Of a DNA stretch of 64,000 bases, positions 1 to 64,000 are shown piece by piece (within the stretch, counting starts at the first letter, position 1; each line of letters opens with the position of its first letter). Position numbers and translations under genes: made by a program. The notes below the pieces were generated by a model, which ran no database searches, was not told the origin of the DNA, and was given only the letters and a program-made list of their open reading frames with translations. The stretch spans positions 1 to 64,000 of the forward strand of contig NZ_CAKMLL010000032.1 in the NCBI RefSeq assembly GCF_927797785.1. The letters run 5' to 3'. The stretch comes from Candidatus Nitrotoga sp. BS. GTDB taxonomy: Bacteria; Pseudomonadota; Gammaproteobacteria; Burkholderiales; Gallionellaceae.

Positions 1-326
1 CCCTAAAAACCTGTCAAGTGTTTTCTTGATTATTTATAGGGGTGAGTAGTTACACATTTTGAATGGTGGCGTTGTTATTCGCACGCCCCAGTCAACAAAC
101 TTTAGTGAGCGCACAATCAAAAAATTAGAATTTTTTATTCTGGCTTATGTAACAGAATCGGCAGGAAAATTTTTATGTTAAAGAATATAAAAATCTTTAA
201 ATACGGACATTTGAACTGGCGCTGCTTTGACAGACTTTATTAATACTATGTTTGTGTTACAAAAAGACTTTAGCTAATTATCTTTACAACGATTGGACGC
301 AAATTTTTTCTAGATGCAGAGGAAAA
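1..326. other. Non-coding stretch downstream of the signalling gene
   Basis: AT-rich sequence with no convincing reading frame, RNA gene or strong hairpin on either strand. It lies beyond the 3' end of the signalling gene; the neighbour on the left is outside the window. Confidence 0.5.
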
Positions 327-2234
327 TTAATTCCAAACAGTGATGTTACGCCCCATTTCTTTAGCCTTATACAACCGTTTATCTGCAAGTTGCAGTAACA
401 TTTCAGCATTTAACAATGCTGAAGATTTACTCGCTACCCCGATGCTAATAGTGACTCTCGTCCCCAGTTGAGTATCTCCCATAGCTACATTCTGACGCAA
501 TCTCTCTGCATACGGATAGATCTGATCTGCTAGTGCATCCGGGCAAATTACTAAGAATTCTTCCCCACCAAAACGGCAAACCAGATCCTGCTTGCGTGCG
601 GATGAGCGTAAAATTTGCGCCACCTGCTTCAACACATCATCCCCCACCTTATGACCATAAGTATCGTTAACCTTTTTGAAGAAATCCACATCAACCATCA
701 TGCAAGACAGCGGACGGCCACTGCGCTCTGCTACCGCCCATTGCTGCTCCAGGTAATCATTTGCATGGCGACGATTGGGCAACTCAGTGAGCACATCAGT
801 AAGCGCCATTTGCTGCAATCTCTGGTTTGATGCTGCCAATTGCGCAGCAATATTGCGTAACTGCAAATGTTCAACCTTCAGTTCATCCTGCAACTGCACC
901 ATACACTGAGTGACATGCAGTCTCGCACCAAGCACGTTTGAGTTAACCGGCTTAGTTAAGTAATCGGAGGCTCCAACCTTAAATATTTCTTCCAACCTAA
1001 CCAAATTTTCTTGGGTCAGCATGACAAACACATGGATATTGCGCCATAGCTCATTACATCTAAGCGCCTTGCAGAATTCGATGCCATTCATCTTAGGCAT
1101 GTGCCAGTCAGTAATGATAAGTTGAGGCATAAATTTATCGAGCATACTTAACGCTTCCACCCCATCGCCAGCAGTAGCAACCGTATGCCCCGCTTTTGTC
1201 AGTAACAGTTTCAGAACCATCGTCGTTGCATAATCGTCCTCTACCAGAAGGATACGCAATGGATAGCATGTCTCCAGACTAATCTCAGGTGCCCCGTCAT
1301 CCAAAATTTCCAGCTCGTTAGGTGGCGTGTCTTGCAAAATCTCCTTGAAAGAGGGCATCTCTGTCGAACGAATGCCGAATAACTTACTCCATTCACGCCA
1401 TTCCTGCACCGTCTTATCGCCTAACTCAGAAAAAGTATCCGCCTCCAAGCCCAACCTGGCGGCATTAATCATCAATTGAGATAGCATTTTGTGCCTTTGC
1501 TGACCGTGCGATAAACACGTTTTGGCAAAGCGGTTTGCGATATGTAATATATTTAGTACATGCCAGTTTCGATTGCCTTCCGCAAGATCAGACAGAGCTG
1601 GATTTTCATGATATAAAGCGGCTATATGGAATACTTGTGGCAGACCCCAGTTTGCTAACATCTCTTTAGTCAACTGGTTGTGATCAAGCCCGAATTCAGT
1701 GCGTTCGAGATCAATTAATATAGTATCTGTGTTGCCTGCTGCAGTCTTGTCAAGAATGAGGGAATATTCTTGAGGATATGCCGTCGCCAGTCCCAAAGAA
1801 CCAACTTGAGCCAGCAAACCGAGAATAAACATTTCTTCGGCTGCTCCCATTCTACGGCCTTCGATAAAGTTTTTTGCAGCAATTGCCACCAACAATGATT
1901 GCGACCAAAAGTTTTGATAATTGAACTTTCGGCATGCTCCATCGCGGCTACCTTCCACTAGCGACAAACCCAACACCACATTACGTACAATACTCAAACC
2001 TAAAGACATGACCGCATCTGTTATTGATGCAATAGGTCTTGTCTGATAAGACATGAGTACATTGGCCATTTTAATTAACCGACCTGACAATGCCGGGTCC
2101 GTCTTTATCGCATGAGTGATTTCCTGAGTCGTTACATCTTCTTTCAAGGTGAGCTGAATTATTTTCAGAGCCAAACCTTTAGGGGAAGGCAAATGATCTT
2201 TTGCCTTGAGTTCCTCAAAGATAGCATTAACCAT
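327..2234 (-). CDS. HDOD - receiver - GGDEF signalling protein (putative diguanylate cyclase)
   Basis: 635 residues in three parts. Residues ~10-215 are an HDOD domain. Residues ~325-445 are a CheY-like receiver with the acidic pair EDD (~332) and the likely phosphoacceptor Asp376 in TDWHMPK. Residues ~475-632 are a GGDEF domain with an intact GGEEF signature (556-560). RKQD (547-550), five residues upstream of GGEEF, fits the RxxD product-inhibition site. An active diguanylate cyclase (GTP to c-di-GMP) controlled by phosphorylation and sensitive to product feedback is therefore expected. No membrane segment is seen, so it should be cytosolic. The start is supported by AGAGGTGA about 11 bases upstream. 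No partner kinase lies nearby. The domain calls are firm; the signal sensed is unknown. Confidence 0.93.
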   Translation of the reverse strand: MVNAIFEELKAKDHLPSPKGLALKIIQLTLKEDVTTQEITHAIKTDPALSGRLIKMANVLMSYQTRPIASITDAVMSLGLSIVRNVVLGLSLVEGSRDGACRKFNYQNFWSQSLLVAIAAKNFIEGRRMGAAEEMFILGLLAQVGSLGLATAYPQEYSLILDKTAAGNTDTILIDLERTEFGLDHNQLTKEMLANWGLPQVFHIAALYHENPALSDLAEGNRNWHVLNILHIANRFAKTCLSHGQQRHKMLSQLMINAARLGLEADTFSELGDKTVQEWREWSKLFGIRSTEMPSFKEILQDTPPNELEILDDGAPEISLETCYPLRILLVEDDYATTMVLKLLLTKAGHTVATAGDGVEALSMLDKFMPQLIITDWHMPKMNGIEFCKALRCNELWRNIHVFVMLTQENLVRLEEIFKVGASDYLTKPVNSNVLGARLHVTQCMVQLQDELKVEHLQLRNIAAQLAASNQRLQQMALTDVLTELPNRRHANDYLEQQWAVAERSGRPLSCMMVDVDFFKKVNDTYGHKVGDDVLKQVAQILRSSARKQDLVCRFGGEEFLVICPDALADQIYPYAERLRQNVAMGDTQLGTRVTISIGVASKSSALLNAEMLLQLADKRLYKAKEMGRNITVWN

Positions 2235-2289
2235 AGTTCAATTCACCTCTGATCCAGCCAAGTGCAACTTTGAATAAAATATTGCTAAT

Positions 2290-2934
2290 TTATGCACTAT
2301 GCGTGCGACGATGCCGAATAAATTCTCGCAATGCTGGTATAAATGAAAAAACAATGACAATGACAACCATAAGCGTCAAGTTATCTTTCACCACTGGGAT
2401 ATTACCTAAAAAATAGCCTCCAAAGGTAAAAAGGCTAATCCACGCGACACTCCCTAACGCACTGAACACTATAAAAAGGCGATAGCGCATCAAACCAATG
2501 CCAGCTACAAATGGCGCAAATGTTCGTACGATGGGCAAAAAGCGAGCAAACAGAATTGCTTTTCCTCCGTGCTTTTTGTAAAACACATGCGTTTTTTCTA
2601 AATGTTCATGTTTGAGAAAGCGTGAATTCGCACGCTTAACTAAACGCATGCCCACCAACCGACCGATCCAGTAGTTAGTGCTATCCCCTAGAAATGATGC
2701 AGCCATCAACATTGGCAAAATCAACTTAATTTCCAGCGCGCCAACCCCACACAACGCACCTACCACAAACAATAGCGAATCTCCCGGTAGAAAAGGCATG
2801 ACTACCAGTCCAGTTTCGCAGAAGATAATCAGGAACAGGATGACATAAATCCACATGCCATATGCCTGCATGATTGCTAATAGATGAACGTCCAGATGCA
2901 GGACAATATCTATAAAAGTAGCGATCAGTTCCAC
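2290..2934 (-). CDS. DedA family membrane protein
   Basis: 214 residues with several hydrophobic helices and the DedA/VTT hallmarks: an ETGLVVMPFLPGDSLLF segment (~41-57), a conserved FLGDSTNYWIGR motif (~101-112), and the basic RFLPIVRTFAPFVAGI stretch (~130-145). DedA proteins of the inner membrane are linked to lipid scrambling or undecaprenyl-phosphate recycling and to proton-motive-force homeostasis. It begins three bases after secF ends, so it is probably co-transcribed with the tgt-yajC-secDF run. Length is normal for the family. The exact substrate cannot be read from the sequence. Confidence 0.9.
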   Translation of the reverse strand: MELIATFIDIVLHLDVHLLAIMQAYGMWIYVILFLIIFCETGLVVMPFLPGDSLLFVVGALCGVGALEIKLILPMLMAASFLGDSTNYWIGRLVGMRLVKRANSRFLKHEHLEKTHVFYKKHGGKAILFARFLPIVRTFAPFVAGIGLMRYRLFIVFSALGSVAWISLFTFGGYFLGNIPVVKDNLTLMVVIVIVFSFIPALREFIRHRRTHSA

Positions 2935-2937
2935 AGT

Positions 2938-3867
2938 CTAGGGTAAAACTTCTTCAGTAACTTTCTCTGTCTTAATGAAATCCTCGCGCGAAACACCCAT
3001 CAACATAAGCAATGGGCTGGCCACCAACACTGAGGAATAAATACTAAACAGAATGCCAATAGTCAATGCCAATGCAAAATAATGCAATGTCTCCCCGCCT
3101 AAAAACAGCATCGCTGTCACCATCATCTGGGTAGAGAGGTGAGTAATGATGGTACGCGACATAGTGCGTGTAATCGCGTTGTCGATTATTTCGGCAACCT
3201 CCGTCTTCCGCATCTTACGAAAGTTTTCCCGAATACGATCGAAAACTACCACTGATTCATTTACCGAATAACCCAGCACGGCTAACAGCGCAGCCAGCAC
3301 GGTGAGTGAGAAATCCCACTGGAAGAATGCAAAAAAACCAATAATAATAACCACGTCATGCAAATTGGCGATTATCGCGGCTAGGCCAAACTTCCACTCG
3401 AATCGCACCCAAAGGTAGCAAGCGATACCAATGGACACTAGCAACAAAGCAAGCGCACCATTCTCCACCAAATCTTTACCCACTTGCGGGCCGACAAATT
3501 CTACACGGCGCATTTCCACACTGGCATCCTGCTGGCGCAACTTGTCGAGAATCATCTCGCTCAGTTTCGCGCCAACTACATTCTGCTTAAGCGACACTTG
3601 TAGTAGGACATCATGGCTAGAGCCAAAATTTTGCACTAACACATCATGCAGCCCCATGTCAGTTAGTTGCCCACGCACCTTGTTCAGGTCAGCTGTCTGA
3701 GAGTAGTGCACCTCCATCACCGTTCCACCGGTGAAATCCACGCCGAAATTCAACCCTTTAGTTGCGATAAAAAATACCGCCAGAACAAACGTCACCAGGG
3801 AAATTGTGGTGGTATACCGCCCATAGCTCATGAACGGGATGTTGCGGTTGATCTTGAAAAATTCCAT
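2938..3867 (-). CDS. secF: Protein translocase subunit SecF
   Basis: 309 residues, the usual SecF size. An N-terminal membrane helix (~18-37) is followed by the NFGVDFTGG motif (~41-49), a periplasmic domain, then five C-terminal helices carrying the conserved LGYSVNESVVVFDRIREN segment. SecF works with SecD in the inner membrane, using the proton-motive force to pull secreted proteins out of the SecYEG channel. It starts 16 bases after secD, in the standard yajC-secD-secF order, so co-expression is very likely. Nothing unusual was seen. Confidence 0.97.
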   Translation of the reverse strand: MEFFKINRNIPFMSYGRYTTTISLVTFVLAVFFIATKGLNFGVDFTGGTVMEVHYSQTADLNKVRGQLTDMGLHDVLVQNFGSSHDVLLQVSLKQNVVGAKLSEMILDKLRQQDASVEMRRVEFVGPQVGKDLVENGALALLLVSIGIACYLWVRFEWKFGLAAIIANLHDVVIIIGFFAFFQWDFSLTVLAALLAVLGYSVNESVVVFDRIRENFRKMRKTEVAEIIDNAITRTMSRTIITHLSTQMMVTAMLFLGGETLHYFALALTIGILFSIYSSVLVASPLLMLMGVSREDFIKTEKVTEEVLP

Positions 3868-3883
3868 TATTGCCTCTTTATAC

Positions 3884-5695
3884 TTAACCGATGGAGATAT
3901 TGGTCAACCGTAACTTACGCCCGTAAATCAGGTTAACCAGTGCACGCGATATCATCATTGCACTGAACATCGAAGTAAGAATGCCCAAGCACAATACAAC
4001 AGCAAAACCTCGTACCGCCCCGGAACCAAACATGAATAACGCTATACCCGCGATCAAAGTGGTGATGTTGGAATCAAGTATGGTACGGAACGCTTGCTCA
4101 TATCCGGCATGGATGGATGCTTGTGGCGTATTGCCATTACGTAGCTCCTCCCGAATACGCTCATTGATCAAAACATTAGCATCAATCGCCATGCCCAGCG
4201 TCAGCGCTATGCCGGCCATACCAGGCAAGGTCAACGTGGCTTGCAGCATGGACAACAATGCCACAAGCAGCAACAAGTTAGCGCCCAGTGCCAGAACGGA
4301 AACAGCGCCAAACAACATGTAATAAGCGATCATAAAAATCGCAATGGCAACAAAACCGATCTGCGTGGAACGAAAGCCACGCACAATATTGTCCGCGCCG
4401 AGACTTGGGCCGACAGTGCGCTCCTCAATGATTTCCATCGGCGCTGCCAGCGCACCAGCGCGCAACAACAACGATATATCGTTTGCTTCTTTGGTGTTCA
4501 TCTGTCCACTAATTTGCACACGGCCACCGCCGATTTCCTCACGGATCACTGGAGCTGTAATTACTTCACCTTTACCTTTTTCAAATAGCACTATAGCCAT
4601 ACGCTTGCCGACATTCTCGCGCGTCGCATCTTTAAATTTACGCGTACCCGCGCTATCCAGATTGATATGAACTGCTGCCTCATTGGTACGGCTGTCAAAA
4701 CCGGGTTGCGCATCATTGATGCGCTCACCGGTGAGCAGCACGCTTTTCTTCACCAGCAGCTTAGAGCCGTCCCGATCCTTGAACGTCTCGGTACCAAACG
4801 GTGCGGCAGAGCCTTCGTTGAACTGATGTTCATCATCTACCAGACGCACTTCCAGTGTCGCGGTGCGGCCAAGAATATCTTTCGCATGTGCCGTATCCAG
4901 CACACCGGGGAGTTGCACCACAATTCGATCTAAACCTTGCTGCTGGATTGTCGGCTCTGCCACGCCTAATTCATTGATACGGTTACGTAAGGTAATTAGA
5001 TTCTGCTGCACTGCGGAATCTTGAATGCGTTTTTCTTCCACCGGTTTTAAGGTAACAAGCAAGAGAATCTCGTTGCTTCCATTTTTTTCATTGAAGGCCA
5101 AACCGCCGAAACGTTGTGTGAGTTCAAACGCTCCTTTACTGCGCGTTTCCGCATCACGGAACTTAATCGTCACTAATCTACCATCACGGCTGACACCGGA
5201 ATAAGCAATACTCCGATCACGGAGGGTGCTTCGTATATCGCCGGAAGCAGTTTCCAACGCCTTATCCAACGCAGCCTTCATATCAATCTGTAGCAAGAAA
5301 TGCACCCCACCACGCAAGTCCAATCCAAGATACATAGGCCGTGCATTTATAGCGGTTAACCACTGCGGCGAGCGTGATTGCAGATTGAGGGCAACCATAT
5401 AGTCATCGCCCAGCTTTGACTGAAGTATATCTTTAGCTTTAAGTTGATCATCGGTACTATTAAAGCGAGCTTTAACGCTCGTAGGATCCAGCATGACCCC
5501 TTCCGCATTTAGATTTGCCGCTTTAAGCGCTTCATCGACCCGCTGCAGCAATGCATTATCCGCCTTTAAATTTGCGCGTATGGGCAACACTTGTACAGCA
5601 GGAGATTCACCATACAAATTAGGCAGGGTATAAACGAGGCCACAAATAAATACAAAGAGAACAAGCAGATATTTCCACAGCGGATAACGGTTCAT
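3884..5695 (-). CDS. secD: Protein translocase subunit SecD
   Basis: 603 residues. An N-terminal helix (~8-26) precedes a large periplasmic region containing the LGLDLRGGVHFLLQID motif (~123-138), then six C-terminal helices with GMAIDANVLINERIREEL, the counterpart of the SecF motif. It forms the SecDF complex that drives late steps of protein export. AAGG upstream of the ATG supports the start. It is preceded by yajC with a nine-base gap and followed by secF. Confidence 0.97.
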   Translation of the reverse strand: MNRYPLWKYLLVLFVFICGLVYTLPNLYGESPAVQVLPIRANLKADNALLQRVDEALKAANLNAEGVMLDPTSVKARFNSTDDQLKAKDILQSKLGDDYMVALNLQSRSPQWLTAINARPMYLGLDLRGGVHFLLQIDMKAALDKALETASGDIRSTLRDRSIAYSGVSRDGRLVTIKFRDAETRSKGAFELTQRFGGLAFNEKNGSNEILLLVTLKPVEEKRIQDSAVQQNLITLRNRINELGVAEPTIQQQGLDRIVVQLPGVLDTAHAKDILGRTATLEVRLVDDEHQFNEGSAAPFGTETFKDRDGSKLLVKKSVLLTGERINDAQPGFDSRTNEAAVHINLDSAGTRKFKDATRENVGKRMAIVLFEKGKGEVITAPVIREEIGGGRVQISGQMNTKEANDISLLLRAGALAAPMEIIEERTVGPSLGADNIVRGFRSTQIGFVAIAIFMIAYYMLFGAVSVLALGANLLLLVALLSMLQATLTLPGMAGIALTLGMAIDANVLINERIREELRNGNTPQASIHAGYEQAFRTILDSNITTLIAGIALFMFGSGAVRGFAVVLCLGILTSMFSAMMISRALVNLIYGRKLRLTNISIG

Positions 5696-5704
5696 TGCAG
5701 TACC

Positions 5705-6028
5705 TTAAATCGATTTAATTGTTCCCTTGGGCAGCACGGTTTGAATCGCACTTTTCTGAATCTGAACCGTAACATTTTCAGCGATTTCCAAGCTCATATA
5801 GTCATCCCCCACCTTGGATACTCGACCCAACTCTCCACCGATTGTGACGATTTCATCACCTTTTTGCAGGGCAGCCAGCATGGCCTTTTGTTCCTTGGCA
5901 CGCTTCTGTTGCGGACGTAACAGAAGAAAATAAAACACTACAATTACTGCGACTATAGGCAAAAACTCCAAAAACCCAGAACCGGACGCAGCCGTAGAGG
6001 TTTGAGCATAAGCGTTGCTAATCAACAT
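5705..6028 (-). CDS. yajC: Preprotein translocase subunit YajC
   Basis: 107 residues. A single membrane helix (~22-38) is followed by the LLLRPQQKRAKEQ signature (~35-47) and a small cytosolic domain with KGDEIVTIGGELGRV. YajC binds SecDF in the inner membrane and is an accessory factor of the Sec holotranslocon. It lies between tgt and secD, the classic proteobacterial arrangement. The length is typical. Confidence 0.96.
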   Translation of the reverse strand: MLISNAYAQTSTAASGSGFLEFLPIVAVIVVFYFLLLRPQQKRAKEQKAMLAALQKGDEIVTIGGELGRVSKVGDDYMSLEIAENVTVQIQKSAIQTVLPKGTIKSI

Positions 6029-6064
6029 GACACTTTTCCCGGTTAAAATTCGAAGCGGCGAATT

Positions 6065-7213
<1,149 letters not shown>

Positions 7214-7282
7214 TCAGGGATTACAAATAGCTCGCATAGACCATATAACATCCAGTGGCCATTTTCACGGCGAGTGCAATCT

Positions 7283-8188
7283 CTACTTCTGCGTTTTAAC
7301 AATGCTCATCGCCGCCGCTACCATAGCTCCCATATCTGCCATATTACCTGGCAGAATCAGAGTATTGCCTTGCTTGGCGACATTACCGAAAGCTTCCACA
7401 TATTTTTCCGCTACCTTGAGGTTAACTGCTTCTATCCCTCCGGGAAACTGAATCGCTAATGCGACCTGCTGAATAGCCAAGGCGGTCGCTGTGGCGACGG
7501 CAGTAATGGCCGCAGCTTCGCCTTGAGCCGCATTAATTACAGCCTGCTTCTCGCCTTCTGAACGCTGGATAAAGGCTTCGCGCTCGCCAGTGGCAATATT
7601 AATCTGCTCTTGTTTACGTCCTTCGGAGGCAGCAATTAAGGCACGCTTTTCTCGTTCAGCAGTAATCTGCGCCTGCATAGCAAGCAGAATTTCCTTAGGA
7701 GGCACCAAATCCTTAATTTCATAACGCAACACCTTCACCCCCCAACTGGCCGCAGCTTCATCAAGAGCCGCAACCACAGCACGGTTGATATCATCCCGCT
7801 CCTCGAAAGTCTTATCCAATTCCATCTTGCCAATTGCCGAGCGTAAGGTGGTCTGTGCAAGCTGAGTGATAGCGCTAAGGTAATCGCTAGAGCCATAAGA
7901 AGCCAACTTCGGATCAGTGACCTGAAAATAAAGGACACCATCCACTTGTAGCTGCGTATTGTCCCGGGTTATACAAATCTGACTGGGAACGTCCAGCGGG
8001 ACTTCCTTGAGCATATGGCGGTATGCAATACGATCGATAAAGGGAACCACAATGTTTAAGCCAGGTGCTAACACAGCATGAAACTTACCCAAGCGCTCAA
8101 CCACCCAGGCATGCTGTTGCGGCACAACATTAAGCGCCTTGACAACAAACACAACGGCAGCCACTAAAAGAAACAGTGCGATTTCCAT
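7283..8188 (-). CDS. SPFH/Band-7 (stomatin-like, QmcA type) membrane protein
   Basis: 301 residues from the ATG at 8188, chosen because AGGAA precedes it and MEIALFLLVAA gives the expected N-terminal anchor; a longer in-frame extension to 8314 overlaps the upstream gene. A single N-terminal membrane helix is followed by VPQQHAWVVERLGKF and the Band-7 domain, then a charged helical region (EREKRALIAASEGRKQEQIN) and a Gly/Met-rich tail. SPFH proteins form oligomeric rings at the membrane and often modulate FtsH or other proteases. It follows an NfeD gene by 14 bases, the classic nfeD-SPFH pair. Confidence 0.93.
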   Translation of the reverse strand: MEIALFLLVAAVVFVVKALNVVPQQHAWVVERLGKFHAVLAPGLNIVVPFIDRIAYRHMLKEVPLDVPSQICITRDNTQLQVDGVLYFQVTDPKLASYGSSDYLSAITQLAQTTLRSAIGKMELDKTFEERDDINRAVVAALDEAAASWGVKVLRYEIKDLVPPKEILLAMQAQITAEREKRALIAASEGRKQEQINIATGEREAFIQRSEGEKQAVINAAQGEAAAITAVATATALAIQQVALAIQFPGGIEAVNLKVAEKYVEAFGNVAKQGNTLILPGNMADMGAMVAAAMSIVKTQK

Positions 8189-8202
8189 ATTATTTCCTAA
8201 GG

Positions 8203-8652
8203 TTATTGTTGTTGCGGCTTGTCTGGTGTCAAAATCAACTTTGAGCCCTGTATTGCCTTGATATAAAGTACACCATCGCGTGACAAGCAGGGAGACTCCA
8301 GCTCCGCATCCCATTCCGTGCCTCGGTAATGCACACGCGCAACACCGTCATCACGCCATGATATAGCCTGCACCGACTGACCGATGTCCAAGCTTTGGCT
8401 AGTCATCTTGCCCGTAGCCGTGCCTCTCATGCGCCGCAACATCACTGTGCCAAATATACTGGCCACCGCACTAAGTGTGATTTGCAATGGTAAGTTAAGT
8501 CCAAGCAGCGCCGCAATACCTGCCAAGCCTGCAGCAATACTCACTATTAGTATGTAAAACGTTCCCGTAGCCATTTCTAATGCCAGCAGGCCTAAGGCTA
8601 ACAAAAACCAATATATGTAAGGCTCCAAGTGCACTTTATTATATTCCTTCAA
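8203..8652 (-). CDS. NfeD family membrane protein
   Basis: 149 residues: two to three N-terminal hydrophobic segments (~13-62) and a C-terminal OB-like NfeD domain (~80-145) with the typical GQSVQAISWRDDGVARVHYRG segment split over residues ~91-111. NfeD proteins are the membrane partners of SPFH/stomatin proteins. The short type here lacks the N-terminal protease domain of the long NfeD class. It is first in a two-gene operon with the SPFH gene at 7283-8188. Confidence 0.9.
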   Translation of the reverse strand: MKEYNKVHLEPYIYWFLLALGLLALEMATGTFYILIVSIAAGLAGIAALLGLNLPLQITLSAVASIFGTVMLRRMRGTATGKMTSQSLDIGQSVQAISWRDDGVARVHYRGTEWDAELESPCLSRDGVLYIKAIQGSKLILTPDKPQQQ

Positions 8653-9748
8653 TCTAATTTGATGATCATATCAGACCCAAGCCACTTCCCCGCAGACACA
8701 CCAACATCCATGAACAAAATAAGGATTCTAATCTTAATATTAAGCTTGGAAGAGTCAAAGAGGCTAACTCTTCAAATCTATGAGTCCAGGTAATCATGAG
8801 CAGGTTGTTCATGATTACCTGGACTTAGGGCACCATCAAGGCAAAGATGCTAAATATCGTTCTCGATTTTTTCAATCTGGCTAGGTATCGCAGGATTTAT
8901 TCAGACTTGCAATTACCTATACCATAATTTTTACCATCGGCGCGATGAAGCCAGTTCAGCCAAACTTACACGAGAAGCTGCCATACGCAGCTTTTGAGTC
9001 GCAGATATAGCGAATGCCATTTCAGTAGGTGCTCGTTTTAAACCGCTACCGATGATTGAATCTGGGCAGTTTCCTGGACGTTTATTCAAGCTAAAATAAT
9101 TTAGTCCAGCCGTTCAAGCGTGTAGGTCGACAAGTCTGCCCTTTAGACAAAAACTAGCGCAGCAATCCTTTAGAATTTTTGTACAAACCGCGTTGTCATG
9201 AAAGGGCCCCTCCGACACTATCGACTACGGTGTATGTATACCAAAGACCATGCGCATACAGTTAATATCCATGAAACAGCTCTAACAGTTATCGAAGTAT
9301 CAATTAAATTCATCTGGATCGCTATTGAGACCGCACTTAGATTAATAGCTACAATTGAACATAATAAATATAGCAGTAATGATTTCAGCATGGTTTTTAC
9401 CCTTCCTAGTGACTTACAGGTAGATTTATCTATTAAAACTACATTTAGTTAAGCTTAAGTGGTATTTTTTCATATGCAGTGCTGCTCTGACTGTGAACAA
9501 CTATCTAAATCTGGGCTTTCTGACAGAGCTTTCGTGTCCGAAATAATCCTTGTTAGCCGCCTCTAGAACGACCCTAAAGCTAGATCAAGGGGATGCAGTT
9601 GGTCGAAGTTATCCTTGACTCAGTGCAGACTGTAACGATGAGACACGGTTATAAGCAAGCTCTTTTTCTGCCATAGCCAGGCGGGTTTACACCGCCAGCA
9701 ACAGACCTGACAAATGCTGATTAAATTACAATAATTAAACATGTAGGA
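8653..9748. other. Gene-poor spacer with a perfect hairpin
   Basis: About 1.1 kb with no recognisable gene. A plus-strand frame at 9198-9452 (84 codons) resembles nothing known and has no Shine-Dalgarno. A minus-strand open stretch around 8924-9100 has no start codon. The region holds the 17-bp hairpin at 8783-8825 and a small GGCGG/CCGCC hairpin at 9680-9696. It marks the switch from conserved housekeeping genes to the accessory block. Confidence 0.5.
8783..8825. repeat. Perfect 17-bp inverted repeat with 9-base loop
   Basis: AGTCCAGGTAATCATGA at 8783-8799 is exactly mirrored at 8809-8825 around a nine-base loop. It lies 130 bases upstream of the nfeD start. It has no T-tract on either side and both flanking genes point away or are distant, so it does not look like a terminator. 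It may be a regulator site, a remnant of a mobile-element end or a structured RNA. Confidence 0.7.
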
Positions 9749-10204
9749 TCAAATAGTTACTTTTTTTTCGGCGGTCAGGTTTACCTCCCCATTTCTTTTG
9801 CTCGGATGGCCATACACACCTTTCACAACCTCTCCGATAATCCCTCCAAAATTGGCAGCTTCTACTACCAAAATGAGACAAGGTCCCCAGTATGCTAAAG
9901 GGATTAGGAAAAACATATCGACATCCGTAGCAGGATTTTCGAAGTAGGTTAAATAGACAAAGCTGATGCAGCGGACAATCAGTGGGGGTAAACAAGCCAG
10001 CCATTTTCCACCTAGACCAAAAATCCAGGACACCAAAAAGCCCGCAATGAACGGTACCAAAAATATATCTATCATCCACGCAAAAGTAAATGTGGAGATG
10101 CCCGTAAAGATTTCGATATTGACACCCAGCGCCTTATCTCCCAAATAAATTAACGCTGAGCCAGCCAGCACAGCAATACATCCTTTGGCGTATCGAGAAT
10201 TCAT
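9749..10204 (-). CDS. Four-helix membrane protein of unknown function
   Basis: 151 residues with about four hydrophobic segments (~7-24, ~36-62, ~67-87, ~98-122) and a short charged tail. AAAGGAG upstream of the ATG gives a strong ribosome site, so the gene is probably real. It is divergent from the MocR-type regulator at 10385, with a 180-base shared promoter region carrying GTAC-type inverted motifs. MocR regulators often control a divergent transporter or enzyme, so this protein is a likely target. No family was recognised. Confidence 0.75.
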   Translation of the reverse strand: MNSRYAKGCIAVLAGSALIYLGDKALGVNIEIFTGISTFTFAWMIDIFLVPFIAGFLVSWIFGLGGKWLACLPPLIVRCISFVYLTYFENPATDVDMFFLIPLAYWGPCLILVVEAANFGGIIGEVVKGVYGHPSKRNGEVNLTAEKKVTI

Positions 10205-10334
10205 TTTTACTACTCCTTTTTAATAAAGCTACTTGCTTCTTTAAAGATATTTAATAATAGTTAAGTACTTTTAGAGACGTTTATATTCAACCTGATCTCT
10301 TAATGCTTACATTACTAGACAATAATCTGACAAT

Positions 10335-10376
10335 ACAGGTACAGTTGTTTTTATAATTAACCAACCTGTACTGGTT
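10335..10376. promoter_or_regulatory. Candidate operator of the MocR regulator
   Basis: GTACAG at 10339-10344 and CTGTAC at 10366-10371 form an inverted pair spaced 27 bases apart. The second lies in the near-palindrome AACCTGTACTGGTT (10363-10376, 12 of 14 positions symmetric), which ends only eight bases before the regulator's ATG. This suggests autoregulation plus control of the divergent membrane-protein gene. The motif is seen directly; binding by this regulator is inference. Confidence 0.5.
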
Positions 10377-10384
10377 CAGTAACC

Positions 10385-11806
10385 ATGCCAATGTTAAGTT
10401 TAGATTCAAACGATCCGTTACCGTTGATTGACCAGATCGCCAATGCCATCCAAAAAATGATAGATGACAAGGCAATGCGACCGGGTTCACGTATGTCTTC
10501 GATACGAAAATTTGCTCAATACCACGGGGTAAGCCGCTTCACTGTTGTCCAGGCTTATGACAAATTGGTGGCAATGGGATATCTGCATTCGAGGCAAGGA
10601 TCTGGTTTTTATGTTTCATCTCGACCGACGCCTCGTGATTTATCGGAAGCGGCATACAAACTCGATAGCGTAATAGATGTAGTTTGGCTGTTAAGGAATT
10701 CGCTAAAGGATCGTGCTAGCAAAACGATGCCCGGAGCATGGTGGCTACCAGCCTCATGGATGGTAGAAACGGGTATCAAAAAAAGCTTGAGAGCATTGTC
10801 ACTTAAAGATGGAGAATTTCTAACCGCTTATGGCACGCCGGGTGGCTACTTACCTTTGAGGGACTTACTTCAAAGAAAACTATCTACGATCGGTGTTGTT
10901 GCAGATACGGCGCAGATCATCCTGACCACAGGTGTGACGCATGCGATGGATCTGGTCACTCGATACTTTGTACGGCCAGGAGACACTGTGTTAGTCGATG
11001 ATCCAGGATACTTTATTCTTTTCGGAGGACTGAAATCATTTGGCGCGAAAATCGTCGGAGTGCCCTGGAATAATGATGGCCCTGATACCTGTGCGATGGA
11101 AACGCTCATCAAGGAACATCATCCCAAACTTTTTTTTACAAATACGATTTTGCACAATCCGACCGGCGCCAGCATTAGCCAGCCTGTCGCTCATCGCATG
11201 CTTCAGCTGGCCGAAAAATACGACATGATTTTGGTCGAGGATGATATATATGGCGATTTCCATCCTACGATGGCGACTCGCCTTGCGACACTTGACCAAC
11301 TCAATCGAGTGATCTATGTAAGCAGCTTCTCGAAATCGGTCTCTGCAAGTCTGCGTGTTGGATATTTCGCGTGCAACCGGGAAATAGCAGAGAATCTCTG
11401 TGATGTTAAGCTTTTGACAGGCCTTACCACTTCGGAAGTAAGTGAGCGATTGATGTATCAACTTTTGACTGACGGCCATTATCGAAAGCACCTGGATAAG
11501 CTTCGAGCAAAATTGCAGCTGGCACGACAAACCACTATTTCAAAACTTGAAAACATCGGCTTTACAATATATTGCGAACCAGAAGGAGGAATGTTTGTTT
11601 GGGCGAAACTGAATGACCAAAGCAATGCGGCTGAAATTGCAAGCCTCGCTGCAATAGAGGGAATCATGCTCGCTCCCGGAAACATGTTCCGTCCACACCA
11701 GGAATCTTCACCTTGGTTCAGGTTTAACGTAGCCCATTGCGGCGACGATGCAACGTTTGAGTTTTTTAGAGTTGGGGGGTTCAACGCTGAAGCGCCGCTT
11801 TTGTAG
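10385..11806 (+). CDS. MocR-type regulator (GntR helix-turn-helix fused to PLP aminotransferase fold)
   Basis: 473 residues. Residues ~12-78 are a GntR winged helix (DQIANAIQKMIDD, FAQYHGVSRFTVVQAYDKL, HSRQGSGFYV). Residues ~110-465 are a fold-type I aminotransferase domain with the PLP-binding lysine in SSFSKSVSASLRVGYF (~315-330) and TNTILHNPTG upstream. MocR proteins use pyridoxal phosphate as a sensory cofactor to control vitamin B6, GABA, taurine or amino-acid genes. No pdx, gab or tau gene is nearby, so the effector is unknown; the divergent membrane protein is the likely target. The start is the first ATG; a second ATG lies two codons in. No strong Shine-Dalgarno was seen. Confidence 0.92.
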   Translation: MPMLSLDSNDPLPLIDQIANAIQKMIDDKAMRPGSRMSSIRKFAQYHGVSRFTVVQAYDKLVAMGYLHSRQGSGFYVSSRPTPRDLSEAAYKLDSVIDVVWLLRNSLKDRASKTMPGAWWLPASWMVETGIKKSLRALSLKDGEFLTAYGTPGGYLPLRDLLQRKLSTIGVVADTAQIILTTGVTHAMDLVTRYFVRPGDTVLVDDPGYFILFGGLKSFGAKIVGVPWNNDGPDTCAMETLIKEHHPKLFFTNTILHNPTGASISQPVAHRMLQLAEKYDMILVEDDIYGDFHPTMATRLATLDQLNRVIYVSSFSKSVSASLRVGYFACNREIAENLCDVKLLTGLTTSEVSERLMYQLLTDGHYRKHLDKLRAKLQLARQTTISKLENIGFTIYCEPEGGMFVWAKLNDQSNAAEIASLAAIEGIMLAPGNMFRPHQESSPWFRFNVAHCGDDATFEFFRVGGFNAEAPLL

Positions 11807-12022
11807 GTGACTTTAGGCGGCGAGCTGAGTAAGTGAGCTACTTAAAAGACCAGGTCAAAGGGATTTTAAGATGAAGTACTATTTAATGAGTGAGGAATTC
11901 AATCTGAATGTATAGTGCATGTTGAGATTCTAAAAATGAGTTTCCAAAAAATCATTTTTATTCATTTAGGTACCTATCAAAGTGTATAACTATTACTATT
12001 ATCAATTACTGAAAGGAAACTT

Positions 12023-12535
12023 ATGAGCACTTATATGTACACCACATCCGTACCTGTTTTCAAACAGCTATTGAACAGCCTCAGTGCTATGTTGACCAAG
12101 GCTGAAGCTTATGCCACAGAGAAAAATTTTAAACCAACAGTATTACTGGATGCACGACTATACCCTGACATGTTCCCTTTGAGACGCCAAGTGCAAGTCG
12201 CTGCCGATTTTGCCAAGAGTGTATCAGCAAGGCTAGCAGGTGTTGAGGTGCCTGCGTATGACGACGATAACGAACTAACCTTTGCCGATTTGCAGGCACG
12301 AATTAGTAAAACTTTATCGTTTATCGAAAGCTTAACACCCGCACAATTTGAAGGCAGCGAAACGCGTGAGATTGTTTTACGCCCGGGCACACCGAAAGAG
12401 AAAAAAATGGTTGGTCACACCTATCTCTCCAACTACGGTTTGCCGCAATTTTACTTTCATATCACCACGACTTATGCGATTTTGCGGCACAATGGTCTGG
12501 AAGTTGGTAAACGAGATTTTATGGGTGACTATTAA
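12023..12535 (+). CDS. DUF1993 family protein
   Basis: 170 residues preceded by GAAAGGAAAC, a good ribosome site. It matches the DUF1993 pattern: an N-terminal helix (VPVFKQLLNSLSAMLTKAE), the LYPDMFPLRRQVQVAADFAK segment (~46-65), and a C-terminal NYGLPQFYFHITTTYAILRH segment (~136-155). The fold resembles DinB-like four-helix bundles, and the biochemical role is not established. It stands alone between the MocR gene and IS debris. Length is normal for the family. Confidence 0.88.
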   Translation: MSTYMYTTSVPVFKQLLNSLSAMLTKAEAYATEKNFKPTVLLDARLYPDMFPLRRQVQVAADFAKSVSARLAGVEVPAYDDDNELTFADLQARISKTLSFIESLTPAQFEGSETREIVLRPGTPKEKKMVGHTYLSNYGLPQFYFHITTTYAILRHNGLEVGKRDFMGDY

Positions 12536-12708
12536 GGTTGCTTAGCAATCGTTTCGGATCACAGCTTTCGCGGATATCCTGTGATCTGTTGCTCTAATCT
12601 TGCTTCCAGACGAGCATTCTTTCCCGCCACTTGGCGATAAGTGGCGACTCCGCTTTGCGTACAAATAAAGTCGAGTCTGAGCTAACCCGTGATTCAAGGT
12701 CACATAGA

Positions 12709-12822
12709 TTAAGCACTATAGTACAACTTCACCACCTCAATCGGTTTTCGGTAGCCGAGCGACTGATGAATGAGGTTGCGGTTATAAAAGTACTCGACGG
12801 AATTGTTAGCCAACTTCACGAT
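12709..12822 (-). pseudogene. C-terminal remnant of an IS3-family transposase
   Basis: Read on the minus strand, this stretch gives VKLANNSVEYF, then YFYNRNLIHQSLGYRKP, then IEVV and a TAA stop at 12709-12711. The YN-x-R-x-H-x-SLGY-x-P pattern is the hallmark of the C-terminus of IS3-type (OrfB, rve-fold) transposases. Only the last ~35 codons remain. The fragment abuts and overlaps, in another frame, the 3' end of the gene at 12806-13294, which suggests the insertion or later deletion trimmed that gene. Confidence 0.8.
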
Positions 12823-13294
12823 AGTTTTTTTCGCGCCATTCACGTTGCTTCGGAAAATAGCGGAAAAATGGCTTTAAATAAAGCGGCATGCACTCCCACT
12901 TTACTCGCTCCCAATCGTGCTTAAGAAGCAATGCAATGCGGTGATTGAACACTGACAAATCATCTGAATCCGCCGAAAACAAACGATCATAGTGATCCAG
13001 GATAGCGCCATCGTTGGTAATGTCTTTGGGATTTATTGACGTCGCCAAGACTGATCGCAGTGCGGCAACCTTGCTAGGTGATGGCGTTGTTTTGTTTTCT
13101 ATGTGGAGAGCAGATATCTCTGCGGAGAGCTTTCGCATGTTGTCTCTCCACTTCTTTCGCTCTTCCGTGATTTGGCTCAATTGAACTGAGCGTTCGTCTT
13201 TGCGAAAGGCAATGAACGAGGCTATCCATCCGCCAACCATTGCGATGGACAGCCCGGCCAAAATCGAGGAAACACTTTCAGGAAATTGGAACAT
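12806..13294 (-). CDS. Membrane-anchored coiled-coil protein of unknown function
   Basis: 162 residues. An N-terminal hydrophobic segment (~10-30, including GLSIAMVGGWIASFIAF) is followed by a charged, probably coiled-coil stretch (~32-68, SQITEERKKWRDNMRKLSAE) and a C-terminal part without recognisable motifs. It lies 60 bases downstream of the HEPN-like gene on the same strand, so the two are probably co-transcribed. The last codons run into IS3 transposase sequence, so the native C-terminus may be lost. No strong Shine-Dalgarno was seen. The function is unknown; a membrane partner of the HEPN-like protein is a plausible guess. Confidence 0.6.
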   Translation of the reverse strand: MFQFPESVSSILAGLSIAMVGGWIASFIAFRKDERSVQLSQITEERKKWRDNMRKLSAEISALHIENKTTPSPSKVAALRSVLATSINPKDITNDGAILDHYDRLFSADSDDLSVFNHRIALLLKHDWERVKWECMPLYLKPFFRYFPKQREWREKNYREVG

Positions 13295-13354
13295 AAGCGA
13301 TTAACGTAAAAGTAAGGAGCTGGGTGGTTTGCGCAGTCAAGCTTGACTGCCTGA

Positions 13355-14224
13355 TTATGCACGAAGTTTGGCAAGATTGTCACCGATCTCATGAATAACT
13401 GCTCGCAATACTTGCAAGCAAATTTTTGCCGTATGTTCTCGTGGGGAAAAGCCAGAACTCATTTGCTCGAATGGATGTATGTAGTTTCTAAAGTCCCTAA
13501 GTGAATGGCTGAACTTGTGCGTGTCATGTTGTATTAGCCCTAGTTCCTTACCAACGTCGATGAAGCCACTAAGGTTCCACTCGTGAAATGGCCTCACCTT
13601 TGAGTTATTGTCCTTTGGCGATGATTTGGCAGAGTTAAATTGCTTGGGGTGTTGAATAGCCAAGCCAAGAAATATCCCTTCTAGCGTGCTTCCCGCTAGA
13701 AGAATAACTGCGAGTGGTGAGCCAGAATTAAAGCATTTTTCAATTTCCTTTATTCTGTACTGCAGCACAGTAGAGATTGCACTATCTAGTGTCAAAACCT
13801 TGACATCGACATTACTAAACTCGCGGTTCAGAAAATCGTTTTCAGATTCCTGTGGCACTTCTGGCTCGATTTCGACCTTCTCAAGTTTTTGAAAAAATAT
13901 GTCGGCTTCTTTTCTAACAGCCTTCCATTTGTCGAATGCAAGATATTGATTGAACTCCTTGATCAAGATGTCTAACTCTTGAATCCGAGAAACAAAATTC
14001 ACGGGTGCAAACGTGCTCTTGATGCACTGATCGAGCGTAGGCGTTCCGTTGATTTTTGCTAATTTCTCATCAGTAAAGTACCACCGAGATGGAAAGCCTT
14101 GTCCATACGAATCATTGAATCCTAGTTCGTTAAAGAATTGAACTAACTTAGGGCCTGATCGATACTCCGATTTTTCATTGATCATTTCCCGAAGGCATTC
14201 GAGAGTTTTCTTACATAGGATCAT
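13355..14224 (-). CDS. HEPN-like protein, possible abortive-infection type RNase
   Basis: 289 residues, not assignable to a named gene. Residues ~1-115 (including VQFFNELGFNDSYGQGFPSR) recall the helical N-terminal domains of AbiJ-like proteins, by memory of the pattern only. Residues ~145-285 look like a HEPN/DUF4145-type helical domain: LAVILLAGSTLEGIFLGLA (~171-189), PFHEWNLSGFIDVGKELGLI (~212-231), then SLRDFRNYIHP (241-251). RDFRNYIH fits the R-x4-6-H catalytic motif of HEPN RNases. It lies in an accessory block between IS and MITE debris, next to a membrane-anchored small protein. Toxin or phage-defence activity is an inference. Confidence 0.65.
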   Translation of the reverse strand: MILCKKTLECLREMINEKSEYRSGPKLVQFFNELGFNDSYGQGFPSRWYFTDEKLAKINGTPTLDQCIKSTFAPVNFVSRIQELDILIKEFNQYLAFDKWKAVRKEADIFFQKLEKVEIEPEVPQESENDFLNREFSNVDVKVLTLDSAISTVLQYRIKEIEKCFNSGSPLAVILLAGSTLEGIFLGLAIQHPKQFNSAKSSPKDNNSKVRPFHEWNLSGFIDVGKELGLIQHDTHKFSHSLRDFRNYIHPFEQMSSGFSPREHTAKICLQVLRAVIHEIGDNLAKLRA

Positions 14225-14293
14225 AGTTCAGAGTTTCGCTAATGAGAGCATAACGTAAAGTAGACTTCCTAATTGACGGGTCAAATACACAGG

Positions 14294-14402
14294 GTCAAGT
14301 CTCAATACTGTTCGGTTAGGGGTGAATTCCTGGTTTTTTAATGTTGTATCTTATTGATTATATTTATTAATTATTTTAAACCGAACAGTATTGGGTCAAG
14401 TC
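14294..14402. mobile_element. ~110-bp MITE-like element, copy 1
   Basis: CAATACTGTTCGGTT at 14303-14317 is perfectly mirrored at 14379-14393 around an AT-rich core. The inverted arms are flanked on both sides by the same direct repeat GGTCAAGTCT. A second copy with the same arm core and flanks is at 41088-41199. No coding capacity. Size, inverted ends and repetition fit a miniature transposable element. Confidence 0.75.
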
Positions 14403-14828
14403 TTGCATTCATACATTCTCTTTCTTTCACCAGCTCGGTAGCCAATCTACCGACAAGCTCAGACGATGAGGTCTGTCTTCAGGTTGGGGCGGCTTCCCCA
14501 GTGAAACTCTGATTCTACGGGTGACTTCAACCAGAGTTAGAATGATTTTGATCATACAAGGTTGGACTGAATCAATGAAGCACACCATCTCCCTCACACT
14601 TGGCCTTGGTGGTAGGTACAAATGTGCTTGTACTTTGCCAGCGGTTGAGAATACTCGGCCTTATGTGTTTCCCGCTGCATCGGCATTTTGTCTACGCATC
14701 TGTTCATCAACTGTCTGTGATGTTGGGCTTCATTTCATTCAGCTCAATCGTGCTTCCTGACCGTAAACTCAATGGCTCATATGGCAAGAGAGTTGGACAT
14801 GTATTGACTGGCAATGCGCAAAGGGAGG
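14403..14828. other. Repeat-containing spacer
   Basis: No real gene was found. The stretch carries a degenerate REP-like hairpin at 14558-14588 (GGTTGGACTGAATCAATGAAG) and a better copy at 14719-14748. The plus-strand frames here have no family resemblance and cross the repeats. Confidence 0.45.
14719..14748. repeat. REP-like hairpin
   Basis: GATGTTGGGCTTCATTTC followed by ATTCAGCTCAAT forms a GTTGGGCT/AGCTCAA-type hairpin. Related copies occur at 15793-15822, 41337-41366 and, more diverged, 57805-57840. Such repeats are commonly dispersed by RAYT transposases, and a dead RAYT lies at 15566-15793. Confidence 0.6.
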
Positions 14829-15515
14829 CTAGGCTAAATGCGTTCCAAAAAAGCGCATAGTTCGATCCCAAGCTATCTGTGCCCATGCTGCATCATATTG
14901 CATTGCCGGATTACGTCCTGGTCCTTGTGCGGTTTCGTTAGCGAATGCGTGATGAGCGAGATATCGGTGAGATTCCAAGTTCACTTTCGCACGCTGCAGC
15001 TTTTCTTCCAAGGCCTCCACACTGGCTATAGGAAATAACTGATCCTGCATGGCCCAGTGCGCCATCATCGGTACCTTGATCTTGCTGGCGTCTACATCTT
15101 CAAGTGGCGGCAAGCCATACCAAACTACTCCAGCTGCCACTTCTGCTACTGTGGTGAGCGTAAGGATCGTCAGTGCGCCACCCATGCAGAAGCCGGTAAC
15201 GCCCACCTTGCCACCAAGTTTGGCGAGAAATTGCACGGCGCCGCGCACATCTTGCGAGGCGGCATCAGCAAAATCGAGGTCAGTCATTAGATGGTGAGCC
15301 TCCTCTGCTTCCACTGTGGATTTGCCACGGTAAAGGTCTGGCACGAGGGCAGTCAAGCCTGCCTTGGCAGCTCGATCAGCAACACCCCGAATCTGATCGT
15401 TCAAGCCCCACCACTCTTGGAGTATCACGAGAGATCCTATCTGTTTTTCGGCCTTGGCGAGATAGCCTTGTACCGTTTTTCCGTCTGGGCGGGTATAACT
15501 GATCATGGAGTTCAT
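14829..15515 (-). CDS. Dienelactone hydrolase family protein
   Basis: 228 residues, an alpha/beta hydrolase of the DLH family. The catalytic triad is visible as Cys in GVTGFCMGG (~112), Asp in HWAMQDQLFP (~160) and His in YLAHHAFANE (~192). The GRNPAM segment after the His is typical of bacterial DLH homologues. Classic members open dienelactone in chlorocatechol breakdown, but most chromosomal homologues, like this isolated one, have unknown esters or lactones as substrate. AAGGATAA precedes the ATG. It is flanked on both sides by REP and RAYT debris, consistent with an acquired segment. Confidence 0.92.
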   Translation of the reverse strand: MNSMISYTRPDGKTVQGYLAKAEKQIGSLVILQEWWGLNDQIRGVADRAAKAGLTALVPDLYRGKSTVEAEEAHHLMTDLDFADAASQDVRGAVQFLAKLGGKVGVTGFCMGGALTILTLTTVAEVAAGVVWYGLPPLEDVDASKIKVPMMAHWAMQDQLFPIASVEALEEKLQRAKVNLESHRYLAHHAFANETAQGPGRNPAMQYDAAWAQIAWDRTMRFFGTHLA

Positions 15516-15565
15516 GGTAATTTATCCTTATTTAAGTGTGTAATGAGAATTTTTACTCTAAACTA

Positions 15566-15793
15566 CATTGCCTGTCTAGTCAAAGCCTTATCAAAAGTGG
15601 TATGAGCGTAAGCGAGGCATCTGGTTGCGGCGATATTGGGAGCATCAAGTCCGGGTTGAAATTGATCTTACGCGTCACGTCTATTACATTCGTTACCTGT
15701 CGTCCTGTAAAACATGGTTGGACCTCTCACCCTGTTGATTGGCCACGTTCAATATCGCATGGCACTATTGAGAAGGGAATGGCAGCACGGTAG
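15566..15793 (+). pseudogene. Remnant of a REP-associated tyrosine transposase (RAYT)
   Basis: The plus strand encodes KALSKV, then after a frame change RKRGIWLRRYWEHQVRV and DLTRHVYYIRYL, then after another shift PVKHGWTSHPVDWP and SISHGTIEKG. This is the C-terminal half of a Y1/RAYT transposase, whose consensus runs RGIWQRRYWEH...YIHYNPVKHGLV..P.DWP.SSFHRYV. At least two frameshifts and the missing N-terminal HUH half make it dead. A REP-like hairpin starts right at its stop codon. Confidence 0.82.
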
Positions 15794-15822
15794 TGCGGGT
15801 TGGATGGAATGAAGCCCAACAT
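15793..15822. repeat. REP-like hairpin next to the RAYT remnant
   Basis: GTGCGGGTTGGATGGAATG followed by AAGCCCAACAT forms a hairpin of the same family as 14719-14748 and 41337-41366. It begins at the end of the broken RAYT reading frame, the usual position of a REP relative to its RAYT gene. Confidence 0.6.
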
Positions 15823-15855
15823 TTCATTGCTCTCAGCTTTTCAATTCGGTGCCCG

Positions 15856-16605
15856 TCATCCTTGCGGACTATCGGTCATATGACCGCAATATTTCTCAAG
15901 ATTTTCAGGGAGATGGTCTGGACAAACGCCGCACAGTTTATTTCCCGGCACTGCAAAATCAATGAACTTAGGGTAGGGCAAATTGAGGTTCGCCATAATA
16001 TCTTTGAATTGCGCCAGCGTAAGATCTCCGCCTAGGCGAGGATTGCGTATCTTTTCCTGTGCGATGGAAGAAACACGCCTGTCTTTGTAATCATGACCGG
16101 GATAAACAAGAAACTCGTCTGGTAAGGAAAACAGCTTTTCTCTAACGCTCTTGTATAGCGCATCTGCGTCGCCGTTTTGAAAATCGGTGCGGCCACATCC
16201 CTCAATTAGTAATGAATCACCTGTGAATATCCGATCGCCTGACAGATAGGCAAAGTGTCCGTCAGTATGCCCGGGGGTATGCAACGGCTGCAATTGGATG
16301 CTACCAACATTTAACGGCGATCCTTCTTCAATTCCCACATCTGCGCAAGGCAATCGATCAATAGCGGGCATTGCTATCTTGCTGCCTACTTTTGATTTTA
16401 ATTCGAGAGCGGCAGTGATGTGATCTGCATGAATATGGGTATCCAGACTATAGGCCAGCGTCAATCCAAGCCGACTGATTTCGGCAAGATCACGGTTGAC
16501 CGAGTTGATAACTGGATCAATGAGGATAGCTTGTCGCGTTTCCTCACAGCCCAGCAAATAGGTATAGGTACTTGATAACGGTTCAAACAGCTGACGGAAG
16601 ATCAT
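15856..16605 (-). CDS. MBL-fold persulfide dioxygenase (ETHE1/Blh type)
   Basis: 249 residues. Metal ligands are seen in THIHADHI (~56-63), the HTPGHTDGH segment (~109-117), the Asp of FTGDSLLIEGCGRTDF (~127-142) and the YPGHDY motif (~167-172). GCGRTDFQ is diagnostic of the ETHE1/Blh group, mononuclear iron enzymes that oxidise glutathione persulfide to sulfite and GSH. A longer C-terminal tail with CGVCPDHLPENLEKYCG carries three Cys. It is divergent from a BigR-type regulator remnant, and the cluster also contains YeeE/YedE remnants and a TauE exporter, the standard bigR-blh sulfide-detoxification context. The hydrolase itself is intact. Confidence 0.93.
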   Translation of the reverse strand: MIFRQLFEPLSSTYTYLLGCEETRQAILIDPVINSVNRDLAEISRLGLTLAYSLDTHIHADHITAALELKSKVGSKIAMPAIDRLPCADVGIEEGSPLNVGSIQLQPLHTPGHTDGHFAYLSGDRIFTGDSLLIEGCGRTDFQNGDADALYKSVREKLFSLPDEFLVYPGHDYKDRRVSSIAQEKIRNPRLGGDLTLAQFKDIMANLNLPYPKFIDFAVPGNKLCGVCPDHLPENLEKYCGHMTDSPQG

Positions 16606-16635
16606 GACGGTGCCTTTTAAAATTTAAGAAAATGA

Positions 16636-16803
16636 TCAGGGTTTCTGCTTGTAGCTATTAATCCCCAATAGGCTGTTGAGCGGGCAGAATCCAACGAATA
16701 CAGTATTCAACGCGATTCCGAAACGATACGGATCGCCTTGTCCGCAACACCTACATTGCAAGCTAAAGCTATCGTAGCCTCCTGCCGATAAAAACTCAGA
16801 CAT
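16636..16803 (-). pseudogene. Small open frame, probable relic of a DUF2892/YgaP-like membrane protein
   Basis: A 55-codon frame upstream of the dioxygenase on the same strand. Its end, NTVFVGFCPLNSLLGINSY, resembles the C-terminus of DUF2892 (YgaP membrane domain) proteins, in which FVG and the FCPL motif are normally separated by about ten residues. The N-terminal part carries CRCCGQGDPYRFG and does not match the family. It may be an internally deleted remnant, in line with the decay of neighbouring genes, or a small real protein. No convincing ribosome site. Confidence 0.4.
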
Positions 16804-16851
16804 AGCATATCCTGATGAATAGCTGGCGAAGCCAAGTAGCTCATCAGCACA

Positions 16852-16867
16852 ATATATTTAATTATAT
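16852..16867. promoter_or_regulatory. AT-rich inverted repeat, possible BigR operator
   Basis: ATATA-TTTAAT-TATAT lies between the divergent persulfide dioxygenase side and the BigR-like remnant. BigR repressors are known to bind AT-rich palindromes in such intergenic regions. The sequence is weakly informative because the whole region is AT-rich. Confidence 0.35.
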
Positions 16868-16902
16868 CCAACTAAAACATTCTTATTGAGGGAGATAGGT
16901 TG

Positions 16903-17219
16903 ATGGGTGTCCCAACTGAAAAATTTTATCTGAAAGAATTGCGCGCTTCCGCGACAGATGCTTGCGGGCTGATGAAGGCTTGGCCAACACAGACTGCTTG
17001 ACTCAAGGTGAATGCTGCGTCAGCGACTTGGAAAGCTTGCTAGACATTAGGCAGCCAAAGCTTTCTCAACAATTGTCTGTCCTGCGTGAAGAAAAGTTAG
17101 TCACTACCCGTCGAGACAGCAAACAGATCTTTTATGCCCTTGCCAGCAGGGAAGAAACGGCCGTCATGGCTGTTTTGTGCGAACAATTCTGTAAACCTGG
17201 TAAAGGATGGAAGAAATGA
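16903..17219 (+). pseudogene. Broken BigR-like ArsR-family regulator
   Basis: GGAGATAGG precedes an ATG at 16903 that encodes YLKELRASATDACGLMKA, the expected N-terminus, but this frame ends after the next few codons at a TGA. From 16982 the match continues one frame away as LANTDCLTQGECCVSDLE and LDIRQPKLSQQLSVLREEKL, then the normal C-terminus, ending at 17219. A single-base loss near 16981 explains the shift (GCTTGGCC where GCTTTGGCC would be in frame). About six or seven residues (the LLLLCxL helix) are also missing between TDC and LTQ. The helix-turn-helix core is present but the protein cannot be made whole. Confidence 0.8.
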
Positions 17220-17424
17220 CGATAGGCTGGACAACTTTAACCCCTTGGTCATCCTTAGCTGGTGGCGTACTAATTTGTTTGGCTGCAGCAATGTTCCTTT
17301 TGATTAACGATCGGATTGCGGGTGTCAGTGGTATTCTGGGTGGGTTGCTACGACCGGTAAAAGTGATATTGGATGGCGAGCCGCTTTTGTAGCGGTCTTT
17401 ATCACTCATCACCTGATTAGTTAA
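17216..17424 (+). pseudogene. Truncated, frameshifted YeeE/YedE (PmpA-like) membrane protein
   Basis: Starts with ATGA overlapping the regulator's stop. It encodes the N-terminal half of a YeeE/YedE protein: WTTLTPWSSLAGGVLICLAA and IAGVSGILGGLLRPVK. The original frame stops at 17392, but one base later the family sequence resumes as DIGWRAAFVAVFITHH and ends at TAA 17424. A one-base loss after the lysine codon (AAAAGTGAT for AAAAGGTGAT) explains this. The second half of the protein, including its later helices, is absent. Confidence 0.75.
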
Positions 17425-17434
17425 AGAGATTACG

Positions 17435-17847
17435 ATGCAAGTTTTAATGGCATTCACCACAGGTTTGATATTTGGGTTGGGTCTGCTTTTGTCCGGCATG
17501 ACGGATCCGGCCAAAGTGATTGGCTTTCTGGATATTGCTGGCACCTGGAATCCATCGTTGGCATTTGTAATGGGTGGTGCTATTTTGATAGCCGCTATCG
17601 CATTTCACTTTGCTAAGATTCACCCAAAAGCTTTGCTGGGTGATGTCATGCGCTTGCCAACAGTGGGAGCAAGCCACTGATCTTTGTCGTCGCCATGGTT
17701 GTCGGTATGGCGATTTTCGAAATCAAGGATAGGCGTCAAGCGCGCACAAATGCAAAGCAGTCTAGTGCAGTTTACCCAGAGCCGAGTATGCAAATGACGT
17801 CGACTACTCTGATATGCGACGCGCGACTCAATAAAAGGTCACGATGA
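17435..17847 (+). pseudogene. Internally deleted YeeE/YedE (PmpB-like) membrane protein
   Basis: The first 81 codons (MAFTTGLIFGLGLLLSGMTD, DPAKVIGFLDIAGTWNPSLA, MGGAILIAAIAFHF, GDVMRLPT) are a normal PmpB start but stop at 17680. Immediately after, in another frame, comes IFVVAMVVGMAIFEI, the C-terminal helix of the same family, running to TGA 17845-17847, which overlaps the TauE ATG. The ~45-50 codons between, with the signature GFCPGP segment, are deleted. The gene is non-functional as a full transporter. Confidence 0.78.
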
Positions 17848-18644
17848 TAGTTGAACTGGGATTAGGCATGGCGGTTGGCACAATAATGGCTCTGACTGGA
17901 GCTGGGGGCGGGATAATGGCAGTCCCACTGCTCGTATTCGTGCTGCAGCTTAGTATTGTTCAAGCAGGGCCGATTGGTTTATTAGCCGTAGGGCTAGCTG
18001 CCGCTTTGGGAGCGGCAGTCGGTTTGAAAGCGGGTATCGTTCGCTATAGAGCAGCACTGTTGATGTCCGTTAGCGGCATGTTTCTGACGCCTTTCGGTGT
18101 ATGGCTTGCCCACAGAGTCGACAATCGTTGGCTAAGTATTCTATTTTCCATCATCTTGTTCTTCATTGCGTATCGGACTTTCCGCCAGGCGCTGAAACAT
18201 TCAACCGATACTGTAGGCAGTACCCCCGCAAAACTTGCATGCGTTCGAGACGCCAATAGCGGTCAGTTCGTCTGGACCACTCGCTGCGCACGCGCCTTGG
18301 CAATGTCTGGAGGTGTTGCGGGATTTTTCTCTGGTTTGTTGGGTGTGGGAGGCGGCTTTGTGATTGTTCCAGCTTTACAGCGCTATACAGACTTGGTCGT
18401 TAAGTCCGTTGTCGCCACGTCATTAACCGTCATTGCGTTAGTTTCACTAACTGGCGTCCTCTTCAGTGCTACGGCTGGTGCATTGAACTGGGTGGTTGCG
18501 ATACCGTTTTGTACTGGTGCCCTTGCAGGAATGATGGTTGGAAAAATAATATCTTCTTGGCTGGCAGAGCCTCAGTTGCAAATAAGCTTTGCTATTCTGT
18601 CCGCAGTCGTAGCGGTTGGGATGATGGTCAAGTCTTTCGCATAG
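17844..18644 (+). CDS. Sulfite exporter TauE/SafE family protein
   Basis: 266 residues, eight or so hydrophobic helices in two halves, each starting with the family glycine motif: ALTGAGGGIMAVPLLVF (~16-32) and GLLGVGGGFVIVPALQR (~163-179). These proteins export sulfite or other sulfonates from the cytoplasm. Here it would remove sulfite produced by the persulfide dioxygenase at 15856-16605. It is the only intact gene of the plus-strand half of the cluster. Its stop is 14 bases from the convergent accD stop. Confidence 0.92.
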   Translation: MIVELGLGMAVGTIMALTGAGGGIMAVPLLVFVLQLSIVQAGPIGLLAVGLAAALGAAVGLKAGIVRYRAALLMSVSGMFLTPFGVWLAHRVDNRWLSILFSIILFFIAYRTFRQALKHSTDTVGSTPAKLACVRDANSGQFVWTTRCARALAMSGGVAGFFSGLLGVGGGFVIVPALQRYTDLVVKSVVATSLTVIALVSLTGVLFSATAGALNWVVAIPFCTGALAGMMVGKIISSWLAEPQLQISFAILSAVVAVGMMVKSFA

Positions 18645-18658
18645 CGTTCTACGCTAAT

Positions 18659-19561
18659 CTATTGCAAAGTTTGACTGGCTTCTTCCATTTCTACGGTCGT
18701 CGGCCGCTTGGTAAGCAGCGTAATGAGCATAGCGAGCTGGTCGCGCATTTGGCGACGATCCACAATCATATCAATGGCGCCATGTTCCATCAGAAATTCT
18801 GAGCGCTGAAAGCCTTCCGGCAGCGTTTCACGCACCGTCTGCTGAATTACCCGCGCACCGGCAAAGCCGATCATTGCACCGGGTTCCGCAATTACCACGT
18901 CGCCCATGAAAGCAAAACTGGCAGACACGCCGCCCATGGTCGGATCGGTCAGCACTGAAATGAATGGCAGCTTTTCTGCGCTTAATTGGGTCAGCGCGGC
19001 ACAGGTTTTTGCCATTTGCATCAAGGATAACAGTCCTTCTTGCATACGTGCCCCTCCGCTGGAGGCAAAACACACAAAAGGCGTTTTCTGTTCGGTGGCA
19101 AGCTGCACACCGCGCACGAAGCGTTCGCCCACTACCGAACCCATGGAACCGCCCATGAAACTGAATTCGAATACTGCTGTTACCAGCGGAATGGCGTGTA
19201 CACTTCCTTGCATTACCACCAGCGCATCGCTTTCACCCGTGTCACGTTGCGCCGCTGTCAGACGCTCGCTGTATTTTCTGCTATCTTTAAATTTCAGCGT
19301 ATCCAGCGGCTGCACTTCCGCACCAATCTCGAAACGCCCCTCCGTATCTAATAGCCAGTTCAGTCGAGTGCGCGCGGTAATACGGTGATGATGGTTGCAC
19401 TTGGGGCAAACACTTTTGTTTTTCTCCAAGTCAGAGTAGTACAGCACCCCTTGGCATGATGGACATTTGTGCCACAGTCCTTCTGGCACATTTTTCTTGT
19501 TCTCCCCCCCCAGCTCTCTACGCTTAATTTTTGGGGGTAATAACTTTCGAAACCAACTCAT
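18659..19561 (-). CDS. accD: Acetyl-CoA carboxylase carboxyltransferase subunit beta
   Basis: 300 residues. The N-terminal zinc ribbon has CPSC (~33-36) and CPKC (~52-55). The crotonase-like carboxyltransferase domain includes [12 protein letters not shown] and the [16 protein letters not shown] segment. With AccA it transfers carboxyl from biotin to acetyl-CoA to give malonyl-CoA. It follows trpF-trpB-trpA in the usual beta-proteobacterial order. In most relatives folC follows accD; here the sulfur cluster converges on it instead, which suggests the accessory block ends at this point. Confidence 0.97.
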
Positions 19562-19638
19562 GCAATCCTCCTTAAATCCTTAACGTTGCATTTGTCGCAT
19601 GATAATTGCGCAGAATTTTCGCGAGTTGGGCAAAGCAC

Positions 19639-19694
19639 CTAGCCTCGCTCAGTAAAATTTTCGCTACGATTCTTAAAGTCCTCCAGGCTGCTAG
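19639..19694. mobile_element. 56-bp remnant of the CTAG-ended MITE
   Basis: This stretch begins and ends with CTAG. It contains TTTTCGCTACGATTCTTAAAG and the CAGGCTGCTAG terminus, matching one end of the 210-bp elements at 22524-22733 and 45517-45726. The interior is deleted. Its terminal CTAG supplies the TAG stop codon of trpA. Confidence 0.7.
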
Positions 19695-20491
19695 GTATAA
19701 TTAATTGCTAAGCGCAATTCCTTAACCAGCCTTGCGACATTGGAGATCACAGACTCTTCGTTTGAACTCTCAATTTCTTGCACGATGCGGCTGCCTATAA
19801 CCACGCCGTCGCACAGTTTTGAGACTGCTAGAGCTGTTTCTGCATCACGGATGCCAAAGCCTACGCCTATAGGTAGGCCGATATGCTGCCGAATATGCGG
19901 GATTTTCTGTGCTATAGCTGACAAGTCCAGATGTCCCGCCCCAGTCACGCCCTTCAGCGACACGTAATATACGTAACCACGCGCCAGTTTGGCCACCTGC
20001 TCGATACGCGCATCTGATGTGGTGGGCGCAAGCAAAAAGATGGGATCCACGCCATGGCGATGCAGGTGACCGAACGCCTCGTGGCTTTCTTCCGGTGGGA
20101 AATCTACCGTCAGTACACCGTCCACTCCTGTCTGCGCGCAGCGCGTGGCGAAGCGTTCCCAGCCCATTGCCTCGATAGGATTGCCATAACCCATTAGCAC
20201 GACGGGCGTTCTCTCATCCTTGGTGCGAAATTCCGCCACCATATCGAGTACGTCATGCAATGTTACGCCATGCTTGAGTGCTCGCTCCGAAGAGCGCTGT
20301 ATAGTTGGTCCATCCGCCATTGGATCAGAAAATGGCACGCCGACTTCAATGATGTCTGCCCCCACCTCTGCCAGCGCATGCATCAGCGAAACAGTAATTT
20401 GCGGATTGGGATCACCTGCCGTAACAAAGGGAATCAGTGCCTTGCAGCCGCGTTGCTTAAGTTTTTCAAAAGTGGTCTGAATGCGTGACAT
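19691..20491 (-). CDS. trpA: Tryptophan synthase alpha chain
   Basis: 266 residues, a TIM barrel. The catalytic Glu is in [16 protein letters not shown] (~47-62), with the catalytic Asp shortly after in the same segment (FSDPMAD). Phosphate-binding glycines are in [11 protein letters not shown] and the GSRIV end. TrpA splits indole-3-glycerol phosphate and passes indole to TrpB. It lies 30 bases downstream of trpB. The stop codon lies within the CTAG end of a MITE remnant, so the last residues may differ from the ancestral C-terminus. Confidence 0.97.
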
Positions 20492-20521
20492 GAGATACCT
20501 GCTAAGTAATTCTAGAAAAGG

Positions 20522-21718
20522 TTACAGTTCAATACCAGAAACCCGTGCTACGGTCGCCATATCTTTATCGCCGCGTCCGGATAGATTGACCAGCAGAACT
20601 TTATCATGCCCCATCGTCGGTGCGATCTTGGCCGCATAAGCCAAAGCATGACTGGATTCCAGCGCAGGAATGATACCTTCGTAATGACATAAATCATGAA
20701 AAGCTTGTAGCGCTTCACTATCCTCAATGGCTACATATTGTGCTCGTCCGCTGTCCTTAAGCCATGCGTGCTCCGGGCCGACACCGGGATAATCCAGCCC
20801 GGCGGAAATAGAGTGCGTTTCAATGATTTGACCGTTTTCATCCTGCAACAAATAAGTACGATTACCGTGCAGTACGCCCGGCTTGCCCGCAGTAATTGCG
20901 GCTGCGTGCTGACCACTGGCAATGCCGCTGCCAGCCGCTTCCACTCCGATAAGCTGCACACCAGGCACGTCGATGTAAGAATGAAAAATTCCCATAGCGT
21001 TCGAACCCCCGCCCACGCAGGCGATCACCGCGTCCGGCTGACGCCCTGCCAATTCCGGCATCTGCAGCATGCATTCCTGGCTTACTACTGAATTAAAATC
21101 ACGCACCATCATCGGATACGGATGCGGTCCTGCCACAGTGCCGATGATGTAGAAAGTGTTTTCGATGTTGGTGACCCAATCGCGCATCGCCTCGTTGAGC
21201 GCATCCTTAAGCGTTTTGGAGCCGCTCTCTACGGGCACAACAGTGGCGCCCAAGAGCTTCATCCGATATACATTAGTTGCCTGACGTTTAATGTCTTCTG
21301 CGCCCATGTACACCACGCATTCCATGCCGTAACGTGCCGCCACGGTAGCCGTTGCTACGCCGTGCTGCCCCGCGCCAGTTTCGGCGATCACGCGCGGTTT
21401 GCCCATGCGCTTAGCCAGTAGCGCTTGTCCTACCGTGTTATTCACCTTGTGCGCGCCGGTATGATTCAGATCTTCACGCTTCAGATAAATCTGCGCACCA
21501 TCCAGCCGCTTCGACCAGTGCCGCGCATGGTAAATCGGACTGGGGCGTCCAACATAATGCTTTAGCTCATAGGCAAGTTCGGCCTTGAATTCAGGGTCAA
21601 CAGAATAATGCTCATAAGCGACACGCAACTCATCCAACGCGCCCATTAAAGTTTCGGCAACGTAAATGCCGCCGTAAGGGCCAAAATGACCCGTGCTATC
21701 AGGATAGTTATAAGCCAA
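20522..21718 (-). CDS. trpB: Tryptophan synthase beta chain
   Basis: 398 residues from a TTG at 21718, chosen because GAGG lies at normal distance upstream; an ATG at 21733 would add five residues (MRLRK) without a ribosome site. The PLP lysine is in [14 protein letters not shown] and the phosphate loop in [17 protein letters not shown] near the end is also typical. TrpB condenses indole and serine to tryptophan. The start overlaps the 3' end of trpF by about 11 bases, which suggests translational coupling. Confidence 0.96.
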
Positions 21719-22328
21719 TTTTCTTAACCTCATTGATGAATGCGGCGATTTTCGCTGCATCCTTAATTCCTTTTGCAGCTTCCACACCGCTGGAAACATC
21801 CACTGCCCAAGGCCGCACCTGCTTGATTGCATCCGTTACATTACTTAACTGCAAGCCCCCAGACAAAATTACAGGCAAGGGCAAATTCTGCGGAATCAGT
21901 GTCCAGTCAAAGCATACCCCCGTGCCACCATGCGTACCTTCGATGAAGGCGTCAAGCAACAAACCCTGTGCATCTTTATAATGCGCCGCACATTGTACCA
22001 AATCCACCCCATCTTTGACTCGCACCGCCTTCAAATAAGGGCGATCGAACTGCACGCAGAATTCTGGCTCTTCCTCCCCGTGAAACTGCAAAACATCCAA
22101 GGGTACCTGCTGCAATATTTCTTGCACCGCCTCTGCGCTGGAATTCACGAACAACCCCACCAGGGTTACGAAGGGTGGAATTGCAGCCGCCAGTTGAGCA
22201 GCCTGTTTTAGCGTCACATATCGCGGACTTTTGTCATAGAACACCAGTCCGAGCGCATCCGCACCGCTGTGCGCGGCGGCCAGCGCATCTTCCACACGCG
22301 TGATGCCGCAAATCTTAATTCGGGTCAT
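21708..22328 (-). CDS. trpF: Phosphoribosylanthranilate isomerase
   Basis: 206 residues from the ATG at 22328, giving the standard start [17 protein letters not shown]; an upstream ATG at 22379 would add 17 atypical residues. The catalytic Cys is in KICGIT (~7) and the catalytic Asp in LLLDAF (~125). VILSGGL and the SSGVE phosphate site follow. The enzyme performs the Amadori rearrangement in tryptophan synthesis. It is followed directly by trpB and trpA. No clear Shine-Dalgarno was seen, so the start is moderately certain. Confidence 0.95.
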
Positions 22329-22787
22329 AGTAATGAAAAGTGTTGATAATAAATCGGGTCGGTATTGTAGTGCATTCAAGCGGTAGGCTAAGTTTCAACC
22401 TAAATATTATCAATTCATCGACCCCGAGAGGGTTGGCGAATGAGGGTTCTCAACTCGAACTAGAGTTTTAACGAATGAAGAAATACTTACACATCAATTC
22501 ATTAAATATTCTTACAAAAGAAGCTAGCAGCCTGTCGGGCTTAAAGAATCGTAGCGAAAATCGAGCTGAGCGAGGGTAGATTTTGCGAGCTTTCGCCTTA
22601 CGGCGAAATGCCTGCTTACCCCACTTGATGATTTTGCAGGGTAATAGTTGTTCTATTGCCCAAAAAAGCGGCGAAATAGTCACCGCTCCGCTCAATTTGC
22701 AGCCGATTTCCTTTAAGTCCGACAGGCTGCTAGGGTAATAATGACGCCACGAACAGGGTATCGCTCGAATGTAGCACGCAGCGCTGC
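22329..22787. other. Spacer between truA and trpF containing a MITE
   Basis: No gene. Most of the stretch is the 210-bp inverted-repeat element at 22524-22733; the rest is AT-rich sequence that may hold the trpF promoter. The element separates truA from the trp genes, which are close neighbours in many relatives. Confidence 0.55.
22524..22733. mobile_element. 210-bp MITE with CTAG-bounded inverted ends, copy 1
   Basis: Begins CTAGCAGCCTGTCGG and ends with its mirror CCGACAGGCTGCTAG; the match extends over ~23 bases with one mismatch (GGGCTTAAAG versus GGACTTAAAG). An internal hairpin TTTCGCC-TTAC-GGCGAAA is present. A second, ~95 % identical copy in opposite orientation is at 45517-45726, and a 56-bp remnant is at 19639-19694. 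It carries no functional gene. Insertion into or duplication of CTAG is suggested by the ends. Confidence 0.85.
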
Positions 22788-23549
22788 CTACTTAAGTTGT
22801 GGTAAGTCCCATTTCGCATCGTACGTAATCCGATGCAGATATAAGCCATCTGGTGCAAAGGTTGGCGCAGCAAGACTACGTTCATGACTTTCAAGCACTT
22901 CAAGCATCCACTGCGGTGGGTGTTTGCCTTTGCCAATATATACCAGACAGCCAATGATATTGCGCACCATATGGTGCAGAAAGGCATTGGCACTAAGATC
23001 GAAAATTATGGTATTGCCTTGCTTTTTAATGACGAGTTGCGCCAAGTTTTTGATGGGTGATTTGGCTTGGCATTCCGCGGCGCGCAAGGCACTGAAGTCA
23101 TGCTCACCTAATAAATACTGCGCGGCCTCACACATTTTTTCCACATTCAGTGGGGCATGATACCAGCCTGCTTTACCGTGTTGTACGGCATTACGCACTG
23201 AGCGATTGATTAGTAGATAGCGGTAACTACGTGCCTGGGCAGAAAAACGCGCATGAAATTCTTCTGGCACAGGATGTGCCCACAATACAGCGATGTTGTT
23301 CGGCAACAAGGCATTGACGCCACGTACCCAAGCAGTTAGTGGTCTTTCTACGTCGGTATTAAAGTGTACTACTTGTTCCAGCGCGTGTACACCGGTATCG
23401 GTACGCCCAGCTGCGATGACTGAAATACGTTCGTTGGCGATGCTGCTCAATGCAACTTGCAACGCATCTTGCACCGTGTGGCCACTGGCTTGACTTTGCC
23501 ACCCAAAATACTGGCTGCCGTCGTATTCCACTCCGAGTGCAATTCTCAT
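22788..23549 (-). CDS. truA: tRNA pseudouridine(38-40) synthase
   Basis: 253 residues. The catalytic Asp is in AAGRTDTGVHALEQV (~47-61). RYLLINR and the FLHHMVRNIIG segment (~197-207) are also characteristic. TruA makes pseudouridine in the anticodon arm of many tRNAs. Its ATG overlaps the upstream EcfT-like gene by four bases. It sits in the normal fimV-truA-trpF neighbourhood. Confidence 0.96.
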   Translation of the reverse strand: MRIALGVEYDGSQYFGWQSQASGHTVQDALQVALSSIANERISVIAAGRTDTGVHALEQVVHFNTDVERPLTAWVRGVNALLPNNIAVLWAHPVPEEFHARFSAQARSYRYLLINRSVRNAVQHGKAGWYHAPLNVEKMCEAAQYLLGEHDFSALRAAECQAKSPIKNLAQLVIKKQGNTIIFDLSANAFLHHMVRNIIGCLVYIGKGKHPPQWMLEVLESHERSLAAPTFAPDGLYLHRITYDAKWDLPQLK

Positions 23550-24184
23550 AGCCGCACCAATATAAGCAAGGTGCAGCCTATAGTTAGTACCACGCCATCA
23601 TGTTTTGTGAATGGGGTAGTGTGCAGTTCGATGCTGTGCAGCTTAACCTCAGCTGGGGCCAGCATCTGACTGATGCTGGTGCGCCAATTGCCAGTGGTAT
23701 CTAATATAGCGGATTCGGCATACTGCAAGGTTAGCGCCAGTCGGACTGCCAAGCGTTCGCGCGACAGACCGACATATCGTAATGGATAAATCAAAACATA
23801 TAGTCCACCAATGAGCTGCTGTCGGGGCAACTGGCTTAATAGAATAGCCAAACCTGCCAGAGTAAATGCCAGGCGGCACAATTGCTGAAAACCATTGATC
23901 AAACCTTCATGTGTAGGGCTGAATTGGGCGAGTGACAACCACACCGCTTCACCTGGTGTCGCATAGGCATAGATAAGTAGCAACGACAGCATAATCCAGC
24001 GCATGCGGCGTAACAGTGTAATCAGTCGAGGAGCGGACAACGCGAAGGCAACAGATAGCAGTGGAAAGCCAGCAAGCAGCAGTCCTGTAGTTTGCAATGA
24101 TTGCACAGAGACAATGAGGTAGAACCAGAGGAGAATAAGCACGGCAGGGTGCGGTACTAGGGAACCGATTGTCTTATTAATCAT
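23546..24184 (-). CDS. CbiQ/EcfT-like membrane protein
   Basis: 212 residues with five or six hydrophobic segments (for example ~13-35, ~38-50, ~62-78, ~104-128). A cytoplasmic stretch LSRERLAVRLALTLQYAES sits where EcfT proteins have their coupling helices. EcfT is the transmembrane component of energy-coupling-factor vitamin or metal importers. No ECF ATPase or S component lies next to it, so its partners must be elsewhere or it has another role. It overlaps truA by four bases. Confidence 0.65.
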   Translation of the reverse strand: MINKTIGSLVPHPAVLILLWFYLIVSVQSLQTTGLLLAGFPLLSVAFALSAPRLITLLRRMRWIMLSLLLIYAYATPGEAVWLSLAQFSPTHEGLINGFQQLCRLAFTLAGLAILLSQLPRQQLIGGLYVLIYPLRYVGLSRERLAVRLALTLQYAESAILDTTGNWRTSISQMLAPAEVKLHSIELHTTPFTKHDGVVLTIGCTLLILVRL

Positions 24185-24341
24185 TGAGAATAATAATAAG
24201 CACTTCTAAATATCACGATTTAAAATTGCACATGGGGCCAGTAAATAAAATTTCATTTCATCTGAGCTGCGATGTGGATGCAGGTACGTAGATAGTTCGG
24301 AATAATGGCTTTAATCCCGTCAAATGATCTGGTCTCAGTAA

Positions 24342-24372
24342 AAACGGCAGCTTAGATTACGAGCTGCCGTTT
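24342..24372 (-). terminator. Rho-independent terminator of fimV
   Basis: AAACGGCAGCT and its perfect mirror AGCTGCCGTTT enclose a nine-base loop. Read on the minus strand the stem is followed by a run of five T. It lies 22 bases beyond the fimV stop. Confidence 0.85.
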
Positions 24373-24393
24373 GGTGCTACATATTACAATCGA

Positions 24394-26901
24394 TTAAATG
24401 GGTAGTTGTTGTAGCAATGCTTCAGCAACCCTTCGATGCTGCTCATCTCCCTCACGCACAACTTCTTCCAAAATTTCGCGCGCACCTGCGGCATCCCCCA
24501 TTTCCTGGTAAGCCTTCGCAAGATCAAGCTTTGTAGCAGCGTCATGCCAACGTGCATCCCTTTCTTCTGCAGCCAGAGCAGGGGGAGGCACATCAGGTTT
24601 ATCAAGACTCAGATTGATGTCGCTCAGACCGATATCCATTATTTCTTTGGGGGCAGCTTTTACAGGAGGAACCTCAAGCTTATCGACGCTCTTAATGGCA
24701 TCAGGAAAATCCAATGTGAAATCCATAGGCTCATTTAAATTCGCCGGAGCAGATACTTCCGTTTTGTGCAGAGGCGCCGCAGGGATAAACGTATCCTCAG
24801 CTGTAACATCAAGAACGGAATTATCCAGGTTAACTGCAGATGTTTCCTCTTTATGGATGTTTGATGTAGACAATTTAGTGTGACTAGCTGTTACGTCAAA
24901 ATCTACCGTTGCATTTTTTGAGTCAGAGTGCGATAGGCTTGTCTCAGCACTATCTGGAGATACTGTCGGTGTACTAAAGTCGAGATCGAGGTCAAAATCC
25001 AGAGCAGACGGCGTTTTATTTGTCTTGCCCTCATCGAGCGAGGTATTGGGAGAAGGAGTTGCATCGAATGACGCTTCTTCTACTGCTGCTCTTACAGTGC
25101 CACCATACATTGGATTGTTCGGTTCAAGCTTGAGCCCCATTATGGCTGCTTGCTCCCAAGCTTTCACATCGCCTGAATCCCGCAACTGACGCGCAATGGT
25201 AGCGAATGAATGTGTGTCCTTGCGGTTTGCATAAATAGACAGCAGCTTTAGATGGATCTGATGATTAGCTGGATTTTTGCTCAGCCCTTCTTTCAGAATT
25301 TTTTCCGCTTGCTCATCGCGACCAAAATTCAGGAACAAGTCTGCCCCGCTGATCGGATCAAAATCATCAGTCTGTGGTTGGTTAGTATCGCTGGTCGTGG
25401 CAATGTCATTCGTAACATTTTCAGCCTGCGAAGGATAGGTGAGTGGCATAACCGGTTGGTTTAAAGAGCCTATTGAATGCTCAATCGGCTTGTCACCAAG
25501 TTTGACTTTTCCCTTGCTGTCCTTGCGGCGTCGAGTCACCGCATAGACAAGTCCGATCAATCCCAGCAGCACTGCCGCTACGCCCACCAAATAAAGCGGT
25601 TCACGGAGTATTCTTTCCAACATTGAAGGTTGCGTAGCGACTAATTTGGATTTTTCTATGGGCTTAACTGGTTTCTGGACAGGCTTCACTTGCTCTGCTA
25701 AAGGCTGATTCTTCAAATCGATTAAGCGCTGCAAGTCTTGGACGGTTTTTTCTAACGCTACAACGCGCTCACCACTTTCCTGGAGCGCTTTGCTTTTGGA
25801 GATCGCTTCTTCTTCCAGTGCTTGAATCTTGTTCTGCAAAGTGTTTGCATTGTCACCAAGTGCTTCACCCTTGGACAATCGTACCACTTCCTTTGCTGAT
25901 TCTTTAGCCACGGTGGCATCATCAGCCACAGAGGTATTAATTTTACCGGAGGCCTCCTGCATGGATTCATTCCCTGTCGCAAACCCACTGGCTGCCGCAA
26001 GCTTTTGACGATAGGCATGCCAATCCTCAGCTTGTGCGCGGATTTGCTTTACGGCCTCCACCTGCGACTGATTATCTATCGCGGATTGCTCTGGCATACG
26101 CAGGATTTTACCTGTTTTCAGACGGTTCATATTTTTGCCGTCGAATGCGTCGGCATTGGCGTGATACAGAGCGACCAGCGCACGCTCCAGGCTAACATCA
26201 GGAGATTTTGTTTGAAGTGCAAGATCACTTAGAGTATCGCCACGTATCACCGTGATAGTACCTAAAGCAACGTTACTACTTTCTTTGGGTTTGTTAACGG
26301 AGGCAGGAGTTTCTTTAACTACTTCTTCTACAGCCTTTTTTTCAACTATTGTGTCAGCAGCCTTCTTTTCATCCATCATTAAGGCAGTACTTGGAAACGG
26401 GGATTCGATTGCCTTTTCTGTGGCTTTGGGTTCAAGCTCAGCTACATCAACAATTCTCGGCGCTACTGGTTGCACCTTTGCGGGCTGGGGTAGTGTCGGA
26501 ACATAACCTGGCGGATCAAGCAGGAAAGTATATTCTCGCAGCAGCTTGCCAGACGACCAAGTCAATTCCACCAATAGATTAACGAATGGCTGGTTAATCG
26601 GTTGCATTGAAGTTACCTTAATATAAGGTTCACCATTAGCATTCGTCTCAATTTTGAATTTCAAGGGAGGCAGCTCAGATGGATAATCCAAGCCCGCGTC
26701 CGCGAATACTTCGGGAGGAGCCAAGCGTGCAGACAGGCTGCTGATTTCATCTTTTCGGGCTGTCCCAAGTTCTATCAACACATTCATGGGCTCACCCAAA
26801 GTGTTGGTCACGTTAATATCGCCCATGCTAATAGCATGGGTATAACTAGACAAAACCAAACCGATAACTAACCCCAATATTTTGACGAGTGATTTCAGCA
26901 C
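24394..26901 (-). CDS. fimV: FimV-like pilus assembly / polar hub protein
   Basis: 835 residues. A signal sequence (~1-23) is followed by the FimV N-terminal domain (INVTNTLGEPMNVLIELG, ~28-45). A LysM peptidoglycan-binding domain (~210-270) has the VIRGDTLSDLAL motif. Next come a coiled coil (~350-390), one membrane helix (~432-452, YLVGVAAVLLGLIGLVYAV) and a long acidic cytoplasmic part. The C-terminal TPR-like FimV module ends with KAYQEMGDAAGAREILEEV. FimV organises the cell pole and supports type IV pilus assembly and twitching. It is flanked by asd and truA, its usual neighbours in beta- and gammaproteobacteria. Confidence 0.94.
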   Translation of the reverse strand: MLKSLVKILGLVIGLVLSSYTHAISMGDINVTNTLGEPMNVLIELGTARKDEISSLSARLAPPEVFADAGLDYPSELPPLKFKIETNANGEPYIKVTSMQPINQPFVNLLVELTWSSGKLLREYTFLLDPPGYVPTLPQPAKVQPVAPRIVDVAELEPKATEKAIESPFPSTALMMDEKKAADTIVEKKAVEEVVKETPASVNKPKESSNVALGTITVIRGDTLSDLALQTKSPDVSLERALVALYHANADAFDGKNMNRLKTGKILRMPEQSAIDNQSQVEAVKQIRAQAEDWHAYRQKLAAASGFATGNESMQEASGKINTSVADDATVAKESAKEVVRLSKGEALGDNANTLQNKIQALEEEAISKSKALQESGERVVALEKTVQDLQRLIDLKNQPLAEQVKPVQKPVKPIEKSKLVATQPSMLERILREPLYLVGVAAVLLGLIGLVYAVTRRRKDSKGKVKLGDKPIEHSIGSLNQPVMPLTYPSQAENVTNDIATTSDTNQPQTDDFDPISGADLFLNFGRDEQAEKILKEGLSKNPANHQIHLKLLSIYANRKDTHSFATIARQLRDSGDVKAWEQAAIMGLKLEPNNPMYGGTVRAAVEEASFDATPSPNTSLDEGKTNKTPSALDFDLDLDFSTPTVSPDSAETSLSHSDSKNATVDFDVTASHTKLSTSNIHKEETSAVNLDNSVLDVTAEDTFIPAAPLHKTEVSAPANLNEPMDFTLDFPDAIKSVDKLEVPPVKAAPKEIMDIGLSDINLSLDKPDVPPPALAAEERDARWHDAATKLDLAKAYQEMGDAAGAREILEEVVREGDEQHRRVAEALLQQLPI

Positions 26902-27146
26902 ACTACCACCTTTATAAAAAATTTATTTAACGTGAAGAACATAACATCACGAAGTTATCAGCGCAAGCTAAAAGCTCAGGCTTTAAGGATGCGGAAACAA
27001 TCAATACACCAGTTGGATGCGTTGATGGGCGCATTTCGTCGCTGTTCCTCGCTGAGGGAGCTAGCAGCCCCACACACCTAAACTCGTAACGCCTAGCACT
27101 ACGATCCCGCCAGCCCCACAAAAAAGGAACATCGGTTATTTTCTCA

Positions 27147-28166
27147 TTACAAGTAAGTTTCAATCAAAATCTCGGCAATCTGCACGCTGTTAAGTGCTGC
27201 ACCCTTACGTACATTATCACTCACCACCCACAGATTAAGGCCACGCGGATGTGATATATCCTCACGGATACGCCCGACAAGAGTTGCATCCTGCCCTGCT
27301 GCTTCGATGGCAGTGGGGTAGCCACCAGGCTCGCGCTTATCCATTACCTGTAGACCTGGCGCTTTTTCCAGCAAAGCGCGCGCTTCATCAGCTGTTATTT
27401 TCTTATGTGTTTCAATATGCACCGCTTCTGAATGGCCATAAAACACTGGCACCCGCACAGCAGTAGCATTTACCATAATGGTTTCGTCTTCCATGATCTT
27501 GCGAGTTTCCCACACCATCTTCATCTCTTCTTTGGTATAACCGTTATCCATGAACACATCAATGTGCGGCAGCACATTGAATGCGATACGTTTAGAATAA
27601 ACCTCAGCCTTGATTTCCTGATGGTTAAATAAAGCACGTGTTTGCTCCGCTAATTCTTCAATGGCTTCCTTGCCGGTGCCAGATACTGCCTGATACGTAG
27701 CAATATTTATGCGCTCTATGCCTACTGCGTCATGGATAGGTTTTAACGCTACCATCATTTGGATGGTGGAACAGTTCGGGTTAGCAATGATGCCCCGGTT
27801 CTTATATTGCGCAATGGCATGCGGATTCACTTCCGGCACCACAAGTGGAATATCATCTTCGTAGCGAAATTGCGCAGTGTTATCGATCACCACGCAGCCA
27901 GCTGCTGCAGCAATAGGTGCATATTTTTCCGATACACTGCTACCAGCTGAAAATAAGCCGATCTGCACCTGCGAAAAATCAAAATCTTCCACGTCCAGAA
28001 CAGTCATTTCTTCGTTGCGGAATGTTACTGTTGAACCGGCTGAACGGCTGGAAGCCAAGGGGAAAAGCTTGCCGACCGGAAAATTGCGTTGCTCCAGAAT
28101 TGACAGCATTGCCTCGCCAACTGCACCTGTCGCACCCAGTATCGCAACATCGTATTTCTTGCTCAT
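27147..28166 (-). CDS. asd: Aspartate-semialdehyde dehydrogenase
   Basis: 339 residues. The Rossmann motif GATGAVGEAML is at the N-terminus. The active-site Cys is in PNCSTIQMMVALKP (~130-143), and the GTGKEAIEEL and PHIDVF segments follow. It reduces aspartyl phosphate to the semialdehyde, the branch point to lysine, threonine and methionine; hom and thrC of the threonine branch are at 54.5-57.4 kb. It lies between leuB and fimV on the same strand. Confidence 0.97.
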   Translation of the reverse strand: MSKKYDVAILGATGAVGEAMLSILEQRNFPVGKLFPLASSRSAGSTVTFRNEEMTVLDVEDFDFSQVQIGLFSAGSSVSEKYAPIAAAAGCVVIDNTAQFRYEDDIPLVVPEVNPHAIAQYKNRGIIANPNCSTIQMMVALKPIHDAVGIERINIATYQAVSGTGKEAIEELAEQTRALFNHQEIKAEVYSKRIAFNVLPHIDVFMDNGYTKEEMKMVWETRKIMEDETIMVNATAVRVPVFYGHSEAVHIETHKKITADEARALLEKAPGLQVMDKREPGGYPTAIEAAGQDATLVGRIREDISHPRGLNLWVVSDNVRKGAALNSVQIAEILIETYL

Positions 28167-28317
28167 GTTCCCACCCTCTTTATTAATTTCTTCCAGCGGA
28201 GCCGGAGGTCTACTATCGGATCATATTGTTGACGCTGATCATCCATGTGCTACCAAATATCGCTCGCGTCTGACTTTTTGGAATAAAATCCACCTGATAT
28301 TTACAGTCCCATTTAAA

Positions 28318-29403
28318 TTAATTTAGCAGCGTCGCAACTACGGCATCGCCCATCGCGTCCGTACTAATTTTCTCCATGCCGGCCTCGGCAATATCCGCAG
28401 TGCGCAAACCCTGCTGCAAAGCCTTGCGTACCGCAGACTCGATGCGTTGAGCGATATTTACGTGTGCAAATGTGTAGCGCATCATCATTGCCAATGACAA
28501 AATTGTCGCTAATGGATTGGCAATGTTTTTGCCTGCAATGTCCGGCGCGGAGCCGTGACAAGGTTCATACAAACCCTTGTTGTTTGCATCCAGCGAAGCG
28601 GAAGGCAACATGCCGATGGAGCCTGTCAACATGGAGGCTTCATCCGACAGGATGTCACCGAAAATATTGCCGGTTAGAATTACATCGAACTGCTTGGGTG
28701 CCCGCACCAGTTGCATCGCTGCATTGTCCACATACATATGCGATAGCTCGACTGTTGGATATTCCTTTGCTACCGCAGTCACAATTTCACGCCACAACAT
28801 ACTCGTGTCCAGCACATTTGCCTTATCCACTGAGCACACTTTCCCCATACGATTTTCACCGGCGCGTTTTATGGCAATCTGGAAGCCAACATGTGCCACG
28901 CGGGAGATTTCAGATTCACTGTATACCATGGTATCAAAACCTTGCCTCTCACCATTATCGAGCGTCCGAATGCCGCGTGGCTGGCCGAAATAAATATCAC
29001 CAGTCAATTCCCGTAAAATCATGATGTCTAGCCCAGATACTACTTCAGGGCGCAGCGGAGAGGCATTTGCTAATTCCGGATACAGCATTGCCGGACGCAG
29101 GTTAGCAAACAGATTAAGCCCTTTACGAATGCGCAACAGACCTTGTTCAGGCCTTAACAAGCGTGGCAGCGCGTCATATTGGTAACCTCCCACTGCTCCG
29201 AGCAATACGGCATCTGACTGCTGTGCCAACTTTAGCGTAGCATCCGGTAGTGGATCACCTGAAGCATCATAGCCTGCACCTCCGATAGGCGCGTATTCCA
29301 GCTCCAAGGGCAGCCCTTCGCGTCGCAAGGCTTCCAACACCTTGGCGGCTTGTGCAATAATTTCCGGTCCAATGCCGTCGCCCGGCAGTATAGCGATTTT
29401 CAT
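28318..29403 (-). CDS. leuB: 3-isopropylmalate dehydrogenase
   Basis: 361 residues from the ATG at 29403, which gives the standard [15 protein letters not shown] start; a longer frame to 29478 overlaps leuD. Substrate residues are in [16 protein letters not shown] (~90-105). The metal-binding Asp and cofactor loop are in [30 protein letters not shown] and GSAPDIAGK. It oxidatively decarboxylates 3-isopropylmalate in leucine synthesis. It starts four bases after leuD. Confidence 0.97.
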
Positions 29404-29407
29404 GAGC

Positions 29408-30052
29408 TCAACTTTCTTTAAATAACCACGGTACTTCAGGTTTACGCCGTGCTTCGTATTCCTTGATCTCTTGCACATGCTGCAGAGTCAGTCCAATGTC
29501 ATCCAGTCCATTTAACAGGCAATTTTTGCGAAAGGCATCCACCTCAAAGTGATACACCGACCCATTCGGAGTAGTGATTCTTTGTTGCTCCAGGTCAATC
29601 TCTAAATGATAGCCAGGCGTCGCTGTCACCGACCGAAATAATTCATCTACGCTTGCAGTATCCAGCACAATTGGTAATAAACCATTTTTAAAACAGTTAT
29701 TACAGAAAATATCGGCAAAGCTGGGCGCGATGATGGCGCGGAAGCCGTAATCATCAAGTGCCCATGGCGCATGTTCACGCGATGAGCCACAGCCGAAATT
29801 CTCACGTGCCAGCAAAATCTGTGCGCCAAGATAACGCGGCTGGTTCAATACAAAATTTGAGTTAAGTGGACGCTTAGAATTGTCCATGCCCGGTTCGCCG
29901 TGGTCAAGATAACGCCATTCGTCAAACAGGTTGGGACCAAAACCAGTGCGCTTGATTGATTTCAGAAACTGCTTAGGAATGATCGCATCCGTATCCACGT
30001 TGGCACGGTCAAGTGGTACAGCTAAGCCATCAATACGGATGAACTTATCCAT
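29408..30052 (-). CDS. leuD: 3-isopropylmalate dehydratase small subunit
   Basis: 214 residues. The swivelling domain has the [15 protein letters not shown] segment and the [13 protein letters not shown] substrate loop (~76-88). It forms the isomerase with LeuC. It begins two bases after the entericidin stop and is followed by leuB. Confidence 0.97.
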
Positions 30053-30054
30053 TG

Positions 30055-30207
30055 CTATTTCCCATTGCTATTTTTTACCTCATCCGCAGTTTTCTCAATC
30101 GAGCTGCCGACTTTGGACAGATCCTTGCCAAAACCCCCGACAGTATTACATCCTGTCACCATAACTAAGGGGAACACCAGCAACAACACCATTTTAAATT
30201 TAAACAT
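30055..30207 (-). CDS. Entericidin-family small lipoprotein
   Basis: 50 residues beginning [20 protein letters not shown]. The lipobox VTGC predicts cleavage and lipidation at Cys20. The mature part [20 protein letters not shown] is the entericidin A/B pattern. AGGAGAA and AAGG upstream give a strong ribosome site. Entericidins are small envelope lipoproteins tied to stress or bacteriolysis. It sits between leuC and leuD, an arrangement also common in other betaproteobacteria, and is two bases from leuD, so it is probably co-transcribed with the leu genes. Confidence 0.88.
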
Positions 30208-30237
30208 CCTTATGTTCTCCTGTACGCCCAAGCAATA

Positions 30238-31641
30238 CTAAAAATTTCTGACATCTACAAAATGGCCGGCAATCGCTGCCGCCGCTGCCATCTCAGGGCT
30301 CACCAAATGTGTCCTACCGCCCGGTCCTTGTCGTCCTTCGAAATTCCGGTTGGAAGTTGAAGCGCATCGTTCACCTGGCTCCAATTTATCCGCATTCATC
30401 GCAAGGCACATAGAGCATCCTGGCTCGCGCCATTCGAAACCCGCCTCGATAAATACTTTGTCCAAGCCTTCGCGCTCAGCCTGCTGCTTGACTAGACCAG
30501 AGCCAGGCACCGCCATTGCTAGCTTTACATTGGCAGCAACATGCTTGCCGCGCACCACCTCTGCTGCTGCGCGCAAATCCTCAATGCGAGCATTGGTGCA
30601 TGATCCTATAAATACTTTGTCAATCTGAATCGCAGTAATAGGTGTATTCGGCTGCAATCCCATATACTTTAATGAGAGATTAATACTGCTGCGCTTCACA
30701 GGGTCACTCTCTCGCGTCGGATCGGGTATGTTGCCATCTACCGCCACCACCATTTCTGGCGAGGTACCCCAAGTGACTTGCGGTTTTATTTCCGCAGCAT
30801 CTAGTCGTACCACCTTGTCAAACTGTGCACCCTCATCGCTATGCAAAGTACGCCAGTAGTCTGTCGCCTTGTCCCATAGCTCACCTTGCGGTGCAAAAGG
30901 CCGACCTTTGAGGTAGCTGATCGTGGTGTCATCCGCTGCTATCATTCCGGCGCGGGCACCTGCTTCGATGGCCATGTTACATACTGTCATTCGCCCTTCC
31001 ATAGACAGCGCTCGAATCGCACTACCGGCAAATTCGATCGCATAGCCTGTTCCACCCGCCGTACCAATTTTGCCGATCACTGCCAGTACCAAGTCCTTGG
31101 CAGTGACACCCTTACCGAGCGCGCCTTCCATCAACACTTGCATGGCACGGGCTTTTTTCATGAGTAAGCACTGTGTCGCCATTACATGCTCAACTTCCGA
31201 TGTGCCAATGCCAAATGCCAGCGCAGCAAACGCGCCATGTGTACTGGTGTGCGAATCACCACAGACCACGGTCATACCCGGCAAGGTTGCACCCTGCTCT
31301 GGCCCAATGACATGTACGATGCCTTGGCGCACATCTGACATCCTGAACTCGGTAATGCCAAGCTCATCGCAATTGTCATCCAGCGTATCCACTTGCAGTC
31401 GCGAAATTGGATCGGTAATGCCATGCGTACGATCCGTAGTGGGCACATTGTGATCCGCCACGGCGAGCATGGAAGCTATACGCCAGGGCTTGCGCCCAGC
31501 CAGCCGCAAGCCCTCAAATGCCTGCGGACTGGTCACTTCATGCACCAAATGGCGATCGATATAAATCAACGTGGTGCCATCCGGTTCTTTATGCACCACA
31601 TGGCTGTTCCAAAGTTTGTCGTAAAGAGTTTGTGTGCTCAT
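30238..31641 (-). CDS. leuC: 3-isopropylmalate dehydratase large subunit
   Basis: 467 residues, aconitase family. The 4Fe-4S Cys ligands are in [14 protein letters not shown] (~343-356) and [10 protein letters not shown] (~406-415). [14 protein letters not shown] and a C-terminal [18 protein letters not shown] are typical of LeuC. It isomerises 2- to 3-isopropylmalate with LeuD. AAGGAAG precedes the ATG. It heads the leuC-ecn-leuD-leuB-asd run. Confidence 0.97.
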
Positions 31642-31863
31642 GCTCGCTTCCTTTTATAGCACATGATTATGCCACAGCATGGAGGATGTCCGCCACGAAC
31701 CGCCTCTTTATAACGCATGAAACTGGAGAGCGAGCTACATTCTCAATGAGACGTGATTTTGAGCGGCAGGGTAGCAAAAATGGCCTGAAATAAAGTCGCT
31801 CAGGCTAATTTTATTTTTGTAAAAGACTGGGTAACAAATGAATCAAAGAGCAAAAAGTTCTGG

Positions 31864-33642
31864 TCACTCTTGTTCTTGCTGTTGTAGAGCCCACATTTTC
31901 GCATACACACCTTGTTTCGCCAGCAACTCTCGATGAGTACCACGTTCAACAATGCGCCCATTGTCCATTACTAATATCTGATTTGCGTCCACGATGGTGG
32001 ACAGGCGATGAGCGATAATCAGTGTGGTACGATCGTGTGCAACGTTGCGCAATTCATTTTGAATCACTTTCTCGGATTGAGAATCCAGCGCCGAAGTTGC
32101 CTCGTCAAAAATCAGGATCGCAGGATTTTTGAGGATGGCGCGCGCAATCGCCACACGCTGCTTCTCCCCGCCAGACAACTTCAATCCACGCTCACCCACC
32201 ATAGTGTCGTAGCCATCCGGTAACGATGTTATAAAAGCGTGAATATGCGCCGACTGCGCCGCATGTAACACTTCTTCACGCGTGGCTTCGGGGCGGCCAT
32301 AAGCTATATTGTAATAAATGCTATCGTTAAACAGCACGGTGTCTTGCGGCACAATGCCAATCACAGCGCGCAAACTGGCTTGTGTCACCTGGCGAATGTC
32401 CTGATTGTCTATCAGGATGCGCCCTGAATTGACATCATAAAAACGGAACAGCAATCGTGATAAGGTAGATTTTCCCGCTCCACTTGAACCCACCACCGCG
32501 ACCGTGTGTCCAGGCGAAATATCAAAACTGATATCGAATAAAATCTGACGCTTTGGTTCGTAAGAAAAACACACTTGCTCAAAATGTACTGCTGCTTGAT
32601 CCACCTTTAGCGCAACCGCATCTGGCGTATCTTGTATCTCACGGTTTTCATCGAGCAGGCGGAACATTTTTTCCATGTCCACTAGAGAGTGCTTGATCTC
32701 GCGATAGACAAAGCCAAGAAAATGCAGTGGCATATAAAGCTGCAACATGAAAACGTTGATTAGAACCAGGTCGCCTATGGTCAACTCACCTTTTACCACG
32801 CCATTCGATGCCAGCAGCATCAACGCGGTCATGCCGATAGCAATAATAGTGCTCTGCCCGGAATTCAACGTTGCCAGAGAAGTCTGGTTCTGCACCGCCG
32901 AGGTTTCCCACTTGCTCATGTGTTCATCGTAACGTCGCGCTTCATAGTCCTCGTTACCAAAATATTTTACCGTTTCATAGTTAAGCAGGCTGTCTATGGC
33001 GCGCGTGTTTGCCTTTGAGTCCATATCATTCATGGTGCGGCGAAATACCATGCGCCACTCGGTAATGAATAAGGTAAAGACGATATACACAGTCAGCGTG
33101 ATGAAAGTGATAATCGCAAACCACGGGTTATATTTATAAAACAGGATACCTGCAACCAGAGCGATTTCGAGCAGCGTTGGCAGAATGCTGAACAGCATAA
33201 AATTGAGTAGGAAACTGATTCCTTTTGTGCCACGCTCAATATCACGCGATACGCCACCTGTCTGCCGCTCCAGGTGGAAGCGCAGACTTAAGCTATGCAG
33301 ATGAACGAACAGTTTGAGTGCCACGCGCCGTATGGCGCGCTGGGTTACTTTGGCAAATACCGCGTCGCGTAATTCGCCAAACAGTGTACTGAAGAGCCTC
33401 AGCAATCCATAGCCAACCACGAGTGATACCGGTACCAAAAGCATTGCCTTTGGCTTATCCAGAGCATCCACGATTTCCTTGAGTAACAGTGGCACCGTTA
33501 CGTTAGCCAGTTTGGCCAGTATCAGCAGTAACAACGCCAGCACAACACGATTCTTGAATTCCAGCAGGTAAGGCAACAAGGTGCGAATGATATTCCAATC
33601 GCCACGAGTCGCATGGTTTGAGGAGGCAGGGCGAGGGCGCAT
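31864..33642 (-). CDS. Atm1/HMT1-type ABC exporter (fused permease and ATPase)
   Basis: 592 residues from the ATG at 33642; GTG 33687 or ATG 33672 are also possible, none with a good ribosome site. About six transmembrane helices (~30-310) precede the ATPase: Walker A GSSGAGKST, signature LSGGEKQR, Walker B ILIFDEATSALD and H-loop AHRLST. The family member Atm1 exports glutathione-bound sulfur or metal species for Fe-S assembly, and bacterial homologues confer metal resistance. The RPRP-rich start followed by DWNIIRTLLPYLLE is typical of the group. It stands alone on the minus strand. Confidence 0.92.
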   Translation of the reverse strand: MRPRPASSNHATRGDWNIIRTLLPYLLEFKNRVVLALLLLILAKLANVTVPLLLKEIVDALDKPKAMLLVPVSLVVGYGLLRLFSTLFGELRDAVFAKVTQRAIRRVALKLFVHLHSLSLRFHLERQTGGVSRDIERGTKGISFLLNFMLFSILPTLLEIALVAGILFYKYNPWFAIITFITLTVYIVFTLFITEWRMVFRRTMNDMDSKANTRAIDSLLNYETVKYFGNEDYEARRYDEHMSKWETSAVQNQTSLATLNSGQSTIIAIGMTALMLLASNGVVKGELTIGDLVLINVFMLQLYMPLHFLGFVYREIKHSLVDMEKMFRLLDENREIQDTPDAVALKVDQAAVHFEQVCFSYEPKRQILFDISFDISPGHTVAVVGSSGAGKSTLSRLLFRFYDVNSGRILIDNQDIRQVTQASLRAVIGIVPQDTVLFNDSIYYNIAYGRPEATREEVLHAAQSAHIHAFITSLPDGYDTMVGERGLKLSGGEKQRVAIARAILKNPAILIFDEATSALDSQSEKVIQNELRNVAHDRTTLIIAHRLSTIVDANQILVMDNGRIVERGTHRELLAKQGVYAKMWALQQQEQE

Positions 33643-33687
33643 TATGATGTGAGGAAAATTGATAGGCGCCATTATAGCGTGCGTCAC

Positions 33688-33981
33688 GCAATGTACATTT
33701 CATACAATAAAATGTGCAGGTGACAGTTAGAGAAATAAAACCCATCAATGACTTCAACCGTTGCGCGAGTCAGATGATCTTGCGTTAGTCAGTCATCTAC
33801 CGAAGAAGGCAATAAGTGGTTGGTGTCGGGGAGGAAGCGGTTGCAGAGTGTTCACCGGCACGGCCACCTGGAAATGACAGCAAGTGTGTGTAATAACTGA
33901 GACAGTTGGGTTAATGGTGTCGCATTATCCTGTGTGTGTGGTATCTTGCAGGCTAACTTAGCCTACGCACCCCGAGATGCC
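33688..33981. other. Divergent promoter region, no gene
   Basis: The space between the ABC exporter and the CobD/CbiB-like gene. No reading frame of interest, hairpin or repeat was seen. It must hold both divergent promoters. Confidence 0.4.
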
Positions 33982-34920
33982 ATGAGCCTGTTTTCCCTAA
34001 TCGCCGCCTTGTTGCTGGAACAATTACATCCACTTGCTTCGCGCAAACACTTGTTTGTCTGGCTGACACACTATGTCAATTTTTTTCAGTGCCACTTAAA
34101 CGCTGGAGAGCATAAGCATGGCAAGATTGCTTGGCTACTTGCGGTGTTATTACCGTTATGCGTTACAGTTGCGCTGTATTGGTTGTCGAACCTTATCTAC
34201 CCAGTGTTCGCCTGGGCATTCAGTGTGCTGGTGCTGTATCTCACCATGGGTTTCCGCCAGTTCAGTCATTACTACACCGATATTCACCAAGCGCTACGTG
34301 ACAACGATTTAGACAAAGCGCGCAGTATTCTTTCTACATGGCGTGGATTGCCATGTGATGAGCTGAGCCACGAGGAGGTTGCGCGCGTCACCATTGAAGA
34401 AGGGCTGTTGGCCTCACATCGTCGTGTGTTCGGTGTGATAGTGTGGTTTGTGATTACAATGCTGCTGGGACTGGGGCCAGTTGGCGCAATACTGTATCGT
34501 ATGGCACAGTTTATTTATACGCGTTGGGATAAACAGAATGACGTCGATCTCAACGAATTCGGCATGTTCGCACGACAAGCCTACCATTGGATAGAATGGC
34601 TTCCGCTGCGCCTCACAGCCACAATCTTTGCTATTGTCGGCGATTTTGAAGACACCGTTTATTGCTGGCGCACACAGGCACAAAATTGGCCTGATCCGGA
34701 AGCTGGCATTGTGCTGGCAAGTGGAGCGGGTGCGATCGGTGTTAGGCTCGGATTGCCAATTTTACAAGGTGGTTTGCCGCTGGACCGTCCCGAACTGGGA
34801 ATGGGGGATGAGGCTGACGTGGATTTCATGCAAAGCACTATAGGTTTAGTGTGGCGCGCGTTGGTGTTTTGGATTGCGTTGTTGTTACTGCTAGGGTTAG
34901 CAACGTTTGTGAGGATCTGA
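33982..34920 (+). CDS. CobD/CbiB (AmpE-like) family membrane protein
   Basis: 312 residues from the ATG at 33982 (MSLFSLIAALLLEQLHPL); an upstream in-frame ATG at 33934 adds 16 atypical residues. Four to five hydrophobic helices, with the CobD/CbiB-like elements GFRQFSHYYTDIHQALRDND and RVTIEEGLLASHRRVFGVIVW. True CbiB makes adenosylcobinamide phosphate; this compact form, found beside rsgA in many betaproteobacteria without cobalamin genes, probably has another role. No other cobalamin gene is in the window. Confidence 0.8.
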   Translation: MSLFSLIAALLLEQLHPLASRKHLFVWLTHYVNFFQCHLNAGEHKHGKIAWLLAVLLPLCVTVALYWLSNLIYPVFAWAFSVLVLYLTMGFRQFSHYYTDIHQALRDNDLDKARSILSTWRGLPCDELSHEEVARVTIEEGLLASHRRVFGVIVWFVITMLLGLGPVGAILYRMAQFIYTRWDKQNDVDLNEFGMFARQAYHWIEWLPLRLTATIFAIVGDFEDTVYCWRTQAQNWPDPEAGIVLASGAGAIGVRLGLPILQGGLPLDRPELGMGDEADVDFMQSTIGLVWRALVFWIALLLLLGLATFVRI

Positions 34921-34995
34921 CGTATTCGCAACATTGGCTCCTTATTTGATAAATATCATAAGCCAAATCACCACCTGCTTTTTCAAGGAAGCAGA

Positions 34996-35868
34996 TCAAC
35001 ACTTGTTCTGGCTGATCTCCTGAAACAGTTTTAGTCTCCGTGAATTTATCTTCCCACCTTGCTCAGCTTCTTTCAGCGCACAGCCCGGCTCGTGTGTGTG
35101 ATGACAATTATTGAAGCGACACTGGCCGTAATAGACCGCGAACTCCACAAAGCCCGCTTCGATGGCACCAGAATCCAGATGATGTAGCCCAAACGCTTGC
35201 ACACCGGGGCAGTCTACCAGTTGGCTTTCCCTATTTAAGTGATATAGGCGCGCGTGGGTGGTAGTGTGTTTTCCTGAATTAAGTGCGGTGGAAATTTCAC
35301 GTGTGGCTGCTTGTGCATTGGGTAATAGTGCATTAATAAGGGTGGATTTACCCATGCCGGATTGCCCCACCAGTATGCTGGTATGGCCTTGTAGAAAGGA
35401 GCGTAGAGGGGTGATGTTCTCTTTTGCAGATAGTTCCAGCACTTGGTAACCGATGGCGCGGTAGGGTTCTAGTTGGACACGTGCGATTGTAGTTGCTTCA
35501 AGTAAGTCGCATTTATTCAGCACGATGAGGGTTGCAAGTTGCTGGTCGTGTGCGGCGATGAGGCAACGTGCCAGTAGTTCGTCGCTAAACGAAGGCTTGC
35601 TTGCTACGACCACAATGATTTGTGTGATGTTGGCGGCAATGAGTTTCTGGCGGTAGGCATCAGAACGATAAAGCAAGGTCTGGCGCGGCAGGATATGCTT
35701 AACCACTCCTTGCGCATCACCTATGCGCTGAACTTCTACCATATCACCACAAGCCACTTCGCTTTTCTTGCCATGTGTGAGACATGGCAGCAATTCTCCA
35801 TCAGATAGCTCAACCAGATATTGGCGGCTGAAGGCGGCGACTACTTGTCCTTGGACAGGTGGATTCAA
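34996..35868 (-). CDS. rsgA: Small ribosomal subunit biogenesis GTPase RsgA
   Basis: 290 residues. An OB-fold N-terminus is followed by a circularly permuted GTPase: G4 NKCDLLE (~117-123) precedes G1 GQSGMGKST (~168-176), with G3 DCPG (~218-221). The C-terminal zinc site has CRFNNCHHTHEPGC. RsgA checks maturation of the 30S decoding centre and releases at GTP hydrolysis. It overlaps the phhB stop by four bases and converges on the CobD/CbiB-like gene. Confidence 0.96.
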   Translation of the reverse strand: MNPPVQGQVVAAFSRQYLVELSDGELLPCLTHGKKSEVACGDMVEVQRIGDAQGVVKHILPRQTLLYRSDAYRQKLIAANITQIIVVVASKPSFSDELLARCLIAAHDQQLATLIVLNKCDLLEATTIARVQLEPYRAIGYQVLELSAKENITPLRSFLQGHTSILVGQSGMGKSTLINALLPNAQAATREISTALNSGKHTTTHARLYHLNRESQLVDCPGVQAFGLHHLDSGAIEAGFVEFAVYYGQCRFNNCHHTHEPGCALKEAEQGGKINSRRLKLFQEISQNKC

Positions 35869-36203
35869 ACTTTAAGCAAGGCGTCCACCTTGGCGGCACA
35901 GATGAAGTCATTCTCTGACAGACCCTGAATGGCGTGCGTGGAATATTCTACATGGCACTTGTTGTAGCTAACGCTCAGATCGGGATGATGATCTTCGTGG
36001 TGTGAAATCCATGCCACTGCATTTACGAATGCCATGGTCTGATAATAATTTTTAAATTCGAAAGTTTTACCGATAGTAAGATCGCGCTGCACCCAACTAT
36101 CCAGCTGCTTTATCATAATACTAATATCATCCTGAGATAACGGCTGAATACCGCCTTCGCAAGGTTTGCATTTTTTGTTTGCCAAATCAAAGAGAGTTGT
36201 CAC
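35865..36203 (-). CDS. 4a-hydroxytetrahydrobiopterin (pterin carbinolamine) dehydratase
   Basis: 112 residues, the normal PhhB/PCD length. The motif [EQ]-H-H-P is seen in WISHHEDHHPDLSVSYNKC (~68-86), followed by the WST-like STHAIQGLSENDF end. It regenerates quinonoid dihydropterin after aromatic-amino-acid hydroxylation; some bacterial copies act in molybdopterin or unknown pterin metabolism. No phenylalanine hydroxylase gene is in the window. It lies between the small cytochrome c and rsgA. Confidence 0.94.
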   Translation of the reverse strand: MTTLFDLANKKCKPCEGGIQPLSQDDISIMIKQLDSWVQRDLTIGKTFEFKNYYQTMAFVNAVAWISHHEDHHPDLSVSYNKCHVEYSTHAIQGLSENDFICAAKVDALLKV

Positions 36204-36208
36204 AGCAC

Positions 36209-36514
36209 TTACTTGAATTTATAAAAATACTTGTTGAGATAAGCTGCGAGGTCCAGTTTTGCATGTGCGGAAAGATTAGCACGCACATTACGAGCGCATA
36301 CGTCAATTTGCGCCGCTAGTTGCTGCGGATCATTCACCTTGCGGTTTGGACGCGTGAAGATGGCGTTGCCGTCGCCGCCCATTTTGCCGTTGTGGCAGCT
36401 GTTGCATTGGTATTTGTCGAACAATTTTTTACCGGCTTCAGTTTGTCCATCGGCAAATGGCTCGGCTTGTGCTGTACCGTACAGTAATAAAAATATAGCA
36501 AAGTATTTTTTCAT
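36209..36514 (-). CDS. Small periplasmic c-type cytochrome
   Basis: 101 residues. A short signal sequence (MKKYFAIFLLLYGTAQA) precedes a mature domain with a single haem motif CNSCH (~37-41). No second CxxCH is present. A Met suitable as axial ligand lies in GKMGGDG just after the motif, but the usual distal Met near the C-terminus is not obvious. It is probably a soluble electron carrier. It lies between the M48 protease and phhB with gaps of two and five bases, so it is likely co-transcribed with both. Confidence 0.85.
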   Translation of the reverse strand: MKKYFAIFLLLYGTAQAEPFADGQTEAGKKLFDKYQCNSCHNGKMGGDGNAIFTRPNRKVNDPQQLAAQIDVCARNVRANLSAHAKLDLAAYLNKYFYKFK

Positions 36515-36516
36515 GA

Positions 36517-37770
36517 CTAGGTTCCTTGTAAAGTTTGTAATCGGGCAACGCGCATCAGAGCAGGTGGATGCGAGTCGTAAAACGTAGAATACAACGGATC
36601 TGGTGTAAGTGTTGCAGCATTGTCTTGATACATCTTTACCAGCGCGCTGGCCAGATCACGCGCATTGGTTTGTTGTGCGGCATAGGCGTCCGCCTCAAAT
36701 TCATGTTTGCGAGAGTAATAGCTCATAAGTGGATGCAGTAAAAAGCTGAACACCGGCAATATCATGAAGAACAGTAATAGCGCCAGTGCAGTCGATGGAG
36801 TGGTAACACCGAGTCCGCCATAGAACCAGTTTGCATCCATTAGTTGTGCTAGCAGCCATAAAAAAACTAGGCTCAAGGCAAAGGTGGAAACGATGCGTTT
36901 GAGCACATGGTGACGCTTGAAATGCCCCAGCTCATGCGCTAGTACCGCCTCAATTTCTTTTGGCGCGAGGCGTTCCAGCAGGGTATCGAAAAATACAATT
37001 CGCTTTGTTTTTCCAAAGCCTGTGAAGTAAGCGTTTCCGTGTGAGGTACGCTTGGAACCATCCATTACAAATAGCCCTTGTGCGGTGAATCCGCATTTCT
37101 GTAAGAGTGCCTTAATACGCATTTTAAGCGTCTCATCTTGCAGTGGGGTGAACTTGTTGAACAACGGTGCGATGAAAGTGGGGTAGATGAAAAGCAGCAG
37201 CAGATTGAACGTTACCCATACTCCCCACACATACAGCCACCAATGTTCACCCATGCGTTCCATGAGCCACAATACTCCAAATAATAATGGCAGGACAAAT
37301 ATGGCACCGATCAACAAACCTTTCGCGGCATCAACCAGATACATGGCCAGCGTCATTTTATTGAAGCCGTAGCGTGCCTCAATTACGAATGTGCGGTACA
37401 GGCTGAACGGCATTTCCAACAGGGATGAAAGTAGTAACACTGTTAGGATGATCGCCAAGCCTTGTATAAGTGAATTAGTATAGGTGGCCAACCACAAATC
37501 AGCGATCCACTGTACCGCACCACCAAGAGTGAATACGAGTAATAGCAGAGCATTGAATGGCGTACTCAGTAAACTTAATCGCGTTTTAGCGCTCGTGTAG
37601 TCTGCCGCTTTTTGGTGTGCTGAGAGATCAATCTGTTTGCGAAAATCCGATGGCACTTCGGCGCGATGTGCGTGGATGTGATTAAGATGACGTCGTGCCA
37701 GCCACATTTGGGCGATCGTAGTTAACAACAGTGCACTAATAAATAACGCGGAAAATTGGAAAGGATTCAT
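36517..37770 (-). CDS. M48 family metallopeptidase (Ste24/CAAX-protease-like)
   Basis: 417 residues with about seven membrane helices. The zinc motif is VLAHELGHFKRHH (~279-291), and the third ligand Glu is in SRKHEFEADAYA (~354-365). The N-terminal Peptidase_M48_N region (YGFNKMTLAMYLVDAAKG) is complete. Ste24-type proteases act on misfolded or prenyl-like membrane substrates; the bacterial substrate is unknown. It precedes the cytochrome c gene by two bases and is divergent from orn, a common pairing in betaproteobacteria. Confidence 0.93.
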   Translation of the reverse strand: MNPFQFSALFISALLLTTIAQMWLARRHLNHIHAHRAEVPSDFRKQIDLSAHQKAADYTSAKTRLSLLSTPFNALLLLVFTLGGAVQWIADLWLATYTNSLIQGLAIILTVLLLSSLLEMPFSLYRTFVIEARYGFNKMTLAMYLVDAAKGLLIGAIFVLPLLFGVLWLMERMGEHWWLYVWGVWVTFNLLLLFIYPTFIAPLFNKFTPLQDETLKMRIKALLQKCGFTAQGLFVMDGSKRTSHGNAYFTGFGKTKRIVFFDTLLERLAPKEIEAVLAHELGHFKRHHVLKRIVSTFALSLVFLWLLAQLMDANWFYGGLGVTTPSTALALLLFFMILPVFSFLLHPLMSYYSRKHEFEADAYAAQQTNARDLASALVKMYQDNAATLTPDPLYSTFYDSHPPALMRVARLQTLQGT

Positions 37771-37939
37771 TTATTCTGATTTTATATAAAAATATAAATA
37801 ACTAATTGATATTATTAGTTTATGTTGCATTTTATGGCATGCTCAGGTTATGTTCTATTAATTAAAAATAATTGGCTTGTAGTATTGGTATGGCACAATA
37901 CCTGCCCGATAGTTTTATAAATAAAAAATGCAGCGAATT

Positions 37940-38485
37940 ATGGCACAGAATAAAGACCACCTCATTTGGATAGATATGGAGATGACCGGTCTAGTTCCGG
38001 AAACCGATTGTATTATTGAAGTTGCGCTGGTTATTACTGATGGCGATTTGAATACAATTGTTGAGGCACCGGTTTTGGTAGTGCATCAAGCAGATATTGT
38101 ATTGGATGGCATGGATAGCTGGAATAAATCCACCCATGGAAAATCTGGCCTCATCGACAAGGTAAAAGCATCTACGCTGGACGCTGCCGCAGTGGAAGCT
38201 CAGATGCTGGAGTTTCTCAAGGAATATGTGCCCGCTCGCATTTCACCGATGTGCGGCAATTCCATTTGCCAGGATCGGCGCTTTCTCGCGCGCTGGATGC
38301 CGCAACTGGAAAGCTATTTCCACTACCGCAATTTGGATGTAAGCACCCTTAAAGAACTTGCTAAACGCTGGAAGCCTGAAGTGGCTCAAGGAATAAAGAA
38401 ACATGGTAAGCATGAAGCGCTGGCCGATATTTACGAATCAATCAATGAGATGAAATATTATCGCGAGAATTTTATCCGGATATAA
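37940..38485 (+). CDS. orn: Oligoribonuclease
   Basis: 181 residues from the ATG at 37940, giving the family start [18 protein letters not shown]; an ATG at 37928 adds four residues. Catalytic acids are seen in WIDMEMTGL (Asp and Glu), CQDRRFL and HEALADI, the DEDDh exonuclease pattern. Orn degrades 2- to 5-mer RNAs, including pGpG from c-di-GMP breakdown, linking it to signalling proteins such as the GGDEF protein at 327-2234. It is divergent from the M48 protease across an AT-rich promoter region. Confidence 0.96.
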
Positions 38486-38541
38486 AGGCATTTTTTGCTG
38501 CTGTATGGGTTAGCTCATATGGCGCATGCACTTTATTCAAG

Positions 38542-39633
38542 CTAACGCTCAGCACTCATAGCCAGAGCCCTTAAGCGGCTCTGTTCCAGTTGCGCAGCTT
38601 GCGGTTTATCCAGCCAGCCGTGTAGATTATCCAGCACTAAATCCGTTAAGGCATGTATCCAGCCTGGCCGTTCATTGAGACAAGGAATGTAGTGATATTC
38701 GCCCCCGCCTGCATGCTTAAAATCTTCTTTACCCTCCATTGCAATCTCTTCCAGCGTTTCCAGGCAGTCTGCTACGAAGCCAGGACAGACCACGTCTACG
38801 CGTTTAGTTTTTTTCGTACCTAATTCTTTAAGAATGGTGGTGGTATAAGGTTGGATCCACTCAGCGCGGCCAAAGCGTGACTGGAAGCAAACAGCGTATT
38901 GCTCTGTCTTAAGTTGCAGTGCCTCAGCTATCAGACGTCCGCTCTTTAGGCATTCACAGTGATAAGGGTCACCTTTCTCCAGCGAGTAGCGCGGTAAACC
39001 GTGGAAGCTCATCACTAGCTTATCCGGCCGACCATGCAGCGTCCAATAATCGCGGATGTTTTGTGCAGTGGCTGCAATGTAACCCGTGTTGTCGTGAAAG
39101 TGCTTAATAGTGCGTAGCGCGGGCATGTTGCGTTGTTTGGTGAGTTCACTAAAAATGACATCCCATGCAGTGCCAGTTGCACTGGCGGCATATTGTGGAT
39201 ACATTGGAACAATCAGGATGCGCTGACAGTTTTGCGCCTTGAGTTTGTTCAGTACACTGGGAATTGATGGGTTGCCATAGCGCATGGCGTAGTCCACAAC
39301 CAGTGGCATATCTTGCATGCGTTCCCCTAGATAGTCTTTTAGCAGACTGGTCTGGCGTTCGGTATGCACTTTCAGAGGTGAGCCTTCCGGCATCCAAATG
39401 CTGGCATATTTGGCGGCTGATTTCTTTGGTCTAGTGTTTAAGATAATGCCGTTCAGAATGAACCACCAGACAAGTTTTGGAATTTCCACCACACGCTGGT
39501 CGCTCAGGAATTCACGCAGATAAGGTTTGACTGCTTGGGCGGTAGGAGCGTCCGGTGTGCCAAGATTAAGCAATAAAACAGCACATTTTTCAGGTATGCC
39601 GTGGGTGTAGGTGGGTTCAGCTAGGTAAGACAT
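38542..39633 (-). CDS. hemH: Ferrochelatase
   Basis: 363 residues. The active-site His is in [17 protein letters not shown] (~209-225), and the acidic metal path in [14 protein letters not shown] (~277-290). It inserts Fe(II) into protoporphyrin IX, the last step of haem synthesis, feeding the c-type cytochrome and bacterioferritin of this window. It sits upstream-adjacent to orn (convergent) and downstream of hrcA, a usual betaproteobacterial neighbourhood. Confidence 0.96.
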
Positions 39634-39744
39634 AGAGTATTATCCAATAAATTTTCTACTGAGAACAAACTAAACAAAATACCGATTGAAAAATTTTGGA
39701 CTGTTCTTCTCTGTGGTGCCTTTGATGTTGATATTTTGTTTTAG

Positions 39745-40773
39745 CTAATTTTGCGACAGCGCATTACTAAGTAGTTTAGATGTGATGTCCACAATCGGGA
39801 CGACTTTTTCGTAATTCATGCGCTTGGGACCGACCACCGCCAGTGTGCCAATAATCTGACCGTCAGAAGTATAGGGCGCACTAACTACACTGCACTCGCC
39901 CAACCCGGGCAACCCGGATTCGTTGCCGACAAAAATATGCACGCCGGGTGCATGGCGGCTTACATCAAGTAACTGCAGTAGCTCCGTTTTCTGTTCGAAC
40001 ACGTTAAACAGCCCGCGTAGCTGCTGCATGTTTGAAGAAAGATCGTTTATATATAGAAGATTGCGTTCACCGCTGATCACATAGTCTTCATTTTTTCGTG
40101 CAATTACCGCATCACCTGCTGCCATCGCCGCGCTCATTAACGATGTTAGGTCGTGCTGCAATTGATGTAACTCGGACTGCACGCGTTGGTGGATATCCTG
40201 AAGTGGGCAGTCAACATAGTGCTGACTTAAAAAATTACCGGCCTCAGTGAGCTGTGATTGCGTGTAATCCTTGTGCGTCAGCAATACACGGTTTTCCACC
40301 TCGCCATTAGGCATTACGATGATCAACAGAACTTTTTTCGTAGATAGGCGTAAAAATTCGACATGGCTTACTGTGATGGCGGCGCGCTTTGGCGTGGCGA
40401 CCACACCGGCAAAATGGGTGAGCTCTGACAATAAATTGGATGCCTGCATCAGCAAGCGCGAAGGGTTGTCCGGTTGTAATTGGTGCTCGAGCTGTTGCAC
40501 ACGTGCGCTGTCCAGCGGTTGCACTACCATCAATGTGTCGATAAATAAACGATAACCTCGCGCTGTCGGTACGCGCCCAGCGGAAGTGTGCGGACTGCTC
40601 ACTAGTCCCATTTCTTCAAGGCTGGCCATTACATTACGAATAGTGGCTGAGCTGACTTCCAAGCCAGAAAACTCTAGCAACGCGCGTGAACCAACCGGCT
40701 GACCATTGTTAATATAGCGATCCACCAATGTCTTAAGCAAAACTTGTGCGCGATTGTTAAGAATTGTTGACAT
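39745..40773 (-). CDS. hrcA: Heat-inducible transcription repressor HrcA
   Basis: 342 residues. An N-terminal winged helix (NRAQVLLKTLVDRYINNGQP, SSATIRNVMASLEEMGL, HTSAGRVPTARGYRLF) is followed by the GAF-like effector domain and a C-terminal GPKRMNYEKVVPIVDITSKL segment. HrcA represses groE and dnaK operons at CIRCE elements. No CIRCE inverted repeat (TTAGCACTC-N9-GAGTGCTAA) was found in its upstream region, so autoregulation is not evident here. Confidence 0.96.
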   Translation of the reverse strand: MSTILNNRAQVLLKTLVDRYINNGQPVGSRALLEFSGLEVSSATIRNVMASLEEMGLVSSPHTSAGRVPTARGYRLFIDTLMVVQPLDSARVQQLEHQLQPDNPSRLLMQASNLLSELTHFAGVVATPKRAAITVSHVEFLRLSTKKVLLIIVMPNGEVENRVLLTHKDYTQSQLTEAGNFLSQHYVDCPLQDIHQRVQSELHQLQHDLTSLMSAAMAAGDAVIARKNEDYVISGERNLLYINDLSSNMQQLRGLFNVFEQKTELLQLLDVSRHAPGVHIFVGNESGLPGLGECSVVSAPYTSDGQIIGTLAVVGPKRMNYEKVVPIVDITSKLLSNALSQN

Positions 40774-41087
40774 GTAGTCTGATTTAGAAGTAGAGACGCA
40801 GTTTGTTAATAAGTGTTTGTTGTGTTTGTGGCTGATCGATAAGCGAGGCCAGTTAGAAAATAAGCAGTTTGCAATTTAATGAATTCGTCAAAAATTAGCT
40901 TCAGCTATGCTATGTCCAAGCATTACTATGACATACAGTAATAACATATTGGACCGACCTGTAGATTCACACTTCAACATTATATCCACTTGGTAGGCTG
41001 GAAGTTATTCTAATGTTGTTCTGCACTTGATATATCTTCAGTGCAGCTTATTTTTAGTGATAATCTTAGATAGACTGGATTTTAGTT

Positions 41088-41199
41088 GTCAAGTCCCAAT
41101 GCTGTTCGGATAGCGCGCTTGACGGAGTATTTGTATTGTTCAGAATGTTGATTATATTAGCCTATTTTTATTTGCCGAACGGTATTCGTGTCAAGTCCC
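41088..41199. mobile_element. ~110-bp MITE-like element, copy 2
   Basis: CAATGCTGTTCGG near the left end is mirrored by CCGAACGGTATTC near the right end. Both ends carry the same direct flank GTCAAGTCCC. It matches copy 1 (14294-14402) in arms, flanks, length and AT-rich core with TTGATTATATT. It is inserted next to, or within, the coding relic at 41190-41300. Confidence 0.7.
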
Positions 41200-41300
41200 A
41201 CCTGTTTATAAACGCATTTTACAAATAAATCTGGGTCTTTTTGTACTATTTTTATAATGACTGAATGGGCACCAGGTGGTTCGAAGCACGCTGCGGGATT
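41190..41300 (-). pseudogene. Unidentified coding relic (KPDLFVKRVYKQAGLDT family)
   Basis: The minus strand encodes GAHSVIIKIVQKDPDLFVK then CVYKQVGLDT. A second copy in opposite orientation at 57519-57600 encodes EKPDLFVKRVYKQAGLDT. The two DNA stretches (GTGTCAAGTCCC, then CCTGTTT, TAAAC, ACAAATAAATCTGG) are clearly homologous. The peptide is conserved while the flanks differ, so this is probably the C-terminus of a repeated, perhaps transposon-borne, protein. The family was not recognised. Confidence 0.5.
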
Positions 41301-41336
41301 AACTAGCATGAGGCCACGCTGGCCACCGGAAAGCCT

Positions 41337-41366
41337 GGTTGGGCTGAATGAAATGAAGCCCAACAT
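41337..41366. repeat. REP-like hairpin
   Basis: GGTTGGGCTGAATGAAATG followed by AAGCCCAACAT: an 8-bp GTTGGGCT/AGCCCAAC stem. It is the best-preserved copy of the REP family also seen at 14719-14748 and 15793-15822. Confidence 0.65.
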
Positions 41367-41883
41367 CTTACCGTTCACCATGCCCGTCTACTCCATTATC
41401 TATTTACCACTTCAGTCCGATGCAACCTTTCTCCGTTCAATGTAATCATGCAATACAGAATTTTTGCAGGTTTAATTATCTACCCCTTTGGGCGAAGGCT
41501 GGTTAAAGTCAGCGAATTGTTAAGAGCGTAATTGACAACCCATTGCTTGCAGCAGGGTGCAGTATGGGTAAACATGGGTAATTCAAAGTTCCGATAACGG
41601 TTAGCCTGAAAACGGCGCATACCTTGAAGTGAAGCGCATCGGAAAGTCGTGCGTGGGAATTGAAGTCAGTATGATTATCGCCAAAAACAATAATCCGCAA
41701 AATCGAACGTACGGTTTGATGAGAAAGGGCAGGCGAGAGCTGGTTCTCTACCCTGTATTTTTATTATCTCTTGGAAGATGAAAGCAAAGGAAAACTCGAT
41801 TTGAAATTCGCGAGCAATTTTTATTCGAACATGCACCCAAAAAATACCTACCGATCTGGTTGATTTCTGATAGCTTTCAATAA

Positions 41884-43173
41884 ATGACTACAAAAATATT
41901 AATCTGGATGTTGGCTGGGCTGGTGTTGGGTGGCGTGATTAATGCCTATGCCAGTGATGTAGCGTTTATTCAAAGTTATGTTGTCCATGGTTTGTTTCAT
42001 GTGTTGGGCGCGACATTTATTAATTTATTGAAAATGCTAGTAGTACCGCTGGTTACTTTCTCGCTGATTTGTGGGGTATGTGGCATTGGTGATATTAAAA
42101 AACTGGGGCGGGTTGGTTTAAAGTCATTTTTATTGTTTTTGTTGACTACGGCTTCAGCCGTTACCTTGGCTGTTTTTGTGGCAACGATTGTTGCGCCAGG
42201 GAAAGGTTTTGATCTGACAAAAGCCGCACAAACGACATTTGAAGCACCCACAGCACCACCGTTAACGCAAGTTTTTATTGATCTGGTGCCGAGTAATCCA
42301 GTGGCTGCTTATGCAGAAGGCAATATGTTGCAAATCATCTTCTTTACAATCTTATTCGCAATTTGCGTTGTGATGATAGGAGATAGGGGGCGACCTATTG
42401 CGGATGGTGCAGAGAGATTAAATGAAGTGATGATGGAGGTTGTCTCGGTTGTGATGTCAATTGCGCCTTATGGGGTGTTTGCGCTGATGGCGAAGACTTT
42501 TTCGGTACAGGGGCTTGGGTTAATTGTACCGATGCTAAGCTATTTCGGCGTGGTAATGTTGGTGTTGCTGCTGCATGTGACGGGCACACTGATGTTGTTG
42601 TTAAAGTTTGCGGGTCGTGTCAGTCCATTAGTGTTTCTGAAGAAAATGCGTGCGGTGCAAATATTCGCATTCAGTACCTCCAGTTCAAATGCAACCATTC
42701 CTGTCACACTAAGAGCGGTAGAAAAGCGATTGGGTGTTGATAATTCTACAGCGTCCTTTGTGGTGCCTTTTGGTGCCACCATCAATATGGATGGTACCGC
42801 TATCATGCAAGGCGTTGCCACGGTGTTTGTCGCCAATGTTTATGGCATAGAGCTTGGTCTGGCGGGTTTTATGACGGTGATCGGCATGGCCGTCTTGGCC
42901 TCGGTAGGAACAGCAGGTGTGCCAGGCGTTGGGTTGATTATGCTAGCCATGGTATTTAATCAAGTGGGTTTGCCCGTCGAAGGCATTGCCTTAATTATGG
43001 GGGTTGACCGCCTGTTGGATATGATGCGCACGGTCGTGAATGTCACGGGCGATGCAACGGTAACAACAATTGTTGCTCGAGGTGAAGATAGTATTTCAAT
43101 GGCTATCTTTAATGACCCTGATGCCGGCGTAATAGAAGACGTGCATCTACCACTTAAGAAACCGTTGACTTGA
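41884..43173 (+). CDS. Dicarboxylate/amino acid:cation symporter (DAACS family)
   Basis: 429 residues. Family hallmarks: the serine-rich HP1 motif FSTSSSNATIPVT (~262-274), GATINMDGTA (~298-307), the HP2 motif VGTAGVPGVG (~341-350) and DRLLDMMRTVVNVTGDA (~375-391). These Na+- or H+-coupled transporters take up C4-dicarboxylates, glutamate, aspartate or serine; the exact substrate cannot be told. Flanked by mobile debris on both sides and with no operon partners. Confidence 0.93.
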   Translation: MTTKILIWMLAGLVLGGVINAYASDVAFIQSYVVHGLFHVLGATFINLLKMLVVPLVTFSLICGVCGIGDIKKLGRVGLKSFLLFLLTTASAVTLAVFVATIVAPGKGFDLTKAAQTTFEAPTAPPLTQVFIDLVPSNPVAAYAEGNMLQIIFFTILFAICVVMIGDRGRPIADGAERLNEVMMEVVSVVMSIAPYGVFALMAKTFSVQGLGLIVPMLSYFGVVMLVLLLHVTGTLMLLLKFAGRVSPLVFLKKMRAVQIFAFSTSSSNATIPVTLRAVEKRLGVDNSTASFVVPFGATINMDGTAIMQGVATVFVANVYGIELGLAGFMTVIGMAVLASVGTAGVPGVGLIMLAMVFNQVGLPVEGIALIMGVDRLLDMMRTVVNVTGDATVTTIVARGEDSISMAIFNDPDAGVIEDVHLPLKKPLT

Positions 43174-43544
43174 TCTTAAGATGTGCTGAACGATGCGCAT
43201 TTAGCTTGACGCACACTTAGGGCATACTGAAAACAGTTTAGAGTTACAATATGCTCTCAAGATGTAATATGAGAAGTCGCGACTTTGATCTAGCAATTAC
43301 TGATTTTTTAGTTTGGCATTTTGACATATCGTATTCATCGAGAGGTTTTACAGTCGGCGTCAATGAGGGTGCTCGTCTAATTTCTTATCCATGATGCACA
43401 GTATTGTGCAGGCCATGTAGAGGATGTCTCATAAAATAAAAGCGCTGCCTTGCCCAATAATTAGGAGCACAGAAAATTCATTAAGTGCATAATAATATTG
43501 TGTATGTTGAATAATTTCCCGTAAATTTATAAATGGAGTTAGAC

Positions 43545-43907
43545 ATGAAGAAAACTGTTGGTTACCTTATGATTGTGTCCTGTTTTGCATTAGGCTCTAC
43601 GTTAGCTCACGCGGATACCGATGCACACCATGGGAAAATGCATGGGAAAGCGCATGGACATGGGAAAATGCATGGACATGGGAAAATGCATGGACATGGG
43701 AAAATGCATGGACAAATGTTTAACTCTATGGATGCTAACGCCGATGGTGCAATCACCAAAGAAGAGTTTGATGTTTACCATGCTAAGAAATTTAAGGAAA
43801 TGGATGTTAACGGTGATGGCCAAATCACTTTCGGTGATATGAAATCCAAGTCCGAGAAGGCGGAAGTTAATCGCGATAACTATTATAACGTTGGCCCATT
43901 ACGCTAG
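43545..43907 (+). CDS. Exported His-rich EF-hand protein
   Basis: 120 residues from the ATG at 43545, chosen because GGAG lies six bases upstream; an ATG at 43533 overlaps the ribosome site. A signal peptide (MKKTVGYLMIVSCFALG, cleavage near AHA) is followed by a His/Gly/Lys/Met-rich stretch built from repeats of GKMHGH, then two EF-hand loops, DANADGAITKEE and DVNGDGQITFGD. A periplasmic metal- (Ca, and perhaps Cu, Ni or Zn) binding role is likely. Its leader is nearly the same as that of the exported protein at 46335-46784. Confidence 0.82.
   Translation: MKKTVGYLMIVSCFALGSTLAHADTDAHHGKMHGKAHGHGKMHGHGKMHGHGKMHGQMFNSMDANADGAITKEEFDVYHAKKFKEMDVNGDGQITFGDMKSKSEKAEVNRDNYYNVGPLR
43659..43712 (+). 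repeat. Three perfect 18-bp tandem repeats inside the EF-hand gene
   Basis: The unit CATGGGAAAATGCATGGA occurs three times in a row and encodes the hexapeptide repeat HGKMHG. Less perfect units lie upstream. In-frame repeat number could vary between strains and change the number of His/Met ligands. Confidence 0.85.
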
Positions 43908-46334
43908 ATTGATTTGAGTATCTGGTCAGATTGATGGCTATATCATTGATTACGTTGGTCAGCTCTTGGTAAGTGTTGTTGATATTAGGATCGCTTACTT
44001 GCCGAGCGGGCCGACGGTGTCTTCGATATTGTCGCTGGATTTAAGATATTGGAGTTACGCAACTAATATTAGAGGTGCCATTAACTCATTTAATGGAAAA
44101 AATGAATTAGTGTGGCAATTAATCAGTGTTCAGATTGTATAGTGTGATACGGTAAAGCCTAAATATTAAGGCTAGCATATGCCTGTCTTGTTATTTGTGC
44201 CTGCCAGAATCTCCTCTATTTAAAAAACCTCCTTTCTGAACTTTCAGTATGTGCTCCACAAATGTTGATTTTTGTTGCGGGAAGGAAAAGTTTTGCATTT
44301 TCCCGATGCAGAAGTATTAATTTTCATGATGTTGGGCGATCACAATTCCTCGATTATTAAAGTCCGGCCTAAAGAAATTTAGTGTTGTTTAAGCCACTAG
44401 TTTGCATGGTGAGACTCGACCATTGCTTTTATCACCGTCCACACAACTACTCTCGTTTCCACAGGACGTTGCCTATGCGGTGAGATTCCTTGCCATCATG
44501 GCCATGCAACATGGTGCTTGAACCCGTTGATGGATGATTCGATCTCATTGAGACGACCATTTGATCATCCGTTATCTTTTCCGTCACTTGGTGATGCAAA
44601 ATGAATTGGTGCTGGACCTTCAAAATGCGTACCTTGAAACCCAGTTCAAAGGGGACGCCCGCTTTGCCTTTGCTGCCCCATTCGGTGTGCGGCTCAAAGA
44701 TTGAAAAAATTTTCCCGACCTGCGGGATAATTCCACCATGGATGATACTAAGTCCAGTTTAGTCTATCTGTCGCATCGCGTGTTCAATGAAGTTTCCACT
44801 TTCCAGTTTCTTCAGACCATCAAATTCACCCGTGAAGCCCATGCTGTTGAAGCATGGCAATCGTATCGCATGCTTGGAACAGTTGAAAACTTTTCGTTCC
44901 TCCCTTGGAATTACCCTCTGAATTCGCACTTTGGTAGCTCGCTTACAACCATATACCAACTGATGTTGATGCGCACACGGTACTGCTACATTCGTTGATA
45001 AAGTCACAATTCGATGTAAAACTTGTGGCGCAAGACACCTCGTTCGCGCAGAAATAGCATACAAAATTCGCCTGCGGGAACGATACGAATAAATCATCCT
45101 GATGTTCCGCTGTATGTTCGGGGCAAGCTCCGAGACCGTGAGCCAGCCGCATCTGTAAGACGAAGGAAGCGCTAGCCGCTGCTGGTAAATTGAATAGCTA
45201 GAGATATATTCACGACGTGCCGAATCCGAACGCAATCATCTATTCGCTTGTTGAAACACCAAGGCAAGCGGCGTGGATAAAAGTGGTTGCCGTAGAATTT
45301 CATGCGGCAACTTTATCAAACATCACTCCATGCTGATTAGCCTGTTGTTACTGAAGCACTTGTTGGCAATGAGCACTCCTACTGCACAGCAGGCGATTCT
45401 ATATTCCAGTTTGTGTTGATATTCTTGAAAAATGGTTTTTAGTAGTTCTTTACTGCCCAGGCACCCACGTACTCTTCGGTCTATCGAATATGAATTTGCT
45501 CATTTATTCTCATGTGCTAGCAGCCTGTCGGACTTAAAGGAAATCGGCTGCAAATTAAGCGGAGCGGTGTATATTTCGCCGCTTTTTTGGGCAATAGAAC
45601 AACTATTACCCTGCAAAATCATCAAGTGGGGTAAGCAGGCATTTCGCCGTAAGGCGAAAGCTCGCAAAATCTACCCTCGCTCAGCTCAATTTTCGCTACG
45701 ATTCTTTAAGTCCGACAGACTGCTAGTGGTATTTGTGGGGCTAAAATGAATTGCGTATTTACTTTTTATAGTAGTCGTCCTATTATGTGGCTCTCATCGA
45801 TATATATAAAGGTGAGATGCGAAAAACTGACAGGACAAAAAAGTTGACGATTGGTTGTCTATTTAGGATTAAAGACACTTGCCGGAGGCTCCATGATGTT
45901 AATCGTATGCAGTGTGGGAAGTTGTATGCAGTAGTTGTTGAAGACGGAAGATTGTAAAATACCGTCCATGTTGCTAAATGTACTTAATATCCATACGGTC
46001 AATGTAATTCGATCAAATGGGTATGGTGTTGCAAGTATAACAACATGTTATGCATTTGATTTGAAATGGGATTAAGAATTTATCAGGAGAATACTTTATA
46101 CGTATGTTTTTTTCTGTTACCGGTGAATCTTAAATTTTAGTATCAATGAATTATGTGGATATTGAAATAAACTTCGATAAATACTGTTTGGTACTAGGAT
46201 GCACTTGTATATTGATTTACTTCCATGATAATTATTTGCACACTTAACGCAGTCGCAATAAAAGCTTGTAGGAGTGAGGCACATTTCACCCCCACTCAAC
46301 TATCCTCGTAAGATTTGATATTAAGGAGCTTGTA
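43908..46334. other. 2.4-kb region without an intact gene
   Basis: The stretch separates the two leader-sharing exported proteins. It holds the 210-bp MITE copy at 45517-45726. Around 44570-44990 a plus-strand frame (RYLFRHLVMQNELVLDLQNA, a stop, then LVYLSHRVFNEVSTFQFLQT) is open except for a single stop and could be a decayed gene of unknown type. Minus-strand frames at 44759-45235 show no family features. No RNA gene was recognised. Confidence 0.45.
45517..45726. mobile_element. 210-bp MITE with CTAG-bounded inverted ends, copy 2
   Basis: Begins CTAGCAGCCTGTCGGAC and ends GTCCGACAGACTGCTAG. It is nearly identical, in opposite orientation, to 22524-22733 over its full length, including the internal TTTCGCC/GGCGAAA hairpin. 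The few differences lie mainly in the interior and one terminal base. It has no gene of its own. Confidence 0.85.
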
Positions 46335-46784
46335 ATGAAAAAAACTGTTATGAATCTAGCTATCGTTTCCTGTTTTGCATTGGGTGCTTCAGCAGCTCAA
46401 GCTTATAACCCAAATGCTTTTGGTGACCCAGCAGCGTCGGCAGCATATACAAAGAATGCAACGGTAGAAGGTCAGACACAAAATATCAAAGTTGGTCCTG
46501 ATGGTGTTCGTCTTCCTTATAATATGGCTGAAGATCGTCATAGTCACAAAGTAGCTAATACCCCTAATGGTGTTAGTGTTCAATGCATGAACTGCGGCAC
46601 CAGCTTGTCCTTGGCGGATGGCGCAAGGCAAACATATGGTGGTATTAGCCCTTACTTTCCGAAACCTAATGTCAAAAATCCACCAGTTGAAGCTCCTGAA
46701 TATTGGAACATGACAGGAAAATCGGAAACAGGGGAAGAAAACAAAAACCAAAGTGCTTATAGCAGGGGTTATTTTGCCAGGTAA
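46335..46784 (+). CDS. Exported protein of unknown function with a CMNC motif
   Basis: 149 residues with AAGGAG upstream. A signal peptide MKKTVMNLAIVSCFALG ends near AQA (~23). The mature part has no recognised domain. It contains a single CMNC pair (~84-87), a VGPDGVRLPYNMAEDRHSHK segment and a Pro-rich YFPKPNVKNPPVEAPEYW segment. The CxxC could bind metal or be redox-active, but CMNC followed by G is not a haem motif. It is followed by a strong terminator and appears monocistronic. The leader resembles that of the EF-hand protein at 43545. Confidence 0.78.
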   Translation: MKKTVMNLAIVSCFALGASAAQAYNPNAFGDPAASAAYTKNATVEGQTQNIKVGPDGVRLPYNMAEDRHSHKVANTPNGVSVQCMNCGTSLSLADGARQTYGGISPYFPKPNVKNPPVEAPEYWNMTGKSETGEENKNQSAYSRGYFAR

Positions 46785-46820
46785 TTTTTGGTAACAGGCA
46801 TCAGATGTTTAAGTAAAATT

Positions 46821-46858
46821 AAAGCACAAGGCCAGCATTAATGCTGGCCTTGTGCTTT
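46821..46858 (+). terminator. Long perfect-palindrome terminator
   Basis: AAAGCACAAGGCCAGCATT is exactly mirrored by AATGCTGGCCTTGTGCTTT, a 38-bp palindrome. It ends in TTTAT and lies 36 bases after the stop of the exported-protein gene. With A-rich and T-rich edges it can act in both directions. Confidence 0.8.
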
Positions 46859-47690
46859 ATGCGTAAATATATTGCTTGCTTGAGCAGCAAGAACCATTAC
46901 ACATGATAATGTTTTTGAGTTTTTCGGCGCTAACGGTTTTCCTGTGGGCTACATTGGCATTTTTTTCATACTTCCCACCGCCACCGCTCACTTTCACTTC
47001 CCGCTTGATTTGCGAGTTTTAGTCTTTTTTGTAGGTTGCGACAATTAATTTGAATGCCGATTAAAAAGTAATTTTTGAAGAGAGTGACAACGGGTGAGAT
47101 TTTTTAGCTGGCAGACTACCGAATTATAGTGTTGTAGTAATTTAACATATTGATTATTTTTATAGAATATAACAGACAATAAGTATATCAATGTAATAAT
47201 TGGTTATGAAAAAGCCAGATTGAATGTTCTTAGAGCAACACTGTTATTGGCCAGTTCAAACCTGCCAGAAGCAGCTTGATGTAATTGCCGCACACACCCT
47301 GCTGTAGGTAAGCATAATGCACAGCAATCTAATCTCTTTCGCCACCCCCTGCGGGGGTTCTTACAGTGAAGAACATCCGTTGGCATAACAGCCTTGATAG
47401 AGCGATCTGCCAATAGGTGTGGTGCTGGTCAAAAAGGTTACACTTGCTTGCCTCTTTTACATCAACTAGTGTCGTAATCAGTGTCCATCGGTCAACACGG
47501 ACTTCCCTCACCTTAAGAGTCTTCCTTGGTCGCGTAAGTGTTCGCATCCTTCCAGACTGGGCGCAGAGGGCAATCCACGATTGTGCTAATAATAATAGGA
47601 TATATTGACGAACTCTATGGATGCTCCAACTATTAATGCTCCAATGGAATAACCCTTCTATAGCAAATTTATTTTCAATAAGGAGATTGA
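46859..47690. other. Spacer with an IS4 transposase relic
   Basis: No intact gene. The right half holds the IS4-type relic described at 47215-47590. The left half is AT-rich with no structure of note. The ABC exporter promoter must lie near its end. Confidence 0.45.
47215..47590 (-). pseudogene. Remnant of an IS4-family transposase
   Basis: The minus strand encodes RPRKTLKVREVRVDRWTL, then ITTLVDVKEASKCNLFDQ, matching the IS4 pattern VR.IRV.GW...TTLLDA..Y....L..LY..RW. After a frameshift it continues as DRSIKAVMPTDVLHCKNP, matching D.RSIK.VMQMDVLRCKTP, then further shifts. Only the C-terminal third remains, with at least two frame breaks. This could be kin to the elements whose ends appear at 59534-59730. 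Confidence 0.78.
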
Positions 47691-48617
47691 GTGCAGCCAG
47701 TTATATCAGTGGAAAATCTCACAAAGGCCTACGCCTCTGGCGTTAAGGCGCTCGAAGGCATTAATTTAGAGATTCAGCGTGGAGAAATTTTTGCCCTGCT
47801 GGGACCGAATGGAGCCGGTAAGACGACACTAATCAACGTTATTTGCGGGATAGTCAATCCGAGTCAAGGCAGGGTACTGGCCGACGGTCATGACATCGTT
47901 TCTGACTATCGCGCGGCCAGATCAAAAATTGGCTTGGTGCCGCAGGAACTGTCCACCGATGTCTTCGAAACAGTTTTGGCCACGGTGAAATTTAGTCGTG
48001 GACTGTTTGGTAAACCACCAGATCCGGCCTATGTCGAAAAAGTTCTGCGCAATCTGTCTTTGTGGGACAAGAAAAATGCGAAAATCAGGACCTTGTCGGG
48101 CGGCATGAAACGCCGGGTAATGATCGCCAAGGCTTTGTCTCATGAACCGCAGATTCTATTTCTCGATGAGCCTTCAGCTGGCGTTGATGTCGAACTGCGT
48201 CGTGACATGTGGCAGATGGTCCGGGACTTACGAATAAGTGGCGTGACCATTATTCTGACCACTCACTATATTGAGGAAGCCGAAGAAATGGCCGATCGCA
48301 TCGGGATAATAAGCAAAGGAAAAATTATTCTGGTAGAGGACAAAACCTTATTGATGAATAAACTGGGCAAAAAGCAGCTCAAGTTGTATCTGCAGTCTCC
48401 ACTGGCATACATTCCCGCAGAACTCGCCGGATATTCGCTTGAACTATCGGCGGACGGCAACGAGCTGATCTACCTCTTTGACACCCAAGGAGAGCAGACA
48501 GGAATCGCAGAACTCCTGCGACAACTTGCCAAATACGGGATCGACTTTAAGGATATTCAGTCCCGCCAAAGCTCATTAGAAGAAATTTTCATTAATTTGG
48601 TAAGCGAACGACCATGA
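47691..48617 (+). CDS. ABC transporter ATP-binding protein (ABC-2 exporter)
   Basis: 308 residues from a GTG start with AAGGAG nine bases upstream. Walker [10 protein letters not shown] (~39-47), signature LSGGMKRR (~138-145), Walker [13 protein letters not shown] (~158-169) and H-loop [14 protein letters not shown] (~192-205). The C-terminal ~80 residues are an extension typical of YadG/DrrA-type exporters. It overlaps the permease gene by four bases, so the two form a unit. Substrate unknown; drugs, polysaccharides or lipids are possible. Confidence 0.93.
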
Positions 48618-49375
48618 ATATGTATGCTATTCGCGCGATTTATTGTTTCGAGTTGGCGCGCACTTGGCGAACGCTGATGCAAAGCATTGCATCGCCAGTC
48701 ATTTCGACCTCGCTTTATTTCGTGGTGTTTGGTTCAGCGATCGGTTCGCGCATGACCGAAATCGACGGTATCAGCTATGGTGCTTTTATTGTACCTGGCT
48801 TGATCATGCTAGCCCTGCTGACGGAAAGTATTTCCAATGCCTCTTTCGGTATATACATGCCGAAATTCTCAGGTACCATCTACGAGATACTCTCCGCTCC
48901 TATTTCTTACGTGGAGATCGTCATTGGCTATGTGGGCGCTGCGGCCACCAAGTCCATCGTCCTGGGCTTACTCATTCTTGCTACGGCGCGGCTTTTCGTT
49001 CCGTTCCAGATCGTGCATCCATTGTGGATGATTGTCTTCTTGGTACTGACCGCCGTTACCTTCAGCCTCTTCGGTTTCATAGTTGGTGTTTGGGCTGACG
49101 GGTTCGAGAAGTTACAAATCATACCCATGATGATCATCACACCGTTGGCGTTTCTGGGCGGAAGTTTTTATTCGATCAGCATGTTGCCACCTCTGTGGCA
49201 ACAAATCACACTGTTCAATCCGCTGGTCTACCTGATTAGTAGTTTCCGATGGAGTTTTTATGGCGTCTCCGACGTCAACGTGGCCGTCAGCGTTGGAATG
49301 ACGTTGTTTTTTCTTGTTCTGTGTCTAACAACCGTGTGGTGGATTTTCAAGACGGGATACCGACTTAAGAGCTGA
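48614..49375 (+). CDS. ABC-2 type transporter permease
   Basis: 253 residues with six hydrophobic helices, YadH-like. The ABC-2 signature appears as [20 protein letters not shown] with the following [20 protein letters not shown]. Paired with the ATPase at 47691-48617. It stands next to queD, which is on the other strand. Confidence 0.92.
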
Positions 49376-49421
49376 GGATGAACAATATGGTACAGATGCA
49401 GCAATTATTAACTCATCAAAC

Positions 49422-49871
49422 TCAGCTTGAGTTGCGCAGGCAGTCTGCCCAGTTATTCGGCGTTTCGTAAATGCGCACGCGTTCCAGTTGCAAGTTATTC
49501 CCATAGCTATGGCGATAGGCGCTGTCGAGCAGATTAAATGCGAGCATGGCGAGATTTTCTGCGGTGGGCGGCACTTCCAGAACTACAGTTTTGTGATTGG
49601 GCAGAGAGTTCAGGAAATCCAATACCGCTTTGTCACTGCGATACACCAGGAAAGCATGATCCCACGCATCCACCAATTGTTCCTTAGCGATGCGTTTCAC
49701 TTCAGTGTAGTCCATCACCATGCCTTGCTCGGATAAGCCATCGGTGGTGATGATCTCGCCGGACAATGTAATCTCAATGGCGTAGCGGTGGCCGTGTAAA
49801 TGTCGGCATTGGCTGGTGTGACTGGGGATGCGGTGACCCGCATCAAATTCTAGTCTTCTGGTTATTTGCAT
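49422..49871 (-). CDS. queD: 6-carboxytetrahydropterin synthase (QueD)
   Basis: 149 residues. Zinc ligands are His in FDAGHRI (~13) and HLHGH (~24-28), and the catalytic Cys is in SQCRHLHGH. The acidic/His relay is in WDHAFLVY (~70-77), and YETPNNWADC closes the pterin site. It converts dihydroneopterin triphosphate to 6-carboxytetrahydropterin, the first committed step of queuosine (and preQ0) synthesis; tgt at 6065 acts at the end of the same pathway. Confidence 0.94.
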   Translation of the reverse strand: MQITRRLEFDAGHRIPSHTSQCRHLHGHRYAIEITLSGEIITTDGLSEQGMVMDYTEVKRIAKEQLVDAWDHAFLVYRSDKAVLDFLNSLPNHKTVVLEVPPTAENLAMLAFNLLDSAYRHSYGNNLQLERVRIYETPNNWADCLRNSS

Positions 49872-50010
49872 GATAATTGCGTATTGTGTAGGTGCGCGGA
49901 TTATAACTTGAATGCAGTAATCGCATTCCGTTAGGCGCGCAACGCTCCTTGCTTTTCTCTTGCCTCTGCACGAGCCTATCCACCTAATTTAAGCATTTCT
50001 AAAAAAATAG

Positions 50011-50038
50011 TTGCATTTTATTTATTGTTGAGTATCAT
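50011..50038 (+). promoter_or_regulatory. Sigma-70-type promoter of bfd-bfr
   Basis: TTGCAT (50011-50016) and TATCAT (50033-50038) with a 16-base spacer. The -10 element lies inside the Fur-box-like sequence, as expected for iron-dependent repression. Confidence 0.55.
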
Positions 50039-50048
50039 TCTCATTATT
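50030..50048. promoter_or_regulatory. Fur box
   Basis: GAGTATCATTCTCATTATT reads, on the other strand, AATAATGAGAATGATACTC, very close to the Fur consensus GATAATGATAATCATTATC. It overlaps the -10 element of the bfd promoter. A second partial motif (GAGAATCATTC) lies just downstream. Confidence 0.75.
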
Positions 50049-50159
50049 GTTAGAGAATCATTCGTAGGAAAGTCTGACAGAACCCGTCGCTCAGCATCAA
50101 GAAGTAATAGTATTGCGGGACAAAAACAAGCTGAGCTGCATAAGATAAAGGCCAGAACT

Positions 50160-50384
50160 ATGTATATTTGTATTTGCAAGGGCATAACTGATTCCGCCAT
50201 CCGTGAAGCTGTCTGCCAAGGCGCATGCCGCATGCGGGATTTGAACACTTGTCTGGGTGTGAGTTCGCAGTGCGGTAAATGCGCTTGCCATGCCAGGCAG
50301 GTTATGAACGATGTTCTGGCAGATCTAAGACATGTTAAAATGATCCCGCATCAACCTAGCCATCTGGTTGGAGCCATAACCTAA
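50160..50384 (+). CDS. bfd: Bacterioferritin-associated ferredoxin
   Basis: 74 residues from the ATG at 50160 ([18 protein letters not shown]); a longer frame open to 50025 covers the promoter and Fur box. The four Cys that bind a 2Fe-2S cluster are CIC (4, 6) and CGKCAC (38, 41) in the BFD-fold arrangement. Bfd reduces bacterioferritin to release stored iron. The gene lies 10 bases upstream of bfr under a Fur box, so both are iron-regulated. Confidence 0.92.
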
Positions 50385-50394
50385 GGAGACCAAC

Positions 50395-50859
50395 ATGAAA
50401 GGCAATAAAGAAATCATTCAGTTTCTCAATCGTCAACTGAAACACGAGCTGACTGCTGTTAACCAGTATTTTCTTCATGCACGCATGTACAAAAACTGGG
50501 GTTTCAATAGCTTGGGTAAGCACGAGTATGACGAATCAATCGAGGAAATGAAGCACGCGGATATGCTGATAGAGCGCGTTTTATTTCTGGAAGGTCTACC
50601 AAATTTGCAGGAACTCGGCAAGCTGATGATCGGCGAAAAAGCTGAGGAGTGCGTGGCCTGCGATCTCCAGCTAGAATCAGGCGCACGTGAAAATCTGGTC
50701 GCTGCGATAGCCGCTTGCGAAAGTGCTAACGATTATGTCTCTCGCGAAATTTTTAATAAAATTCTGGAAGACACAGAAGAGCACATTGATTGGCTTGAAA
50801 CCCAGTTGGAAGTGATGCAGAAAGTCGGCATTCAGAATTGGCTACAAAGCCAAATGTAA
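50395..50859 (+). CDS. bfr: Bacterioferritin
   Basis: 154 residues. Ferroxidase ligands are visible: Glu in [14 protein letters not shown] (~18), Glu and His in [13 protein letters not shown] (~51, 54), Glu in [12 protein letters not shown] (~94) and EEHIDWLE (~127-130). The haem-ligand Met is in KHADMLIE (~52). It stores iron as a 24-mer haem-bearing shell. It is preceded by bfd and followed by a strong terminator. AAGGAG precedes the ATG. Confidence 0.96.
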
Positions 50860-50872
50860 AGCGTTATTGCCG

Positions 50873-50902
50873 CTGCTGACAGCTTCTGTCAGCAGTTTTT
50901 TT
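50873..50902 (+). terminator. Rho-independent terminator of bfr
   Basis: CTGCTGACAG-CTT-CTGTCAGCAG, a perfect 10-bp stem with three-base loop, followed by seven T. It lies 14 bases after the bfr stop. Confidence 0.93.
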
Positions 50903-51054
50903 GTAAATCGGTTCACTGGGTAAACAATCTAAAGCAAACAAATTGGTTGTTTTTTCAATTTTATGCGCCCTGGATTAAAATACAAAAAACGCGGCATTTC
51001 TGCTGCATTCAGCTCATGCGCTGAATTGTCTTAAAGAATACATCTCCCGCAGTA

Positions 51055-52497
51055 TCAATACTTGACACGCACCCGGTAAGTCAACGAGGCCTTGCCGTCT
51101 CCGGGCACAGTCACTTTCCATTCGGCCATGCCGGATGTCGCTTTGGTGTGAGGTTGAGATTCGGATATCATCGTCCAGTCACCAGGCATAGGTTCTCTTA
51201 CCACTACTGTGATTGCCTCGCTCTTGGCATTCTTCAATACGATTTGGTAGGCACTTTCGAAGATACTACTCGAACGTCCCATTCCAGCCAATTTTTGAAA
51301 ATCCGTCTGCTTTTTGTCGGCTGTAATATCAAATGCATCTCCCAGTTTAAGGCGAATAGACTCATTTTTAGGTGTGTGATTAATTTGATCTTCACCTACG
51401 AATTGGGCATTGCTCTGAGCATCTTTTTTGTAAACCCGGATCACCCCCTTGGGCAGGGGAATTCCTAAGCCTTCGCCTTTGTTTTGAAATTCTACAAAGA
51501 CGCCAACTTTTAGTTTTTGGCCGATGTCGCCATACTGCCCAGAGTAATAGTAATTTGCGCCTGTCAACAAAAACTCTTTATGTATAGGTACGCTGGATGC
51601 AGACATCAGCGCCACCTGCTTGGTCTGCTTCTCCAATAAAGTCGTAGGGCGTTGCAGCGTATAGAGATGATATTCGAACAGTGATTCTTCTTTCATTTCC
51701 TCCGTATCTGCCATTTTTGACGCCATAGCTAACATGTTGCGCGAAATGGATTTCGGTTGACGCACCCGGTTCAGATCACCGGCAACCAGTTGCAGTTTGG
51801 CGTTCGGATATGCGGCCCCACTTTGATTGGTCAGTGTAGCCCAGCCATTGAGATCAAGGCGGTCATCGTGTTCATTTAATTCAGCTACATAATCGGCGCG
51901 CCATGATAGCCCAGCAGTCAAATAGGAAAGCTCAAGATTTTGTTCGCCTGCAACAGGGTTGATGAGTGAGACAACCAGAGTAGGTTTGTCGCGTAAATTT
52001 TCCGGAACACCAGAAAACACCAAGCGACCAGGAACACCGGTCTCTATACGGTCGGCGAATTTAAGTACGGTACCCCCATTAGTTGCAAGCACAGTGGCTG
52101 TTTCCCTGAGTTCCGTACCGGTGGCCGAGTTGGTCCGAATTACTGTCACTTCTTTGTTAAGATATTTTTCCAGCAGTGTCTGTGGCGTCAACAGATCAAA
52201 ATCGAAATTTTGCTCCTGCAAGTGGAATCCACCGGGATTAGTGAGATTGCGCAATAGCGCCGTCTCGGGTCGCATTTGAGCAGAGACTTCGCGCCAAGCC
52301 AGTTTATTAAAATCACGATCCAGTTTTACCCTGCGCGCATCTTTAATTAAAGCCAGATTGTCGTTGTAAATCGTGACAGCGACTTCCTTTTGGTCAGACA
52401 CCGTTGTGGTTTTCTCATCTCGAGGAGCCGCAACTCCATTTAGAGATATTAATAGGGTGCTCGCAAAAATTATGTTTGCAATGGATCTCCTGAACAT
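51055..52497 (-). CDS. Exported DUF4139 domain protein
   Basis: 480 residues with an N-terminal signal sequence (~1-24, ending GVAA). The bulk is a DUF4139-type beta-rich domain: VTIYNDNLALIKDARRV at the N-terminus, LSYLTAGLSWRADYVAELNE (~193-212), GWATLTNQSGAAYPNAKLQL and WKVTVPGDGKASLTYRVRV at the C-terminus. The family is widespread in proteobacteria and has no settled function. No neighbour gives a hint. It is probably a periplasmic or surface protein. Confidence 0.88.
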   Translation of the reverse strand: MFRRSIANIIFASTLLISLNGVAAPRDEKTTTVSDQKEVAVTIYNDNLALIKDARRVKLDRDFNKLAWREVSAQMRPETALLRNLTNPGGFHLQEQNFDFDLLTPQTLLEKYLNKEVTVIRTNSATGTELRETATVLATNGGTVLKFADRIETGVPGRLVFSGVPENLRDKPTLVVSLINPVAGEQNLELSYLTAGLSWRADYVAELNEHDDRLDLNGWATLTNQSGAAYPNAKLQLVAGDLNRVRQPKSISRNMLAMASKMADTEEMKEESLFEYHLYTLQRPTTLLEKQTKQVALMSASSVPIHKEFLLTGANYYYSGQYGDIGQKLKVGVFVEFQNKGEGLGIPLPKGVIRVYKKDAQSNAQFVGEDQINHTPKNESIRLKLGDAFDITADKKQTDFQKLAGMGRSSSIFESAYQIVLKNAKSEAITVVVREPMPGDWTMISESQPHTKATSGMAEWKVTVPGDGKASLTYRVRVKY

Positions 52498-52620
52498 TTC
52501 ATTTCCCCTTTATAGTCTGAAAGTTACAATTTCAGGTACGTCACCTTTTGGTAAGGCGAATTCAACCCTGAAGTGCAGTTTTTGTAAGTGAATTTAGGTG
52601 GTGAGGTACGCAACCGAAAG

Positions 52621-52989
52621 CTATAACAAAATGGCGGCAACCACTTTGCGGTCTTCTCCCATGAGTATGTTGTAAGTGCGGCAGGCGGCGGGGGTATCCA
52701 TACTTTCCACGCCGATGCCGACTGCAGTCAGTTGCTGGTATAGACGTGGATGCGGAAAGCACTGCTGCGCGCCGGTCCCAAGCAACAAAATTTCTGGCTT
52801 CATGGCTAAAAGATAGGCAAAGTGCGACTCGTTTAATGCATCGAAACCTTGCGGCTGCCAATCTCTGAAGACTTGTTCCGGCGTGACAATTATGGAATGC
52901 TCAAAGCGCTGGCCGTTGACCGTGACATAGCCAGCACCGTGTGCTGTAAAAACATTTTGGTTTGTGCGGGTGTTGAGATGCAGTTTCAC
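52621..52989 (-). CDS. Mth938-like (Xcc1710/DUF498) domain protein
   Basis: 122 residues, the standard small DUF498 protein. Motifs: AHGAGYVTVNGQRFEHSIIV (~16-35), ILLLGTGAQQCFPHPRL (~67-83) and VESMDTPAACRTYNILMGED (~94-113). The mitochondrial relative NDUFAF3 is a complex I assembly factor, but the bacterial role is not established. It is divergent from the aminotransferase gene. Confidence 0.9.
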   Translation of the reverse strand: MKLHLNTRTNQNVFTAHGAGYVTVNGQRFEHSIIVTPEQVFRDWQPQGFDALNESHFAYLLAMKPEILLLGTGAQQCFPHPRLYQQLTAVGIGVESMDTPAACRTYNILMGEDRKVVAAILL

Positions 52990-53180
52990 GCGAGTTCTCC
53001 ATTTGCTGACCTAGGCGCGCTCGGTTAGAATCACACCCTTTGTGGTCAATAATTTCAAGGGCCATAAGCGTATTTATAACGTTTTTCTTTCGTTCCAAAT
53101 TCTACCACCCAGCGGATTGGTGTCACAGTTATGAAGCAACAGATTGAGAGAGCTCATTGAAACAACCTGACAGCACAGAT

Positions 53181-54419
53181 ATGAAAATCGTGCCCCTAAT
53201 ATTAAAATCCACCAAACTTGCCAGCGTCTGCTATGACATTCGCGGCCCTGTGATGGCACGTGCCAAGCACATGGAAGAAGATGGTCATCGTATCATAAAG
53301 CTGAATATTGGCAATTTGGCGTCATTTGGCTTCGAAGCGCCAGAAGAAATCCAGCAGGACGTAATACATAACCTGCCCAACTCTTCCGGTTATTCTGATT
53401 CAAAAGGGCTATTTGCCGCGCGCAAAGCCATCATGCACTACGCTCAGCAAAAGAATATCGCCGGGGTCGGGCTGGAGGATATTTTTATTGGCAATGGCGC
53501 ATCCGAATTGATTGTGATGTCCATGCAGGGGCTACTTAATACGGGCGATGAAGTGCTGGTGCCAGCACCGGATTATCCGCTGTGGACGGCGGCAGTCACG
53601 CTGGCGGGAGGCACGCCGCGCCACTATTTATGCGACGAGCAGGCTGGCTGGTTACCGGACATGGCTGACATCAGCAGCAAAATTACACCCAACACGCGCG
53701 CCATCGTGCTGATCAACCCGAATAATCCTACTGGTGCGATATATCCGGATTCGTTGTTGCAAGAGATCATCGAAATCGCGCGTAAAAACAGACTTATTGT
53801 GTTCGCCGACGAGATTTATGACAAGGTGCTCTATGACGGTGTGAGCCATACCTCAATTGCTTCGCTGGCGGATGATGTATTGTTCGTCACGTTTAACGGC
53901 CTGTCTAAAAATTATCGTGCTTGCGGCTATCGTGCCGGCTGGATGATTGTGTCGGGCAAAAAAAAGCACGCGCAGGATTATATTGATGGCTTGGGTATTC
54001 TCGCTTCGATGCGGCTGTGTTCAAACGTGCCAGGGCAATTTGCCATCCAGACTGCGCTAGGGGGTTATCAGAGTATCAATGATTTAGTCGCACCTTCTGG
54101 GCGGCTATGCAAACAGCGTGACCTCGCATATCAATTGCTTACCGCTATTCCGGGTGTGTCATGTGTCAAGCCGAAAGCTGCGCTATATATGTTTCCGCGT
54201 CTGGATTCGAAGATGTACCCGATCAATGATGATCAGAAATTTATCCTTGAACTGCTGGAAACCGAGAAAGTTTTAGTGGTCCAGGGTACGGGCTTTAACT
54301 GGCCGGACTTCGACCATTTCCGCGTGGTATTTTTGCCTACTGCGGACGATTTAGTCGAAGCGATTGGCCGAATTGCACGTTTTTTGGAGTATTACCGTAA
54401 GCGGAATGGGAAGAAGTAA
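53181..54419 (+). CDS. AlaA-like class I/II aminotransferase
   Basis: 412 residues from the ATG at 53181; a TTG at 53157 is also open. The PLP lysine is in TFNGLSKNYRACGYRAGW (~243-260), with NPNNPTGAIYPD before it. It matches glutamate-pyruvate (AlaA/YfbQ) aminotransferases. The conserved NIGNPAPFGF motif reads NIGNLASFGF here, with two substitutions in the substrate-loop region. It precedes hom and thrC on the same strand, the common betaproteobacterial order. Confidence 0.91.
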   Translation: MKIVPLILKSTKLASVCYDIRGPVMARAKHMEEDGHRIIKLNIGNLASFGFEAPEEIQQDVIHNLPNSSGYSDSKGLFAARKAIMHYAQQKNIAGVGLEDIFIGNGASELIVMSMQGLLNTGDEVLVPAPDYPLWTAAVTLAGGTPRHYLCDEQAGWLPDMADISSKITPNTRAIVLINPNNPTGAIYPDSLLQEIIEIARKNRLIVFADEIYDKVLYDGVSHTSIASLADDVLFVTFNGLSKNYRACGYRAGWMIVSGKKKHAQDYIDGLGILASMRLCSNVPGQFAIQTALGGYQSINDLVAPSGRLCKQRDLAYQLLTAIPGVSCVKPKAALYMFPRLDSKMYPINDDQKFILELLETEKVLVVQGTGFNWPDFDHFRVVFLPTADDLVEAIGRIARFLEYYRKRNGKK

Positions 54420-54519
54420 TTAAATAAATCTAAATGTGCCTTTACTCTTCACAATCCCAAGTGTCAGGGGAAACGGAGAGAGGGTAAATATACGCATTGA
54501 ACTTTGGAGTTAAAAAATA

Positions 54520-55830
54520 ATGAAACCAATGAACGTAGGTCTATTGGGTCTGGGCACTGTAGGTGCGGGCACATTTACTGTGTTGTCACGCAATGCTGAA
54601 GAAATTTTTCGCCGTGCGGGCCGTCCCATACGCATTGTCGTGGTGGCGGAAAAGGATGTGGCGCGTGCCAATGAAATTACCCAAGGCGCCTGTCGTGTCG
54701 TTGACGATGCATTTTCTGTGGTGAGCGACGCGGAAGTGGATATCGTCATCGAGCTAATCGGTGGCTGCGGTGTGGCCAAGGAATTGGTGCTTAAGGCTAT
54801 TGCTAATGGCAAGCATGTGATCACAGCAAATAAGGCGTTACTGGCCATGCATGGCAACGAAATATTTGCTGAAGCGCAAAAACAGGGCGTGACGGTTGCA
54901 TTCGAAGCAGCCGTGGCAGGCGGTGTGCCGATTGTCAAAGCGGTGCGGGAGGGACTAAGCGCCAATCGTATTGAGTGGATTGCCGGAATTATTAACGGAA
55001 CTACCAACTTTATCCTATCCGAGATGCGCGATAAGGGGCTGAGTTTCGATACAGTGCTGAAAGAAGCACAGCGTCTGGGTTACGCCGAGGCCGATCCAAC
55101 CTTTGATATCGAAGGTGTGGATGCAGCGCACAAGATCACCATACTCTCTGCGATTGCGTTTGGTATTCCGGTGCAATTTGACAAAGTGTATATTGAGGGC
55201 ATTTCCCAGCTTAACGCAAAGGACATAAAGTATGCTGAGCAGCTTGGCTACCGCATCAAGTTGCTCGGTATTACCAAACGCACGACGGCAGGTGCTGAGT
55301 TACGCGTTCATCCTACCTTGATTCCCGCCAAACGACTGATCGCCAATGTAGAAGGTGCGATGAACGCAGTAGTAGTACAGGGCGACGCAGTCGGTGCTAC
55401 GCTATATTACGGCAAGGGCGCGGGTGCAGAACCAACGGCTAGTGCGGTGATAGCAGATCTGGTAGATGTGACGCGTATGCATACTGCCGACCCAGAACAT
55501 CGTGTGCCGCATTTGGCATTCCAGCCGGATCAATTGGTCGATTTGCCCATTCTGCCAATAGCTGAGGTGCTGACCTGCCACTACATGCGCCTGCGGGTAC
55601 AAGATGAACCTGGCGTGCTGGCCAATATCACGCGAGTGCTTGCTGATGAGCAGATTTCGATTGATGCCTTGATTCAAATAGAACCGGGTGAGGGTGAAGA
55701 CGAGGCGGACTTGATTCTGCTTACCCATTTGACACGCGAAAAACGCATCAATTTAGCTATTGTCAAACTTGAAAAATTGTCAGTGGTAGTAGGAAAAGTG
55801 ACGCGCATCCGTATGGAAACACTGGGTTAA
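54520..55830 (+). CDS. hom: Homoserine dehydrogenase
   Basis: 436 residues. The Rossmann motif GLLGLGTVGAGTF is at the N-terminus, the catalytic region has GIINGTTNFILSEM (~153-166) and GYAEADPTFDIEGVDAAHK (~187-205), and a C-terminal ACT domain (~350-430) starts DEPGVLANITRVLADEQISI, pointing to threonine feedback control. It reduces aspartate semialdehyde to homoserine. thrC follows 99 bases downstream. Confidence 0.97.
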   Translation: MKPMNVGLLGLGTVGAGTFTVLSRNAEEIFRRAGRPIRIVVVAEKDVARANEITQGACRVVDDAFSVVSDAEVDIVIELIGGCGVAKELVLKAIANGKHVITANKALLAMHGNEIFAEAQKQGVTVAFEAAVAGGVPIVKAVREGLSANRIEWIAGIINGTTNFILSEMRDKGLSFDTVLKEAQRLGYAEADPTFDIEGVDAAHKITILSAIAFGIPVQFDKVYIEGISQLNAKDIKYAEQLGYRIKLLGITKRTTAGAELRVHPTLIPAKRLIANVEGAMNAVVVQGDAVGATLYYGKGAGAEPTASAVIADLVDVTRMHTADPEHRVPHLAFQPDQLVDLPILPIAEVLTCHYMRLRVQDEPGVLANITRVLADEQISIDALIQIEPGEGEDEADLILLTHLTREKRINLAIVKLEKLSVVVGKVTRIRMETLG

Positions 55831-55929
55831 TAAGGCATTCCATCTTTACTGAGAGAAACTTGAAAAACTTACTCTCCTTTCTCTTTTCTGTAAAAGGGAT
55901 AGGACTTAAAAAACGAAGCGAGCATAGCA

Positions 55930-57363
55930 ATGAAATACATCTCCACACGGGGCAACTCACCCGCTAAAAATTTCACCGAAATCCTGATCGGTGGGCTTGC
56001 GCCCGATGGCGGCCTGTACCTGCCGGAAGAATATCCGCAAGTAACGCCAGCCGATCTGGATAGCTGGCGTAATCTGCCTTATGCTGATCTTGCTTATGCT
56101 GTGCTGTCCAAATTTGCAACGGATATTCCCGCCGCAGACCTTAAAGCGATCGTTAGCAAAACCTATACACCTGCCATTTATCACAACGCCCGCGCTGACT
56201 CTGACACTCAGCAAATTACCCCACTGCGTACGCTGGAGTCGGGAGTGCATATTTTAGAACTATCCAATGGCCCGACCTTGGCATTCAAGGATATGGCGAT
56301 GCAATTGCTGGGAAATCTGTTCGAGTACGTGCTGGATAAACAGCACGAAGAACTTAATATTCTAGGCGCCACTTCTGGTGACACCGGCTCGGCGGCGGAA
56401 TACGCCATGCGCGGCAAACGCGGCATTCGCGTGTTCATGTTGTCACCGCACGGCAAAATGTCCGCCTTCCAGCGTGCGCAGATGTATTCGCTGCAAGAGC
56501 CAAATATTTTCAACATTGCCATCCGTGGCGTGTTTGATGAGGCGCAGGACCTGGTCAAGGCCGTATCCAATGATCACGCCTTCAAGGCCAAATATAAAAT
56601 AGGCACGGTCAATTCAATCAACTGGGCGCGTGTGATGGCGCAGATCGTTTATTATTTCAAAGGCTACTTTGCCGCGACACAATCCAACGATGAAAAAGTT
56701 GCATTTTCGGTGCCATCCGGAAATTTCGGCAACATCTGCGCTGGTCACATTGCGCGCATGATGGGCTTGCCCATCGGGCAACTTATCCTTGCCACTAACG
56801 AAAACGATGTATTGGATGAGTTCTTTAGAACCGGCGTCTATCGCCCACGCGCGACGGATCACACCTATCACACCAGCAGCCCGTCGATGGATATTTCCAA
56901 GGCATCCAACTTCGAGCGCTTTATATTTGATCTGGTTGGGCGCGAGGCTGCCAAAGTGCGCGAATTCTGGAGCAGCATTGATGCAGGGGGCGCGTTCGAT
57001 ATCAAAGACACGCCCTATTGGCATGAGCTGTCAAAATTTTGTTTCGCTTCTGGCAAAAGTACGCACCTCGATCGCCTTAAAATTATCCGCGAATTGTGGG
57101 AAGACTACGATGTAATGGTCGATACCCATACCGCTGACGGGATCAAAGTCGGCTACGAGCAACGCCGTCCCAACTTGCCGCTGATCTGCCTGGAAACTGC
57201 GTTGCCAGCCAAGTTTGAAGACACTATCATCGAAGCGCTCGGACGTAACCCGGAACGGCCTGCCGGATTAGAGTGCATCGAGCAACTACCACAACGCGTT
57301 GAGGTGATGGACGCAGATTTAGAAAAGCTTAAGGCATACATCGCTGCCAACATTCCGAATTAG
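55930..57363 (+). CDS. thrC: Threonine synthase
   Basis: 477 residues, a fold-type II PLP enzyme of the long bacterial class. The N-terminal STRGNSPAKNFTEILIGGLA and the PLP lysine in NGPTLAFKDMAMQLL (~112-126) are diagnostic; GATSGDTGSAAEYA (~142-155) holds the phosphate. It converts O-phosphohomoserine to threonine. It completes the hom-thrC pair; thrB is not in the window. Confidence 0.97.
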   Translation: MKYISTRGNSPAKNFTEILIGGLAPDGGLYLPEEYPQVTPADLDSWRNLPYADLAYAVLSKFATDIPAADLKAIVSKTYTPAIYHNARADSDTQQITPLRTLESGVHILELSNGPTLAFKDMAMQLLGNLFEYVLDKQHEELNILGATSGDTGSAAEYAMRGKRGIRVFMLSPHGKMSAFQRAQMYSLQEPNIFNIAIRGVFDEAQDLVKAVSNDHAFKAKYKIGTVNSINWARVMAQIVYYFKGYFAATQSNDEKVAFSVPSGNFGNICAGHIARMMGLPIGQLILATNENDVLDEFFRTGVYRPRATDHTYHTSSPSMDISKASNFERFIFDLVGREAAKVREFWSSIDAGGAFDIKDTPYWHELSKFCFASGKSTHLDRLKIIRELWEDYDVMVDTHTADGIKVGYEQRRPNLPLICLETALPAKFEDTIIEALGRNPERPAGLECIEQLPQRVEVMDADLEKLKAYIAANIPN

Positions 57364-57518
57364 AGCTCAAAAATGTCTGGGGTTTTATTGTGAGGGCAGC
57401 GGCGGTGAGTTGACCCCCGTTGCCCGAATGACTGGATTCAAGATTAACGCACTATTTTAAAGTTTATAACAACCCTATTCCGCAGCGCGCTTTGAATCAC
57501 TTGACGCCGATCCTGTCA

Positions 57519-57600
57519 TTGAAAAAATGGTGCACAGAAAAACCAGATTTATTTGTTAAACGTGTTTACAAACAGGCGGGACTTGACACCCCCTTGGTTC
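57519..57600 (+). pseudogene. Second copy of the KPDLFVKRVYKQAGLDT coding relic
   Basis: The plus strand encodes TEKPDLFVKRVYKQAGLDT. It is homologous at DNA level to the minus-strand relic at 41190-41300. Only ~20 codons are conserved; no start or full gene remains. Confidence 0.5.
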
Positions 57601-57604
57601 CCGC

Positions 57605-57631
57605 AGCCCTGTAGCCCTGTAGCCCTGTAGC
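57605..57631. repeat. Short tandem repeat, AGCCCTGT x3
   Basis: Three exact 8-bp units followed by a partial AGC. Non-coding. Such a tract can expand or shrink by slippage. Confidence 0.8.
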
Positions 57632-57804
57632 AAGAATGCTAACAGCAGCATATACCGATAATACGCGTGGTTGTACTCCCACTAAACTGGAACAAGATGA
57701 GATTATAAAGGCAAGACAGGACGTGACTGAAACTGAATTTCATCAACACACCTGGGTAGTTGTCGCAATGTCGCAGATTTAATCAGTTTGCCATGATCGC
57801 TTGT

Positions 57805-57840
57805 GATGTTGAGCTTCGCAAGCTCAGCGCCAACCTACGG
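57805..57840. repeat. Diverged REP-like hairpin
   Basis: GATGTTGAGCTTCGCAAGC followed by TCAGCGCCAACCTACGG has a GAGCTTCGCAAGCTC core hairpin and ends like the REP family (CCAACCTACG). Confidence 0.5.
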
Positions 57841-57877
57841 TAGCCCAACTTACCGCGTAATTGCAATACTTTATCTT

Positions 57878-57905
57878 TTGACACCTTGTGTAACTCAATT
57901 ATAAA
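57878..57905 (+). promoter_or_regulatory. Near-consensus sigma-70 promoter of the haloperoxidase gene
   Basis: TTGACA (57878-57883), a 16-base spacer and TATAAA (57900-57905), 75 bases upstream of the chosen ATG. This is among the closest matches to consensus in the window. Confidence 0.7.
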
Positions 57906-57980
57906 TTACAATAGTAATTGCATACTCTGAAACGTATGTCAAGAATAGTAATTTTATTTATATACAGGGAGATAATAATC

Positions 57981-59411
57981 ATGAAGATTACAAAAACAAT
58001 AACCTATGCATCCGCAATAGTTTTGCTTGCGGTTACTCAAACAGCATTTTCTGCCGGAAATACAGTAGTAACCAAATGGAATGAAGTCGCGCTGGAAGCC
58101 ATACGAACTACTCACCCTGGTCCACCGATAGTAGCCAGATCATTAGCAATCACCCATACCTGCATATATGATGCTTGGGCAGCTTATGACAATAAAGCCA
58201 TAGGTACACGTTTTGGCAGAGAATTGCGCCGGCCTTATGCTGAGCGTACCGTTGCCAATAAAGAAAAAGCAATTAGCTATGCAGCTCACAAATGTTTGTC
58301 CGATCTTTTCCCTACCGAAGTGGCGACATTTAACAATTTAATGGTTACCTTGGGTTATAACGCTAGCGACAATAATGTTAATGTTGCAACAGCTGCTGGC
58401 ATAGGTAATGTAACAGCCCAAGCCGTGTTGGAGTTTCGCCATCACGATGGCTCTAACCAATTGGGCGATTTAAATCCAGGTGCCTATTCAGATTACACCG
58501 GCTACACACCAGTTAACACTCCGACAGAGATTAATGACCCAAACCGCTGGCAGCCATTGCAAATAGGTGCCAACGTACAAACATTTATTGCGCCGTTTTG
58601 GGGTAATGTGACGCCATACGCCTTAAAATCCGGTAGCCAATTCCGCGAAACCTTGCCAAAACCCGCTAACTATGACACTGACCCAGTCCGGTACGATCTT
58701 CAAGCATTGCAAATTTTGGAATACAGTGCTCATCTAACTGATGAGAAAAAAGTTATCGCCGAATATTGGGCTGATGGCCCATCGTCTGAACTTCCTCCTG
58801 GACATTGGGCTCTGTTTGCTGAATTCGTGTCTGACCGCGACCATCATACGGTAGACCAAGACGTCAAAATGTTCTTTGCCATGACCAATGCGGTATTTGA
58901 TGCCAGCATTGCAAGTTGGGATGCTAAACGTTTTTTTGATTATGTAAGACCTGTCACCGCAATTCATAAGCTTTTTGCAGGTCAAAACGTAATGTCCTGG
59001 GAGGGGGTAATGATTGATGGTGCAAACTGGAAACCTTATCAAGCAGCCAATGTGGTCACGCCACCATTCTCAGAATACATATCGGGACACAGCATATTTA
59101 GTGCCGCAGCTGCCGAGACATTGAAATTGTTTACCCAAAGCGATAGTTTTGGTAACAGCGTTCTGATTTCAGCTGGCTCATCACGCGTTGAGCCAGGTGT
59201 GGTGCCCGCAAAGCCTACAGCCTTGTACTGGGCAACATTTAGTGATGCAGCTGATGAAGCCGCCATTTCCAGACGTTACGGTGGCATTCACTTTATAGAT
59301 GGCGATTTGGAGTCCCGTAAAGTAGGACGTGAAATTGGTAAACAAGCTTGGGAAAAATCGCAGAAGCTTTTCGGTTCGCAGAAGCTTTTGGGTGGTTATT
59401 CTGACGACTAA
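57981..59411 (+). CDS. Exported vanadium-haloperoxidase/PAP2-type protein
   Basis: 476 residues from the ATG at 57981, chosen because GGGAGA lies upstream and the next residues form a signal peptide (~1-25, ending AFSAG). An upstream in-frame ATG at 57918 would bury it. The vanadate/phosphate-binding motifs of the VHPO-PAP2 superfamily are all present: KRFFDYVRPVTAI (K-x6-RP), SEYISGHSIFS (usual PSGH) and SRRYGGIHFIDGDLES (SR-x5-H-x3-D). It could oxidise halides with peroxide, or be a phosphatase. The gene stands alone with its own promoter and terminator and lies between repeats. Confidence 0.87.
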   Translation: MKITKTITYASAIVLLAVTQTAFSAGNTVVTKWNEVALEAIRTTHPGPPIVARSLAITHTCIYDAWAAYDNKAIGTRFGRELRRPYAERTVANKEKAISYAAHKCLSDLFPTEVATFNNLMVTLGYNASDNNVNVATAAGIGNVTAQAVLEFRHHDGSNQLGDLNPGAYSDYTGYTPVNTPTEINDPNRWQPLQIGANVQTFIAPFWGNVTPYALKSGSQFRETLPKPANYDTDPVRYDLQALQILEYSAHLTDEKKVIAEYWADGPSSELPPGHWALFAEFVSDRDHHTVDQDVKMFFAMTNAVFDASIASWDAKRFFDYVRPVTAIHKLFAGQNVMSWEGVMIDGANWKPYQAANVVTPPFSEYISGHSIFSAAAAETLKLFTQSDSFGNSVLISAGSSRVEPGVVPAKPTALYWATFSDAADEAAISRRYGGIHFIDGDLESRKVGREIGKQAWEKSQKLFGSQKLLGGYSDD

Positions 59412-59456
59412 AGCTTCTTAGCAGACGGCCAAGAGCATTTACTTACGAAAGTTTAG

Positions 59457-59487
59457 GGAGCCACTTGCAATGGTTCCTTATTCTTTT
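59457..59487 (+). terminator. Probable terminator of the haloperoxidase gene
   Basis: GGAGCCA-CTTGCAA-TGGTTCC, a 7-bp stem with one G-T pair, followed by TTATTCTTTT. It starts 46 bases after the stop codon. Confidence 0.55.
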
Positions 59488-59533
59488 GTACTTCAATAAG
59501 TCACTGGGGTAAAAAGTTACTGGGGTCTGACGT

Positions 59534-59730
59534 GAATGGCACTTACTTAAGGATTGATACATAAATAAAACAGTAAGTTACGTAATTAAAGAACTGGACA
59601 AAAAACACTTGGTACAATTTAGAACTGAGTTATACGGCAATAAATCGCTGGCTTCTTAGGTGATTTTCCGGTCATTATTATCTGCAAGTTACTCTTTTTT
59701 CAATGTACTTGGCTTAAGTAAGTGCCATTC
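59534..59730. mobile_element. 197-bp MITE with IS4-like inverted ends
   Basis: GAATGGCACTTACTTAAG at 59534-59551 is perfectly mirrored by CTTAAGTAAGTGCCATTC at 59713-59730. Both ends lie next to GGTCTGACG, in the same orientation, a possible duplicated flank. Similar termini are known from IS4-group elements (recalled, not checked). The interior has no gene. A decayed IS4-type transposase lies at 47215-47590, but a direct relation is unproven. Confidence 0.75.
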
Positions 59731-59868
59731 GGGTCTGACGTTTGCAGTAACCATTGTTTTGTCTAGCAGCTAGTAAGATCGCTAACCTTGTAAAGAAATC
59801 GAGTCTGACCGTTCTCAGTAACAGCTAGTCAATCTAGCGAGTCAGAAGATAACTGAGTTTTACTCGAT

Positions 59869-60675
59869 TTAATTTTCTTCACTTTTATCCCACTCTATCA
59901 ATGCATAAGCCGAATGATTATGTATAGATTCGAAATTCTCCGACTCAACCACATATGCATCAACGCGCTCATCACGATTGAGCACTGAGGCGACGTCGCG
60001 CACCAAATCTTCAACAAACTTGGGGTTATCATAAGCGCGCTCAGTGACAAATTTTTCATCTGAACGTTTAAGTAAACCATATAGTTCGCAAGATGCCTGC
60101 TCTTCGGCATATTGCACCACCTCCTCTATCCATACAGAACGGTTGGTATGCAAAGTAATCGTCACATGTGAGCGTTGATTGTGCGCGCCTCGCTCAGATA
60201 TTTTTTTGGAGCATGGACATAGACTGGTTACCGGCACTAAAACCTTCATGCTGAATTGGTATTGCCCATCTTTAATATCGCCAAAAAAAGTCACATCGTA
60301 GTCCATCAAACTCTGGACGCCAGAAATCGGCGCGGTCTTATTAATAAAATAAGGGAAGCTCATTTCGATGTGGCCGGACTTTGCCTCTAACTTCTCAACC
60401 ATCTCGCGCAGGATGCTTTCAAATGACTCTACGGAAATCTCTCGCCCGTGATGATTGAGTATCTCAACAAAGCGCGACATGTGCGTACCTTTGAAGTTGT
60501 GCGGCAAGTGCACATACATATTAAAAGTGGCAACGGTATGCTGCACCACCCCGTTTTTGTCTTTAACTTGCACTGGGTGACGAATACTCTTGATGCCGAC
60601 TTTGTTGATAGCCAGTTGGCGCGAATCAGCCATACTTTGTACATCAGGAATAGGTGTAGCCTGAGAAGAGTTCAT
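59869..60675 (-). CDS. folE2: GTP cyclohydrolase FolE2 (type IB)
   Basis: 268 residues. Family motifs: [12 protein letters not shown] (~58-69), the active-site Cys in [21 protein letters not shown] split over ~148-168, and HNHSAYA near the C-terminus (~255-261). It makes dihydroneopterin triphosphate from GTP, the precursor for folate and for QueD at 49422. FolE2 works with metals other than zinc and is often used under zinc limitation. Confidence 0.95.
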
Positions 60676-60960
60676 ATTTGCGCGATTTAATAGCTAGGAC
60701 TACGAAAAATTCGGATAAATTTAATTACATTGATACCGCCTGCAGGATTATCTGACGGCGCTTGGCTTATGAAATTCGCAACGACTAAAACAGGTTGTAA
60801 ATTCAGCTTGGATACTTATACAAAGTTGTCTAACCGCTTCAAGCGAAATATGCAGTAAGTCAAAAAATTTAACAACATAGATAAAAATTTAGATATGACA
60901 GATATAAAACTAAACCCAGTAAAGCCCCTAGGTTAGGGGCTTACCTCATAGAGTCACCTT
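60676..60960. other. Spacer between folE2 and the peroxiredoxin
   Basis: AT-rich and without a gene. It ends with the hairpin at 60922-60942 that terminates the peroxiredoxin gene. The folE2 promoter should be near its left end; no zinc-regulator (Zur) palindrome was recognised. Confidence 0.4.
60922..60942 (-). terminator. Probable terminator of the peroxiredoxin gene
   Basis: AAGCCCCTA-GGT-TAGGGGCTT, a perfect 9-bp stem with a 3-base loop, 18 bases beyond the peroxiredoxin stop. The T-tract on the minus strand is short (TTTACTGGGTTT), so termination may be moderate. Confidence 0.65.
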
Positions 60961-61620
60961 TTAACTAGGCTGCTTGACTACACGTAAATAGGGTTTAACT
61001 GTTTTCCAACCATCTGGAAACATTGTTTTCGCATCGTCATCAGATACCGCCGGTACAATAATTACGTCCTCGCCATCTTTCCAATTAACAGGCGTGGCGA
61101 CTTTATGTTTGGCGGTTAGCTGCATGGAATCCAGAACACGTAAGATCTCATCAAAATTACGACCTGTGGACATTGGGTATGTCAGTGTCAGTTTGATTTT
61201 TTTGTCCGGGCCAATAATAAAAACTGAGCGTACAGTTGCATTCGTAGCCGCAGTGCGACCCTCGGATGTACCCGTTTCTTCAGCTGGTAACATGTTATAA
61301 AGCTTCGCCACAGCCAAGTTCTCATCCCCAATCATTGGATAATTAACAGCATGACCTTGTGTTTCTTCAATATCTTTTGCCCACTTTTCATGGTTAGACA
61401 CTGGGTCTACGCTTAATCCAATTATTTTGCAGTTTCGCTTTTTAAATTCCGGCTCCAGTTTTGCCATATACCCCAATTCAGTTGTACATACCGGCGTAAA
61501 ATCTTTCGGATGAGAAAAAAGTATTGCCCAGCCATTGCCAATCCACTCATGAAAATTAATGGAGCCTTGAGTTGTGGCGGCAGTAAAATTCGGTGCTTCA
61601 TCATTAATCCGTAGTGACAT
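60961..61620 (-). CDS. 1-Cys peroxiredoxin (Prx6 type)
   Basis: 219 residues from the ATG at 61620, supported by CGGAGAA upstream; a longer frame to 61704 is unlikely. The peroxidatic Cys is in HPKDFTPVCTTELGYMAKLE (~37-56). YPMIGDENLAVAKLYNML and the C-terminal dimerisation part (YLRVVKQP) are of the Prx6 group. It reduces H2O2 and organic peroxides. No resolving Cys is evident in the usual C-terminal place. It stands alone. Confidence 0.93.
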   Translation of the reverse strand: MSLRINDEAPNFTAATTQGSINFHEWIGNGWAILFSHPKDFTPVCTTELGYMAKLEPEFKKRNCKIIGLSVDPVSNHEKWAKDIEETQGHAVNYPMIGDENLAVAKLYNMLPAEETGTSEGRTAATNATVRSVFIIGPDKKIKLTLTYPMSTGRNFDEILRVLDSMQLTAKHKVATPVNWKDGEDVIIVPAVSDDDAKTMFPDGWKTVKPYLRVVKQPS

Positions 61621-61704
61621 GTTCAATTCTCCGTTTATATTTAAAATATATGTCGCAACACCTCTTACACCATATTGATTACACGCATAACTCTGAGCAA
61701 TCAA

Positions 61705-61897
61705 ATATATCTACAGTTTAGAACTTTTTTGCTCATCGAAAGTATGTTTATTATTCCTTTGAGTCTGCTTTATATACCTGTCGAAAATCATAAACTAAAA
61801 CAACGTTGCACGATATTATGAAGGTAGGAGTCAAAACGAACGGTTTTAGTTCTAAATTGAATTAGCTAAAAACGCTGTTTCAACGCAACGCTTTAAT
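61705..61897. other. Spacer between the peroxiredoxin and dxs
   Basis: AT-rich, without a gene. No OxyR-type site or strong hairpin could be asserted. Confidence 0.35.
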
Positions 61898-63766
61898 TTA
61901 TAAAGGCATTTTTTGACGAATTGAGGCAACAATGCCAGTTGCATCCAAACCGCATTTAGCCAACATTTTCCCTGCATCTCCTTGCTCCAGAAAGCTATCT
62001 GGCAATCCAAGTTGGAGCAGCGTGTTCGTCATACCGTGTTGTTGCAAACACTTCGCCACCGCGCTACCTGCGCCACCTTGTATGGTATTTTCTTCTACCG
62101 TGACCAACAATGCGTGCTCACGTCCCAAACGCAGTATCAGCTCCGTATCCATAGGCTTAACGAAGCGCATGTTAGCCACTGTAGCATTGATTATGTCTGC
62201 GGCTTCAAGCGCTGGGCCAAGCAGAGAGCCAAAGGATAAAATTGCCACACCTGAGCCCTCACGGCGCACTTCACCTTTGCCTATAGGCAGCGCCTGCATT
62301 TCCTTACACGGTATAATACCCGGTCCATAACCTCGCGGATAACGCACGGCAGTCGGGGTATCCAACTGAAACGCTGTGTATAAAAGCTGGCGGCACTCGT
62401 TCTCATCAGCAGGAGCCATCACTGTCATATTGGGGATGCAGCGCAAAAAACTCAGGTCAAAGCTGCCTGCATGGGTCGCACCATCAGCACCGACCAGCCC
62501 GGCACGATCTATCGCCAGCACCACCGGTAGGTTTTGGATCGCGATATCGTGTATCAGTTGGTCGTAAGCTCGTTGCAAAAAAGTGGAATAAATCGCGACA
62601 ACCGGCTTGTAACCTTCACATGCAAGCCCAGCGGCAAAGGTCAGTGCATGTTGCTCGGCAATACCTACATCAAAATAACGTTGGGGATATTTTTTTGAAA
62701 ACTCCACCATGCCGGAACCCTCACACATGGCAGGGGTAATACCAACTAAACGCTTATCCTGTTCTGCCATATCGCACAACCATTGGCCAAAAACCTGAGT
62801 ATAGGTAGGCCTGCTGGCTTGACCTTCAGGATTCTTCGGAACAGGTTTAGTGACAATACCTTGCTCTGGATCAAACTTGCCAACACCATGATAAAGCAGG
62901 CAGTCTTCTTCTGCGTGAGTGTAGCCTTTGCCTTTTTGCGTGACCACATGCAGAAACTGCGGCCCATTGAGCTGACGTATGTTGCCAAGCGTTGTGACCA
63001 AGGTATCAAGATCGTGCCCATCAATAGGGCCGATATAATTGAAACCGAATTCTTCAAACAGCGTGCCCGGCGTAACCATACCCTTGACGTGCTCCTCGGC
63101 GCGCTTGGCAAACTCAAGCACTGGCGGCATACCTTTCAGCATTTTTTCGCTACCGCGTCGCACGGCAGAGTAAAAACGTCCTGACATCAGCTTGGCAAAA
63201 TAATTATTAAGCGCACCCACTGGCTTCGAGATGGACATGTCATTGTCATTGAGGATCACCAATAGTTTGGTATTCATTGCACCAGCATTGTTAAGTGCCT
63301 CAAATGCCATGCCACCGCTCATCGCGCCATCGCCAATGATAGCCACCGCACTCCGATTGCTCCCATCAATTTTCGCCGCCACCGCCATTCCCAGAGCCGC
63401 ACTGATCGACGTACTAGAGTGCGCAGTGCCGAAAGCATCGTAGGGGCTCTCAGCGCGATTAGGAAAGCCTGAAATACCACCTGCCATGCGCAGGGTTTTC
63501 ATTGCTTCGCGCCTTCCCGTAAGTATTTTGTGTGTGTAGGTTTGGTGTCCCACATCCCACACCAACCTGTCATAGGGTGTATTAAAAACGTAGTGCAATG
63601 CAATGGTTAATTCTACCGTACCAAGATTGGAAGACAGATGGCCACCCGTTTTACTGACAGACTCTACCAAAAACTGACGCAACTCATCCGCAAGTTGAGG
63701 TAATTGCTCGCGATCCAGCTGACGCAAGACTTCAGGGGTATTGATTGTATTGAGCAGTGAAACCAT
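61898..63766 (-). CDS. dxs: 1-deoxy-D-xylulose-5-phosphate synthase
   Basis: 622 residues, the usual length. The ThDP motif runs from [16 protein letters not shown] to [10 protein letters not shown] (~150-180). The transketolase central domain starts [12 protein letters not shown], with the catalytic Glu in [15 protein letters not shown] (~373-387) and [21 protein letters not shown] split over ~412-432. It condenses pyruvate and glyceraldehyde 3-phosphate, the first step of the MEP isoprenoid pathway. The ATG at 63766 overlaps the ispA TGA by one base, so the two are translationally coupled. Confidence 0.97.
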
Positions 63767-64000
63767 CAATACTTTCTTTTTAAGATGAAATCAGCCATTT
63801 CACGCAGGCGACGTGCTGGCTCGCCGAACTCCGCCAGTGCATCCAGTGCTTCGCTGTGCAATTCTGCCGCCATCTGTTTAGCTGCCTGCACGCCAAGCAA
63901 CGTGACATAAGTGGACTTGCCCTGTTTGGCATCTTTACCTGCGGTTTTGCCTAAGGTTGCGGTGTCCGCCTCGCTATCGAGCACGTCGTCCACTACCTGA
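63766..64000 (-). CDS. ispA: Farnesyl diphosphate synthase, C-terminal part (runs off the window)
   Basis: The last ~78 residues of a polyprenyl synthase; the 5' part lies beyond position 64000. The visible DDVLD is the second aspartate-rich motif, followed by [18 protein letters not shown], the typical IspA C-terminal region. It makes farnesyl diphosphate. The order ispA-dxs is standard in proteobacteria. The stop overlaps the dxs ATG. Confidence 0.94.

Follow-up and report, generated by a model that had tools for sequence, protein, structure and literature searches.

Background

The Erp proteins of Borrelia burgdorferi, which comprise the OspE, OspF and Elp subfamilies and whose genes carry an upstream homology box, are unrelated mature lipoproteins encoded behind a conserved leader and conserved 5' DNA, according to two reports (PMC9060444, PMC12018966). 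Signal peptides of the YSIRK/GXXS type, found on Gram-positive surface proteins, are likewise described as a conserved motif that is found on different mature proteins. YSIRK peptides route wall-anchored proteins to secretion at the septum.

We describe here a family of genes in the nitrite oxidiser Candidatus Nitrotoga whose closest known parallel is the Erp/Elp system of Borrelia: as in Borrelia, the leader is conserved across unrelated mature parts, and the upstream DNA is homologous within each of two classes (I and II), though not between them. The likeness is one of gene structure, and no sequence relation is claimed. Unlike the Erp proteins, which are lipoproteins encoded mostly on the cp32 elements of a pathogen, the Nitrotoga proteins belong to an organism of another phylum and have signal peptides that resemble those cut by signal peptidase I; their genes have two classes of 5' UTR and shared 3' tails, and in G005 and G007, the two genomes assembled as one contig, all 22 leader places lie on that chromosome-sized contig of 3.0-3.3 Mb rather than on plasmid-like elements. 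Unlike the YSIRK proteins, none of the 108 Nitrotoga-family proteins carries that motif. A search of open-licence papers on Nitrotoga and on shared signal peptides, in so far as their text was accessible, found no description of the leader family, which is weak evidence, and the accessible parts of the Nitrotoga fabula paper (PMC6050957) make no mention of it.

From a comparison of leaders, upstream regions and mature parts, we consider it likely that the 5' module (leader and 5' UTR) is common by descent, that it was duplicated and joined to different mature parts, and that recombination gave rise to mosaics.

Results

Two genes in the window

The window, that is, the whole stretch of 64,000 nucleotides analysed, belongs to an assembly of 3,095,138 bases in 121 contigs. 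A sequence-only reading had pointed out two small exported-type genes, at 43545 and 46335, with a near-identical leader and unrelated mature parts, and both are found where it placed them (Table 1), on the same strand and 2.4 kb apart; they are named below by their start positions. Fourteen of the first 17 residues of the two proteins are identical and the remainders are different. The 43545 protein is an EF-hand protein in Pfam (PF13202, E=3.7e-11, 42.4 bits against a cutoff of 25.9, in two stretches). The 46335 protein reaches the cutoff of no Pfam or NCBIfam family and has no match in a PDB sequence search, and its AlphaFold2 model from 12 aligned sequences (mean pLDDT 41) gives no confident or usable fold. 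Searches of PHROGs with both window proteins and of viral contigs returned no match. In named genomes, relatives of the 46335 protein are found mostly in Candidatus Nitrotoga (N. fabula ZN8; Nitrotoga sp. M5, LAW, MKT, SPKER, CP45, HW29 and 1052), with further ones in a Betaproteobacteria MAG and in Gallionellales UBA7399; its CMNC insert is present in one other of 14 aligned family A members (Nitrotoga sp. M5). The Nitrotoga relatives lie in the genus of the window's assembly, so this genome is of Candidatus Nitrotoga type.

Table 1. Positions in the window of the two genes, their parts and neighbouring repeats
Feature	Position	Strand	Evidence
Class II 5' UTR (EF-hand class), adjoining the ATG	43501..43543	+	R2 model match, E=1.6e-10 in own genome; stretch is part of the model
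Shared leader, 23 codons, MKKTVGYLMIVSCFALGSTLAHA	43545..43613	+	Leader profile, E=2.4e-15 (sequence in profile); held-out profile, 43.0 bits
Small EF-hand protein rich in His and Met, 120 aa, with export leader	43545..43907	+	Sequence and Pfam
Inverted repeat directly 5' of the class I UTR; possible 5' hairpin	46268..46295	+	Listed as terminator-like on minus strand; folding support moderate at best
Class I 5' UTR, common to families B, D, F and G	46295..46333	+	R1 model match, E=2.0e-10; stretch is part of the model
Shared leader, 23 codons, MKKTVMNLAIVSCFALGASAAQA	46335..46403	+	Leader profile, E=2.7e-16 (sequence in profile); held-out profiles, 49.8 and 50.0 bits
Family A protein, 149 aa, with export leader and CMNC insert	46335..46784	+	Sequence and alignment
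Perfect 20-nt inverted repeat 3' of the family A gene	46820..46859	.	Terminator-like on minus strand only

Distribution and sequence of the leader

Further genes with this leader and other mature parts, for which the sequence-only reading had suggested a search, are present both in the same genome and throughout much of the genus. The pattern SCFALG occurs at three places in the window's own genome and its reverse at none, and that genome holds four leader genes with four different mature parts, the two outside the window being at C66:37464 and C78:46884. A MITE between the two window genes was considered as mover of the module and dropped, since neither C66 nor C78 has a listed copy (40 of the 69 candidates scored).

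Across the genus, a leader profile of 24 positions, built from 13 leaders including both window leaders, matches 110 places at E<=0.0136 in 15 of 19 genomes (own genome 4, G001 3, G002 9, G004 9, G005 15, G006 15, G007 7, G008 6, G009 10, G012 6, G013 4, G014 2, G015 6, G017 7 and G018 7); the next match, at E=0.0239, covers 14 positions. The other four genomes (G003, G010, G011 and G016) have no match at this threshold, and G011 has an EF-hand-like gene (L077) with a longer, weaker leader. Among 49 sampled genomes from other genera of the family, 46 have no match at E<=0.01 and three do (G051, G044 and G023). With so restricted a distribution, inside the genus and beyond it, the leader is not a generic signal peptide of these bacteria. 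The three leader genes extracted outside the genus encode EF-hand proteins, and the EF-hand version of the leader gene may be the oldest. A weak match in a further genome of the family (G022) contains four internal stops and was taken as noise.

Extraction gave 108 distinct genes, 105 in the genus and three outside, with identical coding sequences counted once; the frameshifted gene L167 was left out, and two of the weakest places (in L170 and L171) fell below the extraction cut and were later present among the controls. By eye and by pattern, the 108 were sorted into families A (14 genes, including window gene 46335), B (14), C (EF-hand, 30, including window gene 43545), D (10), E (Ser-rich, 8), F (13), G (EF-hand, 6), H (5), I (2) and T (2) and four singles.

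Read from the sequences, the leaders have the features of Sec and signal peptidase I substrates: a positive n-region, a hydrophobic stretch and AxA before the mature part. Lys 3 is invariant in the 13 aligned leaders, Ala stands at residue 23 in 103 of 108 genes and at residue 21 in 87, and residues 12, 13 and 14 are Ser, Cys and Phe in 103, 98 and 92 genes, respectively. The leader would thus be a Sec signal peptide of the usual kind, with signal peptidase I cleaving behind AxA. In lipoproteins, the lipobox Cys recognized by signal peptidase II lies at about residue 15-35. A lipoprotein reading was rejected, the common Cys here being residue 13, inside the hydrophobic stretch, and absent from all six G and both I genes.

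Held-out profiles built from one class recognise leaders of the other. With a profile built from families C and T, all 51 leaders of families A, B, D and F score above all 94 signal-peptide-like controls, and with the reverse profile, of the 32 C and T leaders, 10 score above the best control and 30 above the second best. These controls overlap loci retrieved for leader matches; when the test was repeated with 54 controls free of those loci, 51 of 51 and 32 of 32 leaders of the other class scored above all.

Relation of the leaders in protein and DNA

For the window pair, the likeness at protein level exceeds chance. A profile restricted to families A, B, D and F gives the 43545 leader 43.0 bits, and one restricted to the EF-hand class gives the 46335 leader 50.0 bits. 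The best of the 94 controls reaches 36.9 and 28.7 bits, both values belonging to a 363-aa protein of another family, which we take to be porin-like; it was retrieved for the resemblance of its leader, MKKNLISLAIAGAFAFGASVATA. The best of the 54 controls reaches 4.7 and 3.1 bits, leaving aside one family member discovered among them (21.5 and 23.1 bits).

The two leaders also match in DNA. They are identical at 48 of 69 nucleotides and use the same codon at 8 of 15 same-residue positions, against 5.0 expected; the blastn alignment is confined to the leader (nt 61-128 in each gene, with the ATG at 61; 70.6% over 68 nt), and upstream of it the two genes have regions of different classes, class II before 43545 and class I before 46335. 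Among the four leader genes of the genome and 109 non-homologous control gene starts, compared for in-register matches only, the pair matches at E=1.1e-4. Two control genes with different Sec-like leaders match each other at E=8.8e-6 (80% over 45 nt), the gene of the 363-aa protein matches the genome's own F leader gene at E=5.9e-8 (76% over 62 nt), and a Ser-rich relative among the controls matches that F gene at E=2.1e-7. The DNA match of the window pair alone is therefore not beyond the best controls, and the relation of the pair rests on the protein level and on the family.

Within the family, the evidence in DNA is broader. Codons for the same leader residue are identical between families at a rate of 0.53, where the first codons in 114 control genes give an expectation of 0.346, and agreement of synonymous codons exceeds expectation in 45 of 45 family pairs (44 of 45 with mature-part codon usage), these pairs not being independent. 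Family consensus leaders have the same codon at 263 of 429 same-residue positions, where 150 would be expected, or 184 on the assumption that one side invariably has the commonest codon, and here too the genes of one family are not independent samples. In the window's own genome, nucleotide matches run from the UTR into the leader between families A and F (82% over 95 nt), B and F (75% over 114 nt) and A and B (77% over 93 nt), with E from 4.6e-22, for A-F, to 4.3e-16; C and F match at 71% over 90 nt (E=2.1e-7), and B and C at 91% over 23 nt (E=1.1e-4).

Two classes of upstream region

About 40 nt before the ATG are homologous across families A, B, D, F and G (class I); between A and D the upstream alignment extends over 67 columns. 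A model of the UTR only, R1, built from 19 upstream stretches, has 55 places at E<=0.0055 in the 19 genomes, and all 55 lie directly before a leader gene; its next match has E=0.0365. Most genes of the EF-hand class have a second upstream consensus (class II), for which a UTR-only model, R2, was built from 18 EF-hand-class stretches, leaving out eight EF-hand genes with other upstream regions. At E<=7.5e-4, 22 of 23 R2 places adjoin a leader gene, one of them frameshifted, and at the 23rd (G005 C1:1299383) the ATG is followed by unrelated GC-rich DNA, so that this place is an orphan front end. For both models these counts include some stretches of which the models were built, and the best 150 candidates were scored per genome.

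Classes I and II have no detectable relation in our comparison. The best R1 match in the outgroup genome G044 (E=0.013) lies directly 5' of the leader EF-hand gene there, which hints that the combination of class I upstream DNA, leader and EF-hand may be the old arrangement; upstream of the leader genes of G051 and G023 there is no R1 match.

A search of Rfam with nine leader loci gave two matches, both far below the gathering score, and RNAalifold on families A, D and G found no consensus pairs in that alignment. When single sequences were folded, the mean z was -0.24 in 102 controls and, in the families, -2.1 (G), -1.7 (D), -1.1 (A), -0.8 (C), -0.7 (B) and -0.1 (F). With z values this modest and no consensus pairs, a 5' hairpin, best for G and D, is only suggested.

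Mature parts

At 1e-4, blastp sorts the 108 mature parts into six clusters and five singles: A, B, F, D and H remain separate, and C, G, I, T and seven of the eight E genes form a group of 47, whose joining is helped by low-complexity stretches and shared tails. In Pfam, representatives of families A, B, D, F, H and I reach no cutoff; the 43545 protein, a family G protein and gene 107 score above cutoff for EF-hand (PF13202 and others) or PepSY (PF03413). When mature profiles of A, B, D, F, G and H were compared, 14 of 15 pairs had no clear homology, at least 2 of 30 column-shuffled controls being equal or better. The remaining pair, A and D, scores 19.0 against at most 15.1 in 30 shuffles, at a probability of only 4.6%, and these two mature parts may be distantly related. 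The A-F and G-H comparisons lie above 28 of 30 shuffles, and, given these three results, some families may have arisen by divergence of duplicates and not by replacement. Judged by their composition (EF-hand, His/Met-rich or acidic), many mature parts may bind Ca2+ or other metals in the periplasm.

Outside the genus, a sample of 149 further genomes of the order gave family A only two matches, near E=0.001, both starting at the leader and covering 27 and 55 positions, and a sample of 199 others gave family F only one (E=0.0014, with three internal stops); few genomes of the organism's own family are included in these samples.

Mosaics, tails, and tandem and broken copies

Gene 93 (G006 C16:113852) is a mosaic, similar to gene 92 over nt 16-294 (86%) and to gene 94 over nt 313-622 (83%); between genes 92 and 94 themselves, the likeness is limited to some 55 nt around the start. 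Since gene 84, also in G006, is 79% like gene 93 along 502 nt, genes 92 or 94 may be the derived ones.

Tails are shared as well. PTGxAGKSSxPSGS ends 5 of the 108 genes, three with EF-hand and two without, and CCW[TAS]P is found in 10 (eight C and two I), of which genes 57 and 96 share 48 nt there (83%). In G004, YYKTxxL ends occur four times genome-wide, all in leader genes with different middles; in G006 there is one place, with a stop just before the motif. A C-terminal tag serving as general export signal was considered and rejected, the tails differing between families.

Tandem copies are represented by identical coding sequences at G012 C24:541 and 1024 and by a pair of D genes (L121), and a family G gene adjoins a family F gene in several genomes. 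The D pair also adjoins a large efflux protein, presumably CzcA-like. A broken copy persists as a leader fragment at G005 C1:1941313.

Discussion

Leader homology, homology of UTR DNA between genes with unlike mature parts, the linkage of the UTR to the leader, mosaics, and the lack of clear homology among most mature families all come directly from the computed comparisons; duplication is visible in the tandem pairs, and breakage in the orphan front end and the leader fragment. The history that we favour would begin with an inherited 5' module, made up of the signal-peptide coding stretch and, within each of the two large groups, about 40 nt of 5' UTR with a Shine-Dalgarno site. This module would have been copied and joined by recombination to different mature coding sequences, and recombination among paralogues would have yielded further mosaics, including those with shared 3' tails. 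The module may give its genes a common expression. The earlier idea that leader swapping, or duplication followed by replacement of the mature part, generates a family of exported proteins thus gains support genus-wide; for the window pair itself, the origin may have been swapping, replacement or fast divergence.

We also raise, tentatively, a wider possibility: the 5' module might act as a nursery for new genes, a front end ready for expression and export that is copied repeatedly beside new DNA so that genus-specific secreted proteins arise, with recombination at the front and in the tails reshuffling them, and with the core at codons 12-15 being either a favoured stretch for crossover or an RNA control site common to the genes. 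That such proteins would be genus-specific is suggested by families A and F, neither of which turned up in the genomes sampled beyond the genus.

A role of the leader and its nucleotides in their own right, either in a common sorting route (as with YSIRK) or as a co-regulating RNA site, seems to us rather doubtful as the reason for their conservation. The strong preference for Ser, Cys and Phe at residues 12-14 would fit it, as would the tail motifs common to leader genes with different middles and the distribution of codon agreement, which is in excess most of all at codons 2, 4-5 and 11-15, is still so at 18 and 20, and falls to background at 8, 10, 19 and 21-23. Codons 12-15 read TCC TGT TTT GCA and agree well beyond usage, the Cys codon in leaders being TGT though TGC is commoner in mature parts (60 to 18). 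Yet the G and I genes do without Cys 13, Rfam offered nothing near its gathering score in nine loci, and shared ancestry by itself could produce the same pattern.

Duplication of whole genes and then very rapid divergence of the mature part, with leader and UTR more constrained and no swapping, is unlikely to account for the family. It would explain why A and D combine close 5' regions (77% over 127 nt) with faint collinear similarity of their mature parts, and it agrees with the existence of tandem copies and with a mature identity within D that goes down to 0.30. However, at leader identities of 0.66 or less, mature identity within families is 0.40-0.50 in A (10 pairs), 0.30-0.41 in D (12) and 0.76-0.77 in G (2), above the between-family level at equally low leader identity; the latter, computed for families A, B, D, F and G only, has a mean of 0.23 (298 pairs with leader identity >=0.65), with 0.21 for shuffled sequences. 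Moreover, G (EF-hand) and F (no Pfam domain) have a common UTR, and the mosaic genes are cases of real joining.

Chance convergence on the common bacterial layout of MKK, hydrophobic stretch and AxA, which the leader of the 363-aa protein and the two matching control leaders illustrate, is most improbable in view of the UTR homology and its linkage to the leader, the synonymous-codon excess in all 45 family pairs, the genomes without the leader, the held-out scores and the mosaic genes, so that a convergent leader with no DNA relation, which the sequence-only reading had named as grounds for giving up its idea, is not what the family presents.

If the joining of one inherited 5' module to many mature parts is the right account, the Nitrotoga family is a traceable case, outside pathogens, of how bacteria may make new exported proteins, in which mosaics and broken copies can be seen beside the intact genes. 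The leader also marks a large set of small, mostly domain-less proteins of exported type in an important group of nitrite oxidisers, and for gene calling it provides a reliable start site and leader.

Repeated elements in the window

The two repeats listed in the table lie within the EF-hand leader gene and between the two leader genes. With 40 of the 69 candidates scored in its own genome, the 210-bp element gave 76 match rows, part of them its own inverted ends, and nine copies, the window copy counted in, that are at least 210 bp long at 96-100% identity. These copies make up a MITE-like family.

Repeated features of the window
Feature	Window positions	Size	Description
Tandem repeat	43629-43712	18-nt steps	Codes for the part of the EF-hand protein rich in His and Met (GHGKMH)
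MITE-like element	45517-45726	210 bp	Between the 43545 and 46335 genes; 23-nt terminal inverted repeats

Leader genes and their variants

At leader codon 13, 86 genes have TGT for Cys and 12 have TGC. Cys codons in the mature parts show the opposite preference (TGC 60, TGT 18).

Genome G012 carries two leader genes 483 bp apart for the same protein (L257; C24:541 and 1024), and their coding sequences are taken as identical since extraction merged both into one; the pair is a fresh tandem copy.

Two loci of genome G005 are broken front ends: at C1:1299383-1299426 (L255) the class II upstream stretch and an ATG are followed by sequence without the leader, and at C1:1941313 (L258) a leader fragment continues into unrelated sequence. 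In a CP45 MAG (G002 C36:9105-9175, L256), the start of an EF-hand leader gene is, after an A run, out of frame with the remainder, which may reflect a pseudogene, phase variation or an assembly error.

Elsewhere, a 1082-aa protein, which we take to be a CzcA/CusA-like efflux protein, adjoins two family D genes (L121:950-5517), and a 363-aa, presumably porin-like protein of another family (L221, genome G137) bears a leader closely resembling that of family F.
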